Shown: positions 1-64,000 of the stretch, in pieces
Layout: each line of letters begins with the position of its first letter
Position numbering within the stretch: position 1 is the first letter of the stretch
Assembly: GCF_020711235.1 (NCBI RefSeq)
Contig: NZ_JAJFAV010000013.1
Coordinates: 62,001 to 126,000, forward strand
Direction: 5' to 3'
DNA length: 64,000 bases
Source: Hymenobacter sp. 15J16-1T3B
GTDB taxonomy: Bacteria > Bacteroidota > Bacteroidia > Cytophagales > Hymenobacteraceae
The notes under the pieces: generated by a model
The model's input: the letters and a program-made list of their open reading frames with translations, nothing else
The model's database searches: none
Told to the model about the DNA's origin: nothing
Translations under genes and position numbers: made by a program

Positions 1-1920
1 CGTCAGCGTGAAGCCCGCACTGCCGGCCGCCACGGTGTTGGGCGAAAGGCTGGTCAGCGTCGGGGCCGGGTTGGGCGCCGTCACCGTAAAGCTGGCCGTC
101 GAGGTAGCCGTGCCGCCGGGCGTGGTCACGGCAATGGTGCCCGAGCTGGCGCCAGTCGGCACCGTGGCCGTGATGCTCGTCGCCGAGTTGACCGTGAAGG
201 CCGTAGCGGCCGTGCCGTTAAACGACACTGCGGTTGCGCCCGTCAGGTTCGTCCCGGTGATGGTCACCACCGTGCCGACTGGGCCACTGGTGGGCGTGAA
301 GCTGGCAAGGGTTGGAGCGGCCGGCGTAGGCGTGGTCACGGTAAACGTTACCGCGCCGGAGGTACCGCCGCCGGGCGCCGGGTTGGTCACCGTTACATTA
401 TAAGTACCGGCCGTAGCAATAGCTGAGGCCGGCACCGCCGCCGTCAGCGAGGTAGCCGAGCCAAACGTGGTCGTCAGGGCCGTGCCGTTGAAGTTTACCA
501 CCGAGCCGGCGACGAAGCCGGTACCGGTCACCGTCAGCGTGAAGCCCGCACTGCCGGCCACGGCGGTGTTGGGCGAAACGGCCGTGATGGTCGGGGCCGG
601 GTTGGGCACCGTTACGGTGAAAGAGGCCGTCGAGGTAGCCGTGCCGCCGGGCGTGGTCACGGCAATGGTGCCCGAGCTGGCACCCGTCGGCACCGTGGCC
701 GTGATGCTCGTCGCCGAGTTGACCGTGAAGCTCGTCGCGGCCGTGCCGTTAAACGACACTGCGGTTGCGCCCGTCAGATCGGTGCCGGTGATGGTCACCA
801 CCGTGCCGACCGGGCCGCTGGTGGGCGCGAAGCTGGCAATGGTCGGGGCCGCCGGCGTCGGGGTGGTCACGGTAAACGTTACCGCGCCGGAGGTGCCGCC
901 GCCGGGAGCCGGGTTGGTCACCGTTACATTATAAATGCCGGCCGTGGCAACAGAGGTGGCGGGTACGGTGGCCGTCAACTGCGTGGCCGAGACGAAGGTC
1001 GTGGTCAAAGCCACGCCGTTGAAATTGACAACGGAACCGGCGACAAATCCGGTGCCGGTGGCCGTGAGCGTGAAGCCGGCGCTGCCGGCCACGGCGGTGT
1101 TGGGCGAAAGGCTGGTCAGCGTCGGGGCCGGGTTGGGCGCCGTCACCGTAAAGCTGACCGTCGAGGTGGCCGTGCCGCCCGGGGTGGTCACGGCAATGGC
1201 GCCGGAGGTGGCGCCCGTCGGCACGGTGGCCGTGATGCTCGTCGCCGAGTTGACCGTGAAGGCCGTAGCGGCCGTGCCGTTAAACGACACTGCGGTTGCG
1301 CCCGTCAGGTTCGTCCCGGTGATAGTCACCACCGTGCCGACTGGGCCACTGGTGGGCGTGAAGCTGGCAAGGGTCGGAGCGGGCGTCGCCGAAGTTACCG
1401 TAAAAGGTAGCGGAGCCGAGGTGCCGCCGCCCGGGGCGGGGTTGGTTACGGTCACATCGTAGGTCCCGGCCGTAGCCACGGCCGAGGCCGGCACCGCCGC
1501 CGTTAGTTGAGCCGTGTTTACATAGGTGGTCGTCAGGGCCGTGCCGTTGAAGTTCACCACCGAAGCCGCCGAGAAATTCGAGCCGGTCACCGTGAGCGTG
1601 AAGCCGGCGCTGCCGGCCACGGCGGTGTTGGGCGAAAGGCTGGTCAGCGTCGGGGCCGGGTTGGGCGCCGTCACCGTAAAGCTCAGGCTGGACGTAGCCG
1701 TGCCGCCGGGCGTGGTCACGGCAATGGTGCCCGAGCTGGCGCCCGTCGGCACCGTGGCCGTGATGCTCGTCGCCGAGTTAACCGTGAAGCTCGTCGCGGC
1801 CGTGCCGTTGAAGCTGACGGCCGTGGCCCCGGTGAAGTTGGAGCCGAGAATGGTCACCACCGTACCGGCCGGTCCGCTCAGGGGCGAGAAGCTGGCAATG
1901 GAAGGCGTTTGGCTAGCCGC
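1..1920. repeat. Tandem 531-bp repeat (paired IPT/TIG domains)
   Basis: About 3.6 copies of a 528-531 bp unit. The landmark GTGTTGGGCGAAA starts at 35, 566, 1097 and 1625, giving steps of 531, 531 and 528. Each unit encodes two different IPT/TIG domains (~177 residues together). Copies are near-identical over long stretches, which points to recent duplication or gene conversion. The array continues past the left edge. Confidence 0.9.
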
Positions 1921-3027
1921 ATTGACGGGCGCAAACGACACGCCCCGGAACACCGTATTTGCCGCCGCCGTCTTGATGGTGGCCAGGGAAGAACCCGCGG
2001 CGGGCGCCGCGTTGTAGCCGGTCACATCGGTCGTCGAGTACAACGCGTCAGTAGCCGTGGCGTAGAGCGTAGCCGAATTGCCCACCGCCTGCACAGCCAA
2101 GCCGCGCAACCCCACCGTGGACGCAATGTTGCCGTTGTAGACCCAGGTGCCCCCGACCAACGAATACTTGTTGATGCCCCCGCCGGCGCCCGTGGCCACG
2201 CGGTCGTCGGCTACATAAGCCACGTCGGGCCCAGCCACGGAAGCGTCCATGTCCACCAGCACGAAGCCGTAGGGCGAAGGGCTCGAGCCCTGGCCCGGAA
2301 TTACCAGCGTAGTCGTCTGCCCGGCCGTAGTAGGCAGTCCCGTGCCCACGGCATTCACCCCGATGTTCGAGCCCGAAGCCGAGGAGTTGTACAGTTGCCC
2401 GCCGTAAATGCCGACGGCGCGCACGTTGGTCGGGGCGGTGCTCAGCAGCGTGGAGGTCGTAGCGCCCAGCGTCGCGTAGCGCGTGCCGCCGCTGCTGGTG
2501 GGCGAGCCGGTGCCCGCCAGCCAGTAGCGCGTGCCGTCGTCGGTGACGGCGCCGCGCGGGCTGCTGGCCAGGTATGCATCGGTTAGGCCGGTGGAGGTAT
2601 CCACGTTGCCGTTGGCGTCGATGCGGGCCACTACCCGAGCTGCCGCCGAAGCCGTAACCGAAGCCGTAGCGGGCGCCGCGTCGTAGCCCACCAGCGTAAG
2701 GTAACGCCGGTCGGCCGAGAGAGTCAGCATGCCCTCCGAGGAGGCGCTGGCGGTTAGGGTGAACTGCTTCTGCGTGCCGCTGCCGGTGGTAGGCAGCGCT
2801 ATGGTCTGTACCAGGTTACCGTTGGGCGTGTATTCATCCAGAAACACGGCCGCCGCCGTGCCAGTGGCCACGGCGGCGGTGCCGTCGCCCACGCGCACTA
2901 GTACTAGGTTGCCGGCGGTGAAGGGGGCGGCCTGGAGGCCAAGGGCAGTGGTGGTCAGCAGTGCTGCCAAGCAGCCCCGGTACCACCTGCTGTAGCTTGC
3001 GGTTGTAGTTGTTGTGTTCACAGGCAT
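1..3027 (-). CDS. Large secreted IPT/TIG-repeat protein, C-terminus cut off by window edge
   Basis: The minus strand is open from an ATG at 3027 to the left edge (1009 codons), and no stop is met. The first ~40 residues hold a hydrophobic segment after a Thr-rich start, so export is likely. Residues ~40-360 look like a non-repetitive, propeller-like region. From about residue 370 on, Ig-like IPT/TIG domains follow one another, with signatures such as 'PTSGPVGTVVTITGTN' and 'SPNTVAAGSAGFTLTVTG'. Proteins of this build in the phylum are usually T9SS-exported, but the C-terminal sorting domain lies outside the window. The plus strand is also open here only because the DNA is GC-rich and repetitive; its translation is low-complexity and is not a gene. 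The gene sits behind the terminator of its upstream neighbour, so it should have its own promoter in 3028-3134. Confidence 0.85.
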   Translation of the reverse strand, partial: MPVNTTTTTASYSRWYRGCLAALLTTTALGLQAAPFTAGNLVLVRVGDGTAAVATGTAAAVFLDEYTPNGNLVQTIALPTTGSGTQKQFTLTASASSEGMLTLSADRRYLTLVGYDAAPATASVTASAAARVVARIDANGNVDTSTGLTDAYLASSPRGAVTDDGTRYWLAGTGSPTSSGGTRYATLGATTSTLLSTAPTNVRAVGIYGGQLYNSSASGSNIGVNAVGTGLPTTAGQTTTLVIPGQGSSPSPYGFVLVDMDASVAGPDVAYVADDRVATGAGGGINKYSLVGGTWVYNGNIASTVGLRGLAVQAVGNSATLYATATDALYSTTDVTGYNAAPAAGSSLATIKTAAANTVFRGVSFAPVNAASQTPSIASFSPLSGPAGTVVTILGSNFTGATAVSFNGTAATSFTVNSATSITATVPTGASSGTIAVTTPGGTATSSLSFTVTAPNPAPTLTSLSPNTAVAGSAGFTLTVTGSNFSAASVVNFNGTALTTTYVNTAQLTAAVPASAVATAGTYDVTVTNPAPGGGTSAPLPFTVTSATPAPTLASFTPTSGPVGTVVTITGTNLTGATAVSFNGTAATAFTVNSATSITATVPTGATSGAIAVTTPGGTATSTVSFTVTAPNPAPTLTSLSPNTAVAGSAGFTLTATGTGFVAGSVVNFNGVALTTTFVSATQLTATVPATSVATAGIYNVTVTNPAPGGGTSGAVTFTVTTPTPAAPTIASFAPTSGPVGTVVTITGTDLTGATAVSFNGTAATSFTVNSATSITATVPTGASSGTIAVTTPGGTATSTASFTVTVPNPAPTITAVSPNTAVAGSAGFTLTVTGTGFVAGSVVNFNGTALTTTFGSATSLTAAVPASAIATAGTYNVTVTNPAPGGGTSGAVTFTVTTPTPAAPTLASFTPTSGPVGTVVTITGTNLTGATAVSFNGTAATAFTVNSATSITATVPTGASSGTIAVTTPGGTATSTASFTVTAPNPAPTLTSLSPNTVAAGSAGFTLT

Positions 3028-3134
3028 AGAGCCATTAAAAGGTGGAAAGTCAGTGTATGCCTCGATGGCCGCAGGGCCGTCGAGGGTCGGGCTTGATACT
3101 CATTTCGCCCCGGCCGCGTTGCTGCCCAGGGCAT

Positions 3135-3169
3135 AAAAAAAAGCTCCCCGCCGGGTGGCGGGGAGCTTT
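3135..3169 (-). terminator. Rho-independent terminator
   Basis: A 13-bp stem (3140-3152 with 3157-3169, 4-nt loop) is followed, on the minus strand, by a run of eight T. It lies 21 bp past the stop of the 1054-residue gene and upstream of the IPT/TIG gene. Confidence 0.85.
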
Positions 3170-3189
3170 CAATGCGGAAGGCGGCAGCG

Positions 3190-6100
3190 TTACTGCTTTA
3201 TCACCTTGTGGCTAACCTTTTCGTCGCCGCTGCTGATGGTCACCACGTAGGTGCCCGACTTCAGGCGGCTCATGTCAAAGCCACCGTCCAAGGCGAGCTT
3301 GCCGCTCAGCACGGCGCGGCCCATCAGGTCGGTTACCTGCACCGTGGCTTCCGAGCTAGCCCCGCTCACGCGGATGGTCAGCTTGTCGGTTACCGGGTTG
3401 GGGTACACTGCAGCTTCCAGCTTGCCACCGTTGCGGATGGATACGGCCGGCAGGATGTGCGGGGTGCCGTCGGTGTCCAGCTGACGCAGGCGGTAGTAGG
3501 ATACACCCATCAGCGGCTGCGCGTCTTCGGAGCTGTACTCCGTCTGCACCGTGGTGTTGCCACGGCCAGCTACGAAGCCGATGGTCTGGAAGTCGCGGCC
3601 GTTCTGGCTGCGCTGCACTTCAAAGCCACGGTTGTTTTTCTCCTGCGCCGTCAGCCAGTTCAGCTGCACGCGGCCGTTGCGAAGCTTGGCCGTGAACGAC
3701 ACCAGTTCCACGGGTAGCGGGGTCTGGGGCTGGTTGTTCGGCACTTTGTAGTTCTCGGCGTTCAGCAGGCCGTCGTCGTTGAACTCAAAGGCGAAGAAGT
3801 AGTAGTTCTCGTTCGGGTCGAGGTTGCCAACGGTGAAGGAGTTGGCGGCCCCGCTGAACACCACGTAGGTGCCGGTGCTGGCTTCGATGAGCGTGCCGGT
3901 GCCGTACTGGTAAGCGCCGTTAACCGTCGTGCCGGGGTTGAAGTTGGACTTGTCAACCGGGAAGAGGCTGGTGGGCAGCAGCGTGTAAGTGCGCGAGGCA
4001 ATGACCAGACGGTTCTGGCCGTAGGTCGTGCCGGCGGGCGGGTTGCCCAGGTCGAAGGTGATGGTAGCGGTGGTGCTGCCGGTGGGGCGCACAATCTGCG
4101 CCGTCGACTGCGCCGTGGGCTCCTCAGCAATGGCGAAGCCCGAAGCTCGGCCGTTGCCGCTCAGCAGCATCAGCGGCTGGTTGTTGTTCAGCGCCTGGTT
4201 GGTGAACGTCAGTTCCTGGGTGGCGGCACCCACGCGGGTCGGGGCGTAGCGCACCAGCAAGTTCACGATGCGGTTGCCGTCGGCGTTGTTGAGCAGCGTG
4301 TCGGCGTAGGTGTACCCGTTGTTGGCCGATTGGTTGGTCGGGTTGCCACCGTTCACAATTTCGAACTCGTACTGCGGCGTGCCTACGGGGTTACGGCCCG
4401 GGTCTTCGGTGTCGTTCGGGAAATACAGGTTCAGCGGACCCGTCAGCAGGAAGGTTTCCAAGCGGATGGTCTTGGCAGCCGACTTGGTGTTCTTCACCGT
4501 CGCGTCGCCGAACGAGCCCAGGGGCTGCAGCAGGCGAATGGTCGGCTCGCTGATGCCGGTTACCGATACGTCACGGTCCGGAGCCGGGGAGCTAGTGGCA
4601 CGGATCAGCGCGTTAACGGTGATGGCCTGGTTGCCGGGCACGAAGCGCACGTAAATGGCTTGCTGCGGCACGTTGTTCTGCCCATCACGCGTCAGGGTGA
4701 CCGAGCTGAAGAAGTTCACGTTGTCGGTCGACACCTGGAAGTAGCTGCCGCTGGTACCGGCCGGGAACACGGTGATGTCCTGCAGCAGGTTGGTACCCGA
4801 AATCAGGAACGACTGCGACACCGAGAACGTGGCCGGACGGGTTGCAAACGTAAAGGTGTTGTTAGCCGGGTTCGTGATGGAGATATCCGACACGTTGCCG
4901 TTCGACGTAGCCGACACCGTTACCACTACCGGGGTAGCGCTGCCGCTAGCCGCCGTGATAGTTTGCGAGAAAGCACCACCGGCAATCGGGGCCACCAGAC
5001 GCACTTCGATGGTGGTGGGCGACACCGTGCCGTTCACGGGCGTGAGCGTCAGCGGACCGCTGACGAAGCTGCCGCCGGCCGAGGCGTTGCGCAGCTGAAT
5101 GTTGCTGCTGGAGGGCGTCAGGGTCAGGGGCGTGGTGCCCAGGTTGATGCCACCTACGGTCAGCGTGCGCGTATCGGCCGAGCCGCTTTGCGTTACGTTG
5201 CCGAAGGTAATCGAGGTCGGCGTTACCGATACCGTGGCGCCGCCGCCGCCGCCGTTGCCGGTACCCGACACAGCAACGTTTTGGCTCGTGGCACCCGGCG
5301 ACGATACCACCACCGTCTGGCTGATGTTACCGTTGGTCGTCGGCGTAAAGCGCACGTCCACGGTCACGTTGCTCACGCTACCATTTACGGGCGTAATCGT
5401 GGCCGTCGAGTTGAAGGGATTCGAGCCCACGCGCACTTGGAAGTTCGAGGGAGCCGTAATCGTCACGTTGCCCGTCAGGCCGGTAGCGTTAACGGTGAAC
5501 GACTGGCTGGCCGAAGCTTGGCCAACGGTCGTGTTGGGGAACGTAAGCGAGTTGGGGTTTACCGTCAGCACCACCGGAGCGGCCTGGCCAGTACCTGAAA
5601 CCGATACCGTCTGCTGGGCAGCGCCGGTGCTGTTGAAGGTCACGTCGCCGACGTAGTTGCCGGTTTGCGTGGGAGCAAATACCACGTTCAGGGTACCGCC
5701 GGTGCTCGGCAGCGTAGCCGTGGTGCCGTAAGCCCCACCGTTGTAGCTGACCAGGAAGCCCGTCGGCGCTACGGCCGTAATCGAAGTCGTGAGCGAAGCG
5801 CCCGTAACGGTAATGTTTTGCGGGGCCGAGGTCGTGTTGATGACCTGACCGCCGAAGCCCAGGGCTGCGGGCGACACGGTGATGACCGGCGGCGGGGGCG
5901 TGCCCGTGCCTATTACTTCCACGTCGCTAGCCAGGGCTACGTTGCCGTTGCCACGCGAAGTGACTTCCAGGAAGTCATCGTAGCTGATGGCTTGGCTGGG
6001 AGCAAAACGCAGGTAAATGGTAGCCGTCACGCTGTTACCGCTCCGCGCCAGCGTGAGCGTGGTGCCGGTGTTGGCCGTGAACGTGGTGTTGTCGGTGCTG

Positions 6101-6354
6101 CCTTGAAAGCCAGCGGGCACAGTCACTGTTACGTCGCGGATCAAGCCCGAGCCGGACACAGCATAGCTGCGGCTCGCCGAGACCTGCCCTACCTGGACGC
6201 TGCCAAAGTTTTGCGGGTTGCCCGGATCCGAAACCGGCGTGATGGTCAACGTTTGTGCTTGAGCAGCAAACGAAAAAGTGAGAAGGGTGAGAATTATTGC
6301 GCAGAGACGCTGCCACGCAGGCCGTCGTAAGGCAATCTGGTAAGCGTTTTTCAT
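3190..6354 (-). CDS. Secreted multi-domain protein with T9SS type A sorting domain
   Basis: A 1054-residue protein. Residues ~1-34 are a signal peptide ending AAQAQ. Residues ~35-640 are a chain of Ig-like beta-sandwich repeats of the choice-of-anchor/abnormal-spindle kind, recognisable from 'LTFPNTTVGQ', 'FGGQVINTTS' and 'VDVRFTPT' motifs. A fibronectin-like stretch follows (~720-890), then 'VELVSFTAK..NGRVQLNWLTAQEKNNRGFEVQRS', a segment that commonly precedes the sorting tail. The last ~75 residues (YPNPVTDKL...LMGRAVL...LKSGTYVV) form a T9SS type A sorting domain. It should be exported by T9SS and end at the surface or in the medium. The substrate is unknown; an adhesin or structural role is a guess. 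The ATG at 6354 gives a proper signal peptide. Confidence 0.9.
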   Translation of the reverse strand: MKNAYQIALRRPAWQRLCAIILTLLTFSFAAQAQTLTITPVSDPGNPQNFGSVQVGQVSASRSYAVSGSGLIRDVTVTVPAGFQGSTDNTTFTANTGTTLTLARSGNSVTATIYLRFAPSQAISYDDFLEVTSRGNGNVALASDVEVIGTGTPPPPVITVSPAALGFGGQVINTTSAPQNITVTGASLTTSITAVAPTGFLVSYNGGAYGTTATLPSTGGTLNVVFAPTQTGNYVGDVTFNSTGAAQQTVSVSGTGQAAPVVLTVNPNSLTFPNTTVGQASASQSFTVNATGLTGNVTITAPSNFQVRVGSNPFNSTATITPVNGSVSNVTVDVRFTPTTNGNISQTVVVSSPGATSQNVAVSGTGNGGGGGATVSVTPTSITFGNVTQSGSADTRTLTVGGINLGTTPLTLTPSSSNIQLRNASAGGSFVSGPLTLTPVNGTVSPTTIEVRLVAPIAGGAFSQTITAASGSATPVVVTVSATSNGNVSDISITNPANNTFTFATRPATFSVSQSFLISGTNLLQDITVFPAGTSGSYFQVSTDNVNFFSSVTLTRDGQNNVPQQAIYVRFVPGNQAITVNALIRATSSPAPDRDVSVTGISEPTIRLLQPLGSFGDATVKNTKSAAKTIRLETFLLTGPLNLYFPNDTEDPGRNPVGTPQYEFEIVNGGNPTNQSANNGYTYADTLLNNADGNRIVNLLVRYAPTRVGAATQELTFTNQALNNNQPLMLLSGNGRASGFAIAEEPTAQSTAQIVRPTGSTTATITFDLGNPPAGTTYGQNRLVIASRTYTLLPTSLFPVDKSNFNPGTTVNGAYQYGTGTLIEASTGTYVVFSGAANSFTVGNLDPNENYYFFAFEFNDDGLLNAENYKVPNNQPQTPLPVELVSFTAKLRNGRVQLNWLTAQEKNNRGFEVQRSQNGRDFQTIGFVAGRGNTTVQTEYSSEDAQPLMGVSYYRLRQLDTDGTPHILPAVSIRNGGKLEAAVYPNPVTDKLTIRVSGASSEATVQVTDLMGRAVLSGKLALDGGFDMSRLKSGTYVVTISSGDEKVSHKVIKQ

Positions 6355-7527
6355 ATGAAAAAGCGAGGAATGGTTACAAAGTCAACGAAAACCAACAAGG
6401 TCTTCTGGGGCACATTACGCAGAACGCAGCCGTATGGATGATTGATTTATGCTTTTATTATTGCAAGTTTCCAAGTCTACATCGGCCAACAAGCATAGGT
6501 GACGAGCGGGCGCCCGTTAACACATTTCATGCCACACAAAGTTGCGAAGGTATTTCCCATAAAAAAACTTGTTTTTCTTCTTCCTGGTGCCTAGCACGTG
6601 GCTGCTACTGAAGTCGCCAACCAATATATTATATAATGAAATTACTATAATTGCATTATTGCTTCTTATGGTTTCAATTTGACTTGATTTGTAAGGGGTT
6701 TGTCGAAGAATACGGAGTAGACAGGGCACAAAATTATCAGAATCGCATTTACGAGCCGGGGCGTTACATGGAGTCGGGCACCTATACGCACGGCTTCGGT
6801 TGGGGTTAGCAAAAAACGCACACATATTTCTGGTAAGAGCTTGGTACAGATCATTTCTGCGTTAAGAAGTGGGCATGCTCAGTCATCATTGCCCTGCCAC
6901 CATTCAGCGGTAAAGGTCTGGCGACTTTCTTGCTAGGCACCGTTCCTGCCACTTCTTCCAGATCGGCAGCTTTCGGCTCGGCCTCCACTCCTACTTGAAC
7001 AGTGAGGCCCAACGTGGTGCGTGCAACTTGTCCGGCAGCACTAAATGTGCCCGATTAAACAGCCTCGCTAATTGACTCTAGCACTCTTACCCACTGCCGC
7101 AACCGCCGCTTCTTAACCTTCCACATTCCTCTGCCCAACCATGACTTAATAAACAAGGTGAAGTGTGACGAGTTTATTATATAATAAAATTAATATTATA
7201 TATAAATATAAAGCATACGGCGCTTAAAATAGATTCTGATCATTACTCTAATTCAATTACGCGAAGGTGGTTGCCTGTTTCTTGCCGTGAGAGAAATACA
7301 CATACGCTGTATCGTTGGACTTAGCTGTTATTCCACTGTTTGCGAAGACCAATTCGACCTTGTCGTTAATATCTTAAGCAAGCGGGCTTAGGTCTACAGA
7401 CAGCCCCTAAAAGGAAGTTGCTGCCAATTTTGAACTGGCGGCCCCTTGCCGGAGCATAACGACCTTTCTTCAATAGTTTATACACCCTAGCATTATTACG
7501 GAGTACCTACTCGGTACTTCGTCCTGG
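6355..7527. other. AT-rich intergenic stretch, no intact gene
   Basis: Some 1.17 kb, clearly AT-richer than everything around it, separates the T9SS protein from murI. I see no convincing intact gene. Two similar AT-rich segments (TATTATATAATgAAATTAcTATA near 6627 and a relative near 7175) lie about 550 bp apart in direct orientation. Between them sits one interrupted frame, listed separately. It could be an eroded insertion. Confidence 0.5.
6851..7126 (-). pseudogene. Possible decayed small gene with one internal stop
   Basis: From ATG 7126 the frame reads 23 residues (MWKVKKRRLRQWVRVLES...), meets a TAA at 7057-7055, then stays open for 67 more codons with a protein-like composition (...SAAGQVARTTLGLTVQVG...) to a TGA at 6853-6851. 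A single base change would restore a 91-residue basic/acidic protein. I do not recognise the family. It may equally be chance; support is weak. Confidence 0.3.
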
Positions 7528-8373
7528 CTACTCCCACAACGGGTAGTGCTCCAGGTTTACCTCTTGCCCGAAAAACAGCCGGGTGCTGTCGGCAAAGGAG
7601 GGAGTAAAGTCCGACACGTAGAAGTGGTGCTGGGGGGGCCGGGTAGCGGCCGGGGACGTCAGGCCGTGGGCCTGCAGAAGTTCGCGCAAGGCTTCGGCGA
7701 CGATGTCGGAGGGGTCGAGCACGTCGACCTGCCCGCGGTAGTATTCTTCGATTTGCTCGCGGATGAGCGGGTAATGCGTGCAGGCCAGCACCAAGGCCTC
7801 GATACCGGCCAGAGCGGGGTCCGATAAATAGGTATCGATGACGCTCTGGCTAACGGCGCCCCGCACGAAGCCTTCTTCCACCATGGGCGCCAGCAGGGGC
7901 GTGGCCAAGGCGTGCAGGCGGATGTCGCGGTCGAGGGCGTCGAGCTTTTTGCGGTACACGTTGGAGCCTACCGTTTGCTTGGTGCCGATCAGCCCGACTT
8001 CGCGGCCGGCGTAATGGCGGCCGATGTGGCGCACGATGGGGTCGATAACGTTGAGCACTTTCGCCTTGGAGCCCACGTACTCGCGCACTAACTCGTAGGC
8101 GGCGGCCGAGGCCGAGTTGCAGGCAATGAGAATGACCTTGCAGTGCTGGCGCAGCAGCAGGTCGCAGATTTTCACGGAGTACGCCTGAATGGCGGCCGTG
8201 CTTTTGTCGCCGTAGGGCAAGTGAGCCGTATCGCCGAAGTACACCAAGCGTTCCTGCGGGAGCAACTGATTGACGGCGCGGGCCACGGTAAGGCCGCCGA
8301 TGCCGCTGTCGAACACGCCGATGGGGCGCGCATCGAGGGCAGTAGCGGACGGGGCTGATGCGGGAGCTGACAT
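7528..8373 (-). CDS. murI: Glutamate racemase
   Basis: Interconverts L- and D-glutamate in the cytoplasm, supplying D-Glu for peptidoglycan. The 281-residue protein has the N-terminal 'GVFDSGIGGLTV' motif, the first catalytic cysteine in 'IACNSAS' and the second in 'ACTHYPLI', plus 'GLIGTKQTV', all typical of MurI. The ATG at 8373 is chosen over an upstream GTG at 8433 for two reasons: homology begins just after it, and a TACCTTCG promoter box ends 5 nt before it. It is on the host side of the prophage junction, next to the original tRNA-Ala terminator. Confidence 0.96.
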   Translation of the reverse strand: MSAPASAPSATALDARPIGVFDSGIGGLTVARAVNQLLPQERLVYFGDTAHLPYGDKSTAAIQAYSVKICDLLLRQHCKVILIACNSASAAAYELVREYVGSKAKVLNVIDPIVRHIGRHYAGREVGLIGTKQTVGSNVYRKKLDALDRDIRLHALATPLLAPMVEEGFVRGAVSQSVIDTYLSDPALAGIEALVLACTHYPLIREQIEEYYRGQVDVLDPSDIVAEALRELLQAHGLTSPAATRPPQHHFYVSDFTPSFADSTRLFFGQEVNLEHYPLWE

Positions 8374-8378
8374 GGCCC

Positions 8379-8386
8379 CGAAGGTA
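8379..8386 (-). promoter_or_regulatory. Bacteroidota -7 box of murI (TACCTTCG)
   Basis: On the minus strand, TACCTTCG is followed by only 5 nt and then the ATG of murI. It is close to the phylum's TAnnTTTG consensus. The short spacing implies a very short or absent leader. The same arrangement is seen at 49351 and 48423. Confidence 0.5.
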
Positions 8387-8431
8387 CGGCACCGGTCGCT
8401 TTTGGGCACGGCAACGGCCGTAGCACACCAC

Positions 8432-8463
8432 AAAAAACCCGTTTGGCCGCGCGGCCAAACGGG
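8432..8463 (-). terminator. Terminator originally downstream of tRNA-Ala, now ends the integrase transcript
   Basis: A perfect palindrome with 13-bp arms (CCCGTTTGGCCGC, 8438-8463) is followed on the minus strand by six T (8437-8432). It lies directly left of the duplicated tRNA 3' end. Before integration it would have sat about 4 bp past the tRNA-Ala CCA end. Now the minus-strand integrase gene reads into it. Confidence 0.85.
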
Positions 8464-8466
8464 CTG

Positions 8467-8489
8467 GGTGGAGGATACCGGACCCGAAC
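8467..8489. other. attL: duplicated tRNA-Ala 3' end
   Basis: GGTGGAGGATACCGGA (8467-8482) is identical to 48876-48891 in the tRNA gene. After two mismatches (CC for TT) CGAAC also matches. To its left lies the host terminator, to its right the integrase gene. Confidence 0.88.
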
Positions 8490-8516
8490 ACCCGAACAGG
8501 CGTGGACAATCTCCGT

Positions 8517-9884
8517 TCAGGAGGCGGCTTTTTCGGGGTTGTGGGGGTGCGTATTGGACGCGGGTTGTTCGCCCGCGGCCAACGGTTGTTTTACCTGTGT
8601 TTTACCCAGCGAGCCGTACACCTGGCGCGCCGCGTCGTCGATGACGTGGGTGTCGAGGTCCTTCAAATAGAGCTGGGTGGTGCGCGTGTTGGTGTGGCCC
8701 AGCAGCCCGCCCACCTGGCGCAGGTCGCCTTTGAGCAGGCGCTCCGAGAAGGTGGCCAGCGTGCGGCGCGACACGTGGGAGCTGAACCGCTTCGTCCACT
8801 TGAGCCGGGCCGCGGCGCGGGCCAAGTTCATGTTGATCTTGGCCGTCTCCCGCTTGATGGTTTCGAGCTGCTGCTTGGGGTGCAGCTGCTCGAAGTCGGC
8901 CGGCAGAAACGGCAGAATGTAGCTCTCGGGGTGCGGCCGCGGCTGGCCCGGCGCCGGGGTGAACGTGTCGAGCAGCCCCTGCAGCTCTTCGGTTTCCTCC
9001 ACCTCCTTGACCCGGCCGCCCTTGTCCATCACGAAGCGCAGGCGCCCGCCGCGGCGGTCCTTCCATTTGAGCTTGAGGATGGCCCCGATGCGGGAGCCGT
9101 GGGCGTAGTACTGGAGCAGGAAGACGGTGCGCGCCGCGTGCTGGGCCGGGGCCAGGGTGGCCGCGGCCAGCTCGTCCAATTCCTCGCGGGTCAACCAGAC
9201 CCGCTTCGGCTTCGGGGTCGGGAAGTCGTAGAGGGCCATCGGGTCCTTGTCAAGCGTGAGCAGCTTCGCCCGGATGGCTTCCCGGATGAAGGTGTGCAGC
9301 ACCCGTAGGTTTTTGTTGGTGGTCGTCGGGCCGTTGTCGAGGTCCCGCTCCAAGTGCTGCTGGTAGCGCTGCACCAGCTCGGTGGTGAGCAGCGGCAGCG
9401 GCAAGGGCTTGCCCCCGAGCCAGGCGGCCAGCTTGTTGATGACCGGCCGGTAGCCGTCGATGGTGCCTTGGCTCCAGCCCGTCGTCTCCCTCCCCTTCCG
9501 GTGGGCCTCGTCGAGCGTGGCCTGCTCCGCGTCGAGGCGCCGGTAGCAGAAGGTCAAGAAGTCCGGCGCGGCCGGGTCGATGTCGCCGTTCTGCAGCGTG
9601 GCCTTCAGCTGGTCGGCCGACCAGTCGGGGTGTGCCGTGGCCAGCTTCTTGCCGCGGCGCACCCAGCTGTAGAGCGTTTCGTTGTGCTCAGCGTGGTCGT
9701 GGTGGCTGGTTTTGATCCAGTTCTCTTTGTCGAGCGTCGCCTTCGGGTTCCAGTGCTTGGCCGCCACCGCCACGCCCGTGTTGAGGTAGCGCACCACGCG
9801 GTCGGCCGTCACGCGCAGGCGCACGTCGAAGAGGCCGTCGCTGTCGGCTTTCGCAGCCAGCACGATTTTAAAGGTGGCGGGCAT
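8517..9884 (-). CDS. int: Tyrosine recombinase (phage integrase)
   Basis: A 455-residue site-specific recombinase that should integrate and excise this element at tRNA-Ala. The N-terminus (1-100) is an arm-DNA-binding domain of the Bacteroidota type, residues ~105-220 a SAM-like core-binding domain, and ~230-425 the catalytic domain. Visible catalytic residues are the Arg in 'HGSRIGAIL', the HxxR pair in 'SHVSRRT', the His in 'LLGHTNTRTT' and the nucleophile Tyr in 'QLYLKDL'. The tail is Pro/Ala-rich. It starts 1 nt past the repressor stop, so both are one minus-strand operon. It lies 28 bp from attL. Two TGTTTTACC sites overlap its 3' end. Confidence 0.95.
   Translation of the reverse strand: MPATFKIVLAAKADSDGLFDVRLRVTADRVVRYLNTGVAVAAKHWNPKATLDKENWIKTSHHDHAEHNETLYSWVRRGKKLATAHPDWSADQLKATLQNGDIDPAAPDFLTFCYRRLDAEQATLDEAHRKGRETTGWSQGTIDGYRPVINKLAAWLGGKPLPLPLLTTELVQRYQQHLERDLDNGPTTTNKNLRVLHTFIREAIRAKLLTLDKDPMALYDFPTPKPKRVWLTREELDELAAATLAPAQHAARTVFLLQYYAHGSRIGAILKLKWKDRRGGRLRFVMDKGGRVKEVEETEELQGLLDTFTPAPGQPRPHPESYILPFLPADFEQLHPKQQLETIKRETAKINMNLARAAARLKWTKRFSSHVSRRTLATFSERLLKGDLRQVGGLLGHTNTRTTQLYLKDLDTHVIDDAARQVYGSLGKTQVKQPLAAGEQPASNTHPHNPEKAAS
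8587..8606. promoter_or_regulatory. Candidate integrase arm-binding sites, left end
   Basis: TGTTTTACC occurs twice here (8587-8595, 8598-8606) with an 11-bp period. The same pair with the same period recurs at 48799-48818, near the other end. Sites of this kind near both ends of an element fit arm-type sites for integrase. Confidence 0.55.
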
Positions 9885-9885
9885 G

Positions 9886-10650
9886 CTATCGAATCGGCAC
9901 GTCTACGCCTCGGATTACACGCCACATGCCATGGATGTCGTCGATGATTACTTCCTCGACACCGCCTTCTGGATTGTCGGACTCAAGAAGCACCTTGCCA
10001 GTGCTTCGAAGGGTGTTGTGCTTGATGCGCTTGATGACAAAGTGATGTTTGAAAATCACGATGTAAACACCTGGGCGGGCATCTTTCCACGCATCTACGT
10101 TGGGCAGCTCTTCAACTAGCACTTTCATGCCTGAGCGAAGCTGCGGTTCCATCGAATCACCGTCGATATCGACGACCAGTCCTTCGTCTGGGTCGCCAAC
10201 CATGCGAATGACTGGAAAGAGCGGCAGTTCATTGTAATTGTAATCGCTCATAAATGACTCGCTGAACCCGGCGCGGGCTCCTACTTCAAGACGGCGGTAA
10301 TACACCATCTCCTTTTTATCAAATAGCGCGACGAATCGAGCATTGCTTTTGTCCGACATCAGCGGACCATATGGGTGGTCCTCCGGCAGCGCTTTCATTG
10401 CCGGCGCAGGGTGGCGCCCTGTCTCAATAAACTCCACGGTGGTACCGTATAGCTCAGCCAACTTGCGCAGCACTGGGCGCTTGATTTGAATAGAATCATC
10501 CGCTTCATATGCGGAGAGACTTGCGGCACTCACCTTGAGTCCTGCCTCTTTCAATTTCTCAGAAATCTTACGCTGAGACCAACCTGTTTCTAGACGCAGC
10601 TGCGTCAGTCGATCGGCCCGTTTTGCTGTCATAGCGGCTGTGGGAGGCAT
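9886..10650 (-). CDS. CI/LexA-like phage repressor (HTH plus S24 peptidase)
   Basis: It should hold the prophage silent and be inactivated by RecA-stimulated self-cleavage after DNA damage. An N-terminal XRE-type helix-turn-helix (~residues 10-75, 'GWSQRKISEKLKEAG...AASLSAYE') is joined to an S24 domain. That domain has the nucleophile Ser in 'GDSMEP', the general-base Lys in 'HFVIKRIKHNTL', and a plausible Ala-Gly cleavage site in 'GARAGFSE'. ATG 10650 is preferred to an in-frame TTG at 10677; ATG 10632 is also possible. The start overlaps an operator half-site, which suggests autoregulation. It is cotranscribed with the integrase. Confidence 0.9.
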   Translation of the reverse strand: MPPTAAMTAKRADRLTQLRLETGWSQRKISEKLKEAGLKVSAASLSAYEADDSIQIKRPVLRKLAELYGTTVEFIETGRHPAPAMKALPEDHPYGPLMSDKSNARFVALFDKKEMVYYRRLEVGARAGFSESFMSDYNYNELPLFPVIRMVGDPDEGLVVDIDGDSMEPQLRSGMKVLVEELPNVDAWKDARPGVYIVIFKHHFVIKRIKHNTLRSTGKVLLESDNPEGGVEEVIIDDIHGMWRVIRGVDVPIR

Positions 10651-10736
10651 GTTCAGAAGAGCGGTGTGACTGAACAAAACAAGCCGGTATTGTTCGTATC
10701 GTGAAACTATTTCTAGTAACTACTAGTAATGTTCAG
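10650..10736. promoter_or_regulatory. Lysogeny operator region with repeated TGTTCAG half-sites
   Basis: TGTTCAG at 10650-10656 pairs with CTGAACA at 10670-10676. TTGTTC lies at 10690-10695 and TGTTCAG again at 10730-10736. Starts are near 10650, 10670, 10690 and 10730, multiples of about 20 bp. A CTAGTA-N2-TACTAG palindrome (10713-10726) and GAAA-N3-TTTC (10703-10713) lie between. This is the divergent control region between repressor and early genes. Confidence 0.65.
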
Positions 10737-10779
10737 TATTGATAAGTATGTTTGCCACATCAGTTCACCCCAGACCGCT

Positions 10780-10953
10780 ATGAGCATCAACGCAACTGCT
10801 GAAAAGCCCTACCATGTTCAACCGGAATTGTCGGAAAAGGCCAAAGCAGCATTGCTGCGGGCCCAGGGGCGCCGACTTCAAGAAGGGCAAAAGGTCCGCA
10901 TAAAGGACATTGCGGCCGAGGTCATCGAGCGCTGGGCAGAAACTGCGCCCTAA
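10780..10953 (+). CDS. Small Cro-position protein, family not recognised
   Basis: First rightward gene after the repressor operators, the place where Cro-like or other early regulators usually lie. The 57-residue product (from ATG 10780) ends in a helical, charged segment ('ELSEKAKAALLRAQGRRLQEGQKVRIKDIAAEVIERW') that might be a ribbon-helix-helix or other DNA-binding fold. An earlier ATG at 10729 gives 74 residues, but it overlaps an operator half-site. No function can be assigned beyond a likely regulatory role from position. Confidence 0.6.
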   Translation: MSINATAEKPYHVQPELSEKAKAALLRAQGRRLQEGQKVRIKDIAAEVIERWAETAP

Positions 10954-10969
10954 TTTTTTTTGCCTGTTA

Positions 10970-10992
10970 TGACCAGTTTTGGTCAGTTTTGG
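10970..10992. promoter_or_regulatory. Inverted and direct repeat ahead of the early operon
   Basis: TGACCA-GTTT-TGGTCA (10970-10985) is a perfect inverted repeat. Overlapping it, CAGTTTTGG is repeated with a 10-bp step (10974-10982, 10984-10992). It lies between the Cro-position gene and the excisionase-like gene, so it is a candidate operator for the replication operon. Confidence 0.45.
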
Positions 10993-11041
10993 AAATTTTT
11001 AAACACCACTTTTGTCCACCAAACGCTTCTTTCAGTTGCAC

Positions 11042-11386
11042 ATGAAAGCCACTTTCAACGCTCAAACGGGCCTCGACCTCTCCCCGAGCTGCATTCAGGA
11101 CGCCACGCTGCTTGACCGCGTGGCGCTAGCCACGGCCAAGGCCGAGGTCGAGGGCCGCCGCTACATCCTGAGCACGAACCGCACGCCGGGCCTGAACTAC
11201 GACGACCGGCTGCCCCAGCGCCTGGGCATTGGCAAAACGAAGGCCTACGAGCTGGTCAACTCGGGCGAGCTGCGCAGCCGCAAAATCGCGGGCAAGCACG
11301 TGGTCAGCGAGTCGGCCGTGCGCCGCTTCCTCGACCCGGAGGCCTACGCCGCCCCGGTCGATTCGTCGGACGCCCAAGCCGCCTAG
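11042..11386 (+). CDS. Excisionase-like helix-turn-helix protein
   Basis: A 114-residue protein. The C-terminal half ('LPQRLGIGKTKAYELVNSGELRSRKIAGKHVVSESAVRRFLDPEAY') is a winged-helix, MerR-like HTH of the excisionase/AlpA group, in which the helix-turn-helix is followed by a wing with the 'RKIAGKHVVS' pattern. It could direct excision or control early genes. ATG 11042 is preferred to an upstream TTG. The start lies in CAGTTGCACATG, a 12-mer found again at the start of the gene at 12149. It begins a run of short, closely spaced rightward genes. Confidence 0.75.
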   Translation: MKATFNAQTGLDLSPSCIQDATLLDRVALATAKAEVEGRRYILSTNRTPGLNYDDRLPQRLGIGKTKAYELVNSGELRSRKIAGKHVVSESAVRRFLDPEAYAAPVDSSDAQAA

Positions 11387-11390
11387 TCCG

Positions 11391-11627
11391 ATGCGCCTCT
11401 CCGTCATCAACGTGCCCCACCTCAAGGGCAAGGTCAACACCAAGGAGCTGGAGCTGGTGCAGGCGCTGCATATGCCCGCCGACAAGCTCCGCTGGGCCGC
11501 CGAGCCGGAAATCATCCGCGTGGCCCAAGAGGTAGCCACCGAATACCCCGAGCTGGCCGACGAGGCCGACCACGTCGCCAAGCAAGAACTCCACCGCCGG
11601 GCCGTGAAGATGGCCCTCACCGCCTAA
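11391..11627 (+). CDS. Small phage protein, unknown function
   Basis: A 78-residue protein starting 4 nt past the previous stop. It is predicted to be helical and charged, with no motif I recognise. Position in the early operon and tight spacing argue that it is real. The reading frame extends upstream without a stop, but that part overlaps the previous gene and lacks a good start. Confidence 0.65.
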   Translation: MRLSVINVPHLKGKVNTKELELVQALHMPADKLRWAAEPEIIRVAQEVATEYPELADEADHVAKQELHRRAVKMALTA

Positions 11628-11632
11628 GCCCC

Positions 11633-11950
11633 ATGTCCACGTCCCTCGCCGACCTGGCCGAGCTGCCGGCCCAACTCTACGCCCTGCAGCAGCAGATGCA
11701 GCAGATGCAGGTGCGGCTCGATGCCTACGTCGAATCCATCGACGACGACGTGGACACGGCCACCGCCCTCAAGCTCACCGGCATTGCCAGCCGCACCACG
11801 CTGCTGGCCGAGCGCGACCGGCCGGGCACCAAGCTGGCCTACCGCAAGGAGGGCACCAAGTGCCTCTACAGCCGGCGCTCCTGCATCGACTACAAACTCA
11901 GCAAGCGCCTCGGCGGCCACGGCTCCGGCCTCATGCGCATCGCTGGCTAA
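11633..11950 (+). CDS. Small DNA-binding-like protein
   Basis: A 105-residue product. Residues 1-38 form a Gln/Met-rich amphipathic helix or short coiled coil. Residues ~42-95 ('TATALKLTGIASRTTLLAERDR...LAYRKEGTKCLYSRRSCIDYK') have the layout of an excisionase-type winged HTH. It might pair with the other HTH protein two genes upstream. The function is inferred from the fold only. Confidence 0.65.
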   Translation: MSTSLADLAELPAQLYALQQQMQQMQVRLDAYVESIDDDVDTATALKLTGIASRTTLLAERDRPGTKLAYRKEGTKCLYSRRSCIDYKLSKRLGGHGSGLMRIAG

Positions 11951-11966
11951 TCCACGCTTCCCCGCC

Positions 11967-12125
11967 ATGTACCACGACGACTTCGACCCGACCGACTACC
12001 TCTCGGACCTGCTGCCCGACTACCACGAAGCCAACCCGCGCTGGGTGCGCCGCGCCCTGCTCGTGGCCGCGGCCCTGGTGCTGGCCGGCCTCAGCACCCT
12101 CGCTTACTGCCTCATCATTCTCTAA
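11967..12125 (+). CDS. Tiny single-pass membrane protein
   Basis: A 52-residue product with an acidic N-terminus (MYHDDFDPTDYLSDLL), a basic 'RWVRRA' boundary and one C-terminal transmembrane helix ('LLVAAALVLAGLSTLAYCLIIL'). Small early membrane proteins of phages sometimes act in superinfection exclusion, but nothing here proves that. Confidence 0.6.
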   Translation: MYHDDFDPTDYLSDLLPDYHEANPRWVRRALLVAAALVLAGLSTLAYCLIIL

Positions 12126-12148
12126 CCCTTTTACCGCTCCAGTTGCAC

Positions 12149-12421
12149 ATGGACACCCCTACCAAAGTTCACCTTGACTCCCTGTTTCGCGCCTCGATGG
12201 CTGCCGCCGCGCGGTACTCGGGCGCCGCCAACGTCATCACCCGCCTGATCGAGGGCGGGCACCTGAGCCACAACACCCAGTTGGCGGCCAGCAAAGAACT
12301 CGACGGCCTGCGCAAGCTGGCCGACGAAGCCAACGACGCCTACAAAGCGGCCGACGCCGCGCAGCGGGCCGCCCGCACCCAGCCCCAGCCCGAGGACTAC
12401 GCCCACATCGGCCAGCTGTAG
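12149..12421 (+). CDS. Small alpha-helical phage protein, unknown
   Basis: A 90-residue, Ala-rich helical protein. ATG 12149 is embedded in CAGTTGCACATG, the same 12-mer as before the gene at 11042. No recognisable motif. The stop at 12421 is followed after 1 nt by the next start. Confidence 0.65.
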   Translation: MDTPTKVHLDSLFRASMAAAARYSGAANVITRLIEGGHLSHNTQLAASKELDGLRKLADEANDAYKAADAAQRAARTQPQPEDYAHIGQL

Positions 12422-12422
12422 G

Positions 12423-12620
12423 ATGCAGTACACCGTCAACCAATCCGAGCGCGCGGCCAGCTACGAGCAGAAGCGCCGCGCCATGAAGGTGCTCAACGAC
12501 GCCTGCTTCACGCCGCAGGAGCGCGCCCAGGGCCACATGCAGTTGCGCGCCGCCTCCGCGGCCGGCGCCGACCAGCTCTACACCCAGTTCGTGGCCACCC
12601 GAGACGAGCGCAATGGATAA
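12423..12620 (+). CDS. Small phage protein, unknown
   Basis: A 65-residue charged protein, starting 1 nt past the previous stop and overlapping the next gene by 8 nt, so probably translationally coupled. The family is not recognised. Confidence 0.6.
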   Translation: MQYTVNQSERAASYEQKRRAMKVLNDACFTPQERAQGHMQLRAASAAGADQLYTQFVATRDERNG

Positions 12621-12759
12621 GCGCAAGCTCCCCGCCCTCTCGTGGGCCGGCCCCCTGCCGCAGCTGCTGGCCGACGCCAAGAAAGCCGCCGACCGGCACG
12701 AGCTGCTGGGCCTGCTGGCCCTGCTGGCCTTGCTGCTGGCCACGGTCTACACCCGCTAA
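12613..12759 (+). CDS. 48-residue membrane protein
   Basis: ATG 12613 lies inside the end of the previous gene. The product has a basic N-terminus (MDKRKLPALS) and a Leu-rich C-terminal transmembrane helix ('ELLGLLALLALLLATVYTR'). The overlap with its neighbour and the membrane helix support it despite its size. The role is unknown. Confidence 0.55.
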   Translation: MDKRKLPALSWAGPLPQLLADAKKAADRHELLGLLALLALLLATVYTR

Positions 12760-12766
12760 AACGCAA

Positions 12767-12799
12767 CAGCCCCGGCCAGTTGCACCTGGGCCGGGGCTG
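12767..12799. terminator. Strong hairpin without T-tract
   Basis: An 11-bp perfect stem (12767-12777 with 12789-12799) with an 11-nt loop. The loop sequence plus the last stem base resembles the CAGTTGCAC leader motif. There is no T run, so it may be a processing or attenuation element instead. A second GC-rich hairpin (13957-13964 with 13982-13989) lies after the next gene. Confidence 0.4.
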
Positions 12800-12862
12800 C
12801 ATCGGCGCCGCGGATTGCACCCCGCGGGCCTCTTCAAAATCACCTTAACTGCCCCAAAGGTA

Positions 12863-13939
12863 ATGACTCTCAAGAAAACCGGCGCCCGCGCCGCCAAACC
12901 CGCCGCCCCGGCAGCCCCCGCCACCGTCGCCCCCGCCAAGCCGAAGGCCGAGAGCTACGACATTCGCCGCTCCGACGAGACGCTGGCCCTGGCCAAGGAC
13001 CTGGCGAACTTCATCAAGGAAAACAAGCTCAGCACGCAGGTGCAGGGCAAGGAGTTCGTGAACGTGGAGGGCTGGCAGTACGCCGGCTCCCGCCTGGGCA
13101 TCGTGCCGATTGTCGACCACCTGGTCAACCTGAGCACCGACACCGAACTCAAGTACCAGGCGAAGGTGACGCTCTTCGACCTGCGCAGCCAGCACACCGT
13201 GGGCGCCGGCTTCGCCATCTGCTCCAACAAGGAGCAGGGCAAGAAATTCTACCAGGAATTTGCCATCAGCTCCATGGCGCAGACCCGCGCCATCGGCAAG
13301 GCGTACCGCAACATCCTGGCCTGGATTATCCGCGCCGCCGGCTACGAGCCCACCCCGGCCGAGGAAATGGAGTACGGCGGCCACACCCAGCCCGAGTCGG
13401 CAAAAAACGCCACCGCCGGCGCATCGAAGCAGCCGGCTTCACCACGCCCGGCAGCCTCCGCTACGTCCGCCCCAAGCGCCGCCCCGGCCCCGATGCAGGC
13501 CGTGCCGGCTGAGCCGGCCCAGCCCGCCTACGCCACGGCTGAGCAGAAAGAGGAAGTCATCCGCCTGCTCAACCACCCCGTGGTCACCCGGCAGGAGAGG
13601 ACCAAGATGCTGCTCAACATCAACAAGCTCGACCAGGAGCGCGCCGCCCAGGCCATTGCCAACCTCAAGAAGACCATCGAGAACCGGGAAAACGCACCGA
13701 CCAAGCAGGTGCCCCCGGTGTCGGAAAAGGAGCAGCTGCAGCGCGAAGTGAACGGCGCCCGCCAAGACGTGCTGGAGTACCTCGACCGCAACGAGGCCTA
13801 CTTCGACCACGACACGAAGAAAGAGCGGCAGCTGAAAGAATACGCCTGGAACGCCACCTCGCTGGCCGAGCTGGCCGAGGTGCAGCGCCTGGCCGAAGAG
13901 GCCGTGGCGGCGCTGCGCGCCAAAGCCGACGCCGCCTAA
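12863..13939 (+). CDS. Phage DNA metabolism protein, possibly ssDNA-annealing
   Basis: A 358-residue protein starting at ATG 12863. Residues 1-35 are a Pro/Ala-rich tail. Residues ~35-180 form a compact domain with 'EFVNVEGWQYAGSRLGI' and 'SSMAQTRAIGKAYRNILAWIIRAAGYEPTPAEEM'. The second motif resembles the 'QTRA...AYRN...AGYE' segment found in phage recombination or ssDNA-binding proteins. A linker (~185-240) and a charged, coiled-coil-prone C-terminus follow. Position just before the sliding clamp gene fits replication or recombination. The ssDNA-annealing call is inference; I cannot place it firmly in RecT, Erf or Sak. Confidence 0.6.
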   Translation: MTLKKTGARAAKPAAPAAPATVAPAKPKAESYDIRRSDETLALAKDLANFIKENKLSTQVQGKEFVNVEGWQYAGSRLGIVPIVDHLVNLSTDTELKYQAKVTLFDLRSQHTVGAGFAICSNKEQGKKFYQEFAISSMAQTRAIGKAYRNILAWIIRAAGYEPTPAEEMEYGGHTQPESAKNATAGASKQPASPRPAASATSAPSAAPAPMQAVPAEPAQPAYATAEQKEEVIRLLNHPVVTRQERTKMLLNINKLDQERAAQAIANLKKTIENRENAPTKQVPPVSEKEQLQREVNGARQDVLEYLDRNEAYFDHDTKKERQLKEYAWNATSLAELAEVQRLAEEAVAALRAKADAA

Positions 13940-14017
13940 CCCTGAAACCGTAGTGCCGGCCCCGCCTGCCGCCCAGGTGGTCGGGGCCGCTGTATTCATC
14001 CCCTTTCGTTGTACGCT

Positions 14018-15187
14018 ATGGCAACTGCCACCACACCCGCCCCGGCCCTGCTGGCCACCCGCTTTATTGTCTCGTCCTCGGCCCTGCTGGCCCGCGTGCA
14101 GGACGCCGCCCAGTTCGTCACCGGCAACCCCGTGGTGCCGATTCTGGAAAACCTGCTCTTCGACGTGGCCGACGGGCAGCTCACCCTCACCGGCTCCGAC
14201 CTGGAAAGCACCTTCATCACCGCGCCGCTGGCCGTGGAGGCCAGCAGCTCGGCCCCCATGCGCATGGCCATCCCGGCCCGCATCCTGCTCGACACGCTCA
14301 AGGGCCTGCCCGACCAGCCCGTTACGCTGGAGCTGAACGCGGAGAATTACCACGTGACGCTGCACTCGGCCAACGGCCGCTACAAGCTGGCCGGCGAGAA
14401 CCCCGCGGACTTCCCGAAGCCGTCGGCCATGCACACGGGCAAGACGTCGGAGCTGCCGGCCGCTGCGCTGCTGCTGGCCCTGCGCCACACGCTGCCCTTC
14501 GTCTCCGGAGACGAGCTTCGCCCGGCCATGTGTGGGGTGCTCTTTCAACTGGAGATGGAACGCCTTACGTGCGTCGCCACGGATGGCCACCGCCTGGTGC
14601 GTCACCGCGCCTTGGGTCTGCAACTCGATGGCGCCTTCACGTTCATCGTGCCGAAGAAGCCCCTGCAGTACCTGGTGAAGCTGGTAGGCAACACGACCAC
14701 CTTGCGCATGCGTCACCACGTGGCGGCCGTGCGCTTCGAGCTGGAGCGCGGCACGCTGCACACCCGCCTGATCGACGAGCGGTACCCGGATTACGAGAAC
14801 GTCATCCCGATCAGCAGCGAGAACCACCTGCTCATCGACCGGGCCCAGCTGCTCGGCGCCGCGAAGCGCATCGGCATTTACGCCAACAAAAGCACCCACC
14901 AAACCCGGCTGGCGCTGGCCCCGGCCGAGCTGCAGGTGTCGGCCGAGGACCTGGACTTCAGCAACGAGGCTTCCGAGAAGCTGCCCTGCCAGTACGAGGG
15001 CGCCGACATGGAAATCGGCTTCAACGGCCGCTTCCTGATCGAGATGCTCAGCCTGCTGGACTCGGCCGAAGTGCAGCTGGCCATGACCACGCCCAACCGC
15101 GCGGCCCTGCTCACTCCCGTGCCCGCCCTCGACGACGTCGACCTGCTCATGCTGGTGATGCCCGTCATGCTCAACAACTACCGCTAA
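14018..15187 (+). CDS. dnaN: Phage-encoded DNA polymerase III beta sliding clamp
   Basis: A 389-residue clamp that should encircle DNA as a dimer and tether polymerase and partner proteins. Family signatures are 'NPVVPILENLLFDV', 'KGLPDQPVTLEL' and 'TDGHRLVRHRA', then 'DERYPDYENVIP' and 'LSAEDLDFSNEA'-like 'VSAEDLDFSNEASEKL'. The ending is 'LMLVMPVMLNNYR', the usual clamp C-terminus (...MPMR/L). All three clamp domains are present at normal length. It is unusual for a temperate phage to carry one. Two downstream proteins end in or contain clamp-binding-like motifs. ATG 14018 is preferred to TTG 14009. Confidence 0.95.
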   Translation: MATATTPAPALLATRFIVSSSALLARVQDAAQFVTGNPVVPILENLLFDVADGQLTLTGSDLESTFITAPLAVEASSSAPMRMAIPARILLDTLKGLPDQPVTLELNAENYHVTLHSANGRYKLAGENPADFPKPSAMHTGKTSELPAAALLLALRHTLPFVSGDELRPAMCGVLFQLEMERLTCVATDGHRLVRHRALGLQLDGAFTFIVPKKPLQYLVKLVGNTTTLRMRHHVAAVRFELERGTLHTRLIDERYPDYENVIPISSENHLLIDRAQLLGAAKRIGIYANKSTHQTRLALAPAELQVSAEDLDFSNEASEKLPCQYEGADMEIGFNGRFLIEMLSLLDSAEVQLAMTTPNRAALLTPVPALDDVDLLMLVMPVMLNNYR

Positions 15188-15200
15188 GCCCTTCCCTGCC

Positions 15201-16208
15201 ATGAACCTGACTTTCTTCGACCGTACCCCGGCCCCGCTGCAGGTGGCCGCGCTGGTTACCATTGCCCACGACGGCAACATCACCTTCAACAACGGCGCCG
15301 TGCGCGCCCTAAACCTGCAGCACCGCGGGCCGGTGGCGCTGGTGCGCGACGACGATACACAGCGCTGGTACGCCTGCTTCCTCGACATACCGGGCCGCAA
15401 GCCGGGCATCCTGGGCGGGCGGGGCAAGCAGGGCGTAGCCCTGACGTTCTCGCAAACGCCGGCCGCCCGGGCTTTCTACGAGCAGTTTAAGGTATCGGCA
15501 GAACGCAAGTCGCTGAGCCTGCCGCTGGCCACCGCCGCCACGACCGGACCGGACGGGCTGCTGCTGCACGGCATCGACACGTCGGCGCTGGGCCTGGCTC
15601 CCCTGCCGCAAATGCCGGTGGAAGTGCAGGAGCTGTTTAAGCCCGCCGTGCCTCCCATGGCCGTCGTGCCCGAGCCGGCCGCGGCGCCGGCACCGGGGCC
15701 CGCCCCAGCTCCCGAGCCCGAGCCGGTGCCTGCTCCCGCGCCGACGGCCGCGCCAGCGCCGGCCGAGGCCGACGAGAAGCCCCTGCGGGCCGACGCCTAC
15801 ACGCCCGAGCAAAAGCGCCGCATCCTGGCCGAGGGTGGTACCAAGGACGGCCGGGAAAAGCTGGCCGCCGAATGGGGCCGCAAGCCGGGCGCCATCTACT
15901 CCACCTGGTACCAGCTCACCAAGTCGCAGCCCAAGGACGCGCCGGTGAAGCCTTACGTGCCGGTGGCCCAGCGCGCCGCCGCGGACGCCCCGCGCCTGGG
16001 CGACCAGCTGCTCGGCCACGACTTCAAGCGGGCCCACGAGCTGGCCATGTACTGGTACGAGCGGGAGCTGAGCATCGCCAGCACCCAAGAGTTTGAGGAG
16101 CTGGGCCAGGTGCTCAGCGCCGTGCCAGTGGGTCAGCGGGACTTCTTTATCAACCAGGTGCTGGAGCGGGCCAAGGCCGAGCAGAAGCGCCGCAAGCTCG
16201 CCGCGTAA
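15201..16208 (+). CDS. Phage protein with Pro/Ala-rich hinge, unknown
   Basis: A 335-residue protein. Residues 1-130 form one domain ('FDRTPAPLQVAALVTIAHDGNITFNNGAVRALNLQ...'). Residues ~150-195 are a Pro-Ala-Glu linker. Residues ~200-245 look like a homeodomain-type HTH ('TPEQKRRILAEGG...LAAEWGRKPGAIYSTWYQL'), and the C-terminus is helical. The N-terminal pattern suggests a DNA-associated protein but I do not recognise it. It lies 13 nt after the clamp gene and its stop overlaps the next start (ATGA-type). Confidence 0.7.
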   Translation: MNLTFFDRTPAPLQVAALVTIAHDGNITFNNGAVRALNLQHRGPVALVRDDDTQRWYACFLDIPGRKPGILGGRGKQGVALTFSQTPAARAFYEQFKVSAERKSLSLPLATAATTGPDGLLLHGIDTSALGLAPLPQMPVEVQELFKPAVPPMAVVPEPAAAPAPGPAPAPEPEPVPAPAPTAAPAPAEADEKPLRADAYTPEQKRRILAEGGTKDGREKLAAEWGRKPGAIYSTWYQLTKSQPKDAPVKPYVPVAQRAAADAPRLGDQLLGHDFKRAHELAMYWYERELSIASTQEFEELGQVLSAVPVGQRDFFINQVLERAKAEQKRRKLAA

Positions 16209-16900
16209 TGACCGCCGCCACCGACACCTTCATCTTCACGAAGATCAAGCTGGCCAAGCACGACTTCGTCGAGTACGAGGCTTCCGCCCGCGTGCACCGC
16301 GGCACCGAGCAGGTGCACGAGACCAGCAGCACCCACGTGGACAAGCTGCCGCACGAGGACCTGCTGCGCGCCTTCCACCGCCTCACCGTGCACTTCTGCC
16401 TGGTGACCGAGTCGCTGAACCGGGCCGACTTCGGCTGCGAAACCGACGACGAGCTCGAGGAGCAGATCCGCGACGACAGCGCGCTGGAGTGCGTGGGCCT
16501 GATCGGCTTCGCCTGCCGCGGCCTGAGCTGGGGCGCCAAGGGCAACGGCTTCACCCTCTCGGGCCGGCGCTGGCTGCGCTCGGGCAAGGCCGTGAACTTC
16601 AACACGCCCTTCATCGACGAGGAAAACGACGACTACCCCTTCCTCGGCCTGCTGCGCGACGCCATCCGCACGCTGCACCAGGAAACGAGCCTGTACCTGA
16701 ACGGCAAGTTTGCGGTCGAGAAAGAGCCCGAGCCGGGGCAGCTGCCGCTCGACTTCACCGGCCCCCTGCAAGACGTCGTCGACAACGCCGCCGGCTTCAC
16801 CAGCTTGACCATTTCCAGCGGGGGCCGCAGCGTGACGCTGGAGAAGGGCCAGAAGCCCAAGCGTACCTACAACGGCCAAGAACTCGACGACGATGAGTAG
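16208..16900 (+). CDS. Phage protein with internal clamp-binding-like motif
   Basis: A 230-residue acidic protein, family not recognised. Near its C-terminus residues 178-183 read QLPLDF, which matches the QLxLx[LF] hexapeptide that bacterial proteins use to bind the beta clamp. The phage's own clamp gene lies two genes upstream. The last 20 residues are very acidic. It overlaps both neighbours by a few bases, so it is likely translated in step with them. Partnering with the clamp is inference. Confidence 0.7.
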   Translation: MTAATDTFIFTKIKLAKHDFVEYEASARVHRGTEQVHETSSTHVDKLPHEDLLRAFHRLTVHFCLVTESLNRADFGCETDDELEEQIRDDSALECVGLIGFACRGLSWGAKGNGFTLSGRRWLRSGKAVNFNTPFIDEENDDYPFLGLLRDAIRTLHQETSLYLNGKFAVEKEPEPGQLPLDFTGPLQDVVDNAAGFTSLTISSGGRSVTLEKGQKPKRTYNGQELDDDE

Positions 16901-17405
16901 CCACGACAACGACCCGCGGCACTGTCACCCGACGAAGACGTGGGATCAGCTCAGCAAGTGGCAGCGCAAGGAGTACGCCGTGAAACCGGCGGCTCCAGCG
17001 CCGGCCGCTGCGGCGGTGGGCTTCCGTTTCAACGACATCGGAGTGTGTCTGAATCCCGAGGAAGTAACCTACTACGCCCACCCGAAACGCCCACATACTG
17101 ACTACTGCAGCGTGAGGCTTTTCCTGCATCCGGACACTGCCGAGTGGATGGGGGCTCCCTCCTTTATGAATCATGCCCACTGCGCCGGCCATCATGGCTG
17201 CCCCTCGAAGCACAGCCTGCAACGCTTCCCGTCGCGGGAGGACGCGGAACGGCACTACCTGACCTACATGCTCAGTGACCAATTCAAGGGCCTGGGGGGC
17301 ACCTATAGCGACCATAACTATCTGAGCCCAGCGGCCCGCAAAGCGGCCGAGGCCCGGCTACAGGAGTTAGCGCCGGTCGTCGGCCAACAACTCACCCTTT
17401 TCTGA
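16893..17405 (+). CDS. Phage protein ending in a clamp-binding-like motif
   Basis: A 170-residue protein, family not recognised. The chain terminates in QQLTLF, fitting the QLxLF clamp-binding pentapeptide at the very C-terminus, where such motifs are common. The middle has several His and Cys ('NHAHCAGHHGCPSKHS') that could bind a metal. It overlaps the preceding gene by 8 nt. A role at the replication fork is inferred from the motif and neighbourhood. Confidence 0.7.
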   Translation: MSSHDNDPRHCHPTKTWDQLSKWQRKEYAVKPAAPAPAAAAVGFRFNDIGVCLNPEEVTYYAHPKRPHTDYCSVRLFLHPDTAEWMGAPSFMNHAHCAGHHGCPSKHSLQRFPSREDAERHYLTYMLSDQFKGLGGTYSDHNYLSPAARKAAEARLQELAPVVGQQLTLF

Positions 17406-17412
17406 GCCAGCC

Positions 17413-18396
17413 ATGCATGCGCTTATGACCGCCACCCCCGGCGGCGCTTCCACCCATAAGAGTAAAATGCTTCCCATCCGCCAAGCCTTGTCGTCTCTCA
17501 AGAAGCTTCCGGCCGGCCCTAAAGCCGCGCTGATTGAAGTGTGCGAGTTGTACGAGAACGGCGGCAAGGAGAGCTGCTGGATTACAAACCAGGCGCTGGC
17601 CGAGCGCCTGGGTTCGCACCCCATCACCGTGTCGCGCAACCTGCTCTGGCTATTCGACGCGGGCCTGCTCGACGTGCGCCACCGCCCCGACCTGGGCAAC
17701 CGCCGGGAGCTGGTGCCGACGCTGGCCACCCGCGCCGCCTACTCAGGCGAACAGGATGCCGCCGAGGCCCAGGCCCTCTTAGCGAATCGTTCAGGCTCTA
17801 AGCAAAACGCTAAGAGCCCCGAGCATAGCAAAGTGCTAAGACCCTCTTACCAAAACGCTAAGAGGGTCTTAGCAAAAACGCAAGGGGGTCTTAGCGAAAC
17901 TGCTAAGAGTTGTCTACGAGCAATGACGAGCAATGACGAGCAAGAGACGAGCAAAGGGGGTGCGCCTCGGGCCGAGTCGGATTTGGGTCAGGTTGCCGAC
18001 CTCCCCGGCGCCGCCCCTCTCCCCCCGGCCGAGCCGCAGCTGCCCACCTGGTTGCGCCGGCCGGTGTCGGACTTCTCGCCAGCGCTTAGCCTGCCCTTCG
18101 ACACCGACACCTTCCGCGCCGCCTGGGTGAAGTGGCGCCTCAGCCTCCTCGAGCTGGGCAAACCCTACCGCGGCGACATCAGCGAGCAGCAAGCCCTACT
18201 GGAGCTGGGCCGCCAGGCTGCCGGCGACGAAGCCCGCGCCGTGGCCATCATCAACCAATCCATCGGCCGGGAATGGACCGGCTTTTACCCCCTGAAATCC
18301 GATGAAAACGCCCGTAAGCATAGCCGCAGTAATGGCCGCGTCTCCACCGCCGAGCGCTACCGAGCCCCCCAAAATGACAGTTACGGGGACCTCTGA
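17413..18396 (+). CDS. Replication initiator-like protein with origin inside its gene
   Basis: A 327-residue protein. Residues ~15-105 form a winged-helix domain like those of phage replication proteins ('GPKAALIEVCELYENGG...CWITNQALAERLGSHPITVSRNLLWLFDAGLL'). The middle (~120-190) is low complexity because its DNA holds iterons. Residues ~205-300 form a C-terminal domain ('FDTDTFRAAWVKWRLSLLELGKPYRGDISEQQALLELGR') that probably contacts the helicase loader encoded next. This is the same plan as lambda O, in which DNA-binding and partner-binding domains flank the origin. An in-frame ATG at 17425 is an alternative start. Confidence 0.8.
   Translation: MHALMTATPGGASTHKSKMLPIRQALSSLKKLPAGPKAALIEVCELYENGGKESCWITNQALAERLGSHPITVSRNLLWLFDAGLLDVRHRPDLGNRRELVPTLATRAAYSGEQDAAEAQALLANRSGSKQNAKSPEHSKVLRPSYQNAKRVLAKTQGGLSETAKSCLRAMTSNDEQETSKGGAPRAESDLGQVADLPGAAPLPPAEPQLPTWLRRPVSDFSPALSLPFDTDTFRAAWVKWRLSLLELGKPYRGDISEQQALLELGRQAAGDEARAVAIINQSIGREWTGFYPLKSDENARKHSRSNGRVSTAERYRAPQNDSYGDL
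17776..17956. other. Candidate phage replication origin (iterons)
   Basis: Six related units built on CTTAGC-AAAAC-GCTAAG occur with cores at 17781, 17801, 17827, 17849, 17871 and 17893; the last three steps are exactly 22 bp. Several units are near-palindromes (17794-17818 and 17842-17866 have 9/10 matching arms). Directly after come four tandem ACGAGCAA-type repeats of 10-11 bp (17916-17956). All lie inside the initiator gene. Confidence 0.75.
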
Positions 18397-19144
18397 GCGG
18401 CGCCCCGTGCTGCCGCCCTCGTGGAAGGACATCGAGCTGACCATTGCCGAGCAGCACACGGCCCTGGAGCTGGCCCAACAGGCCAAGTGGGACCAGCTGC
18501 GCATGGCTCAGTACCGCTGGGACGTGGCGCACCCGCCCAAGCCCGACACGTTCACGGCTGAGCAGATCCGCGACATCAAGCTCTACGAGGCCCAGCAGCT
18601 GGTGCCCGGCTTCTCGCTCGACCACGGCGTAGAAGAAGTCTTCTGGGCGCTGTGCCTCTACTTCGCCGGCGACGCCCGCTTCGATGCGCTGCGCCCTGGC
18701 TACTCCCGCCGGAAGGGCCTGCTACTGATGGGCAACGTGGGCCGCGGCAAGAGCTTCCTGATGAAGCTGTTCATGCGCAACCCGCTGCACAACTACGGCC
18801 TGCTCAGCACGCGCAAAGTGGCCGAGCGTTACCAGCAGTTGGGGCCGGAAGGCCTGGGCCCGTACCTCACCGCCGGCGCCACCGGTGTGTGCTTCGACGA
18901 CCTGGGCGCCGAGTCGACCGACGTCAAGCACTACGCCAACGCCGTCAACCCGATGGCCGAGGTGCTGCTCAGCCGCTACGACGAGCTGCAGGCAGGCCGC
19001 CTGCACCCCTTCGCCACGCACATCACGACCAACCTCTCGGCCGACCAGATCGAGGAGCGGTACGAGAACCGCGTCCGCAGCCGGATGCGGGAGATGTTCA
19101 ACACGATCAAGTTTTCGCCCGACGCGCCCGACCGCCGGGCCTAA
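18302..19144 (+). CDS. DnaC-like helicase loader ATPase
   Basis: A 280-residue AAA+ protein expected to load the host replicative helicase at the phage origin. Walker A is 'GNVGRGKS' (residues 144-151), Walker B 'CFDDLGAE', and a sensor-1-like 'THITTNLS' and arginine-rich 'ENRVRSRMREMF' follow. The first ~110 residues are a linker and helicase-contact region. The chosen ATG lies 95 bp inside the end of the initiator gene; a later ATG at 18374 would shorten the overlap. Pairing with the upstream initiator parallels lambda O/P and DnaA/DnaC. Confidence 0.88.
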   Translation: MKTPVSIAAVMAASPPPSATEPPKMTVTGTSERRPVLPPSWKDIELTIAEQHTALELAQQAKWDQLRMAQYRWDVAHPPKPDTFTAEQIRDIKLYEAQQLVPGFSLDHGVEEVFWALCLYFAGDARFDALRPGYSRRKGLLLMGNVGRGKSFLMKLFMRNPLHNYGLLSTRKVAERYQQLGPEGLGPYLTAGATGVCFDDLGAESTDVKHYANAVNPMAEVLLSRYDELQAGRLHPFATHITTNLSADQIEERYENRVRSRMREMFNTIKFSPDAPDRRA

Positions 19145-19156
19145 TCCTCTCTCCGC

Positions 19157-19669
19157 ATGCCTACCCCCTCTTCTGCCGACGTGCACTACGCCGCCATCGG
19201 CGCCACCGCCCAGCAGTTGGCCCACCTGGCCACCGGCCCCGCGCCCGACTACCACCTCATGCGCAACCTCATCGGCCGGCTCACCGCCGAGCATTTGCAC
19301 CTGGTACGCCTGCGCCTGAGCGCCCCGCCGCCCGCCAACCCGCGGCCGTGGCACGAGGTGCTCGGCCTGACGCCCAACGCTACCCGGCAGCAGGTCCAAG
19401 AAGCCTACGGGTGCCTGGGCCTGCGCGGCCCGGTGCCGCTGCCGGTGCTCAACCAAGCCTACGACGCTGCGCTGGCGGCCACCGAGCCCGCCGAGGACAG
19501 CCACGAACCGGACGCTGCCCCAGCCGGCACCTACGGCTGGGATGATGACGGGGACGACGGCGACGACTTCAACCCCGACGCCTGCCCCGTGTGCGGCGAG
19601 GATATAGCCGGGCACGCCATCTGCATGGGGTGCGGGTACATCGCTGGCCTAGACGGAGACGACGACTAA
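19157..19669 (+). CDS. Degenerate J-domain-like protein with zinc ribbon
   Basis: A 170-residue protein. Residues ~68-108 ('PWHEVLGLTPNATRQQVQEAYGCLGL...LNQAYDAAL') follow the helix pattern of a DnaJ J-domain, but the HPD tripeptide needed to stimulate DnaK is absent. Residues ~142-158 hold a CxxC...CxxC zinc ribbon ('CPVCGED...CMGCGY') between acidic stretches. It follows the helicase loader. Perhaps it binds DnaK or the loader without the classic activity; this is inference. Confidence 0.6.
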   Translation: MPTPSSADVHYAAIGATAQQLAHLATGPAPDYHLMRNLIGRLTAEHLHLVRLRLSAPPPANPRPWHEVLGLTPNATRQQVQEAYGCLGLRGPVPLPVLNQAYDAALAATEPAEDSHEPDAAPAGTYGWDDDGDDGDDFNPDACPVCGEDIAGHAICMGCGYIAGLDGDDD

Positions 19670-19984
19670 ATGGGCCACATACGCACCGCTTCCCGCGTCG
19701 ACCGCAACCAACCGCAGATCGTCAGCGCGCTACGCCAAATCGGCTGTAGCGTGCTGCACCTGCACCAGCTCAAGAACTGCTTCGACATTCTGGTGGGCTA
19801 CCGCGGCCGCACCTTCCTCATGGAAATCAAGGCCACCACCGCCGACAAGCTCACCGAGGGCGAGGCCGCGTTTCAGGCCACGTGGCGCGGCTCCACCTAC
19901 CACGTGGTGTATACCGTCGACCAAGCCCTCAAGATTGTCACCAGCCCGCCCGAACGCTTCACCTGCCCCACGTGTCAGCCATGA
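19670..19984 (+). CDS. VRR-NUC-like PD-(D/E)XK nuclease
   Basis: A 104-residue protein starting right after the previous stop. The core 'DRNQPQIVSALRQIGCSV...CFDILVGYRGRTFLMEIKA' shows the conserved Asp of 'FDILVG' and the E-x-K pair of 'MEIKA', as in stand-alone VRR-NUC or small PD-(D/E)XK phage nucleases. It may resolve branched DNA or process replication intermediates. Its stop overlaps the next ATG. Confidence 0.8.
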   Translation: MGHIRTASRVDRNQPQIVSALRQIGCSVLHLHQLKNCFDILVGYRGRTFLMEIKATTADKLTEGEAAFQATWRGSTYHVVYTVDQALKIVTSPPERFTCPTCQP

Positions 19985-20247
19985 ACCGCATCCACATCAC
20001 CACGCCCCTCGATGAGAAGCGCCAGCACGCTGGCCCGAGCCCCATCGAGATGACGCTGTGCGAGTCCGCCAAGGCCTCCGCCTGGGGCGAATCCCTCCTG
20101 GCCGCCTTCGAGGTCGAAATCCTGCAGGGCTTTTGGTTTGACAGCGCCGACGGCAGTACCACCTACTGCTTCGAGCTGAACGACGAGAAGTCGCGCCACC
20201 TCAAGCAGGCGCTAACCCTGGCCTTCTTCCCGCCCGATACCAACTAG
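19981..20247 (+). CDS. Small phage protein, unknown
   Basis: An 88-residue product starting at ATG 19981, overlapping the nuclease stop by 4 nt (ATGA). It has the look of a small alpha/beta protein ('AAFEVEILQGFWFDSADGSTTYCFELNDEKSRHLKQAL'). No family recognised. Confidence 0.6.
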   Translation: MNRIHITTPLDEKRQHAGPSPIEMTLCESAKASAWGESLLAAFEVEILQGFWFDSADGSTTYCFELNDEKSRHLKQALTLAFFPPDTN

Positions 20248-20320
20248 CGCCCGTCACGGTGCCCTTCTCGGCCTCAGAAACTCCGAGAAACTTCCCCTCT
20301 CTCAACAGCATTTCACCACC

Positions 20321-20506
20321 ATGCTCTCCACCGCCAGACAAACCCGCCGGGCCTACACCGGCGCCGATTACCGCCATATCAGGCAGCACTACACCAGCGG
20401 AGCCAGCACCGCGCCCCAGGTGGCCCGGGAACTGGGCCGGAAGGTGGGCAGCCTCAAATTCTTCATCAGCAGTCATCCCGAGCTGCGCAAGCGTGCCCAG
20501 GTATGA
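20321..20506 (+). CDS. Small HTH protein closing the early operon
   Basis: A 61-residue basic protein with a SANT/HTH-like layout ('YTGADYRHIRQHYTSGASTAPQVARELGRKVGSLKFFISSHPELRKRA'). It is the last gene before a strong terminator that overlaps its stop. A regulator of late transcription is possible from its position, but unproven. Confidence 0.6.
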   Translation: MLSTARQTRRAYTGADYRHIRQHYTSGASTAPQVARELGRKVGSLKFFISSHPELRKRAQV

Positions 20507-20537
20507 AAAAGGCCCGTCGTGCTGACGGGCCTTTTTC
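20505..20537. terminator. Bidirectional terminator ending the replication operon
   Basis: A 14-bp perfect stem (20505-20518 with 20524-20537) with a GTGCT loop and A/T runs on both sides. It serves the rightward early operon and the leftward DUF2158 gene. Confidence 0.88.
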
Positions 20538-20760
20538 ATACTGTTTGCGGCTGAGCGCTTCGGCCTTTAGGAGCTGGTTTACTGGGCTCAACAGCCTTCA
20601 GGGCTTCACCAGGAAAGTCAAAACCATAGCTACCCCCATACAATATGCCATCATCGCCAAAGTAGTGCACTTTCACCCAGCCACCATTTTGAAGGTTAGT
20701 CACTGTCATACCGGGGCCGCCAGATTTGAGCTGAACCACATCACCAACTTTCCAATCCAT
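20536..20760 (-). CDS. DUF2158 (YodC-like) protein
   Basis: A 74-residue protein with 'VGDVVQLKSGGPGMTV' at residues 5-20, the signature of DUF2158/YodC-like proteins, and a basic tail. The family's function is not known. It is encoded against the surrounding early genes and shares their terminator, so it may be expressed in the lysogen as cargo. Confidence 0.8.
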   Translation of the reverse strand: MDWKVGDVVQLKSGGPGMTVTNLQNGGWVKVHYFGDDGILYGGSYGFDFPGEALKAVEPSKPAPKGRSAQPQTV

Positions 20761-20821
20761 GTTTTTAATGTTTAAAGTGAGCCACCAACCTACACATTTT
20801 AACTATCCTTTACTAGCCCCG

Positions 20822-20895
20822 CATGATGCTGAGAAGGAGTTTTAAACCTCTGTTTCTCCAACGAACGCGGTATAGCACAACGACCCAGCATCATG
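20822..20895 (+). promoter_or_regulatory. Long-range inverted repeat overlapping a start codon
   Basis: CATGATGCTG (20822-20831) and its perfect complement CAGCATCATG (20886-20895) flank 54 nt. The right arm covers the ATG at 20893. In RNA this could pair and hide the start. No protein family evidence bears on it. Confidence 0.35.
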
Positions 20896-21114
20896 AATAA
20901 GTCCTTTTTGAAGTTTCTCTCCATCGTCGTCGCCCCGGTGCCTTATCCGGCCGCCGCCGGCTACCACAGCGTGGTCGGCTCGGCCCTCGTTTGGGCCCTG
21001 CGGGGCGCCCCGCGCGACTACAGCGGCGCCCAGTTCGTCAGCGGCCTGGGCATTGCTCTGGTGGTGGGCGCCGTGGCCGTCATCCTTATCAACGCGGCCA
21101 GCAAGGAGCAGTAG
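20893..21114 (+). CDS. Small membrane protein
   Basis: A 73-residue protein with two hydrophobic stretches ('FLKFLSIVVAPVPYPAAAG' and 'GLGIALVVGAVAVILINAA'). The next gene begins directly after its stop. Family unknown; holin-like size, but it lies far from the lysis genes. Confidence 0.65.
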   Translation: MNKSFLKFLSIVVAPVPYPAAAGYHSVVGSALVWALRGAPRDYSGAQFVSGLGIALVVGAVAVILINAASKEQ

Positions 21115-21636
21115 ATGATTGCCCTGCCGTTCCAGCTGTTCGCCGTGCTCTGCGGCGTCATCGAGGCCGTGCTCTACTGCCGCCGCGGCGCCGAGTCGTT
21201 CACGCACAACGAGCACGTCGAAATGACCCTGCAGCGCATCAGCGTGGCGGTGCTGGTGCTGGCCGGTGCGCTGGCCTACCGCTGGCACGGCTCTGTGGCC
21301 ATGGTGGCGGCCGAGCTGCTGCCGGCGGTGCTGCTGTTTCCCTTGTTCCACGACGAAGCCTACAACTTCACCCGCCTGTGGCTGCGCGAAGCCGAAAAGG
21401 CAGGCACCACCGCTGGGGCTGTTATCGGCATCTTCCCCACCTGGGCACTGCGGCTGCTGCCCACGGCCAGCCACGACGGCCGCGCATTCTGCCGGGCCTT
21501 GAGCCTGTACTGCTACGGCTACCAATCACCGACCACCACGGCCCGCAATGACTTCAGCGGCCGGCAGCGCACCGTCCTGGCCGCGGTAGGCGCCGCTTTG
21601 CTCATTGGCCTGTACGCCCTCTACCTATTATCGTGA
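21115..21636 (+). CDS. Multi-pass membrane protein, unknown
   Basis: A 173-residue protein with about four hydrophobic segments (residues ~1-20, 42-60, 62-80, 152-172). It abuts the upstream membrane protein gene and overlaps the next by 4 nt. No recognised family. It could act at the envelope during lysogeny or infection. Confidence 0.65.
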   Translation: MIALPFQLFAVLCGVIEAVLYCRRGAESFTHNEHVEMTLQRISVAVLVLAGALAYRWHGSVAMVAAELLPAVLLFPLFHDEAYNFTRLWLREAEKAGTTAGAVIGIFPTWALRLLPTASHDGRAFCRALSLYCYGYQSPTTTARNDFSGRQRTVLAAVGAALLIGLYALYLLS

Positions 21637-21845
21637 GTACCCGCGAGAAGAATACCCAGAAGCGCCACGAGCGCATTCGTGCCGAGTTCAAGAAACGCTA
21701 CACCGACGCCCCGCGCCCGCGCAAGTACAGCCGCGAGTACGTGGTGGCGCAGCTGGCTGACGAATTTGGGTATTCCATGGGCACCATTGAGAACATCATC
21801 TACGCCGCCTCGAAAGGCGCCGATACTTCCACCAAGCCCGCGTAA
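21633..21845 (+). CDS. Small HTH-like protein with GTG start
   Basis: A 70-residue basic protein. The GTG at 21633 overlaps the upstream TGA, suggesting coupled translation. 'KYSREYVVAQLADEFGYSMGTIENIIYAA' fits a helix-turn-helix as seen in small phage regulators. It lies just before the bidirectional terminator at the module boundary. Confidence 0.65.
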   Translation: MSTREKNTQKRHERIRAEFKKRYTDAPRPRKYSREYVVAQLADEFGYSMGTIENIIYAASKGADTSTKPA

Positions 21846-21867
21846 GGCCTTCGCTCAGGATGACATC

Positions 21868-21903
21868 AAAAAAGCCCCGCATCGTGCTGATGCGGGGCTT
21901 TTT
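21868..21903. terminator. Bidirectional terminator between early and head modules
   Basis: A perfect hairpin AAAAAGCCCCGCATC-GTGCT-GATGCGGGGCTTTTT with runs of A and T on the two sides. It ends the rightward small-gene operon and the leftward head operon, whose last stop is at 21902. Confidence 0.9.
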
Positions 21904-22435
21904 ATGGCAGGATGTACGCCTCGCCGTCGGCAAGGACTGGCGGCCGCATGCCCGGCTGCGCCTGTAGTCCCACGTCGCTGGCCTCTGTGTACTCCTTGGC
22001 CCCGTCGTGGTCGTAGAGCTGCGTCACGTAGCCCAGGGCAATGCACCAGGCCTCGGGGTGCTGCGGCCGGTCCCGGCGGTAGGCCGTGCGCACCAGCGGG
22101 CCGAAGCCCTCGCCCTGGTGGTGCTGCAGGGCCTTGTGCACCAACTGCACCACCTCCAGCTTCTCCATGGCGTCGCTGCGCTGCTGGCTGCCCTGGTAGG
22201 TCACCTCCGACACGTCGACGGCCACCGTGAAGCGCAGCACCGCGCGGCCGCTCTGGATGCCTTCGCCCAGGTCCGACCACGGCACGTCCTCCACGTCGAT
22301 GAAGACGGCGGGGTATTGGATCGGCTCGGGGCCGTCCAAGTAGTCCAGCTGGGCCATGTCCAGGTCGATGGTGCCCAGCGTAGGCACGGCCGTGCGCAGG
22401 TGGTCGGCCAGTTGGGGAAAGAGCAGGTGCAGCAT
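21902..22435 (-). CDS. Putative neck or tail-completion protein
   Basis: A 177-residue protein, last gene of the leftward head operon and overlapping the Mu G-like gene by 1 nt. The layout ('MLHLLFPQLADHLRTAVPTLGTIDLDMAQ...YPAVFIDVEDVPW...RAVLRFTVAVDV...') matches tail terminator/neck proteins that start with a helix and then form a beta-barrel. The call rests on position and general pattern, not a sharp motif. Confidence 0.6.
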   Translation of the reverse strand: MLHLLFPQLADHLRTAVPTLGTIDLDMAQLDYLDGPEPIQYPAVFIDVEDVPWSDLGEGIQSGRAVLRFTVAVDVSEVTYQGSQQRSDAMEKLEVVQLVHKALQHHQGEGFGPLVRTAYRRDRPQHPEAWCIALGYVTQLYDHDGAKEYTEASDVGLQAQPGMRPPVLADGEAYILP

Positions 22436-23043
22436 TAGCGGTCGGAGAATAGGCGGCGCACGCCGTTGTTGAGGTAGCGGGCGGCATCATCGCTGAGGGC
22501 CTTGCTGAAGCCCATAAACTGCCGCTGGGGAATGGTCGTGTTGACGGTGCGGGTGTGGGCCTTCACGTTCGAGTCGCCGATGTGCACGCGCACGTGCTTG
22601 GCCCGGCTCGAACCCGGGGCGCTTACTTCGTCGGACTCGAAGCGCCGGCGGCGGTGGGCCCGCACGTTCACCGAGCCGCTGATGGTGCCGCCCTGGTTGT
22701 GCAGCTGCGCGTAGGGCACGTCGGTGCCGATGGTGGCCGACGTGTCGGTGGTGCTGGTCACGCGGATGGAGCGGCGCAGGCGTCCCGACTTCACCAGCAC
22801 GGCCCGGCTCTCCGGCGCGTCGCTGGCGAAGGGCAAGCGGCCCGAGACGCCCGAGCGGTTGCGGCCTTGGCCCCTGCGGGGTTTCCACGGCAGGAACACA
22901 CCCCGCTCGTTTACCCAGCCCTGGCGCTTGAAGCTGCCCACGAACTCGCGCACGGCCAACTGCCCCAAGGGGCGCACGGCTTGCTTCAGGAAGCGGTCGA
23001 TGCGGGCCGCGTCCTGGTGTAGTTGGTCACCGATGGCGCCCAT
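22435..23043 (-). CDS. Phage virion morphogenesis protein (Mu G-like)
   Basis: A 202-residue protein of the phage virion morphogenesis/tail completion group. Diagnostic is 'RAVLVKSGRLRRSIRVTS...ATIGTDVPYAQLHNQGG' followed by 'IPQRQFMGFSKAL', the usual 'L..sG.L..Si......a.vgt...YA..hq.G...P.R.fmg' pattern. It helps finish the head or join it to the tail. It is next to small and MuF-type genes in the leftward operon. Confidence 0.85.
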   Translation of the reverse strand: MGAIGDQLHQDAARIDRFLKQAVRPLGQLAVREFVGSFKRQGWVNERGVFLPWKPRRGQGRNRSGVSGRLPFASDAPESRAVLVKSGRLRRSIRVTSTTDTSATIGTDVPYAQLHNQGGTISGSVNVRAHRRRRFESDEVSAPGSSRAKHVRVHIGDSNVKAHTRTVNTTIPQRQFMGFSKALSDDAARYLNNGVRRLFSDR

Positions 23044-23044
23044 A

Positions 23045-23242
23045 TCAGATTAGCGTTGTGCGGCCCTGGTCGTCGGCTTCGGCGTGCTGGGCGGCGTAGC
23101 TGGTGCGGTACATGTGGCGGGCCATGGCTTCCTCCTCGCCATCGTCGGCGCGCAGCAGCTCCACGTACTCGTCTTCCGAGATGGTGCCCGCCTGGGCCTT
23201 GGCCCGCAGTTCGTCTACTCGCTCGTGGTTCGTGGTACCCAT
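23045..23242 (-). CDS. Small acidic protein in the head operon
   Basis: A 65-residue acidic helical protein ('HERVDELRAKAQAGTISEDEYVELLRADDGEEEAMARHMY'). It overlaps the end of the MuF-like gene by 28 nt and ends 2 nt before the next gene. Function unknown. Confidence 0.6.
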   Translation of the reverse strand: MGTTNHERVDELRAKAQAGTISEDEYVELLRADDGEEEAMARHMYRTSYAAQHAEADDQGRTTLI

Positions 23243-24609
23243 CGTTTCTTAACAAAAAGCTCGCGCATTGCGTCCCGCACAGGGGCGAAATCGTCGTCCT
23301 CCCACTGGTCGGGAATGACGTGCTTTCGGCCGCGGTCCAGGGCCTTAAACAGCCGCTCATCGTCCGATTGTTCAGCAATATACTGCGAATACGCACGCGC
23401 CCACACTTCGTAGGGCTGCTTCAGGTATTCGTTGATGTGGGCCCGGCGGGCGGGGCTGCACTTCGGGTCGTCCAGCAGGAGCTTGTACGTCTGCCACAGC
23501 TCGGTGTCCTCGGCCGCGTCCAGCACGGCCTTCATGTCGGTGGAGCTGAACACGAGGCGCGTCACGTCGCGCGGAATGTCCAGGTAGGTGTAGTCGATCC
23601 AGTGGCCCAGCTCGTGCAGCAGCGTGAAGCCGATTTCGCCCGCGTCGTCGATTTCCGCGTTCAGCGACAGAATCGGCGGCGGGTCGTCCCGCAGGCGGGC
23701 GAAGCTGAAGCCGCCTTGCGTGCCGCGGGCCATCTTCCGGAAGCCGATGGGCAGCGTTTTCACGCTGGTGGGCGACTCGGGCAGCAGGTGCACCTGGTTG
23801 ATGGCGTTCAACGCCGCCTGCAGCCCGTCGCGCCGGGCGTCGGTCAGCTTCTTGGCGTGGGTCACCAGCTCGGGCACGCGGTGCAGGCCCTCCACCGCGT
23901 CCACCTCGCGCTTGGCCGCGGCCGGCAGCTCGGTGTAGTAGGGCACGCCCTTGGGGTAAATAACGCCTGTTTGGCCCACGTTGCCGTCGAAGCCGTCGTC
24001 GGGCCCGGGCAGCGCCGGCAGCAGCACCGCGGGCGTGGCTTTGCCCAGCGGGTTAGCCGTCACCGTGCAGCGGCACAGCCAGCCGTTGGGCGGGTAGTGC
24101 GTGGTCCACCACTCGTGCGCGGCCGGCAGCACCACCGCGTCCCAGGCCCGGTGCTCGGGCCGCACGCGGCTGTCGCCCACGGTGTGGTAGCTGAGCAGGT
24201 CCGTGGGCTCAAACTCTTTCCAGCGGGCCGCCATCTGCGCGCTGCCGATGGCGTGCTCGTACTCGGCCTGCAGCCAGCGCACGTTGTATTGGTGGTGCAG
24301 CTCCAGCGCCTCGGCCTTGAAGGACTGCCACGGCTTCACGTTGCCTTGCGCGTCCAGCAGCAGCTTGGTCAGTGCCTCGCCCTGGTGCGCTGTCTTGGCG
24401 GCCGAAAACCACTGCACGTTGCCCCGCAGAAAGGCGGTGGCGGCCTCGTCGGGCGAGTTGTAGCCGATGGACACGGCCTCCTGCAGCTTGGTGGCCGTGG
24501 CGTTCAGCAGGCCCACGTGCAGGGGCACGCGCCGGCCCTGCGCGCCGTGCACCTGCCGGCTCAGGTCCAGCAGGGCATTGCGCAGGGCGGTATCGTCCTC
24601 GGCGGCCAT
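23215..24609 (-). CDS. MuF-like minor head protein fused to a HELGH metalloprotease-like domain
   Basis: A 464-residue protein. Residues ~1-185 are the Mu gpF/SPP1 gp7-type head morphogenesis domain, clearest in 'YHTVGDSRVRPEHRAWDAVVLPAAHEWWTTHYPPNGWLCRCTV'. After a linker, residues ~285-440 hold a second domain with 'FTLLHELGHWIDY' (HELGH at 332-336), a zinc metallopeptidase-type HExxH motif. MuF proteins sit inside the capsid and may be ejected with DNA, and some carry C-terminal effector domains. ATG 24609 is the first good start. The frame continues upstream with plausible sequence overlapping the portal stop, so the N-terminus is not certain. Confidence 0.85.
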   Translation of the reverse strand: MAAEDDTALRNALLDLSRQVHGAQGRRVPLHVGLLNATATKLQEAVSIGYNSPDEAATAFLRGNVQWFSAAKTAHQGEALTKLLLDAQGNVKPWQSFKAEALELHHQYNVRWLQAEYEHAIGSAQMAARWKEFEPTDLLSYHTVGDSRVRPEHRAWDAVVLPAAHEWWTTHYPPNGWLCRCTVTANPLGKATPAVLLPALPGPDDGFDGNVGQTGVIYPKGVPYYTELPAAAKREVDAVEGLHRVPELVTHAKKLTDARRDGLQAALNAINQVHLLPESPTSVKTLPIGFRKMARGTQGGFSFARLRDDPPPILSLNAEIDDAGEIGFTLLHELGHWIDYTYLDIPRDVTRLVFSSTDMKAVLDAAEDTELWQTYKLLLDDPKCSPARRAHINEYLKQPYEVWARAYSQYIAEQSDDERLFKALDRGRKHVIPDQWEDDDFAPVRDAMRELFVKKRWVPRTTSE

Positions 24610-24671
24610 GCGAACGGCCGCCAGGCCGTGGGGGCCGTGGTTGTGGGTGCAGGCGCGGGCGTAGAGGGCCG

Positions 24672-25934
24672 TTACGCCCGCGCTGTAGGCTTTCCCGGCC
24701 GGGGCGGGTTGGTGCCGGCGGGGGCCGGGGTAGGTACTAGTTCGGGCTCGGGCTTTTCCTCCACCTCGATGCCGAAGTTGTCCTTGATGTACTGCGCCGG
24801 CACGCGGTAGCCCGAGTGCTGCATCACGCCCTGCACGATGTCCCACAGCTCTTTTTTCTTCAGCTGCTCGGTGTCGTCCCACTTGAACTCGAAGCCCGCC
24901 ACCGGGTAGCCGTGCACCAGCAGCTTGTCCCAGAGCTTCCACATGATGAGGTTGCGCAGGTAGGTTTTGTCGGCCTGGGTGTACTTCTCGGCCACCCGCT
25001 CGTGTACCTCGCCCTGGCTGCGGCTGCTGCCGTCCTCGGTGGTCATCGTCTGGCCCAGCACGGCCTTGCTCATCTCCCGGTTGGGGTAGTCGATCATGCC
25101 GGCAAAGACGCCCTGCTGAAACGTCTGGGGCTGGTGGTACTGGAAGTTGCTCGCGCCCGGGGGCAGGATGGCGTAGGCCGCCCGGCCCATGTTGCGCAGC
25201 ATGTTTTCCACCTCCACGCGGTCCTCGTCGTTGAGGTCCATCTCCACCGTGCGCACCGGCAGCGCGAACCGGTCGCAGTACTCGGCCCAGGCCTGCATGC
25301 TGTTTTTCTTCCACACCACGTGCGGAATCAGCTTGTGCAGCAGGCCCAGCTCGCGCGACTCGCCCAGCTGGATCAGCCACGGCGCTTCGGGGCCGTCGAC
25401 GTAGCTCAGGCCGGTTTGGCTCAGCGGCGCGTCGCGGATCAAGCCCCGCTCCGGAATCACCATCTCGGGCTGGATCAGGTCGATGCCGGCGAATTCGCCG
25501 TCGACGGGCGGCCGGAACTCCAGCACCCGCGGGCCCCAAAAGATGGAGTGAACCGCCTCCATGCAGAGCGTGTAGAACCAGGGCGCCTGCAGCATGCGCG
25601 TCAGCTCCTCGTTTTCAGCCCCGCCCTTCACGGCCACCACCTTAAACGGCTGGCTGAGCAGGTTCAGGGCGCGGGTTTCCATCACGCTGGCGAGGTGCGC
25701 GTCGATGACGGCCTCGCGGTAGAGGCGCAGCAGCTCGGTGCGGTCAGGCAGGTGCAGCTGCTCGGCCATGCTCAGCGCGTTGCGCCAGTGCGTCAGGTCC
25801 GCCCGCATGCGGGTGGTCTGGTACTCGGCAATGCGGCTGGACACCGAGCGGCGGCCCAGCTTGGCGTTCAGGGTCGGGGTGACGTTCTGGGCCTCGGCGG
25901 CCAACTGGGCCTGTAGGCGTTGGTGCAGGTTCAT
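24672..25934 (-). CDS. Portal protein (DUF935, Mu gp29-like)
   Basis: A 420-residue protein forming the ring through which DNA enters and leaves the head. 'LLRLYREAVIDAHLASVMETRALNLLSQPFKVV' and 'KNSMQAWAEYCDRFALPVRTVEMD' and 'MSKAVLGQTMTTEDG' are signatures of the DUF935 Mu-type portal family. Length is slightly below Mu's, and a Pro-rich tail follows. It is between the MuF-like and gp36-like genes, as in Mu-related phages. Confidence 0.92.
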   Translation of the reverse strand: MNLHQRLQAQLAAEAQNVTPTLNAKLGRRSVSSRIAEYQTTRMRADLTHWRNALSMAEQLHLPDRTELLRLYREAVIDAHLASVMETRALNLLSQPFKVVAVKGGAENEELTRMLQAPWFYTLCMEAVHSIFWGPRVLEFRPPVDGEFAGIDLIQPEMVIPERGLIRDAPLSQTGLSYVDGPEAPWLIQLGESRELGLLHKLIPHVVWKKNSMQAWAEYCDRFALPVRTVEMDLNDEDRVEVENMLRNMGRAAYAILPPGASNFQYHQPQTFQQGVFAGMIDYPNREMSKAVLGQTMTTEDGSSRSQGEVHERVAEKYTQADKTYLRNLIMWKLWDKLLVHGYPVAGFEFKWDDTEQLKKKELWDIVQGVMQHSGYRVPAQYIKDNFGIEVEEKPEPELVPTPAPAGTNPPRPGKPTARA

Positions 25935-25937
25935 GGC

Positions 25938-26351
25938 TTACCAGCTGAGGGTTTGTTTCGGGGCCGAGCCCCACTTGAAGCCGCCGGGGCGCTCGGCCGG
26001 CGGCAGCAGCGGTAGGTCGGCGGTGATGCTGCCTTTGCCGATGGCCTTCAGCCATTCGAGGGCCTGGTCGTAGCGCACGATGCGCTTTTCGGGCATCTGG
26101 GCCCGGCCGTGGCGCGAGTGCACGGTGTAGAGGCTGATGTCCACCATGTAGGTGACCAGCAGGGCCGAGCGGTCGTCGCCGGTGGCGGCGAAGATGGCGG
26201 CCACGTCGTAGCGGCTGCGCAGGTAGCTTTCGCAGAGCTGCTGGGCGTAGAGTTCCGCTTTGGGCAGCACCGTGCCGTCTTCGTCGGTGATGACGTGCAG
26301 CTGCTCGGTGCGAATCTGGGTGCCGTAGTCCTCGGGGGTCAGAAAGGCCAT
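25938..26351 (-). CDS. Gp36-like phage protein (DUF1320)
   Basis: A 137-residue protein from ATG 26351. The opening 'MAFLTPEDYGTQIRTEQLHVIT' and 'ESYLRSRYDVAAIF...TYMVDISLYTVHSR' and 'RYDQALEWLKAIGKG' are typical of the Mu gp36/DUF1320 family, thought to act at the head-tail connector. It sits between terminase and portal genes. Upstream in-frame sequence is the shadow of the terminase gene. Confidence 0.85.
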   Translation of the reverse strand: MAFLTPEDYGTQIRTEQLHVITDEDGTVLPKAELYAQQLCESYLRSRYDVAAIFAATGDDRSALLVTYMVDISLYTVHSRHGRAQMPEKRIVRYDQALEWLKAIGKGSITADLPLLPPAERPGGFKWGSAPKQTLSW

Positions 26352-26353
26352 GG

Positions 26354-27865
26354 TTAGAAAGCGCGTTGGTGCACGTCGGACCGGTCCCCGACGGCGGGTT
26401 TGTTGGAGCCCTGGCGCTGGTAGGCCGACCATTCGGCCTTGAAGCAGCGGCAGAGGAAGTAGTCGTTGGCGTCGCTGGGGTGGCCGTAGGGCTCGTAGCT
26501 GATTTTGAGGGTCGGGTGCATGACCTTCTTTTTCTCCTTCGTCCCGTCGCTGGCCTTCTTCACCTTCTGGTAGTCCGTGCTGGTCACGTTGCACTTGCGG
26601 TCGAAGCGCAGCACGATGCCGCCGGCGCTGGGCTTGTCGGCCGGCGCCTGGCCGTCCTGCTCCAGCAGCTCGTCAATCCAGAGGCCGCGCATCGACACCG
26701 ACGGCGCGGAGGCCTCCACCCGCAGCGTGACCTTGGGCAGCTTCTTCAGCTCCTTGACCACGATGGTGTAGTCGTTGCTGCCCTGCTCGGTGCGCGTGTC
26801 GCCGTGCTTGCCTGCCGGGTCGCCGTACACAAACACCTCGGCCCGGTGGCTGCCGTACTTGCGCATGAAGGCCTGGCAGGCCAGCGAGGTCTTGCCGTGC
26901 TGGCAGAACTCGTCTATCTGGGTGGCCACTTTGCCCTGCACCTGCCACACGTTGAGCGTGACGTAGGGCGTGAGGTTGAAGTCGAACGTGATGTGCAGCG
27001 CGAGGCCCGGGTCGTAGGTGTAGTCGCCCACGTGCCGCTCCGTGTCGTAGCTTGGGTAGAATTCCCCGCCCGTTTTCTCCACGGCGTTCCAGTCGCCTTC
27101 CAGCAGGCGCTGCCGGTCGTAGGGCTTCAGCTGCTCCAGGCTCTTTTTGTAGATGCGCACGAACTCCCGGTCGGGGTTGTCCGTCACCAGCGCCTGAATA
27201 ACGCGCTGGTAGGGCTTGAGCTGGACGGGGTTGTTTTCCTTGTCGTAGACGTATTTCAGGCGCACCCAGGTGTAGCCCGGGTTGCAGGTGATGAGCATTT
27301 TCGGGATGAGCCCGAACTCGGCCAGCTTCCAGCGGATGCGGGATTTTAGGATGTCGGCGCCCTTCTCGGGCACGCCGTCGTTGGCCTCCTCGATCCACAC
27401 GTCGGTAATTTCCAACGAGCCCAGGCGCTGGTAGTCTTCGTCGGCCGGGCTGAAGGCCAGCTCCTTGAAAATCTCCCGGCTGCCGTTGTTGAACACCAGC
27501 GCCTCCGGCGCGCCCGAGCGGGAAATGTAGCGGTAGTCCTGGCCCATCACGAGCCCCCACTCGGCCAGCACTTTGAAGTAGGTCACGAGGGTGGACTCCT
27601 TGATGTCGATCAGGCGCGTACGGGCCGTCACGCCGCGGCTGTCGTCGTAGCGCAGGCGGCGGTACACCTTCCACGAGGCGCCCAGGTAGCTCTTGCCGCC
27701 GCCGGCCGCCCCGCCGTACATCACTTCCTCCGTGGTGCCGTCCTCCAAGGCCTGCCAGGCCAGGTGCTGCTTCCAGCTGGGCCGGAAGTTGATGCCGGCC
27801 GACTCGAAGTGGGCCGCGTCCTCCCGGGCCTTCCGCTTCGCGGCCGCCTTTGCTTTATTGGCCAT
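26354..27865 (-). CDS. Terminase large subunit
   Basis: A 503-residue DNA-packaging motor. ATPase: Walker A-like 'GGAAGGGKS' (residues ~51-59), Walker B 'VWIEEAN'. Nuclease: Asp in 'ITFDFNLTPY', Asp in 'VYGDPAG' and Asp near 'DANDYF', the RNase H-like triad. Full length. It overlaps the small-subunit gene by 11 nt. The packaging mode (headful or cohesive) cannot be read from the sequence. Confidence 0.94.
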   Translation of the reverse strand: MANKAKAAAKRKAREDAAHFESAGINFRPSWKQHLAWQALEDGTTEEVMYGGAAGGGKSYLGASWKVYRRLRYDDSRGVTARTRLIDIKESTLVTYFKVLAEWGLVMGQDYRYISRSGAPEALVFNNGSREIFKELAFSPADEDYQRLGSLEITDVWIEEANDGVPEKGADILKSRIRWKLAEFGLIPKMLITCNPGYTWVRLKYVYDKENNPVQLKPYQRVIQALVTDNPDREFVRIYKKSLEQLKPYDRQRLLEGDWNAVEKTGGEFYPSYDTERHVGDYTYDPGLALHITFDFNLTPYVTLNVWQVQGKVATQIDEFCQHGKTSLACQAFMRKYGSHRAEVFVYGDPAGKHGDTRTEQGSNDYTIVVKELKKLPKVTLRVEASAPSVSMRGLWIDELLEQDGQAPADKPSAGGIVLRFDRKCNVTSTDYQKVKKASDGTKEKKKVMHPTLKISYEPYGHPSDANDYFLCRCFKAEWSAYQRQGSNKPAVGDRSDVHQRAF

Positions 27866-28349
27866 CGTCGTCGGGATTGGGGTTCGTCGGCACCACGTAA
27901 TTCATGGTGAAGCCGCCCGGCACCTTGTGGTTGAGGTCCGTTTCCGATTTCTCCTTGAAGCCTTCCACCAGTTGCACAAAGAGCTTGGCGGCCGCCGTGT
28001 CGGGCGGGTAGTGCTCGGTGTAGTCCACTTCCTCGACCCGCGAGCCCATGCCCGCGCCCAGGGATACCGTCATGATTTTGACGGCGGGGTGCGAGTAACC
28101 CACGGCCCGCTCGTAGAGCTTCAGGATGACGTTGGGCGTCAGGGCCTGGAACACGTTGGCCTTGCCGTCGCCGAGCTTCACCCGCTTCAGGTGGGCCTTC
28201 ACGGTTTTGTCCGACAAGCCAGTAGCCTCCACCAGCTCCTGCACGGTGGGCTTGCGCATTTCCTGGCGGATGATGCGGGCAATGGCTTTCTGAATTTTCG
28301 CCCGGTTGCGCTGGCTGTCCTGGCGTTCTTCGTTCGGGTTCGTGGGCAT
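27855..28349 (-). CDS. Terminase small subunit-like protein
   Basis: A 164-residue protein with an N-terminal helix-turn-helix ('IIRQEMRKPTVQELVEATGLSDKTVKAHLKRV', residues ~25-60) and a helical C-terminus. First gene of the leftward operon and overlapping the large terminase start, the usual order for a small subunit that recognises pac or cos. ATG 28349 is chosen because the upstream extension runs into the palindromic promoter region. Confidence 0.75.
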   Translation of the reverse strand: MPTNPNEERQDSQRNRAKIQKAIARIIRQEMRKPTVQELVEATGLSDKTVKAHLKRVKLGDGKANVFQALTPNVILKLYERAVGYSHPAVKIMTVSLGAGMGSRVEEVDYTEHYPPDTAAAKLFVQLVEGFKEKSETDLNHKVPGGFTMNYVVPTNPNPDDDGQ

Positions 28350-28404
28350 AACAGCCACAAAACTGGCCTGAAAGGCCCTTGCGGCGCTATTTGTGTTTTG
28401 CACT

Positions 28405-28443
28405 CGTGGAAATATTTCCACGAATCATGGAAGTATTTCCACG
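28405..28443. promoter_or_regulatory. Twin 18-bp palindromes in the divergent late promoter region
   Basis: CGTGGAAATATTTCCACG (28405-28422) is a perfect palindrome. CATGGAAGTATTTCCACG (28426-28443) is a near-perfect copy 21 bp on, i.e. two helical turns. They lie midway between terminase (left) and protease (right) genes. A 9-bp-stem hairpin (28445-28453 with 28463-28471) follows on the right. These are strong candidate binding sites for a dimeric late regulator. Confidence 0.7.
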
Positions 28444-28496
28444 ACAACGGGCGCCGATTTGCCGCCCGTTGCGCCCAGGGGGAGTTTTGAGGCGCA

Positions 28497-29603
28497 ATGG
28501 AGCGCACCATCCTCATTTTTGACGCCATCGACCCGCAAGTGGCCACCCTGCTGGACGCTCAACTGAGCCAGTGGGAGCAGTCGGGCGCCCGGACCTGCAC
28601 CGTGCGCATCAACTCGCCCGGCGGGTCGTGGATGGCCGGCCAGCTGATGCGGGCCCGCATGCTGCAAAGCAAGCTCGTCATTACCACGGTCAACGAAGGG
28701 CTGGTGGGCTCGGCGGCTACGCTGGTGTTTGCCGGCGGCACGAAGCGCCAGAGCCAGGCGCACGCCAAGTTCATGATGCACCAGGTCTCGGCCGAGGTCG
28801 GCGGCAACGTCAAAGCGCTGGAGCAGGCCCTGAACGCCCAAAAGGCCCTGAACCGCTCCACGGCGGAAATGTACGCCGCGGCGTCGACCAAAAAGACCGA
28901 GGAGTGGGAGCAGATGATGGAGGCCGAAACGTGGCTCAGCGCGGACGAAGCGCGGGCCATGGGCTTTGTCACCGAGGTGCTGCCCGCTCAATCCGGTGTT
29001 GCCGCGCCCGAGGCCACGATGGCCGCGGCCGACATGCACCGCTACTACATGTCACTCATCCCCCAAACAGCCGAGATGAAGCTCGAAGATGTGAAGAATG
29101 CGCTGGCCAAGGCCGGCGTGAAGCTGGCCGACAACGCGACCGAGGCGGATGTGCTGGCCGCGCTGGAGAAAGTCCAGAACCAAGCCCCCGCCGCTCCTGC
29201 CGCCAAGCCCGCCACGCCGCCCGCCGAGGACGAAGACGAGCTGACGCGCCTGCGCCGGGAAAACCAGCAGCTGAAGGCGCAGCAGACCAACGACCTCGAC
29301 GCCCGCGCCACCGAACTGGTGACCAACGCCGTCAACCTGGGCAAAATCACCGCCTCGCAGAAAGACGGCTTCCTGGCGCTGGCCAAAACCGACTACACCA
29401 ACACGGCCAGCATCCTGGCCGGCATGCAGGCCCGCACGTCGGTAGCCGGCGCGGCCAACGGCGCCGCGGCCAACGGCGCGGCCAACGCCCGCAACGACTG
29501 GGGCTTCAAGGAGTGGAGTCAGAAGGACTCGGCGGGCCTGCTGAAAATGAAGCAGACCGAACCCGAGAAGTACAACGCCTTGCTCACGGCCTACACCGGC
29601 TAA
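28497..29603 (+). CDS. ClpP-like prohead protease fused to scaffold
   Basis: A 368-residue protein. Residues 1-165 are a ClpP/S14-type protease: 'INSPGGSWMAGQ', the nucleophile Ser in 'GLVGSAATLV' and the His in 'AKFMMHQVS'. Residues ~215-265 are a coiled coil ('DELTRLRRENQQLKAQQTND'), and the Ala/Asn-rich rest resembles a capsid scaffold. The protease should mature the prohead after assembly. It is the first gene of the rightward late operon. Confidence 0.92.
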   Translation: MERTILIFDAIDPQVATLLDAQLSQWEQSGARTCTVRINSPGGSWMAGQLMRARMLQSKLVITTVNEGLVGSAATLVFAGGTKRQSQAHAKFMMHQVSAEVGGNVKALEQALNAQKALNRSTAEMYAAASTKKTEEWEQMMEAETWLSADEARAMGFVTEVLPAQSGVAAPEATMAAADMHRYYMSLIPQTAEMKLEDVKNALAKAGVKLADNATEADVLAALEKVQNQAPAAPAAKPATPPAEDEDELTRLRRENQQLKAQQTNDLDARATELVTNAVNLGKITASQKDGFLALAKTDYTNTASILAGMQARTSVAGAANGAAANGAANARNDWGFKEWSQKDSAGLLKMKQTEPEKYNALLTAYTG

Positions 29604-29667
29604 TCCCAGCCCGCTCGATCATCGGCCCCTACGGCCTGTCCCCCTCTGTCTCTATCCGTTTTTTCAG

Positions 29668-30741
29668 ATGAAAAACCTGCTTCTCCTCGGTCAACTGCTC
29701 TGCACGTTGCTCCTGACCGCCCTGCTGGGCTCGGTGGTGGCCTCGGCCATCGGCGTGGCACCCGAAACCGGCGCCGCCGCCGTGGTGGTGCTGCAAGTCC
29801 TGCGCCTCGTGCTCGTGGCCCCGCAGGCCGGGGTGGCCTTCGAGGACCCGCTCACCACCATCTTCACCCGCGAGCTGCAACCGCTGCTGTTTCCGGACAA
29901 CTCGTTCTACAAGCAAACCCACGCGCTGGCAACGGGCGTCGGGGTCGACGCGGCGTTCTACGAAATTCCGCAGGAGAGCCAAGCGCCCTCGGCCGTCATC
30001 GACCCGACCACGTGGCCGCTGCAGGTGGAGGAGCTGGAAGGCGACAACAACATCGTGGGCCTGAACCTGCTGGCCACGAAACCCACGCGCCTGGGCGACC
30101 GGGAGCTGCTGGAAGTCGCCTACGACAAACGCAGCTCCACGCTGCGCCTGCACTCCGACGTACTCGACAACCTGGTGGCGCAGGTCGCCCTTAACCGCAT
30201 GTCGGCGGTCGACTCGGCCGCCATCATCCCGACCACCGGCGCGGATGCCGCCGCCTCGCTGGCCGGCCGCACCGGCACCCGCAAGAAAATCACCAAGGCC
30301 GACTTTGTGAAAGCCAACGAGGTGCTGGACCGCATGGAAATGCAGGGCCCGCGCTTCGGCCTGATCGGCGCCACGCAGTACGCTGAGCTGCTGATGATCG
30401 AGGATTTCATCGATTACAACAAGACCGGCAACGCCGGCATGTTGGCCACCGGCGCCATCGGCGAAATCCTGGGCACGAAGTTCTACAAGCGCAGCACGGC
30501 GGGCATCTACACGGCCGCTAATGCGCCCAAGGCCGTGCAGGCTGCCGCGGCTGCCGATGACAAGGAGGGCCTGCTCATCTGGACCCCGATGGCCATCGGC
30601 CGCGTGGAAGGGGCGGTAAAGCCCTACATCAACGCCGGCCAGGCGCAGTACCTGGGCGACATCATGAACGCCGCCGTGCGCTTTGGCATGAAGCTGATGC
30701 GCAACGACAAGAAGGGCGTGGTGGCCATCGTGCAAGGCTAA
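29668..30741 (+). CDS. Major capsid protein with hydrophobic N-terminal extension
   Basis: A 357-residue protein. From about residue 58 ('FEDPLTTIFTRELQPLLFPDNSFYKQTH...') it resembles Bacteroidota phage capsid proteins with 'FYEIPQESQAPSAV' and 'YDKRSSTLRLHSDVLDNLVAQVALNRM', and the chain ends with 'DIMNAAVRFGMKLMRNDKKGVV'. Residues 1-55 are oddly hydrophobic, with two membrane-like stretches (1-30 and 38-51). A GTG at 29833 would start exactly at the usual capsid N-terminus (302 residues). Either the leader is removed by the phage protease or the true start is internal. Confidence 0.87.
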   Translation: MKNLLLLGQLLCTLLLTALLGSVVASAIGVAPETGAAAVVVLQVLRLVLVAPQAGVAFEDPLTTIFTRELQPLLFPDNSFYKQTHALATGVGVDAAFYEIPQESQAPSAVIDPTTWPLQVEELEGDNNIVGLNLLATKPTRLGDRELLEVAYDKRSSTLRLHSDVLDNLVAQVALNRMSAVDSAAIIPTTGADAAASLAGRTGTRKKITKADFVKANEVLDRMEMQGPRFGLIGATQYAELLMIEDFIDYNKTGNAGMLATGAIGEILGTKFYKRSTAGIYTAANAPKAVQAAAAADDKEGLLIWTPMAIGRVEGAVKPYINAGQAQYLGDIMNAAVRFGMKLMRNDKKGVVAIVQG

Positions 30742-30753
30742 GCAGTACCGGCC

Positions 30754-31161
30754 ATGCACCTGACCCTTGCCCGCACCATCAAGACGAGCCAGTCGACCGT
30801 TGGTCGGCTGGCCGTCGACGGCGCTTTCGAATGCCACGTCCTCGAAGACGTGGTGCGCCCGACCGGGGTGAAGGTGTATGGCAAAACCGCCATTCCGGCC
30901 GGCACCTACCCGGTCGTCATTACCTACTCCAACCGGTTCCGCCGGCTGATGCCCTTGCTGGTCGGCGTGCCCGGATTTGCGGGCGTGCGCATCCACTCGG
31001 GCAACACGGCGGCCGACACCGAGGGCTGCCTGCTGGTGGGCACCTACGCCCCCAACCAACCCGACTGGGTGAGCAAGAGCCGCGACGCCTACGCGGTGCT
31101 CTACGCCAAGATCAAAGATGCGCTGGACCGGGGCGAGACGGTCACTATTTCTATCGCGTGA
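30754..31161 (+). CDS. DUF5675-like protein, possible endolysin
   Basis: A 135-residue protein. 'SQSTVGRLAVDGAFECHVLEDVVRP' and 'VRIHSGNTAADTEGCLLVG' match DUF5675, whose His...Ser-Gly-Asn...Gly-Cys layout recalls L,D-transpeptidase-like folds. It lies before holin- and spanin-like genes, so a wall-degrading role is plausible but inferred. The stop overlaps the next gene's ATG. Confidence 0.75.
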   Translation: MHLTLARTIKTSQSTVGRLAVDGAFECHVLEDVVRPTGVKVYGKTAIPAGTYPVVITYSNRFRRLMPLLVGVPGFAGVRIHSGNTAADTEGCLLVGTYAPNQPDWVSKSRDAYAVLYAKIKDALDRGETVTISIA

Positions 31162-31451
31162 TGGCTACCAACAATTCCGGTGAATGGGTGAAGTGGGCCG
31201 TGGGGGTGGCGCTGGTGCTGAGCAGCAGCGCCATTGGCTTCGCCCTGAACACCGAACACCGCCAGACCGCGACGGAAACGACGCTCGACAACCACGTGAA
31301 GGAGTCGGAGCGCACCAAGTCGGACGTTTACCAGCGCCTGAATTCGCAGGACCAAACCCAAAAGGAAGTGCTCCAGGCCGTCAACGATGTGAAGGTCGAC
31401 ATGGCCGCCATCCGCGGCGCCCTGGGCATTCCGAAAGCTTCCGCCAAATGA
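31161..31451 (+). CDS. Small membrane-anchored coiled-coil protein of the lysis cassette
   Basis: A 96-residue protein with one N-terminal transmembrane helix ('WVKWAVGVALVLSSSAIGFAL') and a long charged, coiled-coil-like tail ('ETTLDNHVKESERTKSDVYQRLNSQDQTQKEVLQAVNDVKV'). This is an Rz/i-spanin- or holin-like layout. It overlaps both neighbours by a few bases. Confidence 0.65.
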   Translation: MATNNSGEWVKWAVGVALVLSSSAIGFALNTEHRQTATETTLDNHVKESERTKSDVYQRLNSQDQTQKEVLQAVNDVKVDMAAIRGALGIPKASAK

Positions 31452-32065
31452 GACGCCTTGCCCTTGTAACCGCCCTGTTGCTGGCCTCGGTGAGCAGCTG
31501 CAAACTGCTGGACCGGCCCAGCCCGCAAGAGAAATTGGCGGCGCTGGTGGAGCAGCATCCAGAGCTTACCGCGCCGGAAACCCTGCGCCTGCAGGTGCCC
31601 GTCGTGGTGCCGCAGGTGGAAGTGCGGACGGTGTACCGCCCCAGCCCGGCCGACTCGGCCCGCCACGCCTTCGACCTGGTGCGCCTCGATTCGCTGCTGC
31701 ACCGGGCGGAAGTCTCGCTCGACAGCGCCCAGCGGGCCGCCGCCACCAGCCGCATCCGGCAGTGGATTCGCGCCCAGCCGGTGCCGCTGGACACGCTGTG
31801 CTTCGACACGCTCGGCGTGCAGGGTAATGTCTGGTACGCCCGCGGCGCCTACCAACTCTGGCTGGTGCGCAAGGAGTTACACACCACGGCCCCGGCCACG
31901 GTAGTACAGCAGCAGCTGCGGCCCTGCCCGGCGGCCCCGGTTTTCGCGTGGTACGACCCGCAGGGCTGGCCCTGGTACTGGGTGTTTCTGGCCGGCATCG
32001 TGGTGGGGGTGGGCCTGAGCTACGGCCTGTTTTACGCCCTGCTGCACTTCCTCAGCCGCCGATGA
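31448..32065 (+). CDS. Lipoprotein with C-terminal membrane helix, u-spanin candidate
   Basis: A 205-residue protein. The N-terminus is a lipoprotein signal with the lipobox VSSC (Cys at residue 18), placing it in the outer membrane. The C-terminus holds a transmembrane helix ('WYWVFLAGIVVGVGLSYGLFYALLHFL') for the inner membrane. This is the topology of unimolecular spanins, which fuse the two membranes at the end of lysis. It lies between an endolysin candidate and a holin candidate. The function is inferred from topology and context. Confidence 0.7.
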   Translation: MRRLALVTALLLASVSSCKLLDRPSPQEKLAALVEQHPELTAPETLRLQVPVVVPQVEVRTVYRPSPADSARHAFDLVRLDSLLHRAEVSLDSAQRAAATSRIRQWIRAQPVPLDTLCFDTLGVQGNVWYARGAYQLWLVRKELHTTAPATVVQQQLRPCPAAPVFAWYDPQGWPWYWVFLAGIVVGVGLSYGLFYALLHFLSRR

Positions 32066-32313
32066 ACCCGCTGCGCCGCTTCGTCTCCGCCACGCCGGGC
32101 TTCTGGCGCAAGGTCCAGGTGTTGAGCCTGGGCCTGCTGGCCGCCGTCAAGGCGCTGCAGGCCGCGCCCGAGAGCATCCCGGCGGGCCTCGTGCCTTACC
32201 TGGGCTACGCCTTCGCGGTGCTGACCACCATTACTGTAACCGCTCAATTCACCTGCACCGACCATGGCAGATCAGACCAACCAGCAGCCCCAGACCCCGG
32301 CCAAGAAGGCTAA
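32062..32313 (+). CDS. Holin-like small membrane protein
   Basis: An 83-residue protein with two hydrophobic helices ('KVQVLSLGLLAAVKAL' and 'LVPYLGYAFAVLTTITVTAQF') after a basic start ('MNPLRRFVSATPGFWRK'). Bacteroidota phage holins often open with this kind of 'P.FW.K' segment. It overlaps the spanin candidate by 4 nt. The C-terminal tail overlaps the next gene's start. Confidence 0.65.
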   Translation: MNPLRRFVSATPGFWRKVQVLSLGLLAAVKALQAAPESIPAGLVPYLGYAFAVLTTITVTAQFTCTDHGRSDQPAAPDPGQEG

Positions 32314-32494
32314 GGCCCCCAAGTACGACAACGTGTTCAAAGCCAATCCCAAGGCGGATAAACTGCACGTCACCAGCGACGGGCAGGTTTTCGTGGAGGA
32401 ACAGTGGGCCAAGTCGCACGCCAAAGGTCTTGAAGACAAGGCCATCAAAGTGGTGACCCGCAATGGCGAAGCCGAAACCGAAGAAGCCGAGTAA
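32264..32494 (+). CDS. Small Lys/Glu-rich phage protein
   Basis: A 76-residue charged protein. It begins inside the holin-like gene and ends inside the next, all in one tightly packed operon. The segment 'ADKLHVTSDGQVFVEEQWAKSHA' may be a small folded unit. Function unknown. Confidence 0.6.
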   Translation: MADQTNQQPQTPAKKAKAPKYDNVFKANPKADKLHVTSDGQVFVEEQWAKSHAKGLEDKAIKVVTRNGEAETEEAE

Positions 32495-32645
32495 GGCCGA
32501 TCTGGCCCACGCCCGCACCGTCATGCGGGCGCTGGGCGTGGGCCAGCTCCACGGCACCGGCGACGGGGCCTACTTCACCACCCGCGAGGCCGCGGCCGAC
32601 TACGCCGGCCCGACGGATACGCTCATCCTCTACACGCTCGCCTAA
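32463..32645 (+). CDS. Small basic phage protein
   Basis: A 60-residue protein with a Lys/Pro-rich start (MAKPKPKKPSKADLAHA) that abuts the sheath gene (stop at 32645, next ATG at 32646). Position just before the sheath is often held by small head-tail proteins. Unassigned. Confidence 0.6.
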   Translation: MAKPKPKKPSKADLAHARTVMRALGVGQLHGTGDGAYFTTREAAADYAGPTDTLILYTLA

Positions 32646-33857
32646 ATGGGAGTTACCATCATCAAGGGCCGCGGCGGCTTGGGCCGCCAGAAGCCCACCG
32701 ACGACGGCATCAGCGGCCTGGTTACCCAGGGCGTGACCGTGGCGGACGGCCTGCAGCTGAACACCAGCTACGAAATCCGCTCCCTGCGCCAGCTCGAAAT
32801 GCTGGGCGTGGATGCGCAGTACGACGCCGAAAACAGCGCCGACCTGCACTACCACGTGCGCGAGTTCTTCCGCCGCAACCCGGCGGGCGTGCTCTGGCTG
32901 CGCGTGGTGGCCCGCACCGTCACCCTGGCCCAGATGGCCGACAACACGCTGCTGCACGCCAAGCAGCTGCTGGTCGACGCCGGCGGCGCCGTCAAGCAGT
33001 TGGCCCTCTGCCTCGACTCGGCCGCCGACTACGTGGGTACCACCACCAACGGACTTGACACCGACGTGGTGGCGGCCATCCCGAAAGCCGCCGCCCTGGT
33101 CGTCGACGAATTCCGTCTGCACCGGCCGGTCTTCGTGCTGCTGGGCGGCCACGGCCTGGCCACCAACTACGGCGGCCTGCTAGACCTGCGCAACCTGGCT
33201 GCCGGCGAGGCGGAAGGCGTGTCGGTGGTCATCGGCGCCGACCACACCCCGGGCGTGGGCCGTCCGCTGGTGCCCGCTGTGGGCACGCTGCTGGGCGACA
33301 TTTCGGCCGCCGCCGTGCACGAGGACATCGGCTGGCTCGACAAGTTCAACCTGGCCAGCGACGGCTATTTCCTCAACGCGGGCCTGTGCAACGGCAAGAC
33401 GCTGGCGGAGCTGGCGGAGGGCGACTTCACCGGGCTGGACAGCAAAGGCTTTATCTACCCGACCAAGGAAACCGGCTTCGACGGCTTCTACTGGAACGAC
33501 TCGCACACCTGCGCCGGACTCGACAGCGACTACGCCTACATCGAAAACGTGCGCACCCACAACAAGGCCGCGCGCGTCATCCGCCGCGCGCTGCTGCCCG
33601 CGCTGAAGGGCCCGCTGCTGCTCACCGGTGCCGGCCAGCTCCGGCCCCAGGTGGCCAGCGAGCTGGAGGCCAAGGGCACCACGGCGCTGCAATCCAACCT
33701 GGGCCGGGCGGACGAAATCAGCGCCTGCGACGTGTTTGTGGACCCCGATCAAGACGTGCTCAGCACCTCGTTGGTCGAAGTCAAATTCTCCATCGTGCCC
33801 GTGGGTGTGGCCCGCGAAATCCGCGGCACCGTGGGCTTCGTCAAATCCCTCTCGTAA
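32646..33857 (+). CDS. Contractile tail sheath protein (DUF2586-like)
   Basis: A 403-residue protein forming the contractile sheath. 'GVTIIKGRGGLGRQKPTDDGISGLV' at the start, the Rossmann-like middle ('LHRPVFVLLGGHGL...SVVIGADHTPG') and the C-terminal 'VSTSLVEVKFSIVPVGVAREIRGTVGF'-type strand-swap segment are typical of sheath proteins of the DUF2586 kind. Followed 6 nt later by the tube gene. This marks the phage as myovirus-like. Confidence 0.88.
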   Translation: MGVTIIKGRGGLGRQKPTDDGISGLVTQGVTVADGLQLNTSYEIRSLRQLEMLGVDAQYDAENSADLHYHVREFFRRNPAGVLWLRVVARTVTLAQMADNTLLHAKQLLVDAGGAVKQLALCLDSAADYVGTTTNGLDTDVVAAIPKAAALVVDEFRLHRPVFVLLGGHGLATNYGGLLDLRNLAAGEAEGVSVVIGADHTPGVGRPLVPAVGTLLGDISAAAVHEDIGWLDKFNLASDGYFLNAGLCNGKTLAELAEGDFTGLDSKGFIYPTKETGFDGFYWNDSHTCAGLDSDYAYIENVRTHNKAARVIRRALLPALKGPLLLTGAGQLRPQVASELEAKGTTALQSNLGRADEISACDVFVDPDQDVLSTSLVEVKFSIVPVGVAREIRGTVGFVKSLS

Positions 33858-33863
33858 CCCGCC

Positions 33864-34301
33864 ATGACCCCACTCATCAACGGCGTGGCCCACAGCTGGG
33901 CCGACATCAACGTGCAGTGCCTGGGCAAGACCATTCCCGGCATCACGGCCATTTCCTACGAGGACGAGCAGACCAAGGAGGACAACTACGGGCAGGGCAG
34001 CAACCCGGTGAGCCGCGGCTATGGCCAAAACAAGGCCAAAGCCAGCATCACGGTGGAGGCCAAGGAGGTGGAGCGGCTGCAAGAGGCCGTGCCCACTGGC
34101 CGGCTGCAGGACATTCCGCCCTTTCCCGTCGTGGTGGCCTTCGTCAACCCGGCCAACAAAACGGTGATTCACAAGCTGATGAACTGCGAATTCACCAAGA
34201 ACAGCCGCGACGTGAAGGCAGGCGACACCAAGATCGAGGTGGAGTTGCCGCTCATCGTCTCGCACATCGAATGGAAACCGGGCGCCACGCCCTTACTCTA
34301 A
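33864..34301 (+). CDS. Tail tube protein
   Basis: A 145-residue protein, the right size and place for the tube inside the sheath. 'NGVAHSWADINVQCLGKTIPGITAISYEDEQTKEDNYGQGSNPVSRGYGQNKAKASITV' and the closing beta-strands match phage tube proteins of contractile tails in this phylum. Confidence 0.85.
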   Translation: MTPLINGVAHSWADINVQCLGKTIPGITAISYEDEQTKEDNYGQGSNPVSRGYGQNKAKASITVEAKEVERLQEAVPTGRLQDIPPFPVVVAFVNPANKTVIHKLMNCEFTKNSRDVKAGDTKIEVELPLIVSHIEWKPGATPLL

Positions 34302-34307
34302 TCCGCT

Positions 34308-34694
34308 ATGCCTACTCCGCAGCACGCGCCCGAAGATTGGTTTGAGGCCGCGAAAGACCCATCGGAGTGGAACGGCCAGCCTCTCAACCCTCTCATGGCA
34401 GACACCCCCGCCACCAAGCCCGACAACGCCCACTACGAACTGACCGTCACCACCGAGGGCGGCGAAACCGTCACCGGCTACCTGAGCAAGCCCCAGCGGG
34501 CCCACGTGGCCCGTTCGATGTCGCTCATCGGCCAGAGTCAGATTTACGAAGCCGGCGAGTTCCTGCTCGAAAACCTGCTCATCGCCGACGGCTCCGACCC
34601 GCGCATCCTCGCTGACGAGGACGTGAAAATGGCCGCCGCCATGCAGGCGGTGCAGGCCGTGAAAGTGCTCGACGGCAGCCTAAAAAAAGTCTAG
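34308..34694 (+). CDS. Tail assembly chaperone (G-type), source of a -1 frameshift product
   Basis: A 128-residue protein between tube and tape measure, the fixed place for tail assembly chaperones. The N-terminal part is acidic, the C-terminal part helical ('ARSMSLIGQSQIYEAGEFLLENLLIADGSD'). It ends ...GSLKKV. The run of seven A in its last codons is a slippery site leading into an overlapping -1 frame, listed separately, giving a longer G-T form of about 185 residues. Confidence 0.88.
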   Translation: MPTPQHAPEDWFEAAKDPSEWNGQPLNPLMADTPATKPDNAHYELTVTTEGGETVTGYLSKPQRAHVARSMSLIGQSQIYEAGEFLLENLLIADGSDPRILADEDVKMAAAMQAVQAVKVLDGSLKKV

Positions 34695-34717
34695 CCCCGC
34701 TCGGCGTCGACGAGCGG
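34682..34717 (+). promoter_or_regulatory. Programmed -1 ribosomal frameshift signal
   Basis: Slippery heptamer A-AAA-AAA (34682-34688) in the right phase (CTA AAA AAA GTC TAG). After an 8-nt spacer comes a perfect 7-bp stem (CCGCTCG 34697-34703 with CGAGCGG 34711-34717, 7-nt loop). Spacer and stem lie within the range known to stimulate -1 frameshifting. Confidence 0.85.
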
Positions 34718-34864
34718 AAAAACCACGACGGCATCCGCAAGGCCGACGCGCTCATCAGCCACTACCTGCACATTCCGCATCCGGAGCTGCTGCCGGACGA
34801 GGTGTGGCAGGAGAAGGCGGGGCAAGCCCAATGGCTGCACCGGATGCTGAACCCCGAATCCTAA
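34688..34864 (+). CDS. -1 frame extension of the tail assembly chaperone (T part of G-T)
   Basis: A 58-codon frame with no useful start of its own, joined to the upstream gene only by a -1 slip. It reads 'SLAPLGVDERKNHDGIRKAD' then 'ALISHYLHIPHPELLPDEVW' and ends 'RMLNPES'. Composition is protein-like, unlike the other two frames. As in lambda G/GT, the fusion should bring tape-measure and tube proteins together. The only ATG is seven codons from the end. Confidence 0.85.
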   Translation, partial: SLAPLGVDERKNHDGIRKADALISHYLHIPHPELLPDEVWQEKAGQAQWLHRMLNPES

Positions 34865-34865
34865 C

Positions 34866-34899
34866 GAGGCGGGCCGCCCTTGGGCCGCCCGCCTCTTTT
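34866..34899 (+). terminator. Terminator/attenuator between chaperone and tape-measure genes
   Basis: A 9-bp perfect stem GAGGCGGGC/GCCCGCCTC (34866-34874 with 34887-34895), with a further inner stem, followed by TTTTGTTT. It begins 1 nt past the chaperone extension stop and ends 8 nt before the tape-measure ATG. It probably lowers transcription of the distal tail genes. Confidence 0.75.
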
Positions 34900-34906
34900 G
34901 TTTCCC

Positions 34907-36661
34907 ATGAATAGCCTGCTCACCTACACGCTCCAGCTGAAAGACCTCATCACCGCCCCGCTGCGCCGGGCCGGCGTGGTGGGGGATTCGTCGCTCGGCA
35001 AGGTGACGCAGGCCGCCCAGCGGGCCCAGCGCGCCGCCGGCAGCGTAGGAACGGGCTTCACCGCGGCCATGGCCAAGGTGTCCAGCGCCACCACGAAGGC
35101 CACCACCAACCTGACGGCACTCGAAATCAAGCTCAACACGCTCCGGCAACAGCGGGCCGTCTCGCTCGACATCAAGGACATTGCCCGCGCCAACCGCGCC
35201 ATCCAGGAGGTCGAGCAGCGCATGGAGCACCTGGAAAACGTCGGCCGGCGCAAGTCGGGTGGCGGCTTCGGCATGGGCGGCCTGCTCGGGGGCCTGACCA
35301 TCGGCGCCGGCGTGCTGGGGCTGCTGGGCGGCGTGCGCGACACGGCAGCGCTGCAGGGCCAGCGCAACGCCATCACCTTCGCCAGCGGCACGGAAAAGCA
35401 GGGCGCGGCCACGTTGCAATACCTCAACCGCACCAGCGACCGGCTGGGCCTGAACCTGCAGGCGGCGACCGAAGGCTACAAAACCTTGTCGGGCGCCATG
35501 ATGGGCACCACGCTGCAAGGGCAAGCCACCCGCAAGATTTTCGAAGGCGTCTCGGCGGCCGGCACGGTGATGGGGCTCGGCGCGGAAGATCAGAAGGGCA
35601 CCCTGCTCGCCCTGGGCCAAATGATGTCCAAGGGCAAGGTGAGCGCCGAAGAACTCAACGGGCAGCTGGGCGAGCGGCTGCCCGGGGCCTTGGGCATTGC
35701 CAGCCGCGCCATGGGCGTGACCACGGCGCAGCTCATGGACATGATGAAGGACGGCAAGGTGCTGAGCCAAGACTTCCTGCCCAAGTTCGCGGCCGAGCTC
35801 CAGCGCACCTTCGGGCCGGGGCTGGCCAAGGCGACCAATTCGCTGCAGGCCAACCTGAACCGCTTCGACAACGAGTGGCTGGATACCAAAACCATTCTGG
35901 TGGAGGCCTTGCTCCCGGCCGTGTTGAAGACCATGCAGTGGCTGCGTGGGCTGATGGTCGTGGTGCGCGACGGGACCACGTTCGTGCGGGACTACGCCGC
36001 GGTGTTCGTGCCGCTCGTCTCGGGCATTGCGGCTTACATCGCCTACGTGAAGGTGGCCGCCGTCGTGACCAAGGTCTGGGAGGGCGTGATGTGGCTGCTC
36101 GACGCGGCCATGGCCGCCAACCCCATCGGCCTGGTGGTGGCCGCCATCGTGGCCCTGGTGGCCGGCATCATCTATTGCTGGAACACCTTCGAGGGCTTCC
36201 GCAGCTTCATCTACGCCTTTGCCTACGGGGCCATGGAGCTGTTTCGGGGCCTGGGCAACATCATTCAGGGCGCCTTTACCATCAACCCGGCGCAGATCAT
36301 CCAAGGCGTCAACCAGCTGAAGAACATCAAAAGCCGCTGGCAGACGGGCTGGGAGGACGGGCGCCGCTCGATGACCAGCGGCAGCAGCCTGGCCGAGTTC
36401 ATGGGCGGCGGCAAAGCCCCGGCCGGGGTCGGCGCGGGCGGCAGCGCCGCCGGCGTGGGCCTGGGCGACACCAAGGGGAAAGGCGGCGCGGCCGGCTCCG
36501 GCGGGGGCATTACCCACATCACCATCAACGTGGGCACGCTCGGCCAAATCACCCTGCACACCACCAACATCCAGGAAGGTGCGGACCAGATCAAGCAGCG
36601 CCTGCACACCGCCCTGCTCGAAGTGCTCAACGACGCCAACGCCATGACCACCGCCCACTAG
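34907..36661 (+). CDS. Tail tape measure protein
   Basis: A 584-residue protein that sets tail length. Residues ~25-120 are helical, ~130-330 carry the tape-measure core ('GLNLQAATEGYKTLSGAMMGTTLQGQATRKIFEGVSAAGTVMGL' and 'AEELNGQLGERLPGALGIASRAMG'), followed by hydrophobic helices (~375-440) and a Gly-rich hinge. At roughly 0.15 nm per residue the tail would be near 85 nm, short for a myophage. ATG 34907 follows the terminator. Confidence 0.9.
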   Translation: MNSLLTYTLQLKDLITAPLRRAGVVGDSSLGKVTQAAQRAQRAAGSVGTGFTAAMAKVSSATTKATTNLTALEIKLNTLRQQRAVSLDIKDIARANRAIQEVEQRMEHLENVGRRKSGGGFGMGGLLGGLTIGAGVLGLLGGVRDTAALQGQRNAITFASGTEKQGAATLQYLNRTSDRLGLNLQAATEGYKTLSGAMMGTTLQGQATRKIFEGVSAAGTVMGLGAEDQKGTLLALGQMMSKGKVSAEELNGQLGERLPGALGIASRAMGVTTAQLMDMMKDGKVLSQDFLPKFAAELQRTFGPGLAKATNSLQANLNRFDNEWLDTKTILVEALLPAVLKTMQWLRGLMVVVRDGTTFVRDYAAVFVPLVSGIAAYIAYVKVAAVVTKVWEGVMWLLDAAMAANPIGLVVAAIVALVAGIIYCWNTFEGFRSFIYAFAYGAMELFRGLGNIIQGAFTINPAQIIQGVNQLKNIKSRWQTGWEDGRRSMTSGSSLAEFMGGGKAPAGVGAGGSAAGVGLGDTKGKGGAAGSGGGITHITINVGTLGQITLHTTNIQEGADQIKQRLHTALLEVLNDANAMTTAH

Positions 36662-36663
36662 CC

Positions 36664-37245
36664 ATGCAGTACAACATCAACCTCAAAGCGTTGGCGGTGG
36701 AGGCGTTCGGCTACGCGCCGCTGATGCGCTACCAGGTGCCGCCCAAGCCCGAGCCCGCCGCCGACCCCTATTCCGCCTTCGGCACGCCCCTGGCCCCGAA
36801 CAAGGACGGCACCGGCTTGCTGGGCCTGCCCATGTTCCAACGGGTGCTGCTGGGCCCGGTGGGCGGCGAGGTACTGTTACAGGAACCCATCGTGACCATC
36901 GACCGGCCGAAGCTCATCGTGACGACCGAAATCCAGGGGCGCGACGGCTCGGTGAAAGAGTACATCAGCGACGGGGATTTCCAACTCACCATCAAGGGCA
37001 TCCTGGCCCCGCCCATCAGCAACGGCCAGTACGCCCGCCGCTACCCCGAGGCCGAGGTGCAGGCCCTCAAGCGCGTGCTGGACCTGCCCGAAGCGCTGCC
37101 CATTGCCTGCCGGCTCTGCGGCCTGCACGGCATCCACAACGTGGTCGTGAAGCACCGCAGCTGGCCCCCGCTGCCGGGCTTCACCAACCTGCAGGCCTAC
37201 GAAATCCAACTCGTCTCCGACAACGCCCCCGAACTGCTGATCTGA
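36664..37245 (+). CDS. Baseplate/tail protein (DUF6046-like)
   Basis: A 193-residue protein. 'TIDRPKLIVTTEIQGRDGSVKEYISDGDFQLTIKGIL' and 'YPEAEVQALKRVLDLPEALPIACRLCGLHGIHNVVV' match a family common in Bacteroidota contractile phages (DUF6046, to my recollection). It lies between tape measure and hub, where T4 gp53/LysM-like or Mu-type initiator proteins are found. ATG 36664 starts just after the tape-measure stop. Confidence 0.75.
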   Translation: MQYNINLKALAVEAFGYAPLMRYQVPPKPEPAADPYSAFGTPLAPNKDGTGLLGLPMFQRVLLGPVGGEVLLQEPIVTIDRPKLIVTTEIQGRDGSVKEYISDGDFQLTIKGILAPPISNGQYARRYPEAEVQALKRVLDLPEALPIACRLCGLHGIHNVVVKHRSWPPLPGFTNLQAYEIQLVSDNAPELLI

Positions 37246-37246
37246 C

Positions 37247-38218
37247 ATGCTGCGCCTCGTCTCGAAAATCACCATCGGCACGCTCGTGATTCCGTTCGTG
37301 CACGCGCTGGACATCGACAGCTCGTGGCAGACGCTCACCGACACGTGCACCATCAAGCTGCCGCGCAACATCCGCCTGCTCAACCGGGCCGGCCAGTTGC
37401 CCGACGCCATCAAGGTGGGCGACCGGGTGGTGGTGCAGTACGGCTACGCCCCGGCGCTGCGCACCGAGTTCACCGGCTACGTGGTGGGCGTGAAGGAAGG
37501 GCCGCCCTGCGAAATCCAATGCGAGGACGAGATGTGGCTGCTCAAGCGCAAGCCGCTGACCCATTCGTGGGGGCAGGTGTCGTTGCAGCAGCTGCTGGAG
37601 TACGTACGCACCCAGAGCGGCCACGCGTTTGAGATCCAAACGCTCGGCGCCACCGACCTGGGCAAGTTCGTGGCCAACAAAGCCACCGGGGCCCAGATTC
37701 TCGACTCGCTCCGGAAAGATTACGGCATCCGCTGCTTTTTCCGCGGCGGGGTGCTCATTGCCGGCGACCCGTACCAGGCGCTGACCGGGGCGCCCCGCCA
37801 CCAACTGGCCTTCCGCCGCAACGTCATCAGCAGCGATTTGCAGTACGTGCGCGAGCAGGACGTGCGGGTGAAAATCCGCGCCATCAGCCACGTGCAGGGC
37901 CGCAAGAAAGGCCGCAAGCGGCTGGTGGCCGAGGCCGGCGACAAGCTGGACGGCGAGCTGCGCACCTACAACTACATGGGGCTGGACCAAGCCCAGCTGC
38001 AGGCCCGCGCCGACGCCGAGGCCAAGCGGCTGCGCTTCGACGGCTACCGCGGCACGGTGACCACGTTCGGCGAGCCGCTGGTGGAGCACGGCCACGTCGT
38101 GACCATCCTCGACCCCGACTACCCGGCCCGCAGCGGCGACTACGCCGTGGATAAGGTCACCAAGAGCTTCGGCGTGGGCGGCAGCCGGCGCGTCATCACC
38201 CTGGGCCCGAAAGCATGA
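37247..38218 (+). CDS. Baseplate hub protein (gpD/gp27-like)
   Basis: A 323-residue protein. 'WQTLTDTCTIKLPRNI', 'IKVGDRVVVQYGYAPALRTEFTGYVVGVKEGPPCEIQCEDEMWLL', and 'VTILDPDYPARSGDYAVDKVTKSFGVGGSRRVITLG' are the pattern of phage late control D/T4 gp27-like hub proteins. It should form the trimeric base that holds the spike. The next gene starts within its last codons. Confidence 0.82.
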   Translation: MLRLVSKITIGTLVIPFVHALDIDSSWQTLTDTCTIKLPRNIRLLNRAGQLPDAIKVGDRVVVQYGYAPALRTEFTGYVVGVKEGPPCEIQCEDEMWLLKRKPLTHSWGQVSLQQLLEYVRTQSGHAFEIQTLGATDLGKFVANKATGAQILDSLRKDYGIRCFFRGGVLIAGDPYQALTGAPRHQLAFRRNVISSDLQYVREQDVRVKIRAISHVQGRKKGRKRLVAEAGDKLDGELRTYNYMGLDQAQLQARADAEAKRLRFDGYRGTVTTFGEPLVEHGHVVTILDPDYPARSGDYAVDKVTKSFGVGGSRRVITLGPKA

Positions 38219-38634
38219 GCAGCATCAAGGAAGCCATGGAGCGGCTGCAGGGCCCGGTGCCGGTGTCCATCGTGTCAGGCACGGTTACGGCCGTGCGCCC
38301 CGACGACGAGGCGTGCGACGTGCAGCTCGACGACGACGGCCCGGTGCTGCCCGACGTGGCGCTGCTGGGCGGGCTGTACCCGGCCGCGGGCTCCCCGGCG
38401 CTGGTGGGGCTGGTGGAAGGCCGGCTCACCGACGCCTTCCTGCTCACCGCCGACGAACTGAGCCACATTCAGCTGGCTACGGCGCAGGAGTCCTTTCTCA
38501 CCTGGGCGCAGGACTTCATTGACGAACTGCTGCGCCTGACCGTCACCACGCCGCTGGGCCCGAGCGGCACGCCCATCAACGCGGCGCAGCTCACCGCCCT
38601 GAAAAACCGCCTGCCCAACCTATTCCGCGCCTGA
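38215..38634 (+). CDS. Baseplate spike-like protein (gpV-type OB fold)
   Basis: A 139-residue protein following the hub. The N-terminal half reads like the OB-fold of spike proteins ('VSIVSGTVTAVRPDDEACDVQLDDDGPVLPDVALLGGLYPAAGSPALVGLVEG'). The usual beta-helix tip is absent, so the tip may be another protein. Overlaps the hub gene by 4 nt. Confidence 0.72.
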   Translation: MSSIKEAMERLQGPVPVSIVSGTVTAVRPDDEACDVQLDDDGPVLPDVALLGGLYPAAGSPALVGLVEGRLTDAFLLTADELSHIQLATAQESFLTWAQDFIDELLRLTVTTPLGPSGTPINAAQLTALKNRLPNLFRA

Positions 38635-38637
38635 GTC

Positions 38638-38832
38638 ATGCCCCTGAATAAACCAGCCCTGAAAGCGGCCATCCTGCGCATCCTCTCCGACATGACCACC
38701 CGCACCAGCAACCAGGCGCAGGCCCGCGAGGACGCCGCGGAGCAGCTGGCAACGGCCATCGACACCTACGTGCGCACCGGCACGGTCACCACCACCGGCA
38801 GCGCCACCACCCAAACCGGCACCATCTCGTGA
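38638..38832 (+). CDS. Small baseplate-operon protein
   Basis: A 64-residue protein with a helical first half and Thr-rich tail ('TYVRTGTVTTTGSATTQTGTIS'). This Thr/Gly tail may be a short beta-helix, perhaps part of the spike. It overlaps the gp25-like gene by 4 nt. Function unproven. Confidence 0.6.
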   Translation: MPLNKPALKAAILRILSDMTTRTSNQAQAREDAAEQLATAIDTYVRTGTVTTTGSATTQTGTIS

Positions 38833-39134
38833 CAGCCACCGACCTGCTACTCGACGCCAACGACGACCTGCTCGTGGAGCGCGGCGACTTCGTGGCCGGG
38901 CCCGCCGACGCCCAGCACATCGACCTGCTGCTGCGCACGGCGCAGGGCGACTGGCGGGCCGACCCGCTGGTGGGCGTGGGCATTGCCCGTTACCAGAAAG
39001 CGCCCTACGGCGCCACCCAGGCCGCCGCGCTGACCCGCGCAGTCGGCATTCAGCTGGAGCGCGACGGCTACCAGGTGCTGGCGCTGGACCTGACCGACCT
39101 CTCCGACGCCACCATCGACGCCGACCGCCCATGA
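38829..39134 (+). CDS. Baseplate wedge protein (gp25/gpW-like)
   Basis: A 101-residue protein starting at GTG 38829. 'DLLLDANDDLLVERGDFVAGPADAQHIDLLLRTAQGDWRADPLVGVGI' is the gp25/W family pattern; the family binds the sheath to the baseplate. Its stop overlaps the next ATG (ATGA). Confidence 0.85.
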   Translation: MTATDLLLDANDDLLVERGDFVAGPADAQHIDLLLRTAQGDWRADPLVGVGIARYQKAPYGATQAAALTRAVGIQLERDGYQVLALDLTDLSDATIDADRP

Positions 39135-39421
39135 CGACCACCGTTTCCGCCGGGCAAAACCTGTTCGACGTGGCGCTGCAGGAGCTGGGCAGCCGCGAAG
39201 GGGCCTACGCCCTGGCCGCGGCCAACGGGCTGGCCGTCACCGACCCGCTGACGCCCGGGCAGGTGCTGGCCCTGCCGGCCGTGGTGGCCACCGACGTGGC
39301 CGGCTACTTCGCTGCTCGCGGCCAGCGCATCAACACCGGGGAGCAGCTGCTCCCCACGCCCCCGGCCCGCGTCATCCGGGACCACCACGAACTCGATTAC
39401 GACACCCGCGACTTCGCATGA
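39131..39421 (+). CDS. LysM-like tail protein (gpX-type)
   Basis: A 96-residue protein. 'SAGQNLFDVALQELGSREGAYALAAANGLAVTDPLTPGQVLALP' is a LysM-like fold as found in tail protein X, which stiffens the baseplate. It is between the gp25-like gene and the esterase-type tail protein and overlaps both by 4 nt. Confidence 0.82.
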   Translation: MTTTVSAGQNLFDVALQELGSREGAYALAAANGLAVTDPLTPGQVLALPAVVATDVAGYFAARGQRINTGEQLLPTPPARVIRDHHELDYDTRDFA

Positions 39422-41973
39422 GCACCAGCAACGCCCAACTGATTATTACGGCCCGCGACACAAACCTGCGCGTGCGGGGCAACGGCATTGGCCCGATTAC
39501 CGCCTCCGACCACCGCAGCTTCGCCAACGCGGTCATCGAAGCTGTGGAGAACCTGGACAACAAACCCAGCGGCGAAGACGCCGTGTTGTTTATGGACGCC
39601 ACCGGCCAGCCGGCCGAGGAACTGGGCGCCGCCGACTCGGTAGTGGTCAACACGGTTACCGGCGACATCTGGCAGAAACAGCCGGACGGGGCGTGGCTGC
39701 ACATGCTGACCATCCCGCTGGGGGCCGCCACGTTCACGCCGGTGACGGCCGCGGAGCTTAGCGCCAACGCCGTGAACGTGGCGGGCCTCGGCCTGCGCGC
39801 CGCCATTCTGGCGCTGGCCAATGCTGGCGGGGGCGGCACCACCACGCCCACGCCAGCGGTGACGCCCACCGCCCCCACCGTCACATTCAACAGCAGCACC
39901 CGCGTGCTCACCGCCAGCCATACCCAGTACGCCGCGGCACAGTTGGAGTACAAGCAGGGCGCCGGGGCCTATCAGGCTTACGCGCCGGTGAGCGTCGACG
40001 ACAACGCCCACAACGCGGGTGAATGGCAGTTTCGGGTAAAGGCCGCCACCGGCCGCAACGCGGGCGCCCCCGCCGGCAGCCCGGCCATTACGGCCGCCAC
40101 CGCGCCGCCCACGTCGGGCACGCTCACCGTGGCCGGCTCCGACTACATCGAAAACGTGTGGAACATCGCTCAGCCCGGCGGCTGGAGCAAGGTCGGCGCG
40201 CACGCCGTGCTGCCCTTCAGCACCAACGCCACCTCGCTAACCTGCGTGGTGAAAAACCTGCTGGGCAGCGGGCCGCTGGTCACCATCTCGGTGTTCACGG
40301 CCGCGGGCGTGTACTGCGGTTATTTCCAGCCCTCGGGGCCGGTGGATGAAACCCTCACCTTCGTGGGCACGCTGCCGGGCACCGGCACGCGCGACTTCTA
40401 CCTGCGCCTGGGCGGCACCTCGTCGGTGGGCCTGGGGCCGACCGAGTTCAACGGCGTAACCGTTACCTCGCTTACGGCCGTGAACGGCACCATCGGCCTG
40501 CGCACCGTGGCGCGCAAGGCCAAGCGGGCGTTCAACCTGGGCGACTCGAAGAGCATCGGCGACAAGTCGACTAATGCCTCGCGCCTGGCCATGATGCCCC
40601 AGCTGCAGGGCGAGCTTGGCGACAACTGGGAAGTGGCCGCGGCCGGGGCCGGCGCCTGGTACCCGACCGGCATCCTGGGCAGCCCGGCCTTGGTGGACGA
40701 CATGGCCCAGCGCACCAAAACGTACCTGGAGGGCGCCGCTGAGCAGCACGTCATGTACACGCTCGGCACCAACAACATCTGGTACACGCCGGCCTCGCCC
40801 GCCGCCGCCGCCGCGGCCGGCGCCGCCTACTGGGACGCCGTGCACGCGCTGCTGCCCGGCGCCGTCATCCACGTGCAGAAAATCCCGCCGCGCACCGACC
40901 ACGCCGAAACGGAGGCCAATAGCCTGGGCTACGTGTTTGCCGACTACAACGCGGCCCTGCAGCAAGCCGTCTCGACGCGGCCGTACTGCGTTTTCGAGAA
41001 CAACGACGGCGTTATCGACCCGGCTACCGACCTGGCGGACGGCTTGCACGAAAAGGACCAGGGCTATTTGAAAATGGCGTGGTGGTGGGCCAGCATCCTG
41101 ACCGGGCAAGCCACACGCACCACCATCCGCGTGGGCGAAACCGTGCAGGACTACGACCCGCGCCTCGTGTATTCGGCGGGCTGGACCCCGTTCAGCAACG
41201 CCGGGGGCGGCGTGGTGTTCCGCGGCGGCACCATCAAGTACACGATGACGGCCGGCGCCACCTGCGACATTCCCACCGAGGGCGGCACCCAGATAGCGTT
41301 GAACGCTTACACCGACAACTCGGGCGGCATGCTGGAGCTGCTGCACAACGGCGCGGTGATTGGCACCTACTCGATGAAGTCGAACGAGGTCAACAACGCG
41401 GCCCGCATCGTGTCGCCGGTGGTGGCCTACGCCGCCGTGAACACCTTCCAGGTGCGCAAACAGGGCAGCGCCGACATGATTTGGATTGACGAAGTGGAGG
41501 TAACGGACGGCACGCAGGTGCCTACGCCGCAGTACACGTTCGTCTTCCAGGAGGGTGACGAAATCCGTGCTTATAACGCCACCGAGGTAAGTTTCTTGCC
41601 GGCCGGGGCCTGGGCCAATAACAGCAACTTGCCCACGGTGTACGGCTCGCAGAAGCTGGCCAGCGCGGGCGCCGACCGCGCCTACACGTTCACCATGAAC
41701 GCCAGCCAGCTGCGCTTCAAGCATACGCTCTACGAGCTGGGCGTCACCTTCGAAGTGCTGTTCGACAACGTGGTGGTGGCCGAGTTCAGCCAGTACGGCC
41801 CATCTACAACGGGCGAAACCGGCCACGGCTACGTGACGCCGGAGGGGCTGGCCAAGCAACAGCGGGCCGTCACGGTGCGCATCAAAGCCGGCCAGACCTT
41901 CGCCAACCGCTACGGGTGGGCCGATGTGATTGAGGTATTGGTGGGTAACAACACCCCGGCGGGGGCATTCTAA
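39418..41973 (+). CDS. Large tail protein with SGNH/GDSL esterase domain
   Basis: An 851-residue protein. Residues 1-140 are an N-terminal baseplate/attachment region, ~150-230 a fibronectin-like segment, ~235-360 a beta-rich domain. Residues ~365-560 are an SGNH hydrolase: 'FNLGDSKSIGD' (GDS 375-377), 'YTLGTNNIW' (Asn 452), and 'LADGLHEKDQGY' (Asp541, His544). C-terminal beta-rich modules follow. It probably deacetylates or cleaves cell-surface glycans during adsorption. Location within the baseplate genes is unusual for a receptor-binding enzyme. Confidence 0.82.
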   Translation: MSTSNAQLIITARDTNLRVRGNGIGPITASDHRSFANAVIEAVENLDNKPSGEDAVLFMDATGQPAEELGAADSVVVNTVTGDIWQKQPDGAWLHMLTIPLGAATFTPVTAAELSANAVNVAGLGLRAAILALANAGGGGTTTPTPAVTPTAPTVTFNSSTRVLTASHTQYAAAQLEYKQGAGAYQAYAPVSVDDNAHNAGEWQFRVKAATGRNAGAPAGSPAITAATAPPTSGTLTVAGSDYIENVWNIAQPGGWSKVGAHAVLPFSTNATSLTCVVKNLLGSGPLVTISVFTAAGVYCGYFQPSGPVDETLTFVGTLPGTGTRDFYLRLGGTSSVGLGPTEFNGVTVTSLTAVNGTIGLRTVARKAKRAFNLGDSKSIGDKSTNASRLAMMPQLQGELGDNWEVAAAGAGAWYPTGILGSPALVDDMAQRTKTYLEGAAEQHVMYTLGTNNIWYTPASPAAAAAAGAAYWDAVHALLPGAVIHVQKIPPRTDHAETEANSLGYVFADYNAALQQAVSTRPYCVFENNDGVIDPATDLADGLHEKDQGYLKMAWWWASILTGQATRTTIRVGETVQDYDPRLVYSAGWTPFSNAGGGVVFRGGTIKYTMTAGATCDIPTEGGTQIALNAYTDNSGGMLELLHNGAVIGTYSMKSNEVNNAARIVSPVVAYAAVNTFQVRKQGSADMIWIDEVEVTDGTQVPTPQYTFVFQEGDEIRAYNATEVSFLPAGAWANNSNLPTVYGSQKLASAGADRAYTFTMNASQLRFKHTLYELGVTFEVLFDNVVVAEFSQYGPSTTGETGHGYVTPEGLAKQQRAVTVRIKAGQTFANRYGWADVIEVLVGNNTPAGAF

Positions 41974-41986
41974 CGCACTCTGACTT

Positions 41987-42814
41987 ATGGCCCGTAGCCT
42001 CGCCACCATCCGCGCAAGCCTCGACGCCGCGCAAGCCGCGCAACCCGCGCTGGCCCCGCTCAACAGCCCCTCCGCCACGTCCATGCCTTCGCTATGGAAG
42101 AACGTAGTGGCCTTCTGCAGCTTCCAGCTCGAAACGCTCTGGGACGTGTTTCGGGCGGAGGTGGACGCCATTATCGACCGGGCCCGGCCCGGCACGCCCG
42201 CGTGGTACGCCGACCAGGCCTACAAGTTCCAGCTGGGCGACACCCTCACCGTCGATGACAACGGCATCCGTTACCCGGCCGGCAGCACCGGCGCGCGCAT
42301 CATCACCCGGGCCGCGGCCAAGGAGTCCGACGCCAACGGCGTGCTGAAGCTCTTCGTGAAAGTCGCCAAGGACGGCACGGCGCCCGGCACGCTGGCTCCG
42401 CTCAGCGACTCCGAGCGGGTGCAGGTGCAGGGCTATTTCGACCGCATCCGGTTTGCGGGCACGCGCCTGGAGGTAGTGAGCCGCGCGGCCGACCGGCTGC
42501 AGGTGTTCGGCCAAGTGTACTACGACCCGTTGCTGAGCGTCGACGGGGTGAAGGCCGCGGTGGCTGCTTCCGTCCGCGCCTACCTGGGCCGCCTGGAATT
42601 CGACGGCCTGGTGTACGTGGCCCAGATCGAGGACGCCATTCAGGCCGTGGCCGGCGTCAAGGACGTGCGCCTGACGGACGTCAAGAAGCGGGTGGGCTCG
42701 GCCGCCGCCGTGGCCATCACCCGCGTGTACGAAACCGAAGCCGGCTACATCACCGAGGACGCGGCCCCGCTCGACTTCGCCACCACCCTGCAATTCCTGC
42801 CCCATGGCGCGTAA
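41987..42814 (+). CDS. Baseplate J-like protein
   Basis: A 275-residue protein. 'WYADQAYKFQLGDTLTVDDNGIRYP', 'DRLQVFGQVYYDPLLSVDGVKAAVAASVRAYLGRLEFDGLVYVAQIEDAIQAVAGVKDVRL' are typical of baseplate J/gp6-like wedge proteins. It starts 14 nt after the esterase gene and overlaps the next by 11 nt. Confidence 0.82.
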   Translation: MARSLATIRASLDAAQAAQPALAPLNSPSATSMPSLWKNVVAFCSFQLETLWDVFRAEVDAIIDRARPGTPAWYADQAYKFQLGDTLTVDDNGIRYPAGSTGARIITRAAAKESDANGVLKLFVKVAKDGTAPGTLAPLSDSERVQVQGYFDRIRFAGTRLEVVSRAADRLQVFGQVYYDPLLSVDGVKAAVAASVRAYLGRLEFDGLVYVAQIEDAIQAVAGVKDVRLTDVKKRVGSAAAVAITRVYETEAGYITEDAAPLDFATTLQFLPHGA

Positions 42815-43355
42815 CCCGTACCCCGGCAACGTCATCGACCCGCTCCAGCCGGCCCCGACCGCCTACCGCGTGGACTGGGCCCGGCTGGTGCTGCTGCTGC
42901 TGCCGGCGCTGCTGCGCCGGCCGCGGCAGTGGGCCTGGCTGCAGGTGCTCACCGCGCCTGTGGCCCGCTTGCACCTGGACTTCATCAGCTACCTGTTTGC
43001 CAGCCGGCGCGAACTGAGCTACAGCAGCCAGGTCCTGCTATTCGAGCGGGCGCTCAACGACCGCTTCGACCCCATCCGGCGGCGCATCGTGATTCGCAAC
43101 GCCGACACGGAGTACGCCATCACCTACTGGAACTTCGTGCACGAGCAGCAGCCCGTCACCGAGTACCTGCCCCAGCGCCACGAGGCACCGCCCTTCCCGC
43201 GCCCGTTCCGCTACTGGGCCGAATACGCCGGCCAAACCGACTTCACGGTGATTGCGCCGCTGGTGCTGCGCCCGCGGGCCGTGGAGCTGCACGCGCTGAT
43301 CCGCCGGCTGAAGCTGGCCACCAAACATTACTCCCTGCTTTTCCAGAACCTATGA
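42804..43355 (+). CDS. Tail/baseplate protein downstream of gpJ, unassigned
   Basis: A 183-residue protein. It has a hydrophobic patch ('LVLLLLPALLRRPRQWAWLQVL') and 'YSSQVLLFERALNDRFDPIRRRIVIRNAD' followed by Tyr/Pro-rich sequence. It has the place of tail protein I, and the pattern is common after gpJ in this phylum's contractile systems. Overlaps the fibre gene by 4 nt. Confidence 0.65.
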   Translation: MARNPYPGNVIDPLQPAPTAYRVDWARLVLLLLPALLRRPRQWAWLQVLTAPVARLHLDFISYLFASRRELSYSSQVLLFERALNDRFDPIRRRIVIRNADTEYAITYWNFVHEQQPVTEYLPQRHEAPPFPRPFRYWAEYAGQTDFTVIAPLVLRPRAVELHALIRRLKLATKHYSLLFQNL

Positions 43356-44179
43356 AGCGCTTACTTTATGACGACGGCGGCCGCCCGCCGATGAACGACG
43401 ATTTCGCGGCCCTGCAGCAACTGACCTTGTTCAGCGCCGCCGCGCCTTGGCTGGGCCTGCCCACCTGCGTGCTCAGCGGCGGCGCCGTCACGGCGGCGGG
43501 CGGCACCTACAACGTGGCGCCGGCTTTCGTGTGGCTGGCCGACGCCGGCCAGCTCTACGACTTCCAGGGCGCGCAGGGCGTGGAGCTACCCGCGACGTTC
43601 CAGCTGGGCACGGCCGTGGTCGTTGACCAACGGCCCTACCAGACCGGTGGCACGAAACCCTGCATCACCGAGACGCAGGCCGTGTTGGTGTCAGTGGCCG
43701 CCGGCGACCCGTTCGCGGTGGACGCCGAGGGGCCGGTGTTCTGGTACGACCACACGGCCGCCCGCACCCGCATCATTGGGGAGTTAAAGCCGCTGGCCAT
43801 CAACCCGGCCAACTTTGACAACACCGGCAAGGGCAAGGGCCGCAACCGCGGCTGGTGCTACGCCAACGGGCAGAACGGCACCGTGGACATGAGCGGCGTG
43901 TTTCCGCTGGGGGTCAACGCGGCCAACCCGCTGCTCACGCAGCGTGCCGTAGGGGATACGGGCGGCGAAGAAACCCACCAGCTGACCGTGCCCGAGCTGC
44001 CCCGCCACAACCACGCTTTCAATGTCTACGACAACGGCGACAACGGCGCCTTTGGCCGGCGCGCCAACAACACCGGTACGGCCCGCGGCGCCATCACCAA
44101 CGATGCCGGCAGCGACCAGCCCCACAACAACATGCCGCCCTTCCGCGTGGTGGCCTGGTGCCAGTGGATGGGGTTGTAG
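43352..44179 (+). CDS. Tail collar fibre protein
   Basis: A 275-residue protein from ATG 43352. The C-terminal 'GWCYANGQNGTVDMSGVFPLGVN...GDTGGEETHQLTVPELPRHNHAFNVYDNG...HNNMPPFRVVAWCQWMGL' is the phage tail collar/short fibre motif (G..H.LT..E.P.H.H...NNMPP). It should take part in receptor contact. It closes the late operon and is followed by a hairpin terminator. Confidence 0.9.
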   Translation: MKRLLYDDGGRPPMNDDFAALQQLTLFSAAAPWLGLPTCVLSGGAVTAAGGTYNVAPAFVWLADAGQLYDFQGAQGVELPATFQLGTAVVVDQRPYQTGGTKPCITETQAVLVSVAAGDPFAVDAEGPVFWYDHTAARTRIIGELKPLAINPANFDNTGKGKGRNRGWCYANGQNGTVDMSGVFPLGVNAANPLLTQRAVGDTGGEETHQLTVPELPRHNHAFNVYDNGDNGAFGRRANNTGTARGAITNDAGSDQPHNNMPPFRVVAWCQWMGL

Positions 44180-44206
44180 GTAGTAGTAGCTTCTGTGTAC
44201 TTTGGC

Positions 44207-44235
44207 AGCCCGCTTGGATTTCCGGCGGGTTGTTT
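44207..44235 (+). terminator. Terminator of the late operon
   Basis: AGCCCGC/GCGGGTT stem (44207-44213 with 44225-44231) followed by TTGTTTCATTT. It lies 28 nt past the collar fibre stop and just before the cargo gene. Confidence 0.6.
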
Positions 44236-44251
44236 CATTTCCCTCTGTACT

Positions 44252-45025
44252 ATGCGTCAACTACTACTCGCTGCTGCCATGCTGGTTAGCACCGCCGCCT
44301 CGGCCCAGATTACCTACGAAACCACTTACGTGACGACGGGCACCACTCAGGACCTAAGCTTTTTTAAACTTGCCAACGGAGATGTGAAATTTGCCAAGGT
44401 CGACGTCACGGCGCGGCAAATCACCGTCTACAACCTCAACCACTCCGTACTCCGGAGCTTCGCCATCCCGGCGCTGCCGGCGGGCAATACCTTGAGCCCG
44501 GGCGTGGAGTACATGAGCGACAAGCTGTTTAACCAAGACGCCAACTTCGAATACATCATCAACAGCTACCGGCAGGTGGGTAACGATTACGTGAGCAAGT
44601 CTTGGGTTTTTTCCGAGACTGGCACGCAGCTATTCGCGGCTGACTCGGCTGACATCGACATCTTCAACACGCCCAACGGCGCGAAGATGGTAACGTACCA
44701 CTACCCGCTGCCGGCCAACAACGTGCAGAAGCGGCAAGTGTACGCCCTGGCCGGCACGCTTACGTCGGTTCGACCCGCTGGGGCCGTGGACGCCGCCCAG
44801 CCGTTCCCAAACCCGGCTGTTGGCGCCATCAACCTGCCCTACCAGGTGCAGCGAGGCCAGCAGGCCACGTTGGAGGTGCTGGACATGACCGGCCGCGTGG
44901 TGAAGCGGTTCACCGTTGACTCGACGTTCGACCACCTGCTGCTGCAGGCCGGGGAGCTGCGCCCTGGGGCCTACACGTACCGCGTCGGAGCCGTGCCCGG
45001 TAAGAAGTTTGTGGTTGGGCGGTAG
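44252..45025 (+). CDS. Phage-borne secreted protein with T9SS-like sorting tail
   Basis: A 257-residue protein from ATG 44252. Residues 1-19 are a signal peptide ('MRQLLLAAAMLVSTAASAQ'). The middle is a beta-rich domain with no recognised family. The end ('QPFPNPAVGAINLPYQVQRGQQATLEVLDMTGRVVKRF...LRPGAYTYRV...KKFVVGR') has the build of a T9SS type A sorting domain. It sits behind the late-operon terminator and shares a bidirectional terminator with a lipoprotein gene, a typical place for lysogenic-conversion cargo. It should reach the surface or medium of the lysogen. Confidence 0.82.
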   Translation: MRQLLLAAAMLVSTAASAQITYETTYVTTGTTQDLSFFKLANGDVKFAKVDVTARQITVYNLNHSVLRSFAIPALPAGNTLSPGVEYMSDKLFNQDANFEYIINSYRQVGNDYVSKSWVFSETGTQLFAADSADIDIFNTPNGAKMVTYHYPLPANNVQKRQVYALAGTLTSVRPAGAVDAAQPFPNPAVGAINLPYQVQRGQQATLEVLDMTGRVVKRFTVDSTFDHLLLQAGELRPGAYTYRVGAVPGKKFVVGR

Positions 45026-45045
45026 TGAACTTACAATGCATCCAC

Positions 45046-45077
45046 AAAATACCTCGGCCAACAGGCCGGGGTATTTT
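45046..45077. terminator. Bidirectional terminator between convergent cargo genes
   Basis: A 14-bp stem with one G-U pair (45046-45059 with 45064-45077), ATTTT on one side and, on the other strand, also a T run. It serves the T9SS-type gene and the lipoprotein gene. Confidence 0.85.
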
Positions 45078-45080
45078 GCT

Positions 45081-45596
45081 TTATTGGGGGTGCTGCCGGA
45101 CAAAGGCAGCAGTCCGCCACGTCAGCCGAAGGGTTTCTCCCTTTGGCAAGGCCTGGCGAGTTACCTCGTACAAACCCGTCGAATCTGCGGGAATAAAGCG
45201 CCCTGGCTTATGCGCTGTTACCGCCTGGGGCAATCCGGGCGCCGCCGGAACCTGTAAATCCTTTTGCCATTGCTCCGCTACGGTTTCCAGAATAGTCCAG
45301 CCACCTTTGGAGTCGGCTTTATCCAGTACGTCTACAGTAGCCTTCAATTCGCCCACGCGCTGGCGCTCGGCATTCTCGTAGGTTGCGTAAAGGGCAAACG
45401 TACTGCGGCGCCCGAACGGAACGTAATTCGTTGATGCTACCAGTTCAGTATTGCCAGAGCCTGCCTTAGCCGAGGCGTGCTGATCCTTGAATTCCTCGAG
45501 CACCGCCTCTGGGTCCTCATAGGGGTGATTGGTGGCTCCGCACGCAGAACAGAAGAAAGCCGCAAGACAGGTGGACATGAGTAACTGGTGGTTCAT
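45081..45596 (-). CDS. Putative lipoprotein, unknown function
   Basis: A 171-residue protein. A hydrophobic start with Cys at 'FFCSACGATN' looks like a lipoprotein signal. The rest is a soluble domain ('YVPFGRRSTFALYATYENAERQRVGELKATVDVLDKADSKGGW'). It is convergent with the T9SS-type cargo gene. It may change the lysogen's envelope, for example by blocking other phages, but this is speculation. Confidence 0.65.
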   Translation of the reverse strand: MNHQLLMSTCLAAFFCSACGATNHPYEDPEAVLEEFKDQHASAKAGSGNTELVASTNYVPFGRRSTFALYATYENAERQRVGELKATVDVLDKADSKGGWTILETVAEQWQKDLQVPAAPGLPQAVTAHKPGRFIPADSTGLYEVTRQALPKGETLRLTWRTAAFVRQHPQ

Positions 45597-45675
45597 AGTT
45601 CGGGAAGATAGTAGGGTTTTCTATGAGTATCTTAGAGCCTCCTTGCTAGAGGACGTGGGTTCCATCCACACAACG

Positions 45676-45710
45676 AAGCCCCGGCCGCGCCAACGGCCGG
45701 GGCTTCCTTA
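45676..45710 (+). terminator. GC-rich hairpin, terminator-like
   Basis: A 12-bp perfect stem (45676-45687 with 45696-45707) with an 8-nt loop, followed by CTTATT on the plus strand. No plus-strand gene ends just before it, so its purpose is unclear; it may shield the next gene. Confidence 0.5.
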
Positions 45711-45747
45711 TTAACGCGAATACGGTTGCAACTATTCAGCAGGGTAT

Positions 45748-45963
45748 ATGCTAATCATTGCACAAGCCACGTACTGTGGCCCCGCAGGCGAATGCCTGCC
45801 CGCTGTCGGCAAACGCTACGTTGTCGGCATTCTGCCCCTTGGTCCCACCGCGTGCTTGGTGGGCTTACTTCAGCTTGGAGAATCCCGCGTAAACAGGAAA
45901 GCATATCGGTCTCAGCAGGCATTCAATGATGACTGGTCCGATTTCTTGCAGTGGGAAAACTGA
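45748..45963 (+). CDS. Small protein, unknown
   Basis: A 71-residue product bracketed by two hairpin terminators, which supports it as an independent gene. 'MLIIAQATYCGPAGECLPAVGKRYVVGILPLGPTACLVGLLQLGE' is beta-rich. No recognised family. Confidence 0.5.
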   Translation: MLIIAQATYCGPAGECLPAVGKRYVVGILPLGPTACLVGLLQLGESRVNRKAYRSQQAFNDDWSDFLQWEN

Positions 45964-45989
45964 GCCGTTATATTTTCTGTCATACTTTC

Positions 45990-46021
45990 AACCCCTTCCC
46001 CGCACGGGGAGGGGCTTTTTT
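45990..46021 (+). terminator. Terminator after the 71-residue gene
   Basis: CCCCTTCCCC-GCAC-GGGGAGGGG hairpin with six T following (46016-46021). The next ATG starts directly after the T run. Confidence 0.7.
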
Positions 46022-46351
46022 ATGCCCCTCACTCATTACGCCTTCCGCGCCCTCGGCCTTTTCGACCAGTGCTTCCACGTGCTCGACGAGGGCCAGTTCC
46101 TGCAGCAGCGCACCACGGCAGACGAGGGCGTGAAGCTCTACCACATGCCGGGCGGCAACCAAGGCAACGCCTACAACATCACGCGCTTTGCCAAAACGAG
46201 CCTGCTAGCGGCCCGGCGCACTCCGTGGAGGATTGCTCAGCCCCCCAACGTTCGACGTATCCCCGTAGGCGCAGAAGGTGCACCAACGGGCACCACCACG
46301 CGTGAGGCAGCTGCATGCATATTTTGGCTTACAAAAGAAGCTTTTAGTTAG
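46022..46351 (+). CDS. Small protein of unknown function, possibly truncated
   Basis: A 109-residue product. Residues 1-70 ('YAFRALGLFDQCFHVLDEGQFLQQRTTADEGVKLYHMPGGNQGNAYNITRF') look protein-like. The last ~40 residues are less convincing and run into the AT-rich gene, with which the end overlaps tail to tail by 8 bp. A change of base composition at about 46310 suggests the gene was cut by insertion of the AT-rich segment. Confidence 0.45.
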   Translation: MPLTHYAFRALGLFDQCFHVLDEGQFLQQRTTADEGVKLYHMPGGNQGNAYNITRFAKTSLLAARRTPWRIAQPPNVRRIPVGAEGAPTGTTTREAAACIFWLTKEAFS

Positions 46352-47666
46352 GCATACTTAGAATATCATCAAGATAGTCTATCGCCTTTCTCACACTTAA
46401 ATACGCATTGGTAGCCTCAATTGAATTTGCTGTAAATTTACTTCCATGTACAATTAAATTTCTAGGTGTCAACGCATTTTGCTTTAACTCTTTGTACACG
46501 TCGGTATTTACGAATTCAACTCCAGTCAATTCCAAAACAACTGAATCTAGAATCATGCTCATCGGCTTAGGATGACTATTATTATCTGCATCCTTGAACT
46601 TCATTAGCCGATCGAAGCTCTTTCTAGACATCTTTTTGACACCTAACGCCATATAGCGAATCCTTGGCTGTACCCAGCTTTCAAACAGAACAGCACTCTC
46701 AATAATAGCAATCTTCCATTCTTGCAACTCCAGTCTTTGCCTGATATTAATATCAAGTGTATCCAAAATATCAGGTGATGATATTTTGGATAATTCACTT
46801 CTTAAAATTCTGTCTTCTTCGTCTGGAAGTTTATTTTCATCATAATCACTTATGGTCAGCTTTGGCACAGTCAGCTCAGACAACACTATATTTTGAGCAT
46901 CTCTCCACGCTATTCTATAGGGCGAACACATATTCTCAGTAACATTTGTGATAAAATATGAATCGTTTAAAATCTTATATTGTTCAATGAACCTATTTAC
47001 AGCATAAATTGCCGTCTTGATGTATACATCACCGGAGTTAAATTCACGACTTACACCTCCACCTTTTTCATTGAAATTATCTCTAATATGCATATAGTGC
47101 TTTGACGAGTCGTTTTCTATTGCCAGCTTGACGTATTCATTAAAGTAAGCAGGGAATAATTCAACAAACACGCTCGAATACATAACCCTACCTGCGATAT
47201 CCCCTCTAGGAAAGCCAATCATTACTGGATCTTGAGCCTGATTTATTCTAGGAACAAACCCCATGTATACAAAAGAACCTGAATCGTTAGTCGCAATTCG
47301 ATATGGCTTTTTTATGTCATGCGGAACATAGACACCGTGTTTTACGTGCTTGCCTAAATCAGACACTTGAAGCGCCAATAACTTAGTGCCTTTAAAACCT
47401 GACTTTTCTAAAGACTCAGGAGTAACTAAAGGCAGGTAATGATACTGATGTTTAAATTCCTCTCCAGCGTCTTTAGCTTTTATATATTCCGAAATAATCC
47501 CACAACTAAAAGTATCATTGACAGCCACTAAAAATGGAAGATCAAAAAATACTTGGATCCGATTGGTGCGTTTTCGTATTAATTCCCATTGCTGGGAATA
47601 ATCCAGCGGATTCTTCGGATGGGAACTGAATTGTTGGAAGGAACGCTCTGCGTCTGAAATGGACAT
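46344..47666 (-). CDS. AT-rich gene for a HEPN-type protein, candidate defence gene
   Basis: A 440-residue protein. The gene is strikingly AT-rich compared with all its neighbours, a sign of transfer. The N-terminal ~280 residues are not recognised. The C-terminal ~130 residues are helical and contain 'LTPRNLIVHGSKF' (Arg402-His407), the RNxxxH form of the HEPN Rx4-6H ribonuclease motif. HEPN proteins often act as abortive-infection or toxin RNases. It lies in the cargo zone beside attR, where prophages often carry anti-phage genes. No antitoxin-like partner is adjacent. Function is inference. Confidence 0.72.
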   Translation of the reverse strand: MSISDAERSFQQFSSHPKNPLDYSQQWELIRKRTNRIQVFFDLPFLVAVNDTFSCGIISEYIKAKDAGEEFKHQYHYLPLVTPESLEKSGFKGTKLLALQVSDLGKHVKHGVYVPHDIKKPYRIATNDSGSFVYMGFVPRINQAQDPVMIGFPRGDIAGRVMYSSVFVELFPAYFNEYVKLAIENDSSKHYMHIRDNFNEKGGGVSREFNSGDVYIKTAIYAVNRFIEQYKILNDSYFITNVTENMCSPYRIAWRDAQNIVLSELTVPKLTISDYDENKLPDEEDRILRSELSKISSPDILDTLDINIRQRLELQEWKIAIIESAVLFESWVQPRIRYMALGVKKMSRKSFDRLMKFKDADNNSHPKPMSMILDSVVLELTGVEFVNTDVYKELKQNALTPRNLIVHGSKFTANSIEATNAYLSVRKAIDYLDDILSMPN

Positions 47667-47784
47667 AACGAGGAAGATTGTATGTAAGGGGAGATGTTGC
47701 GCTTGAAACTATCGTTTCACAAGCACTCCACCATAATGCAAAAAAGGCCCAGAATGGCCAAGTCTCTTTCAGTGGGATAGTCGC

Positions 47785-48153
47785 TCAGACGCGCACCACC
47801 AGCACCTCGGCCGGGTTACCCAACTTGGCCACGGCCGAGGCCCAGGACTGCTGCACGTCCCACAAGCCGCGGTGCGGGTCGTCCGGAAATTGGTAGTTCA
47901 TGTAGCCCACCCCGACGTAGAAGCCGGCGAGGTTGCGGTGCTGCCCAACCCAGTTGCGCAGGCGGTACAGCGGGGCCCGGTCGGGCGCATCGGCGAAGAG
48001 CACCTCGCCGCCGTTGGCCTGGATTTCCTTGCGGGCCCGCCATGCCGGTTCGCCCGCGCGCGGCGCCACCAAATAGAGCTGGCGCGACGCAGCGCCGGGG
48101 TACTGCGTGACGAGCAGCAGCCGCGGCCGCGGGCTGGGTGATGGAGAGTCCAT
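47785..48153 (-). CDS. Hypothetical cargo protein
   Basis: A 122-residue protein. 'RPRLLLVTQYPGAASRQLYLVAPRAGEPAWRARKEIQANGGEVLFADAPDRAPLYRLRNWVG' suggests an alpha/beta fold, unassigned. It follows the next upstream gene by 1 nt, forming a minus-strand trio at the right end of the prophage. Confidence 0.6.
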   Translation of the reverse strand: MDSPSPSPRPRLLLVTQYPGAASRQLYLVAPRAGEPAWRARKEIQANGGEVLFADAPDRAPLYRLRNWVGQHRNLAGFYVGVGYMNYQFPDDPHRGLWDVQQSWASAVAKLGNPAEVLVVRV

Positions 48154-48154
48154 G

Positions 48155-48418
48155 CTAGTACGTGCTCCAGCCGGCGGCCATGATGCGCTGGTGATAGTCC
48201 TCTAAGAGGTCCGGCTCCACTTTCGTGTCTCGGCAGGTGACCACCGCCGACTTGCGAATCGGGTCGTAGTGGGTAGCATACACGGCGACGGCCCAGATGT
48301 GGCTGATCGGGGTGGTCAGCAGACTATGCGGGGGCAGGATTACCAGCTCGTCCACCTGCAGATAATACTCGCGGTGCTCGTCTGGGGTCACCAGGGAAAA
48401 GGTGAACTTGGTTGGCAT
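48155..48418 (-). CDS. Hypothetical cargo protein with TACCTTCG promoter box
   Basis: An 87-residue protein ('FTFSLVTPDEHREYYLQVDELVILPPHSLL...HIWAVAVYATHYDPIRKSAVVTCRDTK'), beta-rich, family unknown. TACCTTCG (48423-48430 on the minus strand) lies 4 nt before its ATG, as for murI, so it likely has its own promoter. The downstream gene is coupled. Confidence 0.6.
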   Translation of the reverse strand: MPTKFTFSLVTPDEHREYYLQVDELVILPPHSLLTTPISHIWAVAVYATHYDPIRKSAVVTCRDTKVEPDLLEDYHQRIMAAGWSTY

Positions 48419-48436
48419 GCGTCGAAGGTATCCGCG

Positions 48437-48561
48437 TTTTCACTACGTTACAAAATCCGGGTTGCGGTAGGCCAGGCCCAGCAGCTGCCGGCGGCTGAGC
48501 TGCACCGGCTTGCCGTCCTTGCGCAGCGTGTAGGTGTCGTAGCCGTTTTTCACTACGTTAC
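48437..48561. repeat. 15-bp direct repeat, 110 bp apart
   Basis: TTTTCACTACGTTAC occurs at 48437-48451 and 48547-48561. The first copy contains the stop of the 105-residue gene, the second lies in its coding part. May be a chance product of a local duplication. Confidence 0.5.
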
Positions 48562-48760
48562 GAATCAGCTGCCAGCCCCGCTTGCGGCCGTGCGCGGTGG
48601 TGTAGGGCAAATGCCAGAGGCGCTTGCGCGCGTCGACGCCGTAGCCGTCGTACGGCGCCCGCAGCAACCATTTTAATTGCTCGATTCCGGCAGGCGGCTG
48701 GGGCTTGGCCTGGGGCAGCCGGGCCACGCGCTGGCCGTTGACAAAGTAGTAGTGTTTCAT
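48443..48760 (-). CDS. Hypothetical protein at the right end of the prophage
   Basis: A 105-residue basic protein ('MKHYYFVNGQRVARLPQ...GRKRGWQLIRNVVKNGYDTYTLRKDGKPVQLSRRQLLGLAYRN'). Repeated Tyr/Arg-rich beta-hairpins recall small DNA-binding (NUMOD-like) modules, but this is not certain. ATG 48760 is chosen over an earlier in-frame start. It is the last gene before attR. Confidence 0.6.
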   Translation of the reverse strand: MKHYYFVNGQRVARLPQAKPQPPAGIEQLKWLLRAPYDGYGVDARKRLWHLPYTTAHGRKRGWQLIRNVVKNGYDTYTLRKDGKPVQLSRRQLLGLAYRNPDFVT

Positions 48761-48798
48761 GCGGCCCGGCCGCCCCAAAGCCAGTGCGGGCGGCCTGT

Positions 48799-48818
48799 TG
48801 TTTTACCGATGTTTTACC
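48799..48818. promoter_or_regulatory. Candidate integrase arm-binding sites, right end
   Basis: TGTTTTACC at 48799-48807 and 48810-48818, period 11 bp, same orientation as the pair at 8587-8606. Some 58 bp from the core in attR. Confidence 0.55.
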
Positions 48819-48874
48819 TACTGCTCAGATAATTGCCGTAACGCGCTGAAAATATGGGTCTTTTCGGGGTACGT

Positions 48875-48951
48875 TGGTGGAGGATACCGGATTCGAACCG
48901 GTGACCTGTTGCGTGCGATGCAACCGCTCTAGCCAGCTGAGCTAAACCCCC
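48875..48951 (-). tRNA. tRNA-Ala (anticodon CGC)
   Basis: Read on the minus strand the gene runs from 48951 to 48875 with an encoded CCA. Arms fold: D stem GCTC/GAGC, anticodon stem GTTGC/GCAAC with loop ATCGCAC (anticodon CGC, codon GCG), T stem ACCGG/CCGGT with loop TTCGAAT. Acceptor GGGGGTT/ATCCTCC contains the G3-U70 pair that marks alanine tRNAs. Its 3' half is the prophage insertion site. Confidence 0.95.
48876..48898. other. attR: tRNA-Ala 3' end
   Basis: Shares GGTGGAGGATACCGGA (48876-48891) with attL and CGAAC after two mismatches. It covers the CCA end, acceptor strand and most of the T arm, so the tRNA stays whole after integration. Confidence 0.88.
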
Positions 48952-49057
48952 AACGTTCGGACTGCAACATACTGGCTTTAGATGCCCGGCGCAAGTCCCG
49001 GGCAACGGGCTATTCCGCCGAAATGCGTATGTTGCTCAGCAAACCACTTTGCCTAGT

Positions 49058-49297
49058 ATGCACCGAAGCGTCATTCTGGAGGAAATCGACCAGGCGCTGG
49101 CTCACTACGATTCTTCCCACGGCCGTCCCGTTGCCATCGAGCTGGGCGAACGAAAATACACCCAGCTCATTCTGGACGTGGCCGGGCTGCACGCCGACGG
49201 CGGCGACCTTACCACCAACACCGGCCGCCCCCTCGCCTACCGCGGCCTGGAAATCCTGCGCGACGACGTACACCGCGACCGGGTACGGGTGATTTAA
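49058..49297 (+). CDS. Small conserved-looking host protein
   Basis: A 79-residue protein ('MHRSVILEEIDQALAHYDSSHGRPVAIELGERKYTQLILDVAGLH...LAYRGLEILRDD'), alpha/beta, no known function. First host gene right of the prophage; before integration it would have been next to tRNA-Ala and murI. An upstream in-frame TTG is less likely. Confidence 0.65.
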   Translation: MHRSVILEEIDQALAHYDSSHGRPVAIELGERKYTQLILDVAGLHADGGDLTTNTGRPLAYRGLEILRDDVHRDRVRVI

Positions 49298-49350
49298 CAC
49301 TGGCAAGGCCGACTTCCGCGTGGGGCTGCCTTCTTAGCCGTTGGCCGCCG

Positions 49351-49358
49351 TACCTTTG
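49351..49358 (+). promoter_or_regulatory. Bacteroidota -7 box of the ABC-F gene (TACCTTTG)
   Basis: A perfect TAnnTTTG match 5 nt before the ATG at 49364. No clear -33 TTG at the ideal spacing. Implies a leaderless or nearly leaderless transcript. Confidence 0.55.
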
Positions 49359-49363
49359 CGGCT

Positions 49364-51268
49364 ATGAATCTGCTTTCTGGCGAAAATCTCTCTAAAAATT
49401 ACGCGGACCGCTGGTTGTTCCGCGACTTAGCGTTTGGGCTGCAGCAAGGCCAGCGCGTGGCGTTGGTGGGTATCAACGGCGCGGGCAAAACCACTTTGCT
49501 GCGCATTCTGGCCGGCATCGAGCAGCCCGATACCGGACTGGTGTCGGTGCGCAAGGGCATCCGAGTGGCTTTTCTGGGCCAGCAGCCGCAGTTCGACGAA
49601 GAGCTGACGGTGGAGCAAACCATTTTCGCCTCGCAAAACGACACGCTGGCCGCCATCCGAGACTACGAGCACGTGGTCAACGACCCGAATCACAAGTCGG
49701 AGGAGTTGCAGCGGGTGATGGAGCAGATGGACGCGCTCAATGCCTGGGACTACGAGGCGCAGGTCAAGCAGATTCTGGGCCGCCTGGGCATTCTGGGGCC
49801 GCTGCTGGACCGGCCGGTGCGCCTGCTTTCGGGCGGGCAGCGCAAGCGCGTGGCCCTGGCGCGGGTGCTCATCGAGGAGCCGGAGGTGCTGATTCTGGAC
49901 GAGCCCACCAACCACCTGGACCTGGACACCATCGAGTGGCTGGAAAACCGGCTGGCCTCGCCCTCCCTCACCCTGCTGATGGTGACCCACGACCGGTACT
50001 TCCTGGATAAAGTGGCCAACGAAATCGTGGAGCTGGACCAGGGCCGCGTGCACCGCTACCAGGGCAACTACTCTTACTTCGTGGAGAAGAAAGCTGAGCG
50101 GGAGCAGATGGAAGCGGCCGAGGTGGAAAAAGCCCGCAACCTGCTGCGCAAGGAACTGGAGTGGATGCGGCGCCAGCCGCAGGCCCGCGGCACCAAGCAG
50201 AAGGCCCGCATCGACGCTTTCTACGAAACGCAGGAAAAGGCGAAAACCAAGCTCAAGGGCCCCGAGCTGGAACTGTCGGTGAAAACCACCCGGCAGGGCG
50301 GCAAAATCATCGAGGTGGAGCACCTGCACAAGCAGTTCGGCGACAAAGTGGTGCTCGAGGACTTCAGCTACGTGTTCAAAAAGAAAGACCGCATCGGTTT
50401 GATCGGGCCGAACGGGGCCGGCAAGTCGACGCTGCTGAACATGCTCACCGGCAAGCTGCAGCCCGATTCGGGCACCGTGGACGCGGGCCAGACCACCGTA
50501 TTCGGCTACTACACCCAGAACGAGCTGGAATTCGACGAGTCGCAGCGCGTCATCGACATCGTGAAGGAAGTAGCCGAGGTGGTGGAAATGGCCAACGGCG
50601 ACGTGGTGACGGCCTCACAGTTTCTGCAGCACTTCCAGTTTCCGCCGGCCCAGCAGTACACGCTGGTGAGCAAGCTGAGCGGGGGCGAAAAGCGCCGCCT
50701 GCAGCTGCTGCGCGTGCTCATCAAGAACCCCAACTTCCTGATCCTCGACGAGCCCACGAACGACCTGGACATCATCACCCTCAACATCCTGGAGGACTTC
50801 CTGCTGAACTTTGCGGGCTGCCTGCTTATCGTCTCGCACGACCGGTACTTCATGGATGCGCTGGTGGAGCACGTGTTTGTGCTGGAGCCCGGCGGCAAGG
50901 TGCGGCAGTTCCCCGGCAACTACACCGACTACCGCGAGTGGCAGAAGGAGCACGAAGCCGAGGAGTACGCCCAGCAGCAGGCCCGCACGGCCAAGGCGGC
51001 CGCCGGCGTCGCTCCGGCGGCCGAGGTGAAGGCTTCGGCGCCGGCCGCCCAGAAACGCAAGCTCAGTTTCGCCGAAAAAAAGGAGTACGAGACCCTGGAA
51101 AAAGACATTGAAAAGCTGGAAGCCCGCAAGCAGCAGCTGATCGAGCAACTGAACTCCGGCAGCGGCTCGCACACGGAGCTGGCCGGCTGGGCCGCCGAGC
51201 TGAAGCGCACCGACGCCGACCTCGACAGCAAGGGGGAACGGTGGCTGGAGCTGGCCGAGTTTGCCTAA
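49364..51268 (+). CDS. ABC-F family ATPase (Uup-like)
   Basis: A 634-residue soluble protein with two ABC domains and no membrane segments; ABC-F proteins act on ribosomes. Domain 1: Walker A 'GINGAGKTT', signature 'LLSGGQRKRVALA', Walker B 'VLILDEPTNHLD'. Domain 2: 'GPNGAGKST', 'KLSGGEKRRLQLL', 'FLILDEPTNDLD'. The interdomain linker (~240-310) and a C-terminal coiled coil (~545-634, 'KKEYETLEKDIEKLEARKQQLIEQL') match the Uup subgroup. Followed by a strong terminator. Confidence 0.94.
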   Translation: MNLLSGENLSKNYADRWLFRDLAFGLQQGQRVALVGINGAGKTTLLRILAGIEQPDTGLVSVRKGIRVAFLGQQPQFDEELTVEQTIFASQNDTLAAIRDYEHVVNDPNHKSEELQRVMEQMDALNAWDYEAQVKQILGRLGILGPLLDRPVRLLSGGQRKRVALARVLIEEPEVLILDEPTNHLDLDTIEWLENRLASPSLTLLMVTHDRYFLDKVANEIVELDQGRVHRYQGNYSYFVEKKAEREQMEAAEVEKARNLLRKELEWMRRQPQARGTKQKARIDAFYETQEKAKTKLKGPELELSVKTTRQGGKIIEVEHLHKQFGDKVVLEDFSYVFKKKDRIGLIGPNGAGKSTLLNMLTGKLQPDSGTVDAGQTTVFGYYTQNELEFDESQRVIDIVKEVAEVVEMANGDVVTASQFLQHFQFPPAQQYTLVSKLSGGEKRRLQLLRVLIKNPNFLILDEPTNDLDIITLNILEDFLLNFAGCLLIVSHDRYFMDALVEHVFVLEPGGKVRQFPGNYTDYREWQKEHEAEEYAQQQARTAKAAAGVAPAAEVKASAPAAQKRKLSFAEKKEYETLEKDIEKLEARKQQLIEQLNSGSGSHTELAGWAAELKRTDADLDSKGERWLELAEFA

Positions 51269-51303
51269 GCCCGATTCGGACTTCTCAAAAGCACCTTGCC
51301 AAT

Positions 51304-51358
51304 AAAAAGCCCGGCCTGCTTTGGCTGCCTTGCGCAGCTGGAGCAGGCCGGGCTTTTT
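51304..51358. terminator. Strong terminator after the ABC-F gene
   Basis: A perfect 17-bp stem (51304-51320 with 51342-51358) with A and T runs, so it can work both ways. No gene is seen in the next ~270 bp. Confidence 0.88.
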
Positions 51359-51631
51359 GGCTTGTCCGAGGCTCAGCCGCCGGTGAGGCGGGCGCGGCGG
51401 CAGCCGACGGCGCCGGGTTTCGGGCCGCGTGGGGCAGTCGGGGCCAAAGTGGCAGGGCCTGAACAACGTCCGCCACAACCGTTCAGCCGGGTACTCAGGG
51501 CTCATCGAGCCGGCTTGGGTTGAGACTTGACAATTTTTCACCCGGCTCCGTGCTACTTTTTCTCCTTTTCTGCATCCATTTCCTAAGCTCCCGCTTTTCC
51601 GCTCCGCTCCACCACCGAAAACACCTTAGCT

Positions 51632-52870
51632 ATGAAACAGCCCAACCTCGACCAGTGGACCACTGGCTTCGCGCTGGTGGCGTTTCTGGGCCTGTTCGTG
51701 GCCCCCTTGCTCTATCTGCAGGCCGGCCGGCGGCATGCCGCCGTAGGCTACGTGGTAGCCATTCTGACCCTGTTTTCGGTGACGCTGCTCTACTACGTGC
51801 TGTGGTGGAGCAACTACCTGCAGTATTTCCCTTACCTCAACGGCAGCGTGGAGCTGTTCACCCTGCTGTTTGGGCCGTTGTTTTACCTGTACCTGCGCAG
51901 CCTGGCCGGGCAGCCCGCGCGGCGCGGCTGGCACCTGCTGCCGTTTGCCGCGGCCTTGCTGCTGAACCTGCCCTGGGTGCTGCTGTCCCCGGCCCAGCGG
52001 CGCGCCCACTTGCAGGCCGGCGGCTGGCTGGCCGATTACCACCACGTGCTGCCCTGGCTGGCCCTCTCGCAGCTGCTGCTCTACGGATTGGCCTTGCTGG
52101 GGCTGCGGCACCGCTTCCGGGCCGGGCACCCCGCGGCGCGCTGGGTGCGCTGGCTCACCGTCTGCTACTGGGGCTTTGTGCTGGCCAACTGGTCGTACTA
52201 CCTGCTGGTGGACCTGCCGTTTTTCTCGCGCCGCTGGGACTACGGCATTTCCCTGGCCATGTCGGCCTTCATTTTCCTGGTGGCCGTGCTGGCCTACGTG
52301 CAGCCGCAGGTGTTTCAGCCGCTGCCGACGGCTACCGATTCTGCGGCGGCAGCCACGGCCACTGACCCGCACCGCGCTGCCGATACGATTGCGGCGGCAG
52401 CCACCCTTACTCCGGCTGAAGCAACTCCGGCCGACCGCGCGCCGCGCTACCTGCACTCGGGCTTGCCGCCCCACGTGGCGCAAGAACAGGCCCGACGGCT
52501 GCAGCAACTGATGCAGCAGGAGCGGCTGTACCGCCGCCCGGAGCTGCGCCTCGACACCCTGGCCGAGCGGCTGGGGCTAAGCCGGCACCACCTCTCGCAG
52601 GTGCTCAACGAGCAGCTCGGGCTCAATTTTTTCGAGTACCTCAACGCCCTGCGCGTGGCCGAGGCGCAGCAGCTGTTGCGCAAGACCTCGCGCCGCCGCC
52701 TCAACATTATCGAAGTGGCCTACGAGGTGGGGTTCAACAACAAAGTGTCGTTCAATAAGGCCTTCAAGCAAGCCACCGGCCTCACGCCCAGCGAATTCCG
52801 CCAACAGCTTGACGGTAACGCCGATGGGGATTTACCTTTTCCGCTGACGCCCGAACTGGAAAAAGGGTAA
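51632..52870 (+). CDS. Membrane-bound AraC-family regulator
   Basis: A 412-residue protein. Residues ~10-235 hold about seven transmembrane helices, and ~295-400 an AraC/XylS DNA-binding domain ('RLDTLAERLGLSRHHLSQVLNEQLGLNFFEYLNALRVAEAQQLL' and 'NIIEVAYEVGFNNKVSFNKAFKQATGLTPSEFRQQ'). Such 7TM-AraC proteins, common in this phylum, sense signals at the membrane and control nearby genes. The SusC/SusD pair 500 bp downstream is a reasonable target. Confidence 0.92.
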   Translation: MKQPNLDQWTTGFALVAFLGLFVAPLLYLQAGRRHAAVGYVVAILTLFSVTLLYYVLWWSNYLQYFPYLNGSVELFTLLFGPLFYLYLRSLAGQPARRGWHLLPFAAALLLNLPWVLLSPAQRRAHLQAGGWLADYHHVLPWLALSQLLLYGLALLGLRHRFRAGHPAARWVRWLTVCYWGFVLANWSYYLLVDLPFFSRRWDYGISLAMSAFIFLVAVLAYVQPQVFQPLPTATDSAAAATATDPHRAADTIAAAATLTPAEATPADRAPRYLHSGLPPHVAQEQARRLQQLMQQERLYRRPELRLDTLAERLGLSRHHLSQVLNEQLGLNFFEYLNALRVAEAQQLLRKTSRRRLNIIEVAYEVGFNNKVSFNKAFKQATGLTPSEFRQQLDGNADGDLPFPLTPELEKG

Positions 52871-53365
52871 GGTTTATCGGGCCTTACTCGCCGGGGTAGG
52901 TGGTCGGAGTCCTTAGGGCAGACCAACCTGCCGGGCTCATGCCACACCCGCTCCTGCTGCTTGCCCGCCTGATTTCCGCTCAAAATCCGGCCGGCTCCTC
53001 TCCGCTTACGGCTCCCCTGCCCCGCGGCGCCCTGCCGCGCCGTGGCCGGCTCGCGCGTGCCCTTCGCCTGGCTCCCGGCAGCCGTGGCGCCCAGCAGCCG
53101 CGCTGCATCCCTTGACTTTTTCGCCCCGGCGCCTCGGGGCCTTTGGCAAAGCGGCGGGCTGAACCTGCCGGACCCCGCGGCCGGGGTTGCAAACCCGGTC
53201 GTGCGCGAAAGTTTCCGCTTGGTGAGTGGGCGGAAACCCGGCCCCGGCGCAGAGCCGCGGGCCTTGCCCGGCCGTTCGGCCCGCTGCCCTTGCCCTTTCC
53301 GCCCGGCCCGCCGGCCGCGCGGCTCCGTCCAACTCTCACCTTCTAACACCCACACAACCTGCCTT
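52871..53365. other. Intergenic region upstream of the SusC gene
   Basis: About 495 bp, very GC-rich, with several small inverted repeats but no convincing gene or RNA. The reading frame of the SusC gene is open through much of it by chance (first useful ATG at 53366). It should hold the promoter of the susCD operon; no clear TAnnTTTG box was seen. Confidence 0.5.
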
Positions 53366-56300
53366 ATGAAACCAACCTTACTTCTAGTCGGCGTGCCTCT
53401 TGTGCTCCTCGTGGAGCCGGCGGCGGCCCAGACCCGCACCGTGTCGGGCACGGTGAAGGACCGGGCCACGGGCCAAGCCCTGCCCGGCGCCACGGTGCTG
53501 CTCAAGGGCACCACCACGGGCGCCTCCACCAACGCCGAGGGCACGTTTTCGCTGACCGTGCCGGCCGAGGGCGGCACCCTCGTTATCAGCTCCATCGGCT
53601 ACGCCACCATCGAGCAGGCCATTGGCAACCAGTCGACCTTCACCATCAGCTTGGCGGCCGGCACCGAGCAGCTGAGTGAGGTGGTGGTGACGGCCCTGGG
53701 CATCGAGCGGGAACGGAAAAGCCTGGGCTACGCGGTGGAAACGCTGGAAAACAAGGACATCACCCGCGCCAGTGAGCCCAACCTCGTGCGCTCCTTGCAG
53801 GGCCGCGTGGCGGGCGTGCAGGTGTCGTCGGCCTCGGGCGGGGCGGGCGGGGCCACGCGCATCGTCATCCGCGGGGCGCAATCGTTTACCGGCGACAACC
53901 AGCCGATATACGTGGTCGACGGCAACGTCATCAGCAACAACGCGGTGACCAACCTGAGCGCGGCCACCCCGCGCGGCAACGGCGACGACCTCAACAACGG
54001 CGTGGACTTGCCCAACCGCGCCGCCGACATCGACCCGAACAACGTGGAGTCGATTACGGTGCTGAAAGGGCCGGCCGCGGCGGCCTTGTACGGGGCGCGG
54101 GCGGCGTCGGGGGCCATCATCATCACCACCAAGAAGGGCGCCGGGCTCAAGGGCCGCTCCCAGATTGCGGTGACCAGCGCCGTGACCCTGGACCGTGTGA
54201 ACCGCCTGCCCAAGTTTCAGAACACCTACGGCTCGGGCACCGACGGCGTGTACGACCCGCAAAACAACGTGAGTTGGGGCCCGCGCATGGACGGCCGCCT
54301 CGTGCCCGACTGGCGCACCTACACCCTGGCCGACCCCAACGCGACGGTGGTCGATTCCATCCCGCTCACGCCCAAGCCCGACAACGTGCGGGACTTCTTT
54401 GAGACGGGCGTGACGACCAACAACGCGGTGTCGTTTTCGGGCTCCAACCAGGCCTCGAACTTCTACGTGTCGTTGGCCGACGTGCGCACCAAGTCGTTTA
54501 TTCCGAACACGACCTACAAGCGCACCAGCGTGAGCCTCAACGGCGGCACGCAGCTGTTTAACAAGCTGACGACCAGCGCCACGCTGACCTACGTGAAATC
54601 GGGCGGGGACCGGGGCGTGCAGGGCCAGTCGCGCTCCAACATCCTGCAAACCATCTACAACACCCCGCGCGACGTGGTCTTGACCGACCAGAAAAACTAC
54701 AACGACCCGCGCTACGACCTGACGGGCTACTACCTCGCCGGCTTCCGCAACAACCCCTACTTCCTGCTCGACAAAAACCTGCTCACCGACGACGTGGACC
54801 GGCTGTTCGGCACGGCCACCGTGAGCTACGACCCGCTGGACTGGCTGAATTTGACCTTCCGGCAGGGCGTGGACGTGTTTACGGACCGGCGCCGGCAGAC
54901 CATTGCCCAGGGCACCATCAACAACCTGGCGGGGCGCTACCTGGAAGACAACAACTTCGGGCGCAACCTGACCACCGACGCGCTCATCAACGTGACGCGG
55001 CGCTTCGGCGAAGATTTTACCCTGAAGGGCGTGTTCGGCACCAACTACCAGGAGCAGCTTACCTCGCGCACCGTGGCCGACGGCGTGGGCCTGGTCATTC
55101 CCGACTTCTACGACCTGAGCAACGCCAACGTGGTGACCAACAACAAGGTGGACACCAAGCAGCGCCTCCTGGGCGTGTTCGGCGACGTGCAGCTGGCCTA
55201 CCGCGAGTACCTGTATGTGGGCCTGACCGGGCGCAACGACTGGACCTCGACTCTGCCCAAGGCCACGCGCTCCTTCTTCTACCCCAGCGCCAACGTGGGC
55301 TTCATCTTCACCGACGCCTTCAAGCTGCAGAATAACTACCTGAGCTTCGGCAAGCTGCGGGCCAACATTGCCTCCGTGGGCAAGCCGCCGATTCCCTACC
55401 AGATCGACCCGGTGTTCGTGCGCTCGACGGTCGACAACGGCTTTCAGGCGCAGTACGTGTTCCCGCTGCAGAGCGTGCCGGGCTTCCGCGTGGGCAACGT
55501 GCTGGGCAACCCGCGGCTGAAGTCGGAGCTGACCACGGCCTACGAGGGCGGGCTGGAAATGCGTTTTTTCCAGAACCGGCTCGGGTTTGACCTGACCTAC
55601 TACAAGTCCGTCAGCAAGAACATCATCGTGAACGTGCCGGTGCCGGGCACCTCGGGCTTCACGGCCCAGACGGCCAACGCGGGCACCATGGAAAACCGCG
55701 GCGTGGAGTTGGCCCTGAACGCGACGCCGGTGCAGCTCAAGAACGGCTTTACCTGGGATTTGAACTTCACCTTCACCCGCAACCGCAACCGCGTGACCGA
55801 AGTGACCAACGTGACGCCCAACATCGGCGTGGGCGGTTTGGGCTCGGTGGCCCTGGAAGCCCGCGTAGGCCAGCCCTACGGCAGCTTCTTCGGCACCAAA
55901 ATGCTGCGCGACGATGAGGGCCGCGTCGTCATCGACCCGGTGTCGGGCTTCCCGCGCCTCGACCCGGTGCTGACCACTTTGGGCAACATCCAGCCGAAGT
56001 TCTTGGCCGGGGCCGGCACCACGCTGGGCTACAAGGGCCTCAGCCTGAACGTGCTCTTCGACACCAAGCAGGGCGGCAAGTTCTTCTCGAACACCATCAG
56101 CACCCTGCAGTTTGCCGGGGCGCTGGAGGAAACCACCGCCAACGACCGGCAGCCCTTCCTCTACCCGAACTCCGTCATTCCGAACCCGGACGGCTCGGGC
56201 ACCTACGTGCCGAACACCACGGTGCTGACGGACGGCGGCTTCAACTACTGGCGGCAGGTATCGACGGCGGGCGAAAATGCCCTCTTCAACGCCTCCTACG

Positions 56301-56539
56301 TGAAGCTGCGCGAGGCCTCGCTGAGTTACGCGTTGCCGGCCACGCTGGTGAGCAAGGTGAAGCTGACGGGTATTCAGTTTTCGCTCATCGGCCGCAACCT
56401 CGCGCTCTGGACGCCTGATTCGCAGCCCCACGTCGACCCGGAGGTCAGCTCCCTGGGCTCGGGCAACAACCAGGGCTACGAGTTCTACGCCTACCCGAGC
56501 ACCCGTTCCTACGGGGCCAGCCTGCGCCTGACGCTGTAA
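53366..56539 (+). CDS. SusC/RagA-type TonB-dependent outer membrane transporter
   Basis: A 1057-residue protein. Signal peptide to about residue 22, then a carboxypeptidase-like CNA_B domain (~25-110, 'TVSGTVKDRATGQALPGATVLLKGTTTGASTNAEG'), a plug ('ALGIERERKSLGYAVETL', 'SLQGRVAGVQVSSASG', 'VLKGPAAAALYGARAASGAIIITTKKG', the SusC signature) and a ~22-strand barrel ending in an aromatic/hydrophobic 'YGASLRLTL'. It imports a nutrient with its SusD partner. The substrate cannot be told from the sequence; no glycan enzyme gene is next to it. Confidence 0.96.
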   Translation: MKPTLLLVGVPLVLLVEPAAAQTRTVSGTVKDRATGQALPGATVLLKGTTTGASTNAEGTFSLTVPAEGGTLVISSIGYATIEQAIGNQSTFTISLAAGTEQLSEVVVTALGIERERKSLGYAVETLENKDITRASEPNLVRSLQGRVAGVQVSSASGGAGGATRIVIRGAQSFTGDNQPIYVVDGNVISNNAVTNLSAATPRGNGDDLNNGVDLPNRAADIDPNNVESITVLKGPAAAALYGARAASGAIIITTKKGAGLKGRSQIAVTSAVTLDRVNRLPKFQNTYGSGTDGVYDPQNNVSWGPRMDGRLVPDWRTYTLADPNATVVDSIPLTPKPDNVRDFFETGVTTNNAVSFSGSNQASNFYVSLADVRTKSFIPNTTYKRTSVSLNGGTQLFNKLTTSATLTYVKSGGDRGVQGQSRSNILQTIYNTPRDVVLTDQKNYNDPRYDLTGYYLAGFRNNPYFLLDKNLLTDDVDRLFGTATVSYDPLDWLNLTFRQGVDVFTDRRRQTIAQGTINNLAGRYLEDNNFGRNLTTDALINVTRRFGEDFTLKGVFGTNYQEQLTSRTVADGVGLVIPDFYDLSNANVVTNNKVDTKQRLLGVFGDVQLAYREYLYVGLTGRNDWTSTLPKATRSFFYPSANVGFIFTDAFKLQNNYLSFGKLRANIASVGKPPIPYQIDPVFVRSTVDNGFQAQYVFPLQSVPGFRVGNVLGNPRLKSELTTAYEGGLEMRFFQNRLGFDLTYYKSVSKNIIVNVPVPGTSGFTAQTANAGTMENRGVELALNATPVQLKNGFTWDLNFTFTRNRNRVTEVTNVTPNIGVGGLGSVALEARVGQPYGSFFGTKMLRDDEGRVVIDPVSGFPRLDPVLTTLGNIQPKFLAGAGTTLGYKGLSLNVLFDTKQGGKFFSNTISTLQFAGALEETTANDRQPFLYPNSVIPNPDGSGTYVPNTTVLTDGGFNYWRQVSTAGENALFNASYVKLREASLSYALPATLVSKVKLTGIQFSLIGRNLALWTPDSQPHVDPEVSSLGSGNNQGYEFYAYPSTRSYGASLRLTL

Positions 56540-56564
56540 GCCATTCACCGCAACAAATACGGAC

Positions 56565-58157
56565 ATGAAAACCCAACTCATCCGACTCGGGGCGGTGCTG
56601 GGCCTGCTGCTGGGCAGCTCGGCCTGCGAGAAAGACTTCCTCGACATCAACAAGGACCCCAACAACCCCACTACCGCCGACATCAACCTGGTCTTGCCCT
56701 CGGGGCAGGCCACGGCCAGCTTCATCATCGGCGGGCAGTACAACGTGGTGGGCGAAATCCTGGCCCAGCACCTGGGCATTGCGCAGGGCGGCAACCAGTA
56801 CCGCGCCTGGGACCAGTTCAGCATCCCGAGCAGCACCTTCGACGGGCGCGAGTTTTCGGGCGGCTTGTATGCCGGCGCGCTGGAGGATTTTCAGTACGTC
56901 ATCAACGCCGGCACGCCCGCGAATGAGTGGCGCATGGTGGGCATTGCCAAGATCTTGAAGGCCCACACCTACCAGGTCATCACTGATCTGTACGGCGACG
57001 TGCCGTTCAGCGAGGCGTTGCAGGGCTCGGCCAACCTCACGCCCAAGTACGACCGGCAGCAAGACATCTACGCCGGCCTGCAAAGCCTGCTCGACGAGGG
57101 CATAGCCGACATTGCCAAGCAGCAGGGCCGCTTTCCCGGCACGGCCGACATGAACTACCGCGCCGCTACGGAGGCCGACATGCAGAAGTGGGTGCGCCTG
57201 GCCAACACCCTGAAGCTGCGCCTGTACCTGCGCCTGACCGAAGTGGATGCCGCGGGCGCCCGCGCCGGCATTCAGGCCCTGTACGCCCGCAACCAAGGCG
57301 CCACGGACTTCAATTTTATGCGCGCCGCCGACAGCTACCAGTTCAACAACGGTACGGCCACCAACTCGGAAAACCCGTTCTACCAGACCAACTTCCGGTT
57401 GCAGAACAACCTGGCCGTCAGCAGCAACCTCGGCGACACGCTGGTGCGCTACCAGGACCCGCGCCTGCCCGTCTTCGCCCTCGACGCGGACCTGACGACT
57501 ACCCCGGTGGAATTCCTGTTTGTGCGGCCGGGGCAGAACGCGCCCTACCCGAACAACTTCACCACCAGCGCCGGCACGCCCGCGGTGCGCCTGTCTTTCC
57601 CCGGCACCTTCTTCATCGGGCAGGCTTTCACCAACGTCAACCGCGCCGGCAGCTCCTACCCCGGCATTTCGGCCACCGATGCGCCGGCCAAGTCGCGCCC
57701 CACGCTGCTGCTGACCTACGAGGAAAGCCAGCTGCTACGAGCCGAAGCGGCCGTGCGCGGCTGGGCCCCAGCCGCCGAAAACCCGCAGACGCTTTACGAA
57801 ACCGGGGTGCGCGCCGCCCTCACCCGCTACGGCGTGTCGGCCGCCGACGCGGCCACCTACCTCACCCGCCCGCCGGTGAGTTGGGCCGCGGCCAGCACCA
57901 CGGCCCTGAAGCTGCGCTACATCTTCGTGCAGAAGTGGATTTCCTTTTTCGCCACCAACGGCGCCGAAGCCTGGACGGAAGCGCGCCGCACCAATCAGCC
58001 CCGCCTGCAAGCCCCGCTGGTAAACCTGCTCGGCGGCGGCCGTTTCGTGAAGCGCCTGCCCTACCCCGACTCGGAGCTGCAGCGCAACCCGCGCATCACC
58101 GACACCGGCCTTACGCCCGGCGACATCACCACTCCGGTGTGGTGGGACGTGAACTAG
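56565..58157 (+). CDS. SusD/RagB-type nutrient-binding lipoprotein
   Basis: A 530-residue protein with a lipobox (GSSAC, Cys21) and a SusD-like helical fold: 'KDFLDINKDPNNPTTADINLVLPSGQATASFII' and 'ALKLRYIFVQKWISFFATNGAEAWTEARRTNQP' are typical of the SusD_2 subfamily. It caps the SusC barrel from outside. The gene follows SusC by 25 bp in one operon and is followed by a terminator. Confidence 0.95.
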   Translation: MKTQLIRLGAVLGLLLGSSACEKDFLDINKDPNNPTTADINLVLPSGQATASFIIGGQYNVVGEILAQHLGIAQGGNQYRAWDQFSIPSSTFDGREFSGGLYAGALEDFQYVINAGTPANEWRMVGIAKILKAHTYQVITDLYGDVPFSEALQGSANLTPKYDRQQDIYAGLQSLLDEGIADIAKQQGRFPGTADMNYRAATEADMQKWVRLANTLKLRLYLRLTEVDAAGARAGIQALYARNQGATDFNFMRAADSYQFNNGTATNSENPFYQTNFRLQNNLAVSSNLGDTLVRYQDPRLPVFALDADLTTTPVEFLFVRPGQNAPYPNNFTTSAGTPAVRLSFPGTFFIGQAFTNVNRAGSSYPGISATDAPAKSRPTLLLTYEESQLLRAEAAVRGWAPAAENPQTLYETGVRAALTRYGVSAADAATYLTRPPVSWAAASTTALKLRYIFVQKWISFFATNGAEAWTEARRTNQPRLQAPLVNLLGGGRFVKRLPYPDSELQRNPRITDTGLTPGDITTPVWWDVN

Positions 58158-58520
58158 CCTGGCCCGCCTGTATCCGGGTTGGCCCGTCGGACGGCGCAAG
58201 TGCCGCTTAGGCCACTACTCGATTTGGTTTGAGCAGGCGCGAGCCGAAGTCCACAAGGCCCCCGTTCGTTTCTAAGACGGTGCAGCCCCGCCATTGCCCG
58301 ACAGCCCCGGTCCTTGCCGACCGGGGCTGTTTTGCCGGAAATTGCGGTGGCGGACTACGACTTGGGCCCTCGGGCAGCGGCCGTTTCGCTTAATGCGGTA
58401 TTTTCGACCGGCGGCCCGGGCGTGCAGCCCCGCGGGCGGGCTCTCGTCAGTAGGGCGCCGCGGGGCTCGGTGCCCGGGCCGCGCGTCGTTCACTCTTCCC
58501 AACCCTACCTTCCAAACCCC
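58158..58520. other. Intergenic region with the susCD terminator
   Basis: 363 bp between SusD and DUF2911 genes. It holds the hairpin listed at 58301-58333 and then GC-rich sequence that should contain the promoter of the DUF2911 gene. No gene seen. Confidence 0.5.
58301..58333 (+). terminator. Terminator of the susCD operon
   Basis: A 12-bp perfect stem (58301-58312 with 58319-58330) followed by TTTT. Confidence 0.85.
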
Positions 58521-59048
58521 ATGAAAAACCCCGTTTCCCTGCTACGCCTGTTTCTGGTGCTGCTGATGGCCGCCTTCTACGCCGGCACCGCGCAGGCTCA
58601 GGACGCCCCGGCCGCCAAGCCCAGCCCGGCTGCCACGGCCACCGGCAAGGCCGGCAAAGCTACCGTGACCGTGAAATACAGCTCGCCCGCGGTGAAAGGC
58701 CGCACCATCTGGGGCGGCTTGGTGCCCTACGGCCAAGTGTGGCGCGCCGGCGCCAACGAAGCCACCACCGTTACCTTCGACCAGCCCGTGACGGTGGAAG
58801 GCAAGGCCCTGCCGGCGGGCACTTACGCCTTCTTCGTCATCCCGACGGAAAAGCAGTGGACGGTCATCTTCAACAAAACGGCCAACCAGTGGGGCGCCTT
58901 CAAGTACGACGAAAAGCAGGACGCGCTGCGCGTCATGGCCACGCCCCGCAAAGCGGCTTCGATGAGCGAGCGGCTGACCTACGCCGTGGAAAGCCCGGGC
59001 CTGGTGCTGCGCTGGGAGAACCTGGAGCTGCCGGTAAGCATCAAGTAA
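58521..59048 (+). CDS. DUF2911 secreted protein
   Basis: A 175-residue protein. Signal peptide to residue ~26 (...GTAQAQ), then a beta-sandwich of the DUF2911 type: 'VTVKYSSPAVKGRTIWGGLVPYGQVWRAGANEATTVTFDQPVTVEGKALPAGTYAFFVIPTEKQWTVIFNK' is the family hallmark. Function unknown. ATG 58521 gives the signal peptide. Confidence 0.9.
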   Translation: MKNPVSLLRLFLVLLMAAFYAGTAQAQDAPAAKPSPAATATGKAGKATVTVKYSSPAVKGRTIWGGLVPYGQVWRAGANEATTVTFDQPVTVEGKALPAGTYAFFVIPTEKQWTVIFNKTANQWGAFKYDEKQDALRVMATPRKAASMSERLTYAVESPGLVLRWENLELPVSIK

Positions 59049-59062
59049 TTTTTTCTCTTCCT

Positions 59063-59100
59063 AACAAGCCCCGCCGAGCAGCTGCTCGGCGGGGCTTGTT
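59063..59100. terminator. Perfect 38-bp palindromic bidirectional terminator
   Basis: AACAAGCCCCGCCGAGCAG and its exact complement, lying between two convergent genes 14 bp past the DUF2911 stop and 15 bp before the other gene's stop. Confidence 0.82.
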
Positions 59101-59115
59101 GCTTTTCCGGGTCGT

Positions 59116-60066
59116 TCAGGGTGCTGGCTCGGCCAGTAACGTGAGCGACACGGCGGCGTTTTCCACCCGCTTGTGCTGGTTGTCGACGTCGAACATGCGC
59201 CAGGGCAGGCCGTGCACGTGCCGGCTCGTGGTTTCCACCGACGTGGCCGAGGTAGCCACCATAATGGCCGGAAACGCGTCGGCCGGGGCCGAGCGGTAGG
59301 TGGCCTGGTTGCGCGGGTCGGTGGCCGTCACGACGGTCCAGGGCGGCTGCAGCTCCACCAACTGCTCTTCGGGCGACGAGGGCAAGCCCTCGACCAGCAG
59401 GCACAGGCCCGCGGCTGGCACCCGGATGCCGTGGGACGCCAGCTCCACCGTCAGTTCCTGGTTGGGCAGGGCCGCAATCTGGGCCGCCGAATACTGCAAC
59501 TCCCCGGTCAGCAAGTCGCGCGTCAGGTCGGGCGTAAACGGCGAGGTGGGCAGAACGGGCAGCAGCCGCATGCGCACCCGGCCGGCCGTCGGGTGGTTGT
59601 TGCGAAACTGCGCCGTGAGCCGCTGCACCACGCTGCCCACCTCGCCGGGCGCCGGGCGAAACAGGCTGGCCGTCTGGTACTCGGGCACCAGCAGCACCCC
59701 GCCCACGTACTTGAGCTTGCCCGCGTAGCCCGACAGCCGCACCGGCCGCGCCCCTTGCACCACCACGTCGGCCAGGGCGAAGCGCTGCGGGGTGAGGCGC
59801 AAGGTGTCGACCTGCCCGGCCGGCAACGCGCCGCGCAGCACTTCGGCCGGCGCGTAGCCCAAGTGGCGCAGCCGCAGGTGCGCCGCCGGGCCGGGCAAGG
59901 TGATGTGGCCGGTGGCGTCGGTGCTGCGCGTGGCGCCGGCGTCCAGGTCGGTGACGGCCACGCCGGCCAGCGGCTGCCGGGTAGCAGCATCGATAACCAC
60001 GGCCTGATAGGCCGGCGGGGCACCCCACGGCCACAGCCCGAGCAGTAACAAACCAAGTATAGCCAT
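59116..60066 (-). CDS. Carboxypeptidase-regulatory-like domain protein
   Basis: A 316-residue protein from ATG 60066. A membrane anchor or signal ('MAILGLLLLGLWPWG') is followed by a CNA_B-like domain ('YQAVVIDAATRQPLAGVAVTDLDAGATRSTDATGHITLP...LRHLGYAPAEV') as seen at the start of TonB-linked proteins, but no barrel follows. The rest (~130-316) is a beta-rich region of unknown role. Upstream start (TTG 60135) is rejected. Confidence 0.78.
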   Translation of the reverse strand: MAILGLLLLGLWPWGAPPAYQAVVIDAATRQPLAGVAVTDLDAGATRSTDATGHITLPGPAAHLRLRHLGYAPAEVLRGALPAGQVDTLRLTPQRFALADVVVQGARPVRLSGYAGKLKYVGGVLLVPEYQTASLFRPAPGEVGSVVQRLTAQFRNNHPTAGRVRMRLLPVLPTSPFTPDLTRDLLTGELQYSAAQIAALPNQELTVELASHGIRVPAAGLCLLVEGLPSSPEEQLVELQPPWTVVTATDPRNQATYRSAPADAFPAIMVATSATSVETTSRHVHGLPWRMFDVDNQHKRVENAAVSLTLLAEPAP

Positions 60067-60147
60067 AGATAAGTAAGCCGCCCGGCGGCCGGCGCCGCCC
60101 AGCTCGGCGGAACCGGCCGCCGGGCGGCGGGGCAACAGGTCGGATTT

Positions 60148-60948
60148 TTAGTTGCGGCGGCCGGCGGCCGGGGCCGTAGCTACCGGGTGGGCATCGAGGC
60201 GGAAGCGCTGCTGGGTGAAATCAGCGGCCAAGGCGCGGCCGCCCACTGGCATCACGACGCGCAGCCGGGAGGCCGTATCGGAGTAGCGGCGGAAGCGCAC
60301 CCGCCCGCGCTGCTCGGCGCCGGGCGCGAGGGTTGTTCTGCGCAGCAGGGTGGTTTCCAGCTGCCGCTGCTGGTCGCGGGCGGCGGTGGCCTGCACGGCG
60401 TGGCTGGCACGCTCCTGCTCGTAGCGGGCCATTTCGGATTGATAGCGGGTTTGCCGGGCCGTGCGGCGGGCGGCATTTTCGTGGCGCGGGCGGCTGCTGA
60501 GGTCGTCGAGCAGGTTGCTCAGCGAAGACAGCATTTCGGCGGCCGGCCGGGCGGCCGATTTCTGCTGGTGGTAGGCGGCCTGTTGCTGCAGGGCCTGAAT
60601 GTTTTGCTCGGGGTTTTCGGCCTGCACGCGCAAGGCCCCTATGCCAGGAGTAGCCGAATACGCGTCGAGGTAGAAGGCTTCGGGCGCCACCCGCACCGGG
60701 CGGCGGCTGCGGTTATGTACCGTCACGTCAAACTCCAGCCAGGGCCCGGCGGTGGATGCCACGCCCAGCCGCACGTCGACGCTGTCGTTGTTGGCCGCCA
60801 CCATCTGCAGGCCGTCCTGCCACTGGCTGTTGCCCGCGGCGGGCTTCACCAGCACGTAGTGCGACGTGGAGCAGGCACCGAGGCTCAGCAACAGGGCGCC
60901 GGCCGGCAGCAGGGTGGCAAAAAAGGACCGAAGGGTAGAAGTATTCAT
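60148..60948 (-). CDS. Lipoprotein with coiled-coil region
   Basis: A 266-residue protein with the lipobox LGAC (Cys26). A beta-domain (~50-110, 'VDVRLGVASTAGPWLEFDVTVHNRSRRPVRVAPEAFYLDAY') is followed by a long charged helical part (~110-200) and a final beta-rich segment. Function unknown. Separate from the gene downstream by 81 bp. Confidence 0.75.
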   Translation of the reverse strand: MNTSTLRSFFATLLPAGALLLSLGACSTSHYVLVKPAAGNSQWQDGLQMVAANNDSVDVRLGVASTAGPWLEFDVTVHNRSRRPVRVAPEAFYLDAYSATPGIGALRVQAENPEQNIQALQQQAAYHQQKSAARPAAEMLSSLSNLLDDLSSRPRHENAARRTARQTRYQSEMARYEQERASHAVQATAARDQQRQLETTLLRRTTLAPGAEQRGRVRFRRYSDTASRLRVVMPVGGRALAADFTQQRFRLDAHPVATAPAAGRRN

Positions 60949-61075
60949 GCGCCAGGGAAAGAGTGGTCTGGTAAGTAACGACTATTCCCTGGCTAATCAA
61001 AACACCACCACCGGCTGCATTTCTTGTACTATTAAGAGTACCACGACGCGGCGCGGTCCCTCCTTTGCCCGGCCC

Positions 61076-61423
61076 TTATTGCAGAGCTGCCGGCAAGTCA
61101 AATTCGCCCGACTCGGCGGGCACCAAGGCCCAGGTTTCGACCACGGCGACCAGCGGAATCGGGCCGAACACGTGGGCAAAATACTGCCCGCGGGCGGCGG
61201 CCCATTCGCGCTTCACCAGCGTGCCCGCGGCCGTCAGCGCCGCCTCGTCCAGCACCAGCAGCACCAAGTCGCGGCGGCCGCGGTAGTAGCGGTTGGCCGT
61301 TTCCACCACCTGATGCCGCTCGGAGGTGTGAATAAAGCCTTCGGCCTGCAGATCGGGGCTGGCAAAAAAGCCCGTTTGCTGGGCTTGCTGCCAGTGCGCC
61401 AGCTCGGCTATGCGGTAGAGCAT
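61076..61423 (-). CDS. DUF952 protein
   Basis: A 115-residue protein from ATG 61423. 'LYRIAELAHWQQAQQTGFFASPDLQAEGFIHTSERHQVVETANRYYRG' and 'FAHVFGPIPLVAVVETW' are the DUF952 hallmarks; the fold resembles glutathione S-transferase-independent ADP-ribosyl-like scaffolds, with no known function. Confidence 0.9.
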   Translation of the reverse strand: MLYRIAELAHWQQAQQTGFFASPDLQAEGFIHTSERHQVVETANRYYRGRRDLVLLVLDEAALTAAGTLVKREWAAARGQYFAHVFGPIPLVAVVETWALVPAESGEFDLPAALQ

Positions 61424-61524
61424 GTTCCGGTTGTTGGGGCTATTGTGTGGGCCGATTAAAATGCAGAAGCCAGCTATCAGCCTTGCGGCTGACAACTGGC
61501 ACCCAGCAGCTGATAACTACAATG

Positions 61525-61899
61525 TTACGCCTTCCACAGCTCGTGCTGCTGGCCTTTGCTGGTCAGCACAAAGCGCACGGGGTTGGGCAGCAGCACCAGG
61601 CGCACTTTGCCGGGGTACTTCTCCGAGTCGACCCACACGCCGTCTTCGCTGGTGAGCTGGAGGCCGGCGGGCAGGTAGGCAGTGGGCAGCAGCACGTCGG
61701 TGTCGGAGCTGAGGTCACCGTGGACTTTCTCCAGGGCCGCTTCCAGGAATTCGCCGTACTCCTCGTTGAAATCGTCCTCCAAGTCGTGCAGCTCCTCCTC
61801 CACGTCATCGTAGCGGGAGTCGCTGTAGGCCAGCTGGTGCAGCTCGTGTTTCTTCGTTAAAAGGGCCGTCAGGGCCTTGTTCAGGGCGTTGGTATCCAT
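61525..61899 (-). CDS. Small acidic protein, unknown
   Basis: A 124-residue acidic protein from ATG 61899. Residues 1-65 are a Glu/Asp-rich helical hairpin ('LHDLEDDFNEEYGEFLEAALEKVH'). The rest is beta-rich ('GLQLTSEDGVWVDSEKYPGKVRLVLLPNPVRFVL'). Common in this clade as a hypothetical protein. Confidence 0.75.
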   Translation of the reverse strand: MDTNALNKALTALLTKKHELHQLAYSDSRYDDVEEELHDLEDDFNEEYGEFLEAALEKVHGDLSSDTDVLLPTAYLPAGLQLTSEDGVWVDSEKYPGKVRLVLLPNPVRFVLTSKGQQHELWKA

Positions 61900-62064
61900 A
61901 TTGGTATGCAAGGACGGCCGGTGTGGGGATGGGGCGGCGTCGATGGCAAATTTGGGAAAGAATCAAGAAAGTCGCCACGCCGGGCACGAATTAGCCCGAA
62001 ACAGTATTTTTACCACGTCTTTTCCCCGACGTCCAACTTTTTCCACCCGAAACCCGCCCCGCGC

Positions 62065-63198
62065 ATGGAAACGCTGACCCCGGCCGCCACGGCCGCCCCG
62101 CAAACCGTCGATTTTCTGCCCCTCAACGGCACCGACTACCTCGAATTCTACGTCGGCAACGCCAAGCAGTCGGCCTACTACTACCAGGCTGCGTTCGGTT
62201 TTGAGCTGGTGGCCTACTCGGGCCCCGAAACCGGCGTGCGCGACCGGGCCAGCTACGTGCTGCAGCAAAACAAAATCCGCTTGGTGCTCACCACCTCGCT
62301 GCTGCCCGACTCCGACATCACCAAGCACGTGGCCAAGCACGGCGACGGGGTGAAGGTCATGGCCTTGTGGGTGGACGACGCCCGCAAATCGTTCGAAGAA
62401 ACCACCAAGCGCGGCGCCAAGCCCGCCTTCGAGCCCTACACCGTATCGGATGAAAACGGCGAGGTGACCATGGCTGGCATCTACACCTACGGCGAAACCA
62501 TCCACACCTTCGTGGAGCGCTCCAAGTACAACGGCCCCTTCCTGCCCGGCTTCGTGGCCCGCAAGAGCAACATTCCGCAGGGCAACCCGGTGGGCCTGCA
62601 GTACGTGGACCACTGCGTGGGCAACGTGGGCTGGGGCGAAATGAACCAGTGGGTGAAGTTCTACGAGGACGTGATGGGCTTTAAGCTGCTCATCACCTTC
62701 GACGACGATGATATCAGCACCGAGTACTCGGCCCTGATGTCCAAGGTGGTGTCGAACGGCAACGGCTTCGTGAAATTCCCCATCAACGAGCCGGCCGAGG
62801 GCAAGAAAAAGTCGCAGATCGAGGAGTACCTCGACTTCTACCACGATGCGGGCGTGCAGCACATGGCCCTCATCACCCACGACATCCGCACGACGGTAAC
62901 CGAGCTGCGCCGCCGCGGGGTGGAGTTCCTCTCCGTGCCCGAGACCTACTACGAGGACCTGATCGAGCGCGTGGGCCACATCGACGAGGACCTGGAGAGC
63001 ATCAAGGCCCTGAACCTGCTGGTGGACCGCGACGAGGAAGGCTACCTGCTGCAGATTTTTACCAAGCCGGTGGAGGACCGCCCCACAGTGTTCTACGAAA
63101 TCATCCAGCGCAAAGGCGCCAAGTCGTTCGGCAAGGGCAACTTCAAGGCCCTGTTCGAAGCCATCGAGCGGGAGCAGGCCCTGCGCGGCAACCTCTAA
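62065..63198 (+). CDS. hppD: 4-hydroxyphenylpyruvate dioxygenase
   Basis: Turns 4-hydroxyphenylpyruvate into homogentisate in tyrosine breakdown. The 377-residue protein has two glyoxalase-like domains. The iron ligands are visible: His in 'YVDHCVGNV', His in 'GVQHMALIT' and Glu in 'TVFYEIIQR'. 'KGNFKALFEAIEREQALRGNL' is the usual C-terminal helix that closes the active site. Full length from ATG 62065. No other tyrosine-catabolism gene is nearby. Confidence 0.97.
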   Translation: METLTPAATAAPQTVDFLPLNGTDYLEFYVGNAKQSAYYYQAAFGFELVAYSGPETGVRDRASYVLQQNKIRLVLTTSLLPDSDITKHVAKHGDGVKVMALWVDDARKSFEETTKRGAKPAFEPYTVSDENGEVTMAGIYTYGETIHTFVERSKYNGPFLPGFVARKSNIPQGNPVGLQYVDHCVGNVGWGEMNQWVKFYEDVMGFKLLITFDDDDISTEYSALMSKVVSNGNGFVKFPINEPAEGKKKSQIEEYLDFYHDAGVQHMALITHDIRTTVTELRRRGVEFLSVPETYYEDLIERVGHIDEDLESIKALNLLVDRDEEGYLLQIFTKPVEDRPTVFYEIIQRKGAKSFGKGNFKALFEAIEREQALRGNL

Positions 63199-63238
63199 GA
63201 TAACTGCGGATTTTCCGCTTGCTCCGGCACTGTTCCGA

Positions 63239-63266
63239 CGCCCCGGCCCCACGGCCGGGGCGTTTT
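63239..63266 (+). terminator. Terminator of the dioxygenase gene
   Basis: A 10-bp perfect stem CGCCCCGGCC/GGCCGGGGCG (63239-63248 with 63253-63262) followed by TTTT. Confidence 0.85.
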
Positions 63267-63403
63267 GCGTTTGGGCTCACCCGATTATGTGATTGATCCG
63301 GCGGACGTTGGCTCTTTGCTTTGCCTAATGCGGCCGCCGCGTCAGGCCACGCGGCCGATTGCGCGGCCGGCTCACCCTATCTGTCACCTTTTACCTGTTC
63401 GAT

Positions 63404-64000
63404 ATGAAGCATTTAATTCGCAAGGCGGGTTTGCTGGCCCTTCTGGGCACCGCCCTCAGCAGCAGCGCGTACGCCCAACGGGGCGGCAATTTTCTCGGTT
63501 TCACCAGCGCCGAAGACGATAAAGTCACGGTGACGAACTTCGCCTTGCCCGCCACCGGCAGTTTCTCGCTGGAAGCCTGGGTGTACTTCAATGGCACCGC
63601 CTTCGGCAACAACGGCTCCTACAATACCGTGCTGGAGTTCGGCAACGACGACCCGTGGTTCGGGGTAAACGGCAGCGGGCAAGTGAGCCTGTACCAGGCC
63701 GTGGCGGGCGGCACCGTGCCGGTGCGCACCTGGGCGCACATTGCTTACACCTGGGACGGCACCACCGGCACCGTGTACCTCGACGGCACGCCCGTGGGCA
63801 CGTCCACCAGCGCCCCGGCGCGCGGCGGCAGCGGCCTCGGCATTGGCTACAACTCCGGCGACTCGGGCTGGCAGGGCTACATCGACGAGGTCATGGTGTG
63901 GGGCGCGGCCCGCACGCAAGCGCAGATTCAGAGCGACCGGACCAGCGGCCCGCCGGCCGGGGCGGCGTTTCTGCTGGCCTACTTTAAGTTTGAGGATGCG
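63404..64000 (+). CDS. LamG-domain secreted protein, cut off by window edge
   Basis: 199 codons from ATG 63404 to the edge, no stop. Signal peptide to about residue 24 (...SSSAYAQ). Residues ~45-195 form a concanavalin A-like LamG_3 domain ('GSFSLEAWVYFNG', 'TWAHIAYTWDGTTGTVYLDGTPVG', 'GWQGYIDEVMVWGAARTQAQIQSD'). The chain is probably long and may end in a T9SS tail outside the window. Role unknown; such domains often bind sugars. Confidence 0.88.
   Translation, partial: MKHLIRKAGLLALLGTALSSSAYAQRGGNFLGFTSAEDDKVTVTNFALPATGSFSLEAWVYFNGTAFGNNGSYNTVLEFGNDDPWFGVNGSGQVSLYQAVAGGTVPVRTWAHIAYTWDGTTGTVYLDGTPVGTSTSAPARGGSGLGIGYNSGDSGWQGYIDEVMVWGAARTQAQIQSDRTSGPPAGAAFLLAYFKFEDA

Follow-up and report, generated by a model that had tools for sequence, protein, structure and literature searches.

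A predicted HEPN ribonuclease with a conserved, unnamed N-terminal domain in a Hymenobacter prophage: a candidate single-gene abortive-infection system

The window analysed here is a 64,000-nucleotide stretch of the genome of Hymenobacter sp. 15J16-1T3B. It contains a tailed prophage (Caudoviricetes), in which an integrase, a repressor, a terminase, a head protease, tail genes and attachment sites are all present (Table 1). The attachment sites are copies of a 23-bp repeat (21 bp identical) with 40.4 kb between them. In two congeners (L019 and L020) the left flank, up to position 8489, and the right flank, from 48874, are joined over the same 25 bp, so the empty integration site has been observed. 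When ten proteins of the element were scanned against PHROGs, seven matched named phage functions (tyrosine integrase, CI-like repressor, terminase, head maturation protease, tape measure, baseplate hub and tail fibre), one matched a family of unknown function and two had no match. A gene for a predicted HEPN protein lies 1.2 kb inward of attR, with three small GC-rich ORFs in between; a sequence-only reading of this DNA had placed it beside attR, and the site is now confirmed. The left end of the window (1-1901) carries direct repeats of about 530 bp that are 83-86% identical. A second copy of 48457-48698, which covers a portion of the small attR-proximal ORF, is present in the same genome (G000:C22:202652-202893, 74% DNA identity), perhaps in another prophage.

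Table 1. Features of the prophage and of the HEPN locus (positions in the window)
Feature	Position	Strand	Basis
attL	8467..8489		23-bp repeat, empty site in congeners
Tyrosine integrase	8517..9884	-	PHROG phrog_1 1.1e-23; Pfam PF00589 5.1e-10
CI-like repressor	9886..10677	-	phrog_4 8.6e-22
Terminase large subunit	26354..27865	-	phrog_979 2.2e-18
Tape measure protein	34880..36661	+	phrog_2335 5.9e-53
Baseplate hub	37247..38218	+	phrog_4930 2.5e-74
Hybrid ORF, two fused gene remnants, convergent with the HEPN gene	46022..46351	+	protein comparisons
Low-GC segment (HEPN gene alone and ~80 bp upstream region)	46315..47745		maximum-scoring low-GC segment
440-aa HEPN gene (candidate single-gene abortive-infection RNase)	46344..47666	-	ORF call, ATG start; nine relatives
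Predicted C-terminal HEPN bundle, residues 293-440	46347..46790	-	AF2 model, VIA-align to HEPN structures, weak PF18735
R402-N-L-I-V-H407, predicted RNase active-site motif	46446..46463	-	R, N, H invariant in 10/10
N-terminal part, residues 1-290, with F-D-L-P-F (41-45) and N224-x-F226-x3-Y230	46797..47666	-	family conservation
F-D-L-P-F motif, residues 41-45	47532..47546	-	P44 invariant; F41, L43 nearly so
attR, within tRNA-Ala 3' end	48876..48898		23-bp repeat, empty site in congeners
tRNA-Ala (CGC), integration site	48875..48951	-	tRNA call

The HEPN ORF has a GC content of 37.3%, against 65.0% in the remaining window, in agreement with its earlier description as an AT-rich gene of deviant composition. 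The low-GC segment that contains it is a one-gene cassette. The ORF is full length and uninterrupted, with every residue that is invariant in its family, and the closest relative (37% identity, L002/L012) is likewise an open frame.

The convergent ORF beside the cassette is composed of two parts. Its residues 2-44 resemble a small protein of about 85 aa known from relatives (L045, L046), and a small ORF of locus L038 matches residues 1-48; residues ~35-87 are similar to the C-terminal end of a lysin-like protein of 183 aa (L047), itself with a weak, below-cut-off match to CHAP (0.0066). The two parts join at a shared Y-H-x-x-G-G (Y-H-M-P-G-G), some 160 bp short of the start of the low-GC segment. 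Protein comparison points to a recombination scar adjoining the cassette, in the cargo zone of the prophage. The ORF had been described as a gene seemingly cut by the arrival of the HEPN gene; the scar is there, but the ORF is a hybrid of two remnants rather than simply a cut gene.

Nine relatives, with 18-37% identity to the window protein, were found in Bacteroidota and on one haloarchaeal plasmid (plasmid 5 of Halalkalicoccus jeotgali). Nine of the 276 ungapped columns in the ten-sequence alignment are invariant: M1, P44, N224, F226, Y230, E329, R402, N403 and H407. In whole-genome protein searches of the host's own family, 6 of 204 genomes were positive, the host's own genome counted (5 of 203 others). 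Profile searches, whose genome samples overlap one another, added one relative each in the order (5 of 390 genomes positive), the phylum (2 of 395) and the class (2 of 395). For the family of G462 there was 1 positive genome in 196, without a new relative, and for the order of G809 there were 2 in 44, where one of the two hits is a HEPN protein whose N-terminal part differs. Matches with in-frame stops were not read through, and loci L032 and L016 are one and the same place. The HEPN protein of L033 (G1080) differs in its N-terminal part and was excluded from the alignments; it lies at 1348-2349 of that locus, carries the motif TRNKIVH and adjoins an ORF that by eye looks like the specificity subunit of a type I restriction system.

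The C-terminal part of the window protein is predicted to adopt a HEPN fold. In the AF2 model residues 301-440 form a block with pLDDT 72-95, and this block can be aligned to HEPN structures with VIA-align. The RNLIVH motif near the C-terminus, pointed out from the sequence alone, occupies residues 402-407. R-x4-H by itself could arise by chance, since a second copy is found elsewhere in two of the ten sequences; the presence of R, N and H in the same columns of all ten, at such low identity to the window protein, is judged from the alignment to be beyond chance, and these residues make up three of the nine invariant columns. Loss of the motif in homologues, or a fold without a HEPN bundle, had been named as grounds for giving up the assignment: all ten aligned sequences keep R, N and H, and a C-terminal HEPN bundle appears in two AlphaFold models, of the window protein and of one relative, for which overlapping alignments were used. 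In the available text of PMC3710099 the HEPN signature consists of R with a polar residue directly after it and H at R+5, in many cases preceded by an acidic residue, and R-N-x-x-x-H with an upstream Glu appears to fit it. E329 is invariant in all ten sequences; in the window protein it has no K or R at +4, so the acidic motif is not the Ex3[KR] typical of many, though not all, HEPN families (PMC3710099). With a helical bundle in the predicted fold and Rx4-6H with a polar residue after R, the protein is placed in the HEPN superfamily by predicted fold and motif. We infer that the 440-aa protein acts as an endoribonuclease, and as a dimer.

The N-terminal ~290 residues are also kept across the ten-sequence family. 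The earlier remark that this part cannot be placed has stood: a comparison of residues 1-290 with Pfam, PADLOC, NCBIfam and PHROGs gave no match at E ≤ 1. It is poorly modelled in the window protein; in relative L041 an alpha+beta domain is predicted, with weak structural resemblances only. Possibly, though this is doubtful, the N-terminal domain belongs to no described type and serves to sense pathogens, recognising a phage component directly and activating the HEPN RNase joined to it. Its fold might be TBP-like or helix-grip, and the protein would then be a one-polypeptide sensor-effector on mobile elements of Bacteroidota and haloarchaea.

The best-matching HEPN models are RiboL-PSP-HEPN (PF18735), with weak matches in six of the ten members (best 2.2e-4), and Swt1-like HEPN (PF18731), with a match in one (0.0094). 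The window protein scores 14.4 bits against PF18735, over residues 346-436 only, which is under the curated gathering cut-off of 28.4 and leaves it outside that family by this measure; beyond this model no further Pfam domain was found in it. PADLOC-DB 2.0.0 gave no family for the window protein at E ≤ 1 and two weak single-member matches among the ten members (CARF-HEPN, 0.002; a methyltransferase, 0.0083), while in NCBIfam no family was matched by the window protein and weak single-member matches at most by the members. The AbiJ-NTD and ApeA-NTD models, which we take to be part of the Pfam library, were found neither for the window protein (E ≤ 1) nor among the families listed for the ten members (E ≤ 0.1). 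The closest known systems include RNase LS/RnlA, as well as AbiJ and ApeA, which share the layout of an alpha+beta or beta-rich N-terminal domain with a C-terminal HEPN domain; the available text of PMC3710099 proposes a sensor or inhibitor joined to a suicide RNase for proteins of this type. Library comparison suggests that the window protein is a HEPN variant outside every family searched, with an architecture like that of AbiJ/ApeA, to which it may yet be related at the level of the fold.

By analogy, its mode of action is perhaps like that of Tha (Tha-1 of Staphylococcus phage 80alpha), likewise a prophage-carried single protein with a C-terminal HEPN domain (motif R265NSIMH270). Tha is an Abi-like RNase triggered by phage minor tail proteins, and its N-terminal part is left unplaced by its authors in the available sections of PMC11087260; it has 301 residues, whereas the window protein has 440. 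The Tha gene adjoins int/xis and has an antisense inhibitor, ith-1; in the window, a 61-aa ORF (46757-46942, plus strand) lies antisense to the HEPN gene. Sequence likeness between the two proteins is confined to the R-N-x-I-x-H-G stretch. No homology to Tha-1 was detected with hhalign (probability 2.4% over 17 columns) or BLASTP (best E 1.2), which rules out membership in Tha by sequence.

The proposed position in prophage cargo is echoed elsewhere in the family: an integration or plasmid feature lies on or near six of the nine relatives (L012, L034, L035, L038, L039 and L017), a count from which an IS200-like transposase ~2 kb upstream in L042 was excluded. The relative in H. pini (L012) lies beside tRNA-Met, with a resolvase (1.8e-42) on one side and a tyrosine integrase (Pfam 5.1e-6, just below cut-off) on the other, and the preceding ORFs resemble tail genes by eye, tape measure included; this locus is therefore probably a prophage. 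Tyrosine-integrase-type genes are found ~5 kb away in L035 and adjacent to the relative in L039, the L038 relative lies 400 bp past tmRNA, and L017 is a plasmid locus where a gene annotated DUF2971 adjoins the relative. The gene is lower in GC than its flanks at nine of the ten loci, the exception being the plasmid locus.

As for homologues in defence islands, of which a survey had been proposed with the sequence-only reading, recognised defence genes were seen beside only two of the nine relatives (L034 and L036), a raw count without a matched control. In L034 (G078:C1:3685500-3702500) a low-GC, same-strand row consists of AbiGi (6e-29), a PD-T4-10_B-like ORF (5.5e-24; 480 aa, with the match confined to its N-terminus) and, downstream of both, the HEPN relative, with tRNA-Asp ~4 kb off; this cluster is a candidate small defence island. 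In L036 (8171-11035) an AriA/GajA-like ATPase lies 135 bp 3' of the relative on the same strand, possibly as a two-gene version of the system. In L037 (7179-10070) the relative is flanked on both sides by ORFs of very low GC that carry Cys-x2-Cys close to the start; they are HNH-like by eye and had no match in Pfam or PADLOC. When the genes of all loci were compared with one another (blastp E ≤ 1e-5), the HEPN gene was the sole one common to every locus and no recurrent partner gene was found, which fits the earlier idea of a single-gene system. Other sharing between loci was limited to pairs or triples: L034, L035 and L039 have a large unassigned ORF in common, L036 and L037 share transporter-like ORFs, and one ORF links L037 with L039.

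The gene is likely to be a self-gated, one-protein HEPN-RNase abortive-infection system, carried as lysogeny cargo (a 'moron') by the tailed prophage. This commitment follows from the architecture of N-terminal domain plus HEPN, the precedent of Tha and the occurrence of defence systems on prophages; of 21 systems newly found by a screen in E. coli, 12 were inside intact prophages (PMC9519451, in the text available). While the lysogen is undisturbed, the HEPN RNase would be kept inactive by the N-terminal alpha+beta domain. On infection by another phage, this domain would meet a phage component or a phage-induced change, and the freed RNase would cut bulk RNA, so that the cell would be arrested or die ahead of progeny formation and the lysogenic population and the prophage would be protected. 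Anantharaman et al. propose, in the available text of PMC3710099, that in such proteins a viral component is encountered by the N-terminal domain, which may in addition hold the toxin domain in check. The sequence-only reading has held for the predicted HEPN bundle, the invariant RNxxxH, the unmatched conserved N-terminus and the mobile location; RNase activity, an anti-phage purpose and gating by the N-terminal domain are what we infer from these.

HEPN proteins are common as toxins (PMC3710099, available text), and the protein could instead be the toxin of an addiction-type toxin-antitoxin or prophage-stabilising module, with a separate nearby antitoxin and defence as a secondary effect. Three small same-strand ORFs lie upstream (47785-48778) as possible antitoxin genes, and relative L034 is near AbiGi, which is annotated as an antitoxin. 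However, the ORFs at 47785, 48155 and 48443 are unmatched in the nine relative loci (tblastn E ≤ 0.01), and ORF 48158-48418 is unmatched in 52 relatives besides its own genome (E ≤ 0.001). The low-GC segment also stops just past the HEPN gene, short of these GC-rich ORFs, which suggests separate arrival, and we regard such a module as unlikely. HEPN domains also act in RNA processing (PMC3710099, available text), and the gene is in a prophage rather than a classical defence island; an RNA-processing or regulatory protein without a defence role, for instance one controlling prophage transcripts, or a non-catalytic RNA binder, would suit both points. The complete invariance of the active-site residues argues against it, as does the sporadic occurrence of the gene in the host family, while its presence on varied elements and a plasmid fits cargo over a core element function, and this explanation is quite improbable. 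A decaying or newly landed passenger with no present function in the prophage would account for the adjoining hybrid ORF and for a base composition unadapted to the host, yet the ORF here is full length and open and retains all invariant residues, and that of the closest relative is open too; this explanation is given little credence.

To our knowledge, phages of the host's bacterial family have been little studied. The family described here is rare and divergent and spans bacteria and archaea, and the window protein is without a match in the PADLOC defence library. HEPN defence is a familiar kind of which new examples continue to appear, with HEPN domains in 4 of 31 further validated defence systems according to the available part of PMC13092281; the N-terminal domain of this family is unnamed, however, and its members extend to archaea. 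If the abortive-infection reading is true, the known defences would gain a compact RNase system of one gene whose sensor domain has no name as yet. The question that it would raise is what the N-terminal domain recognises.
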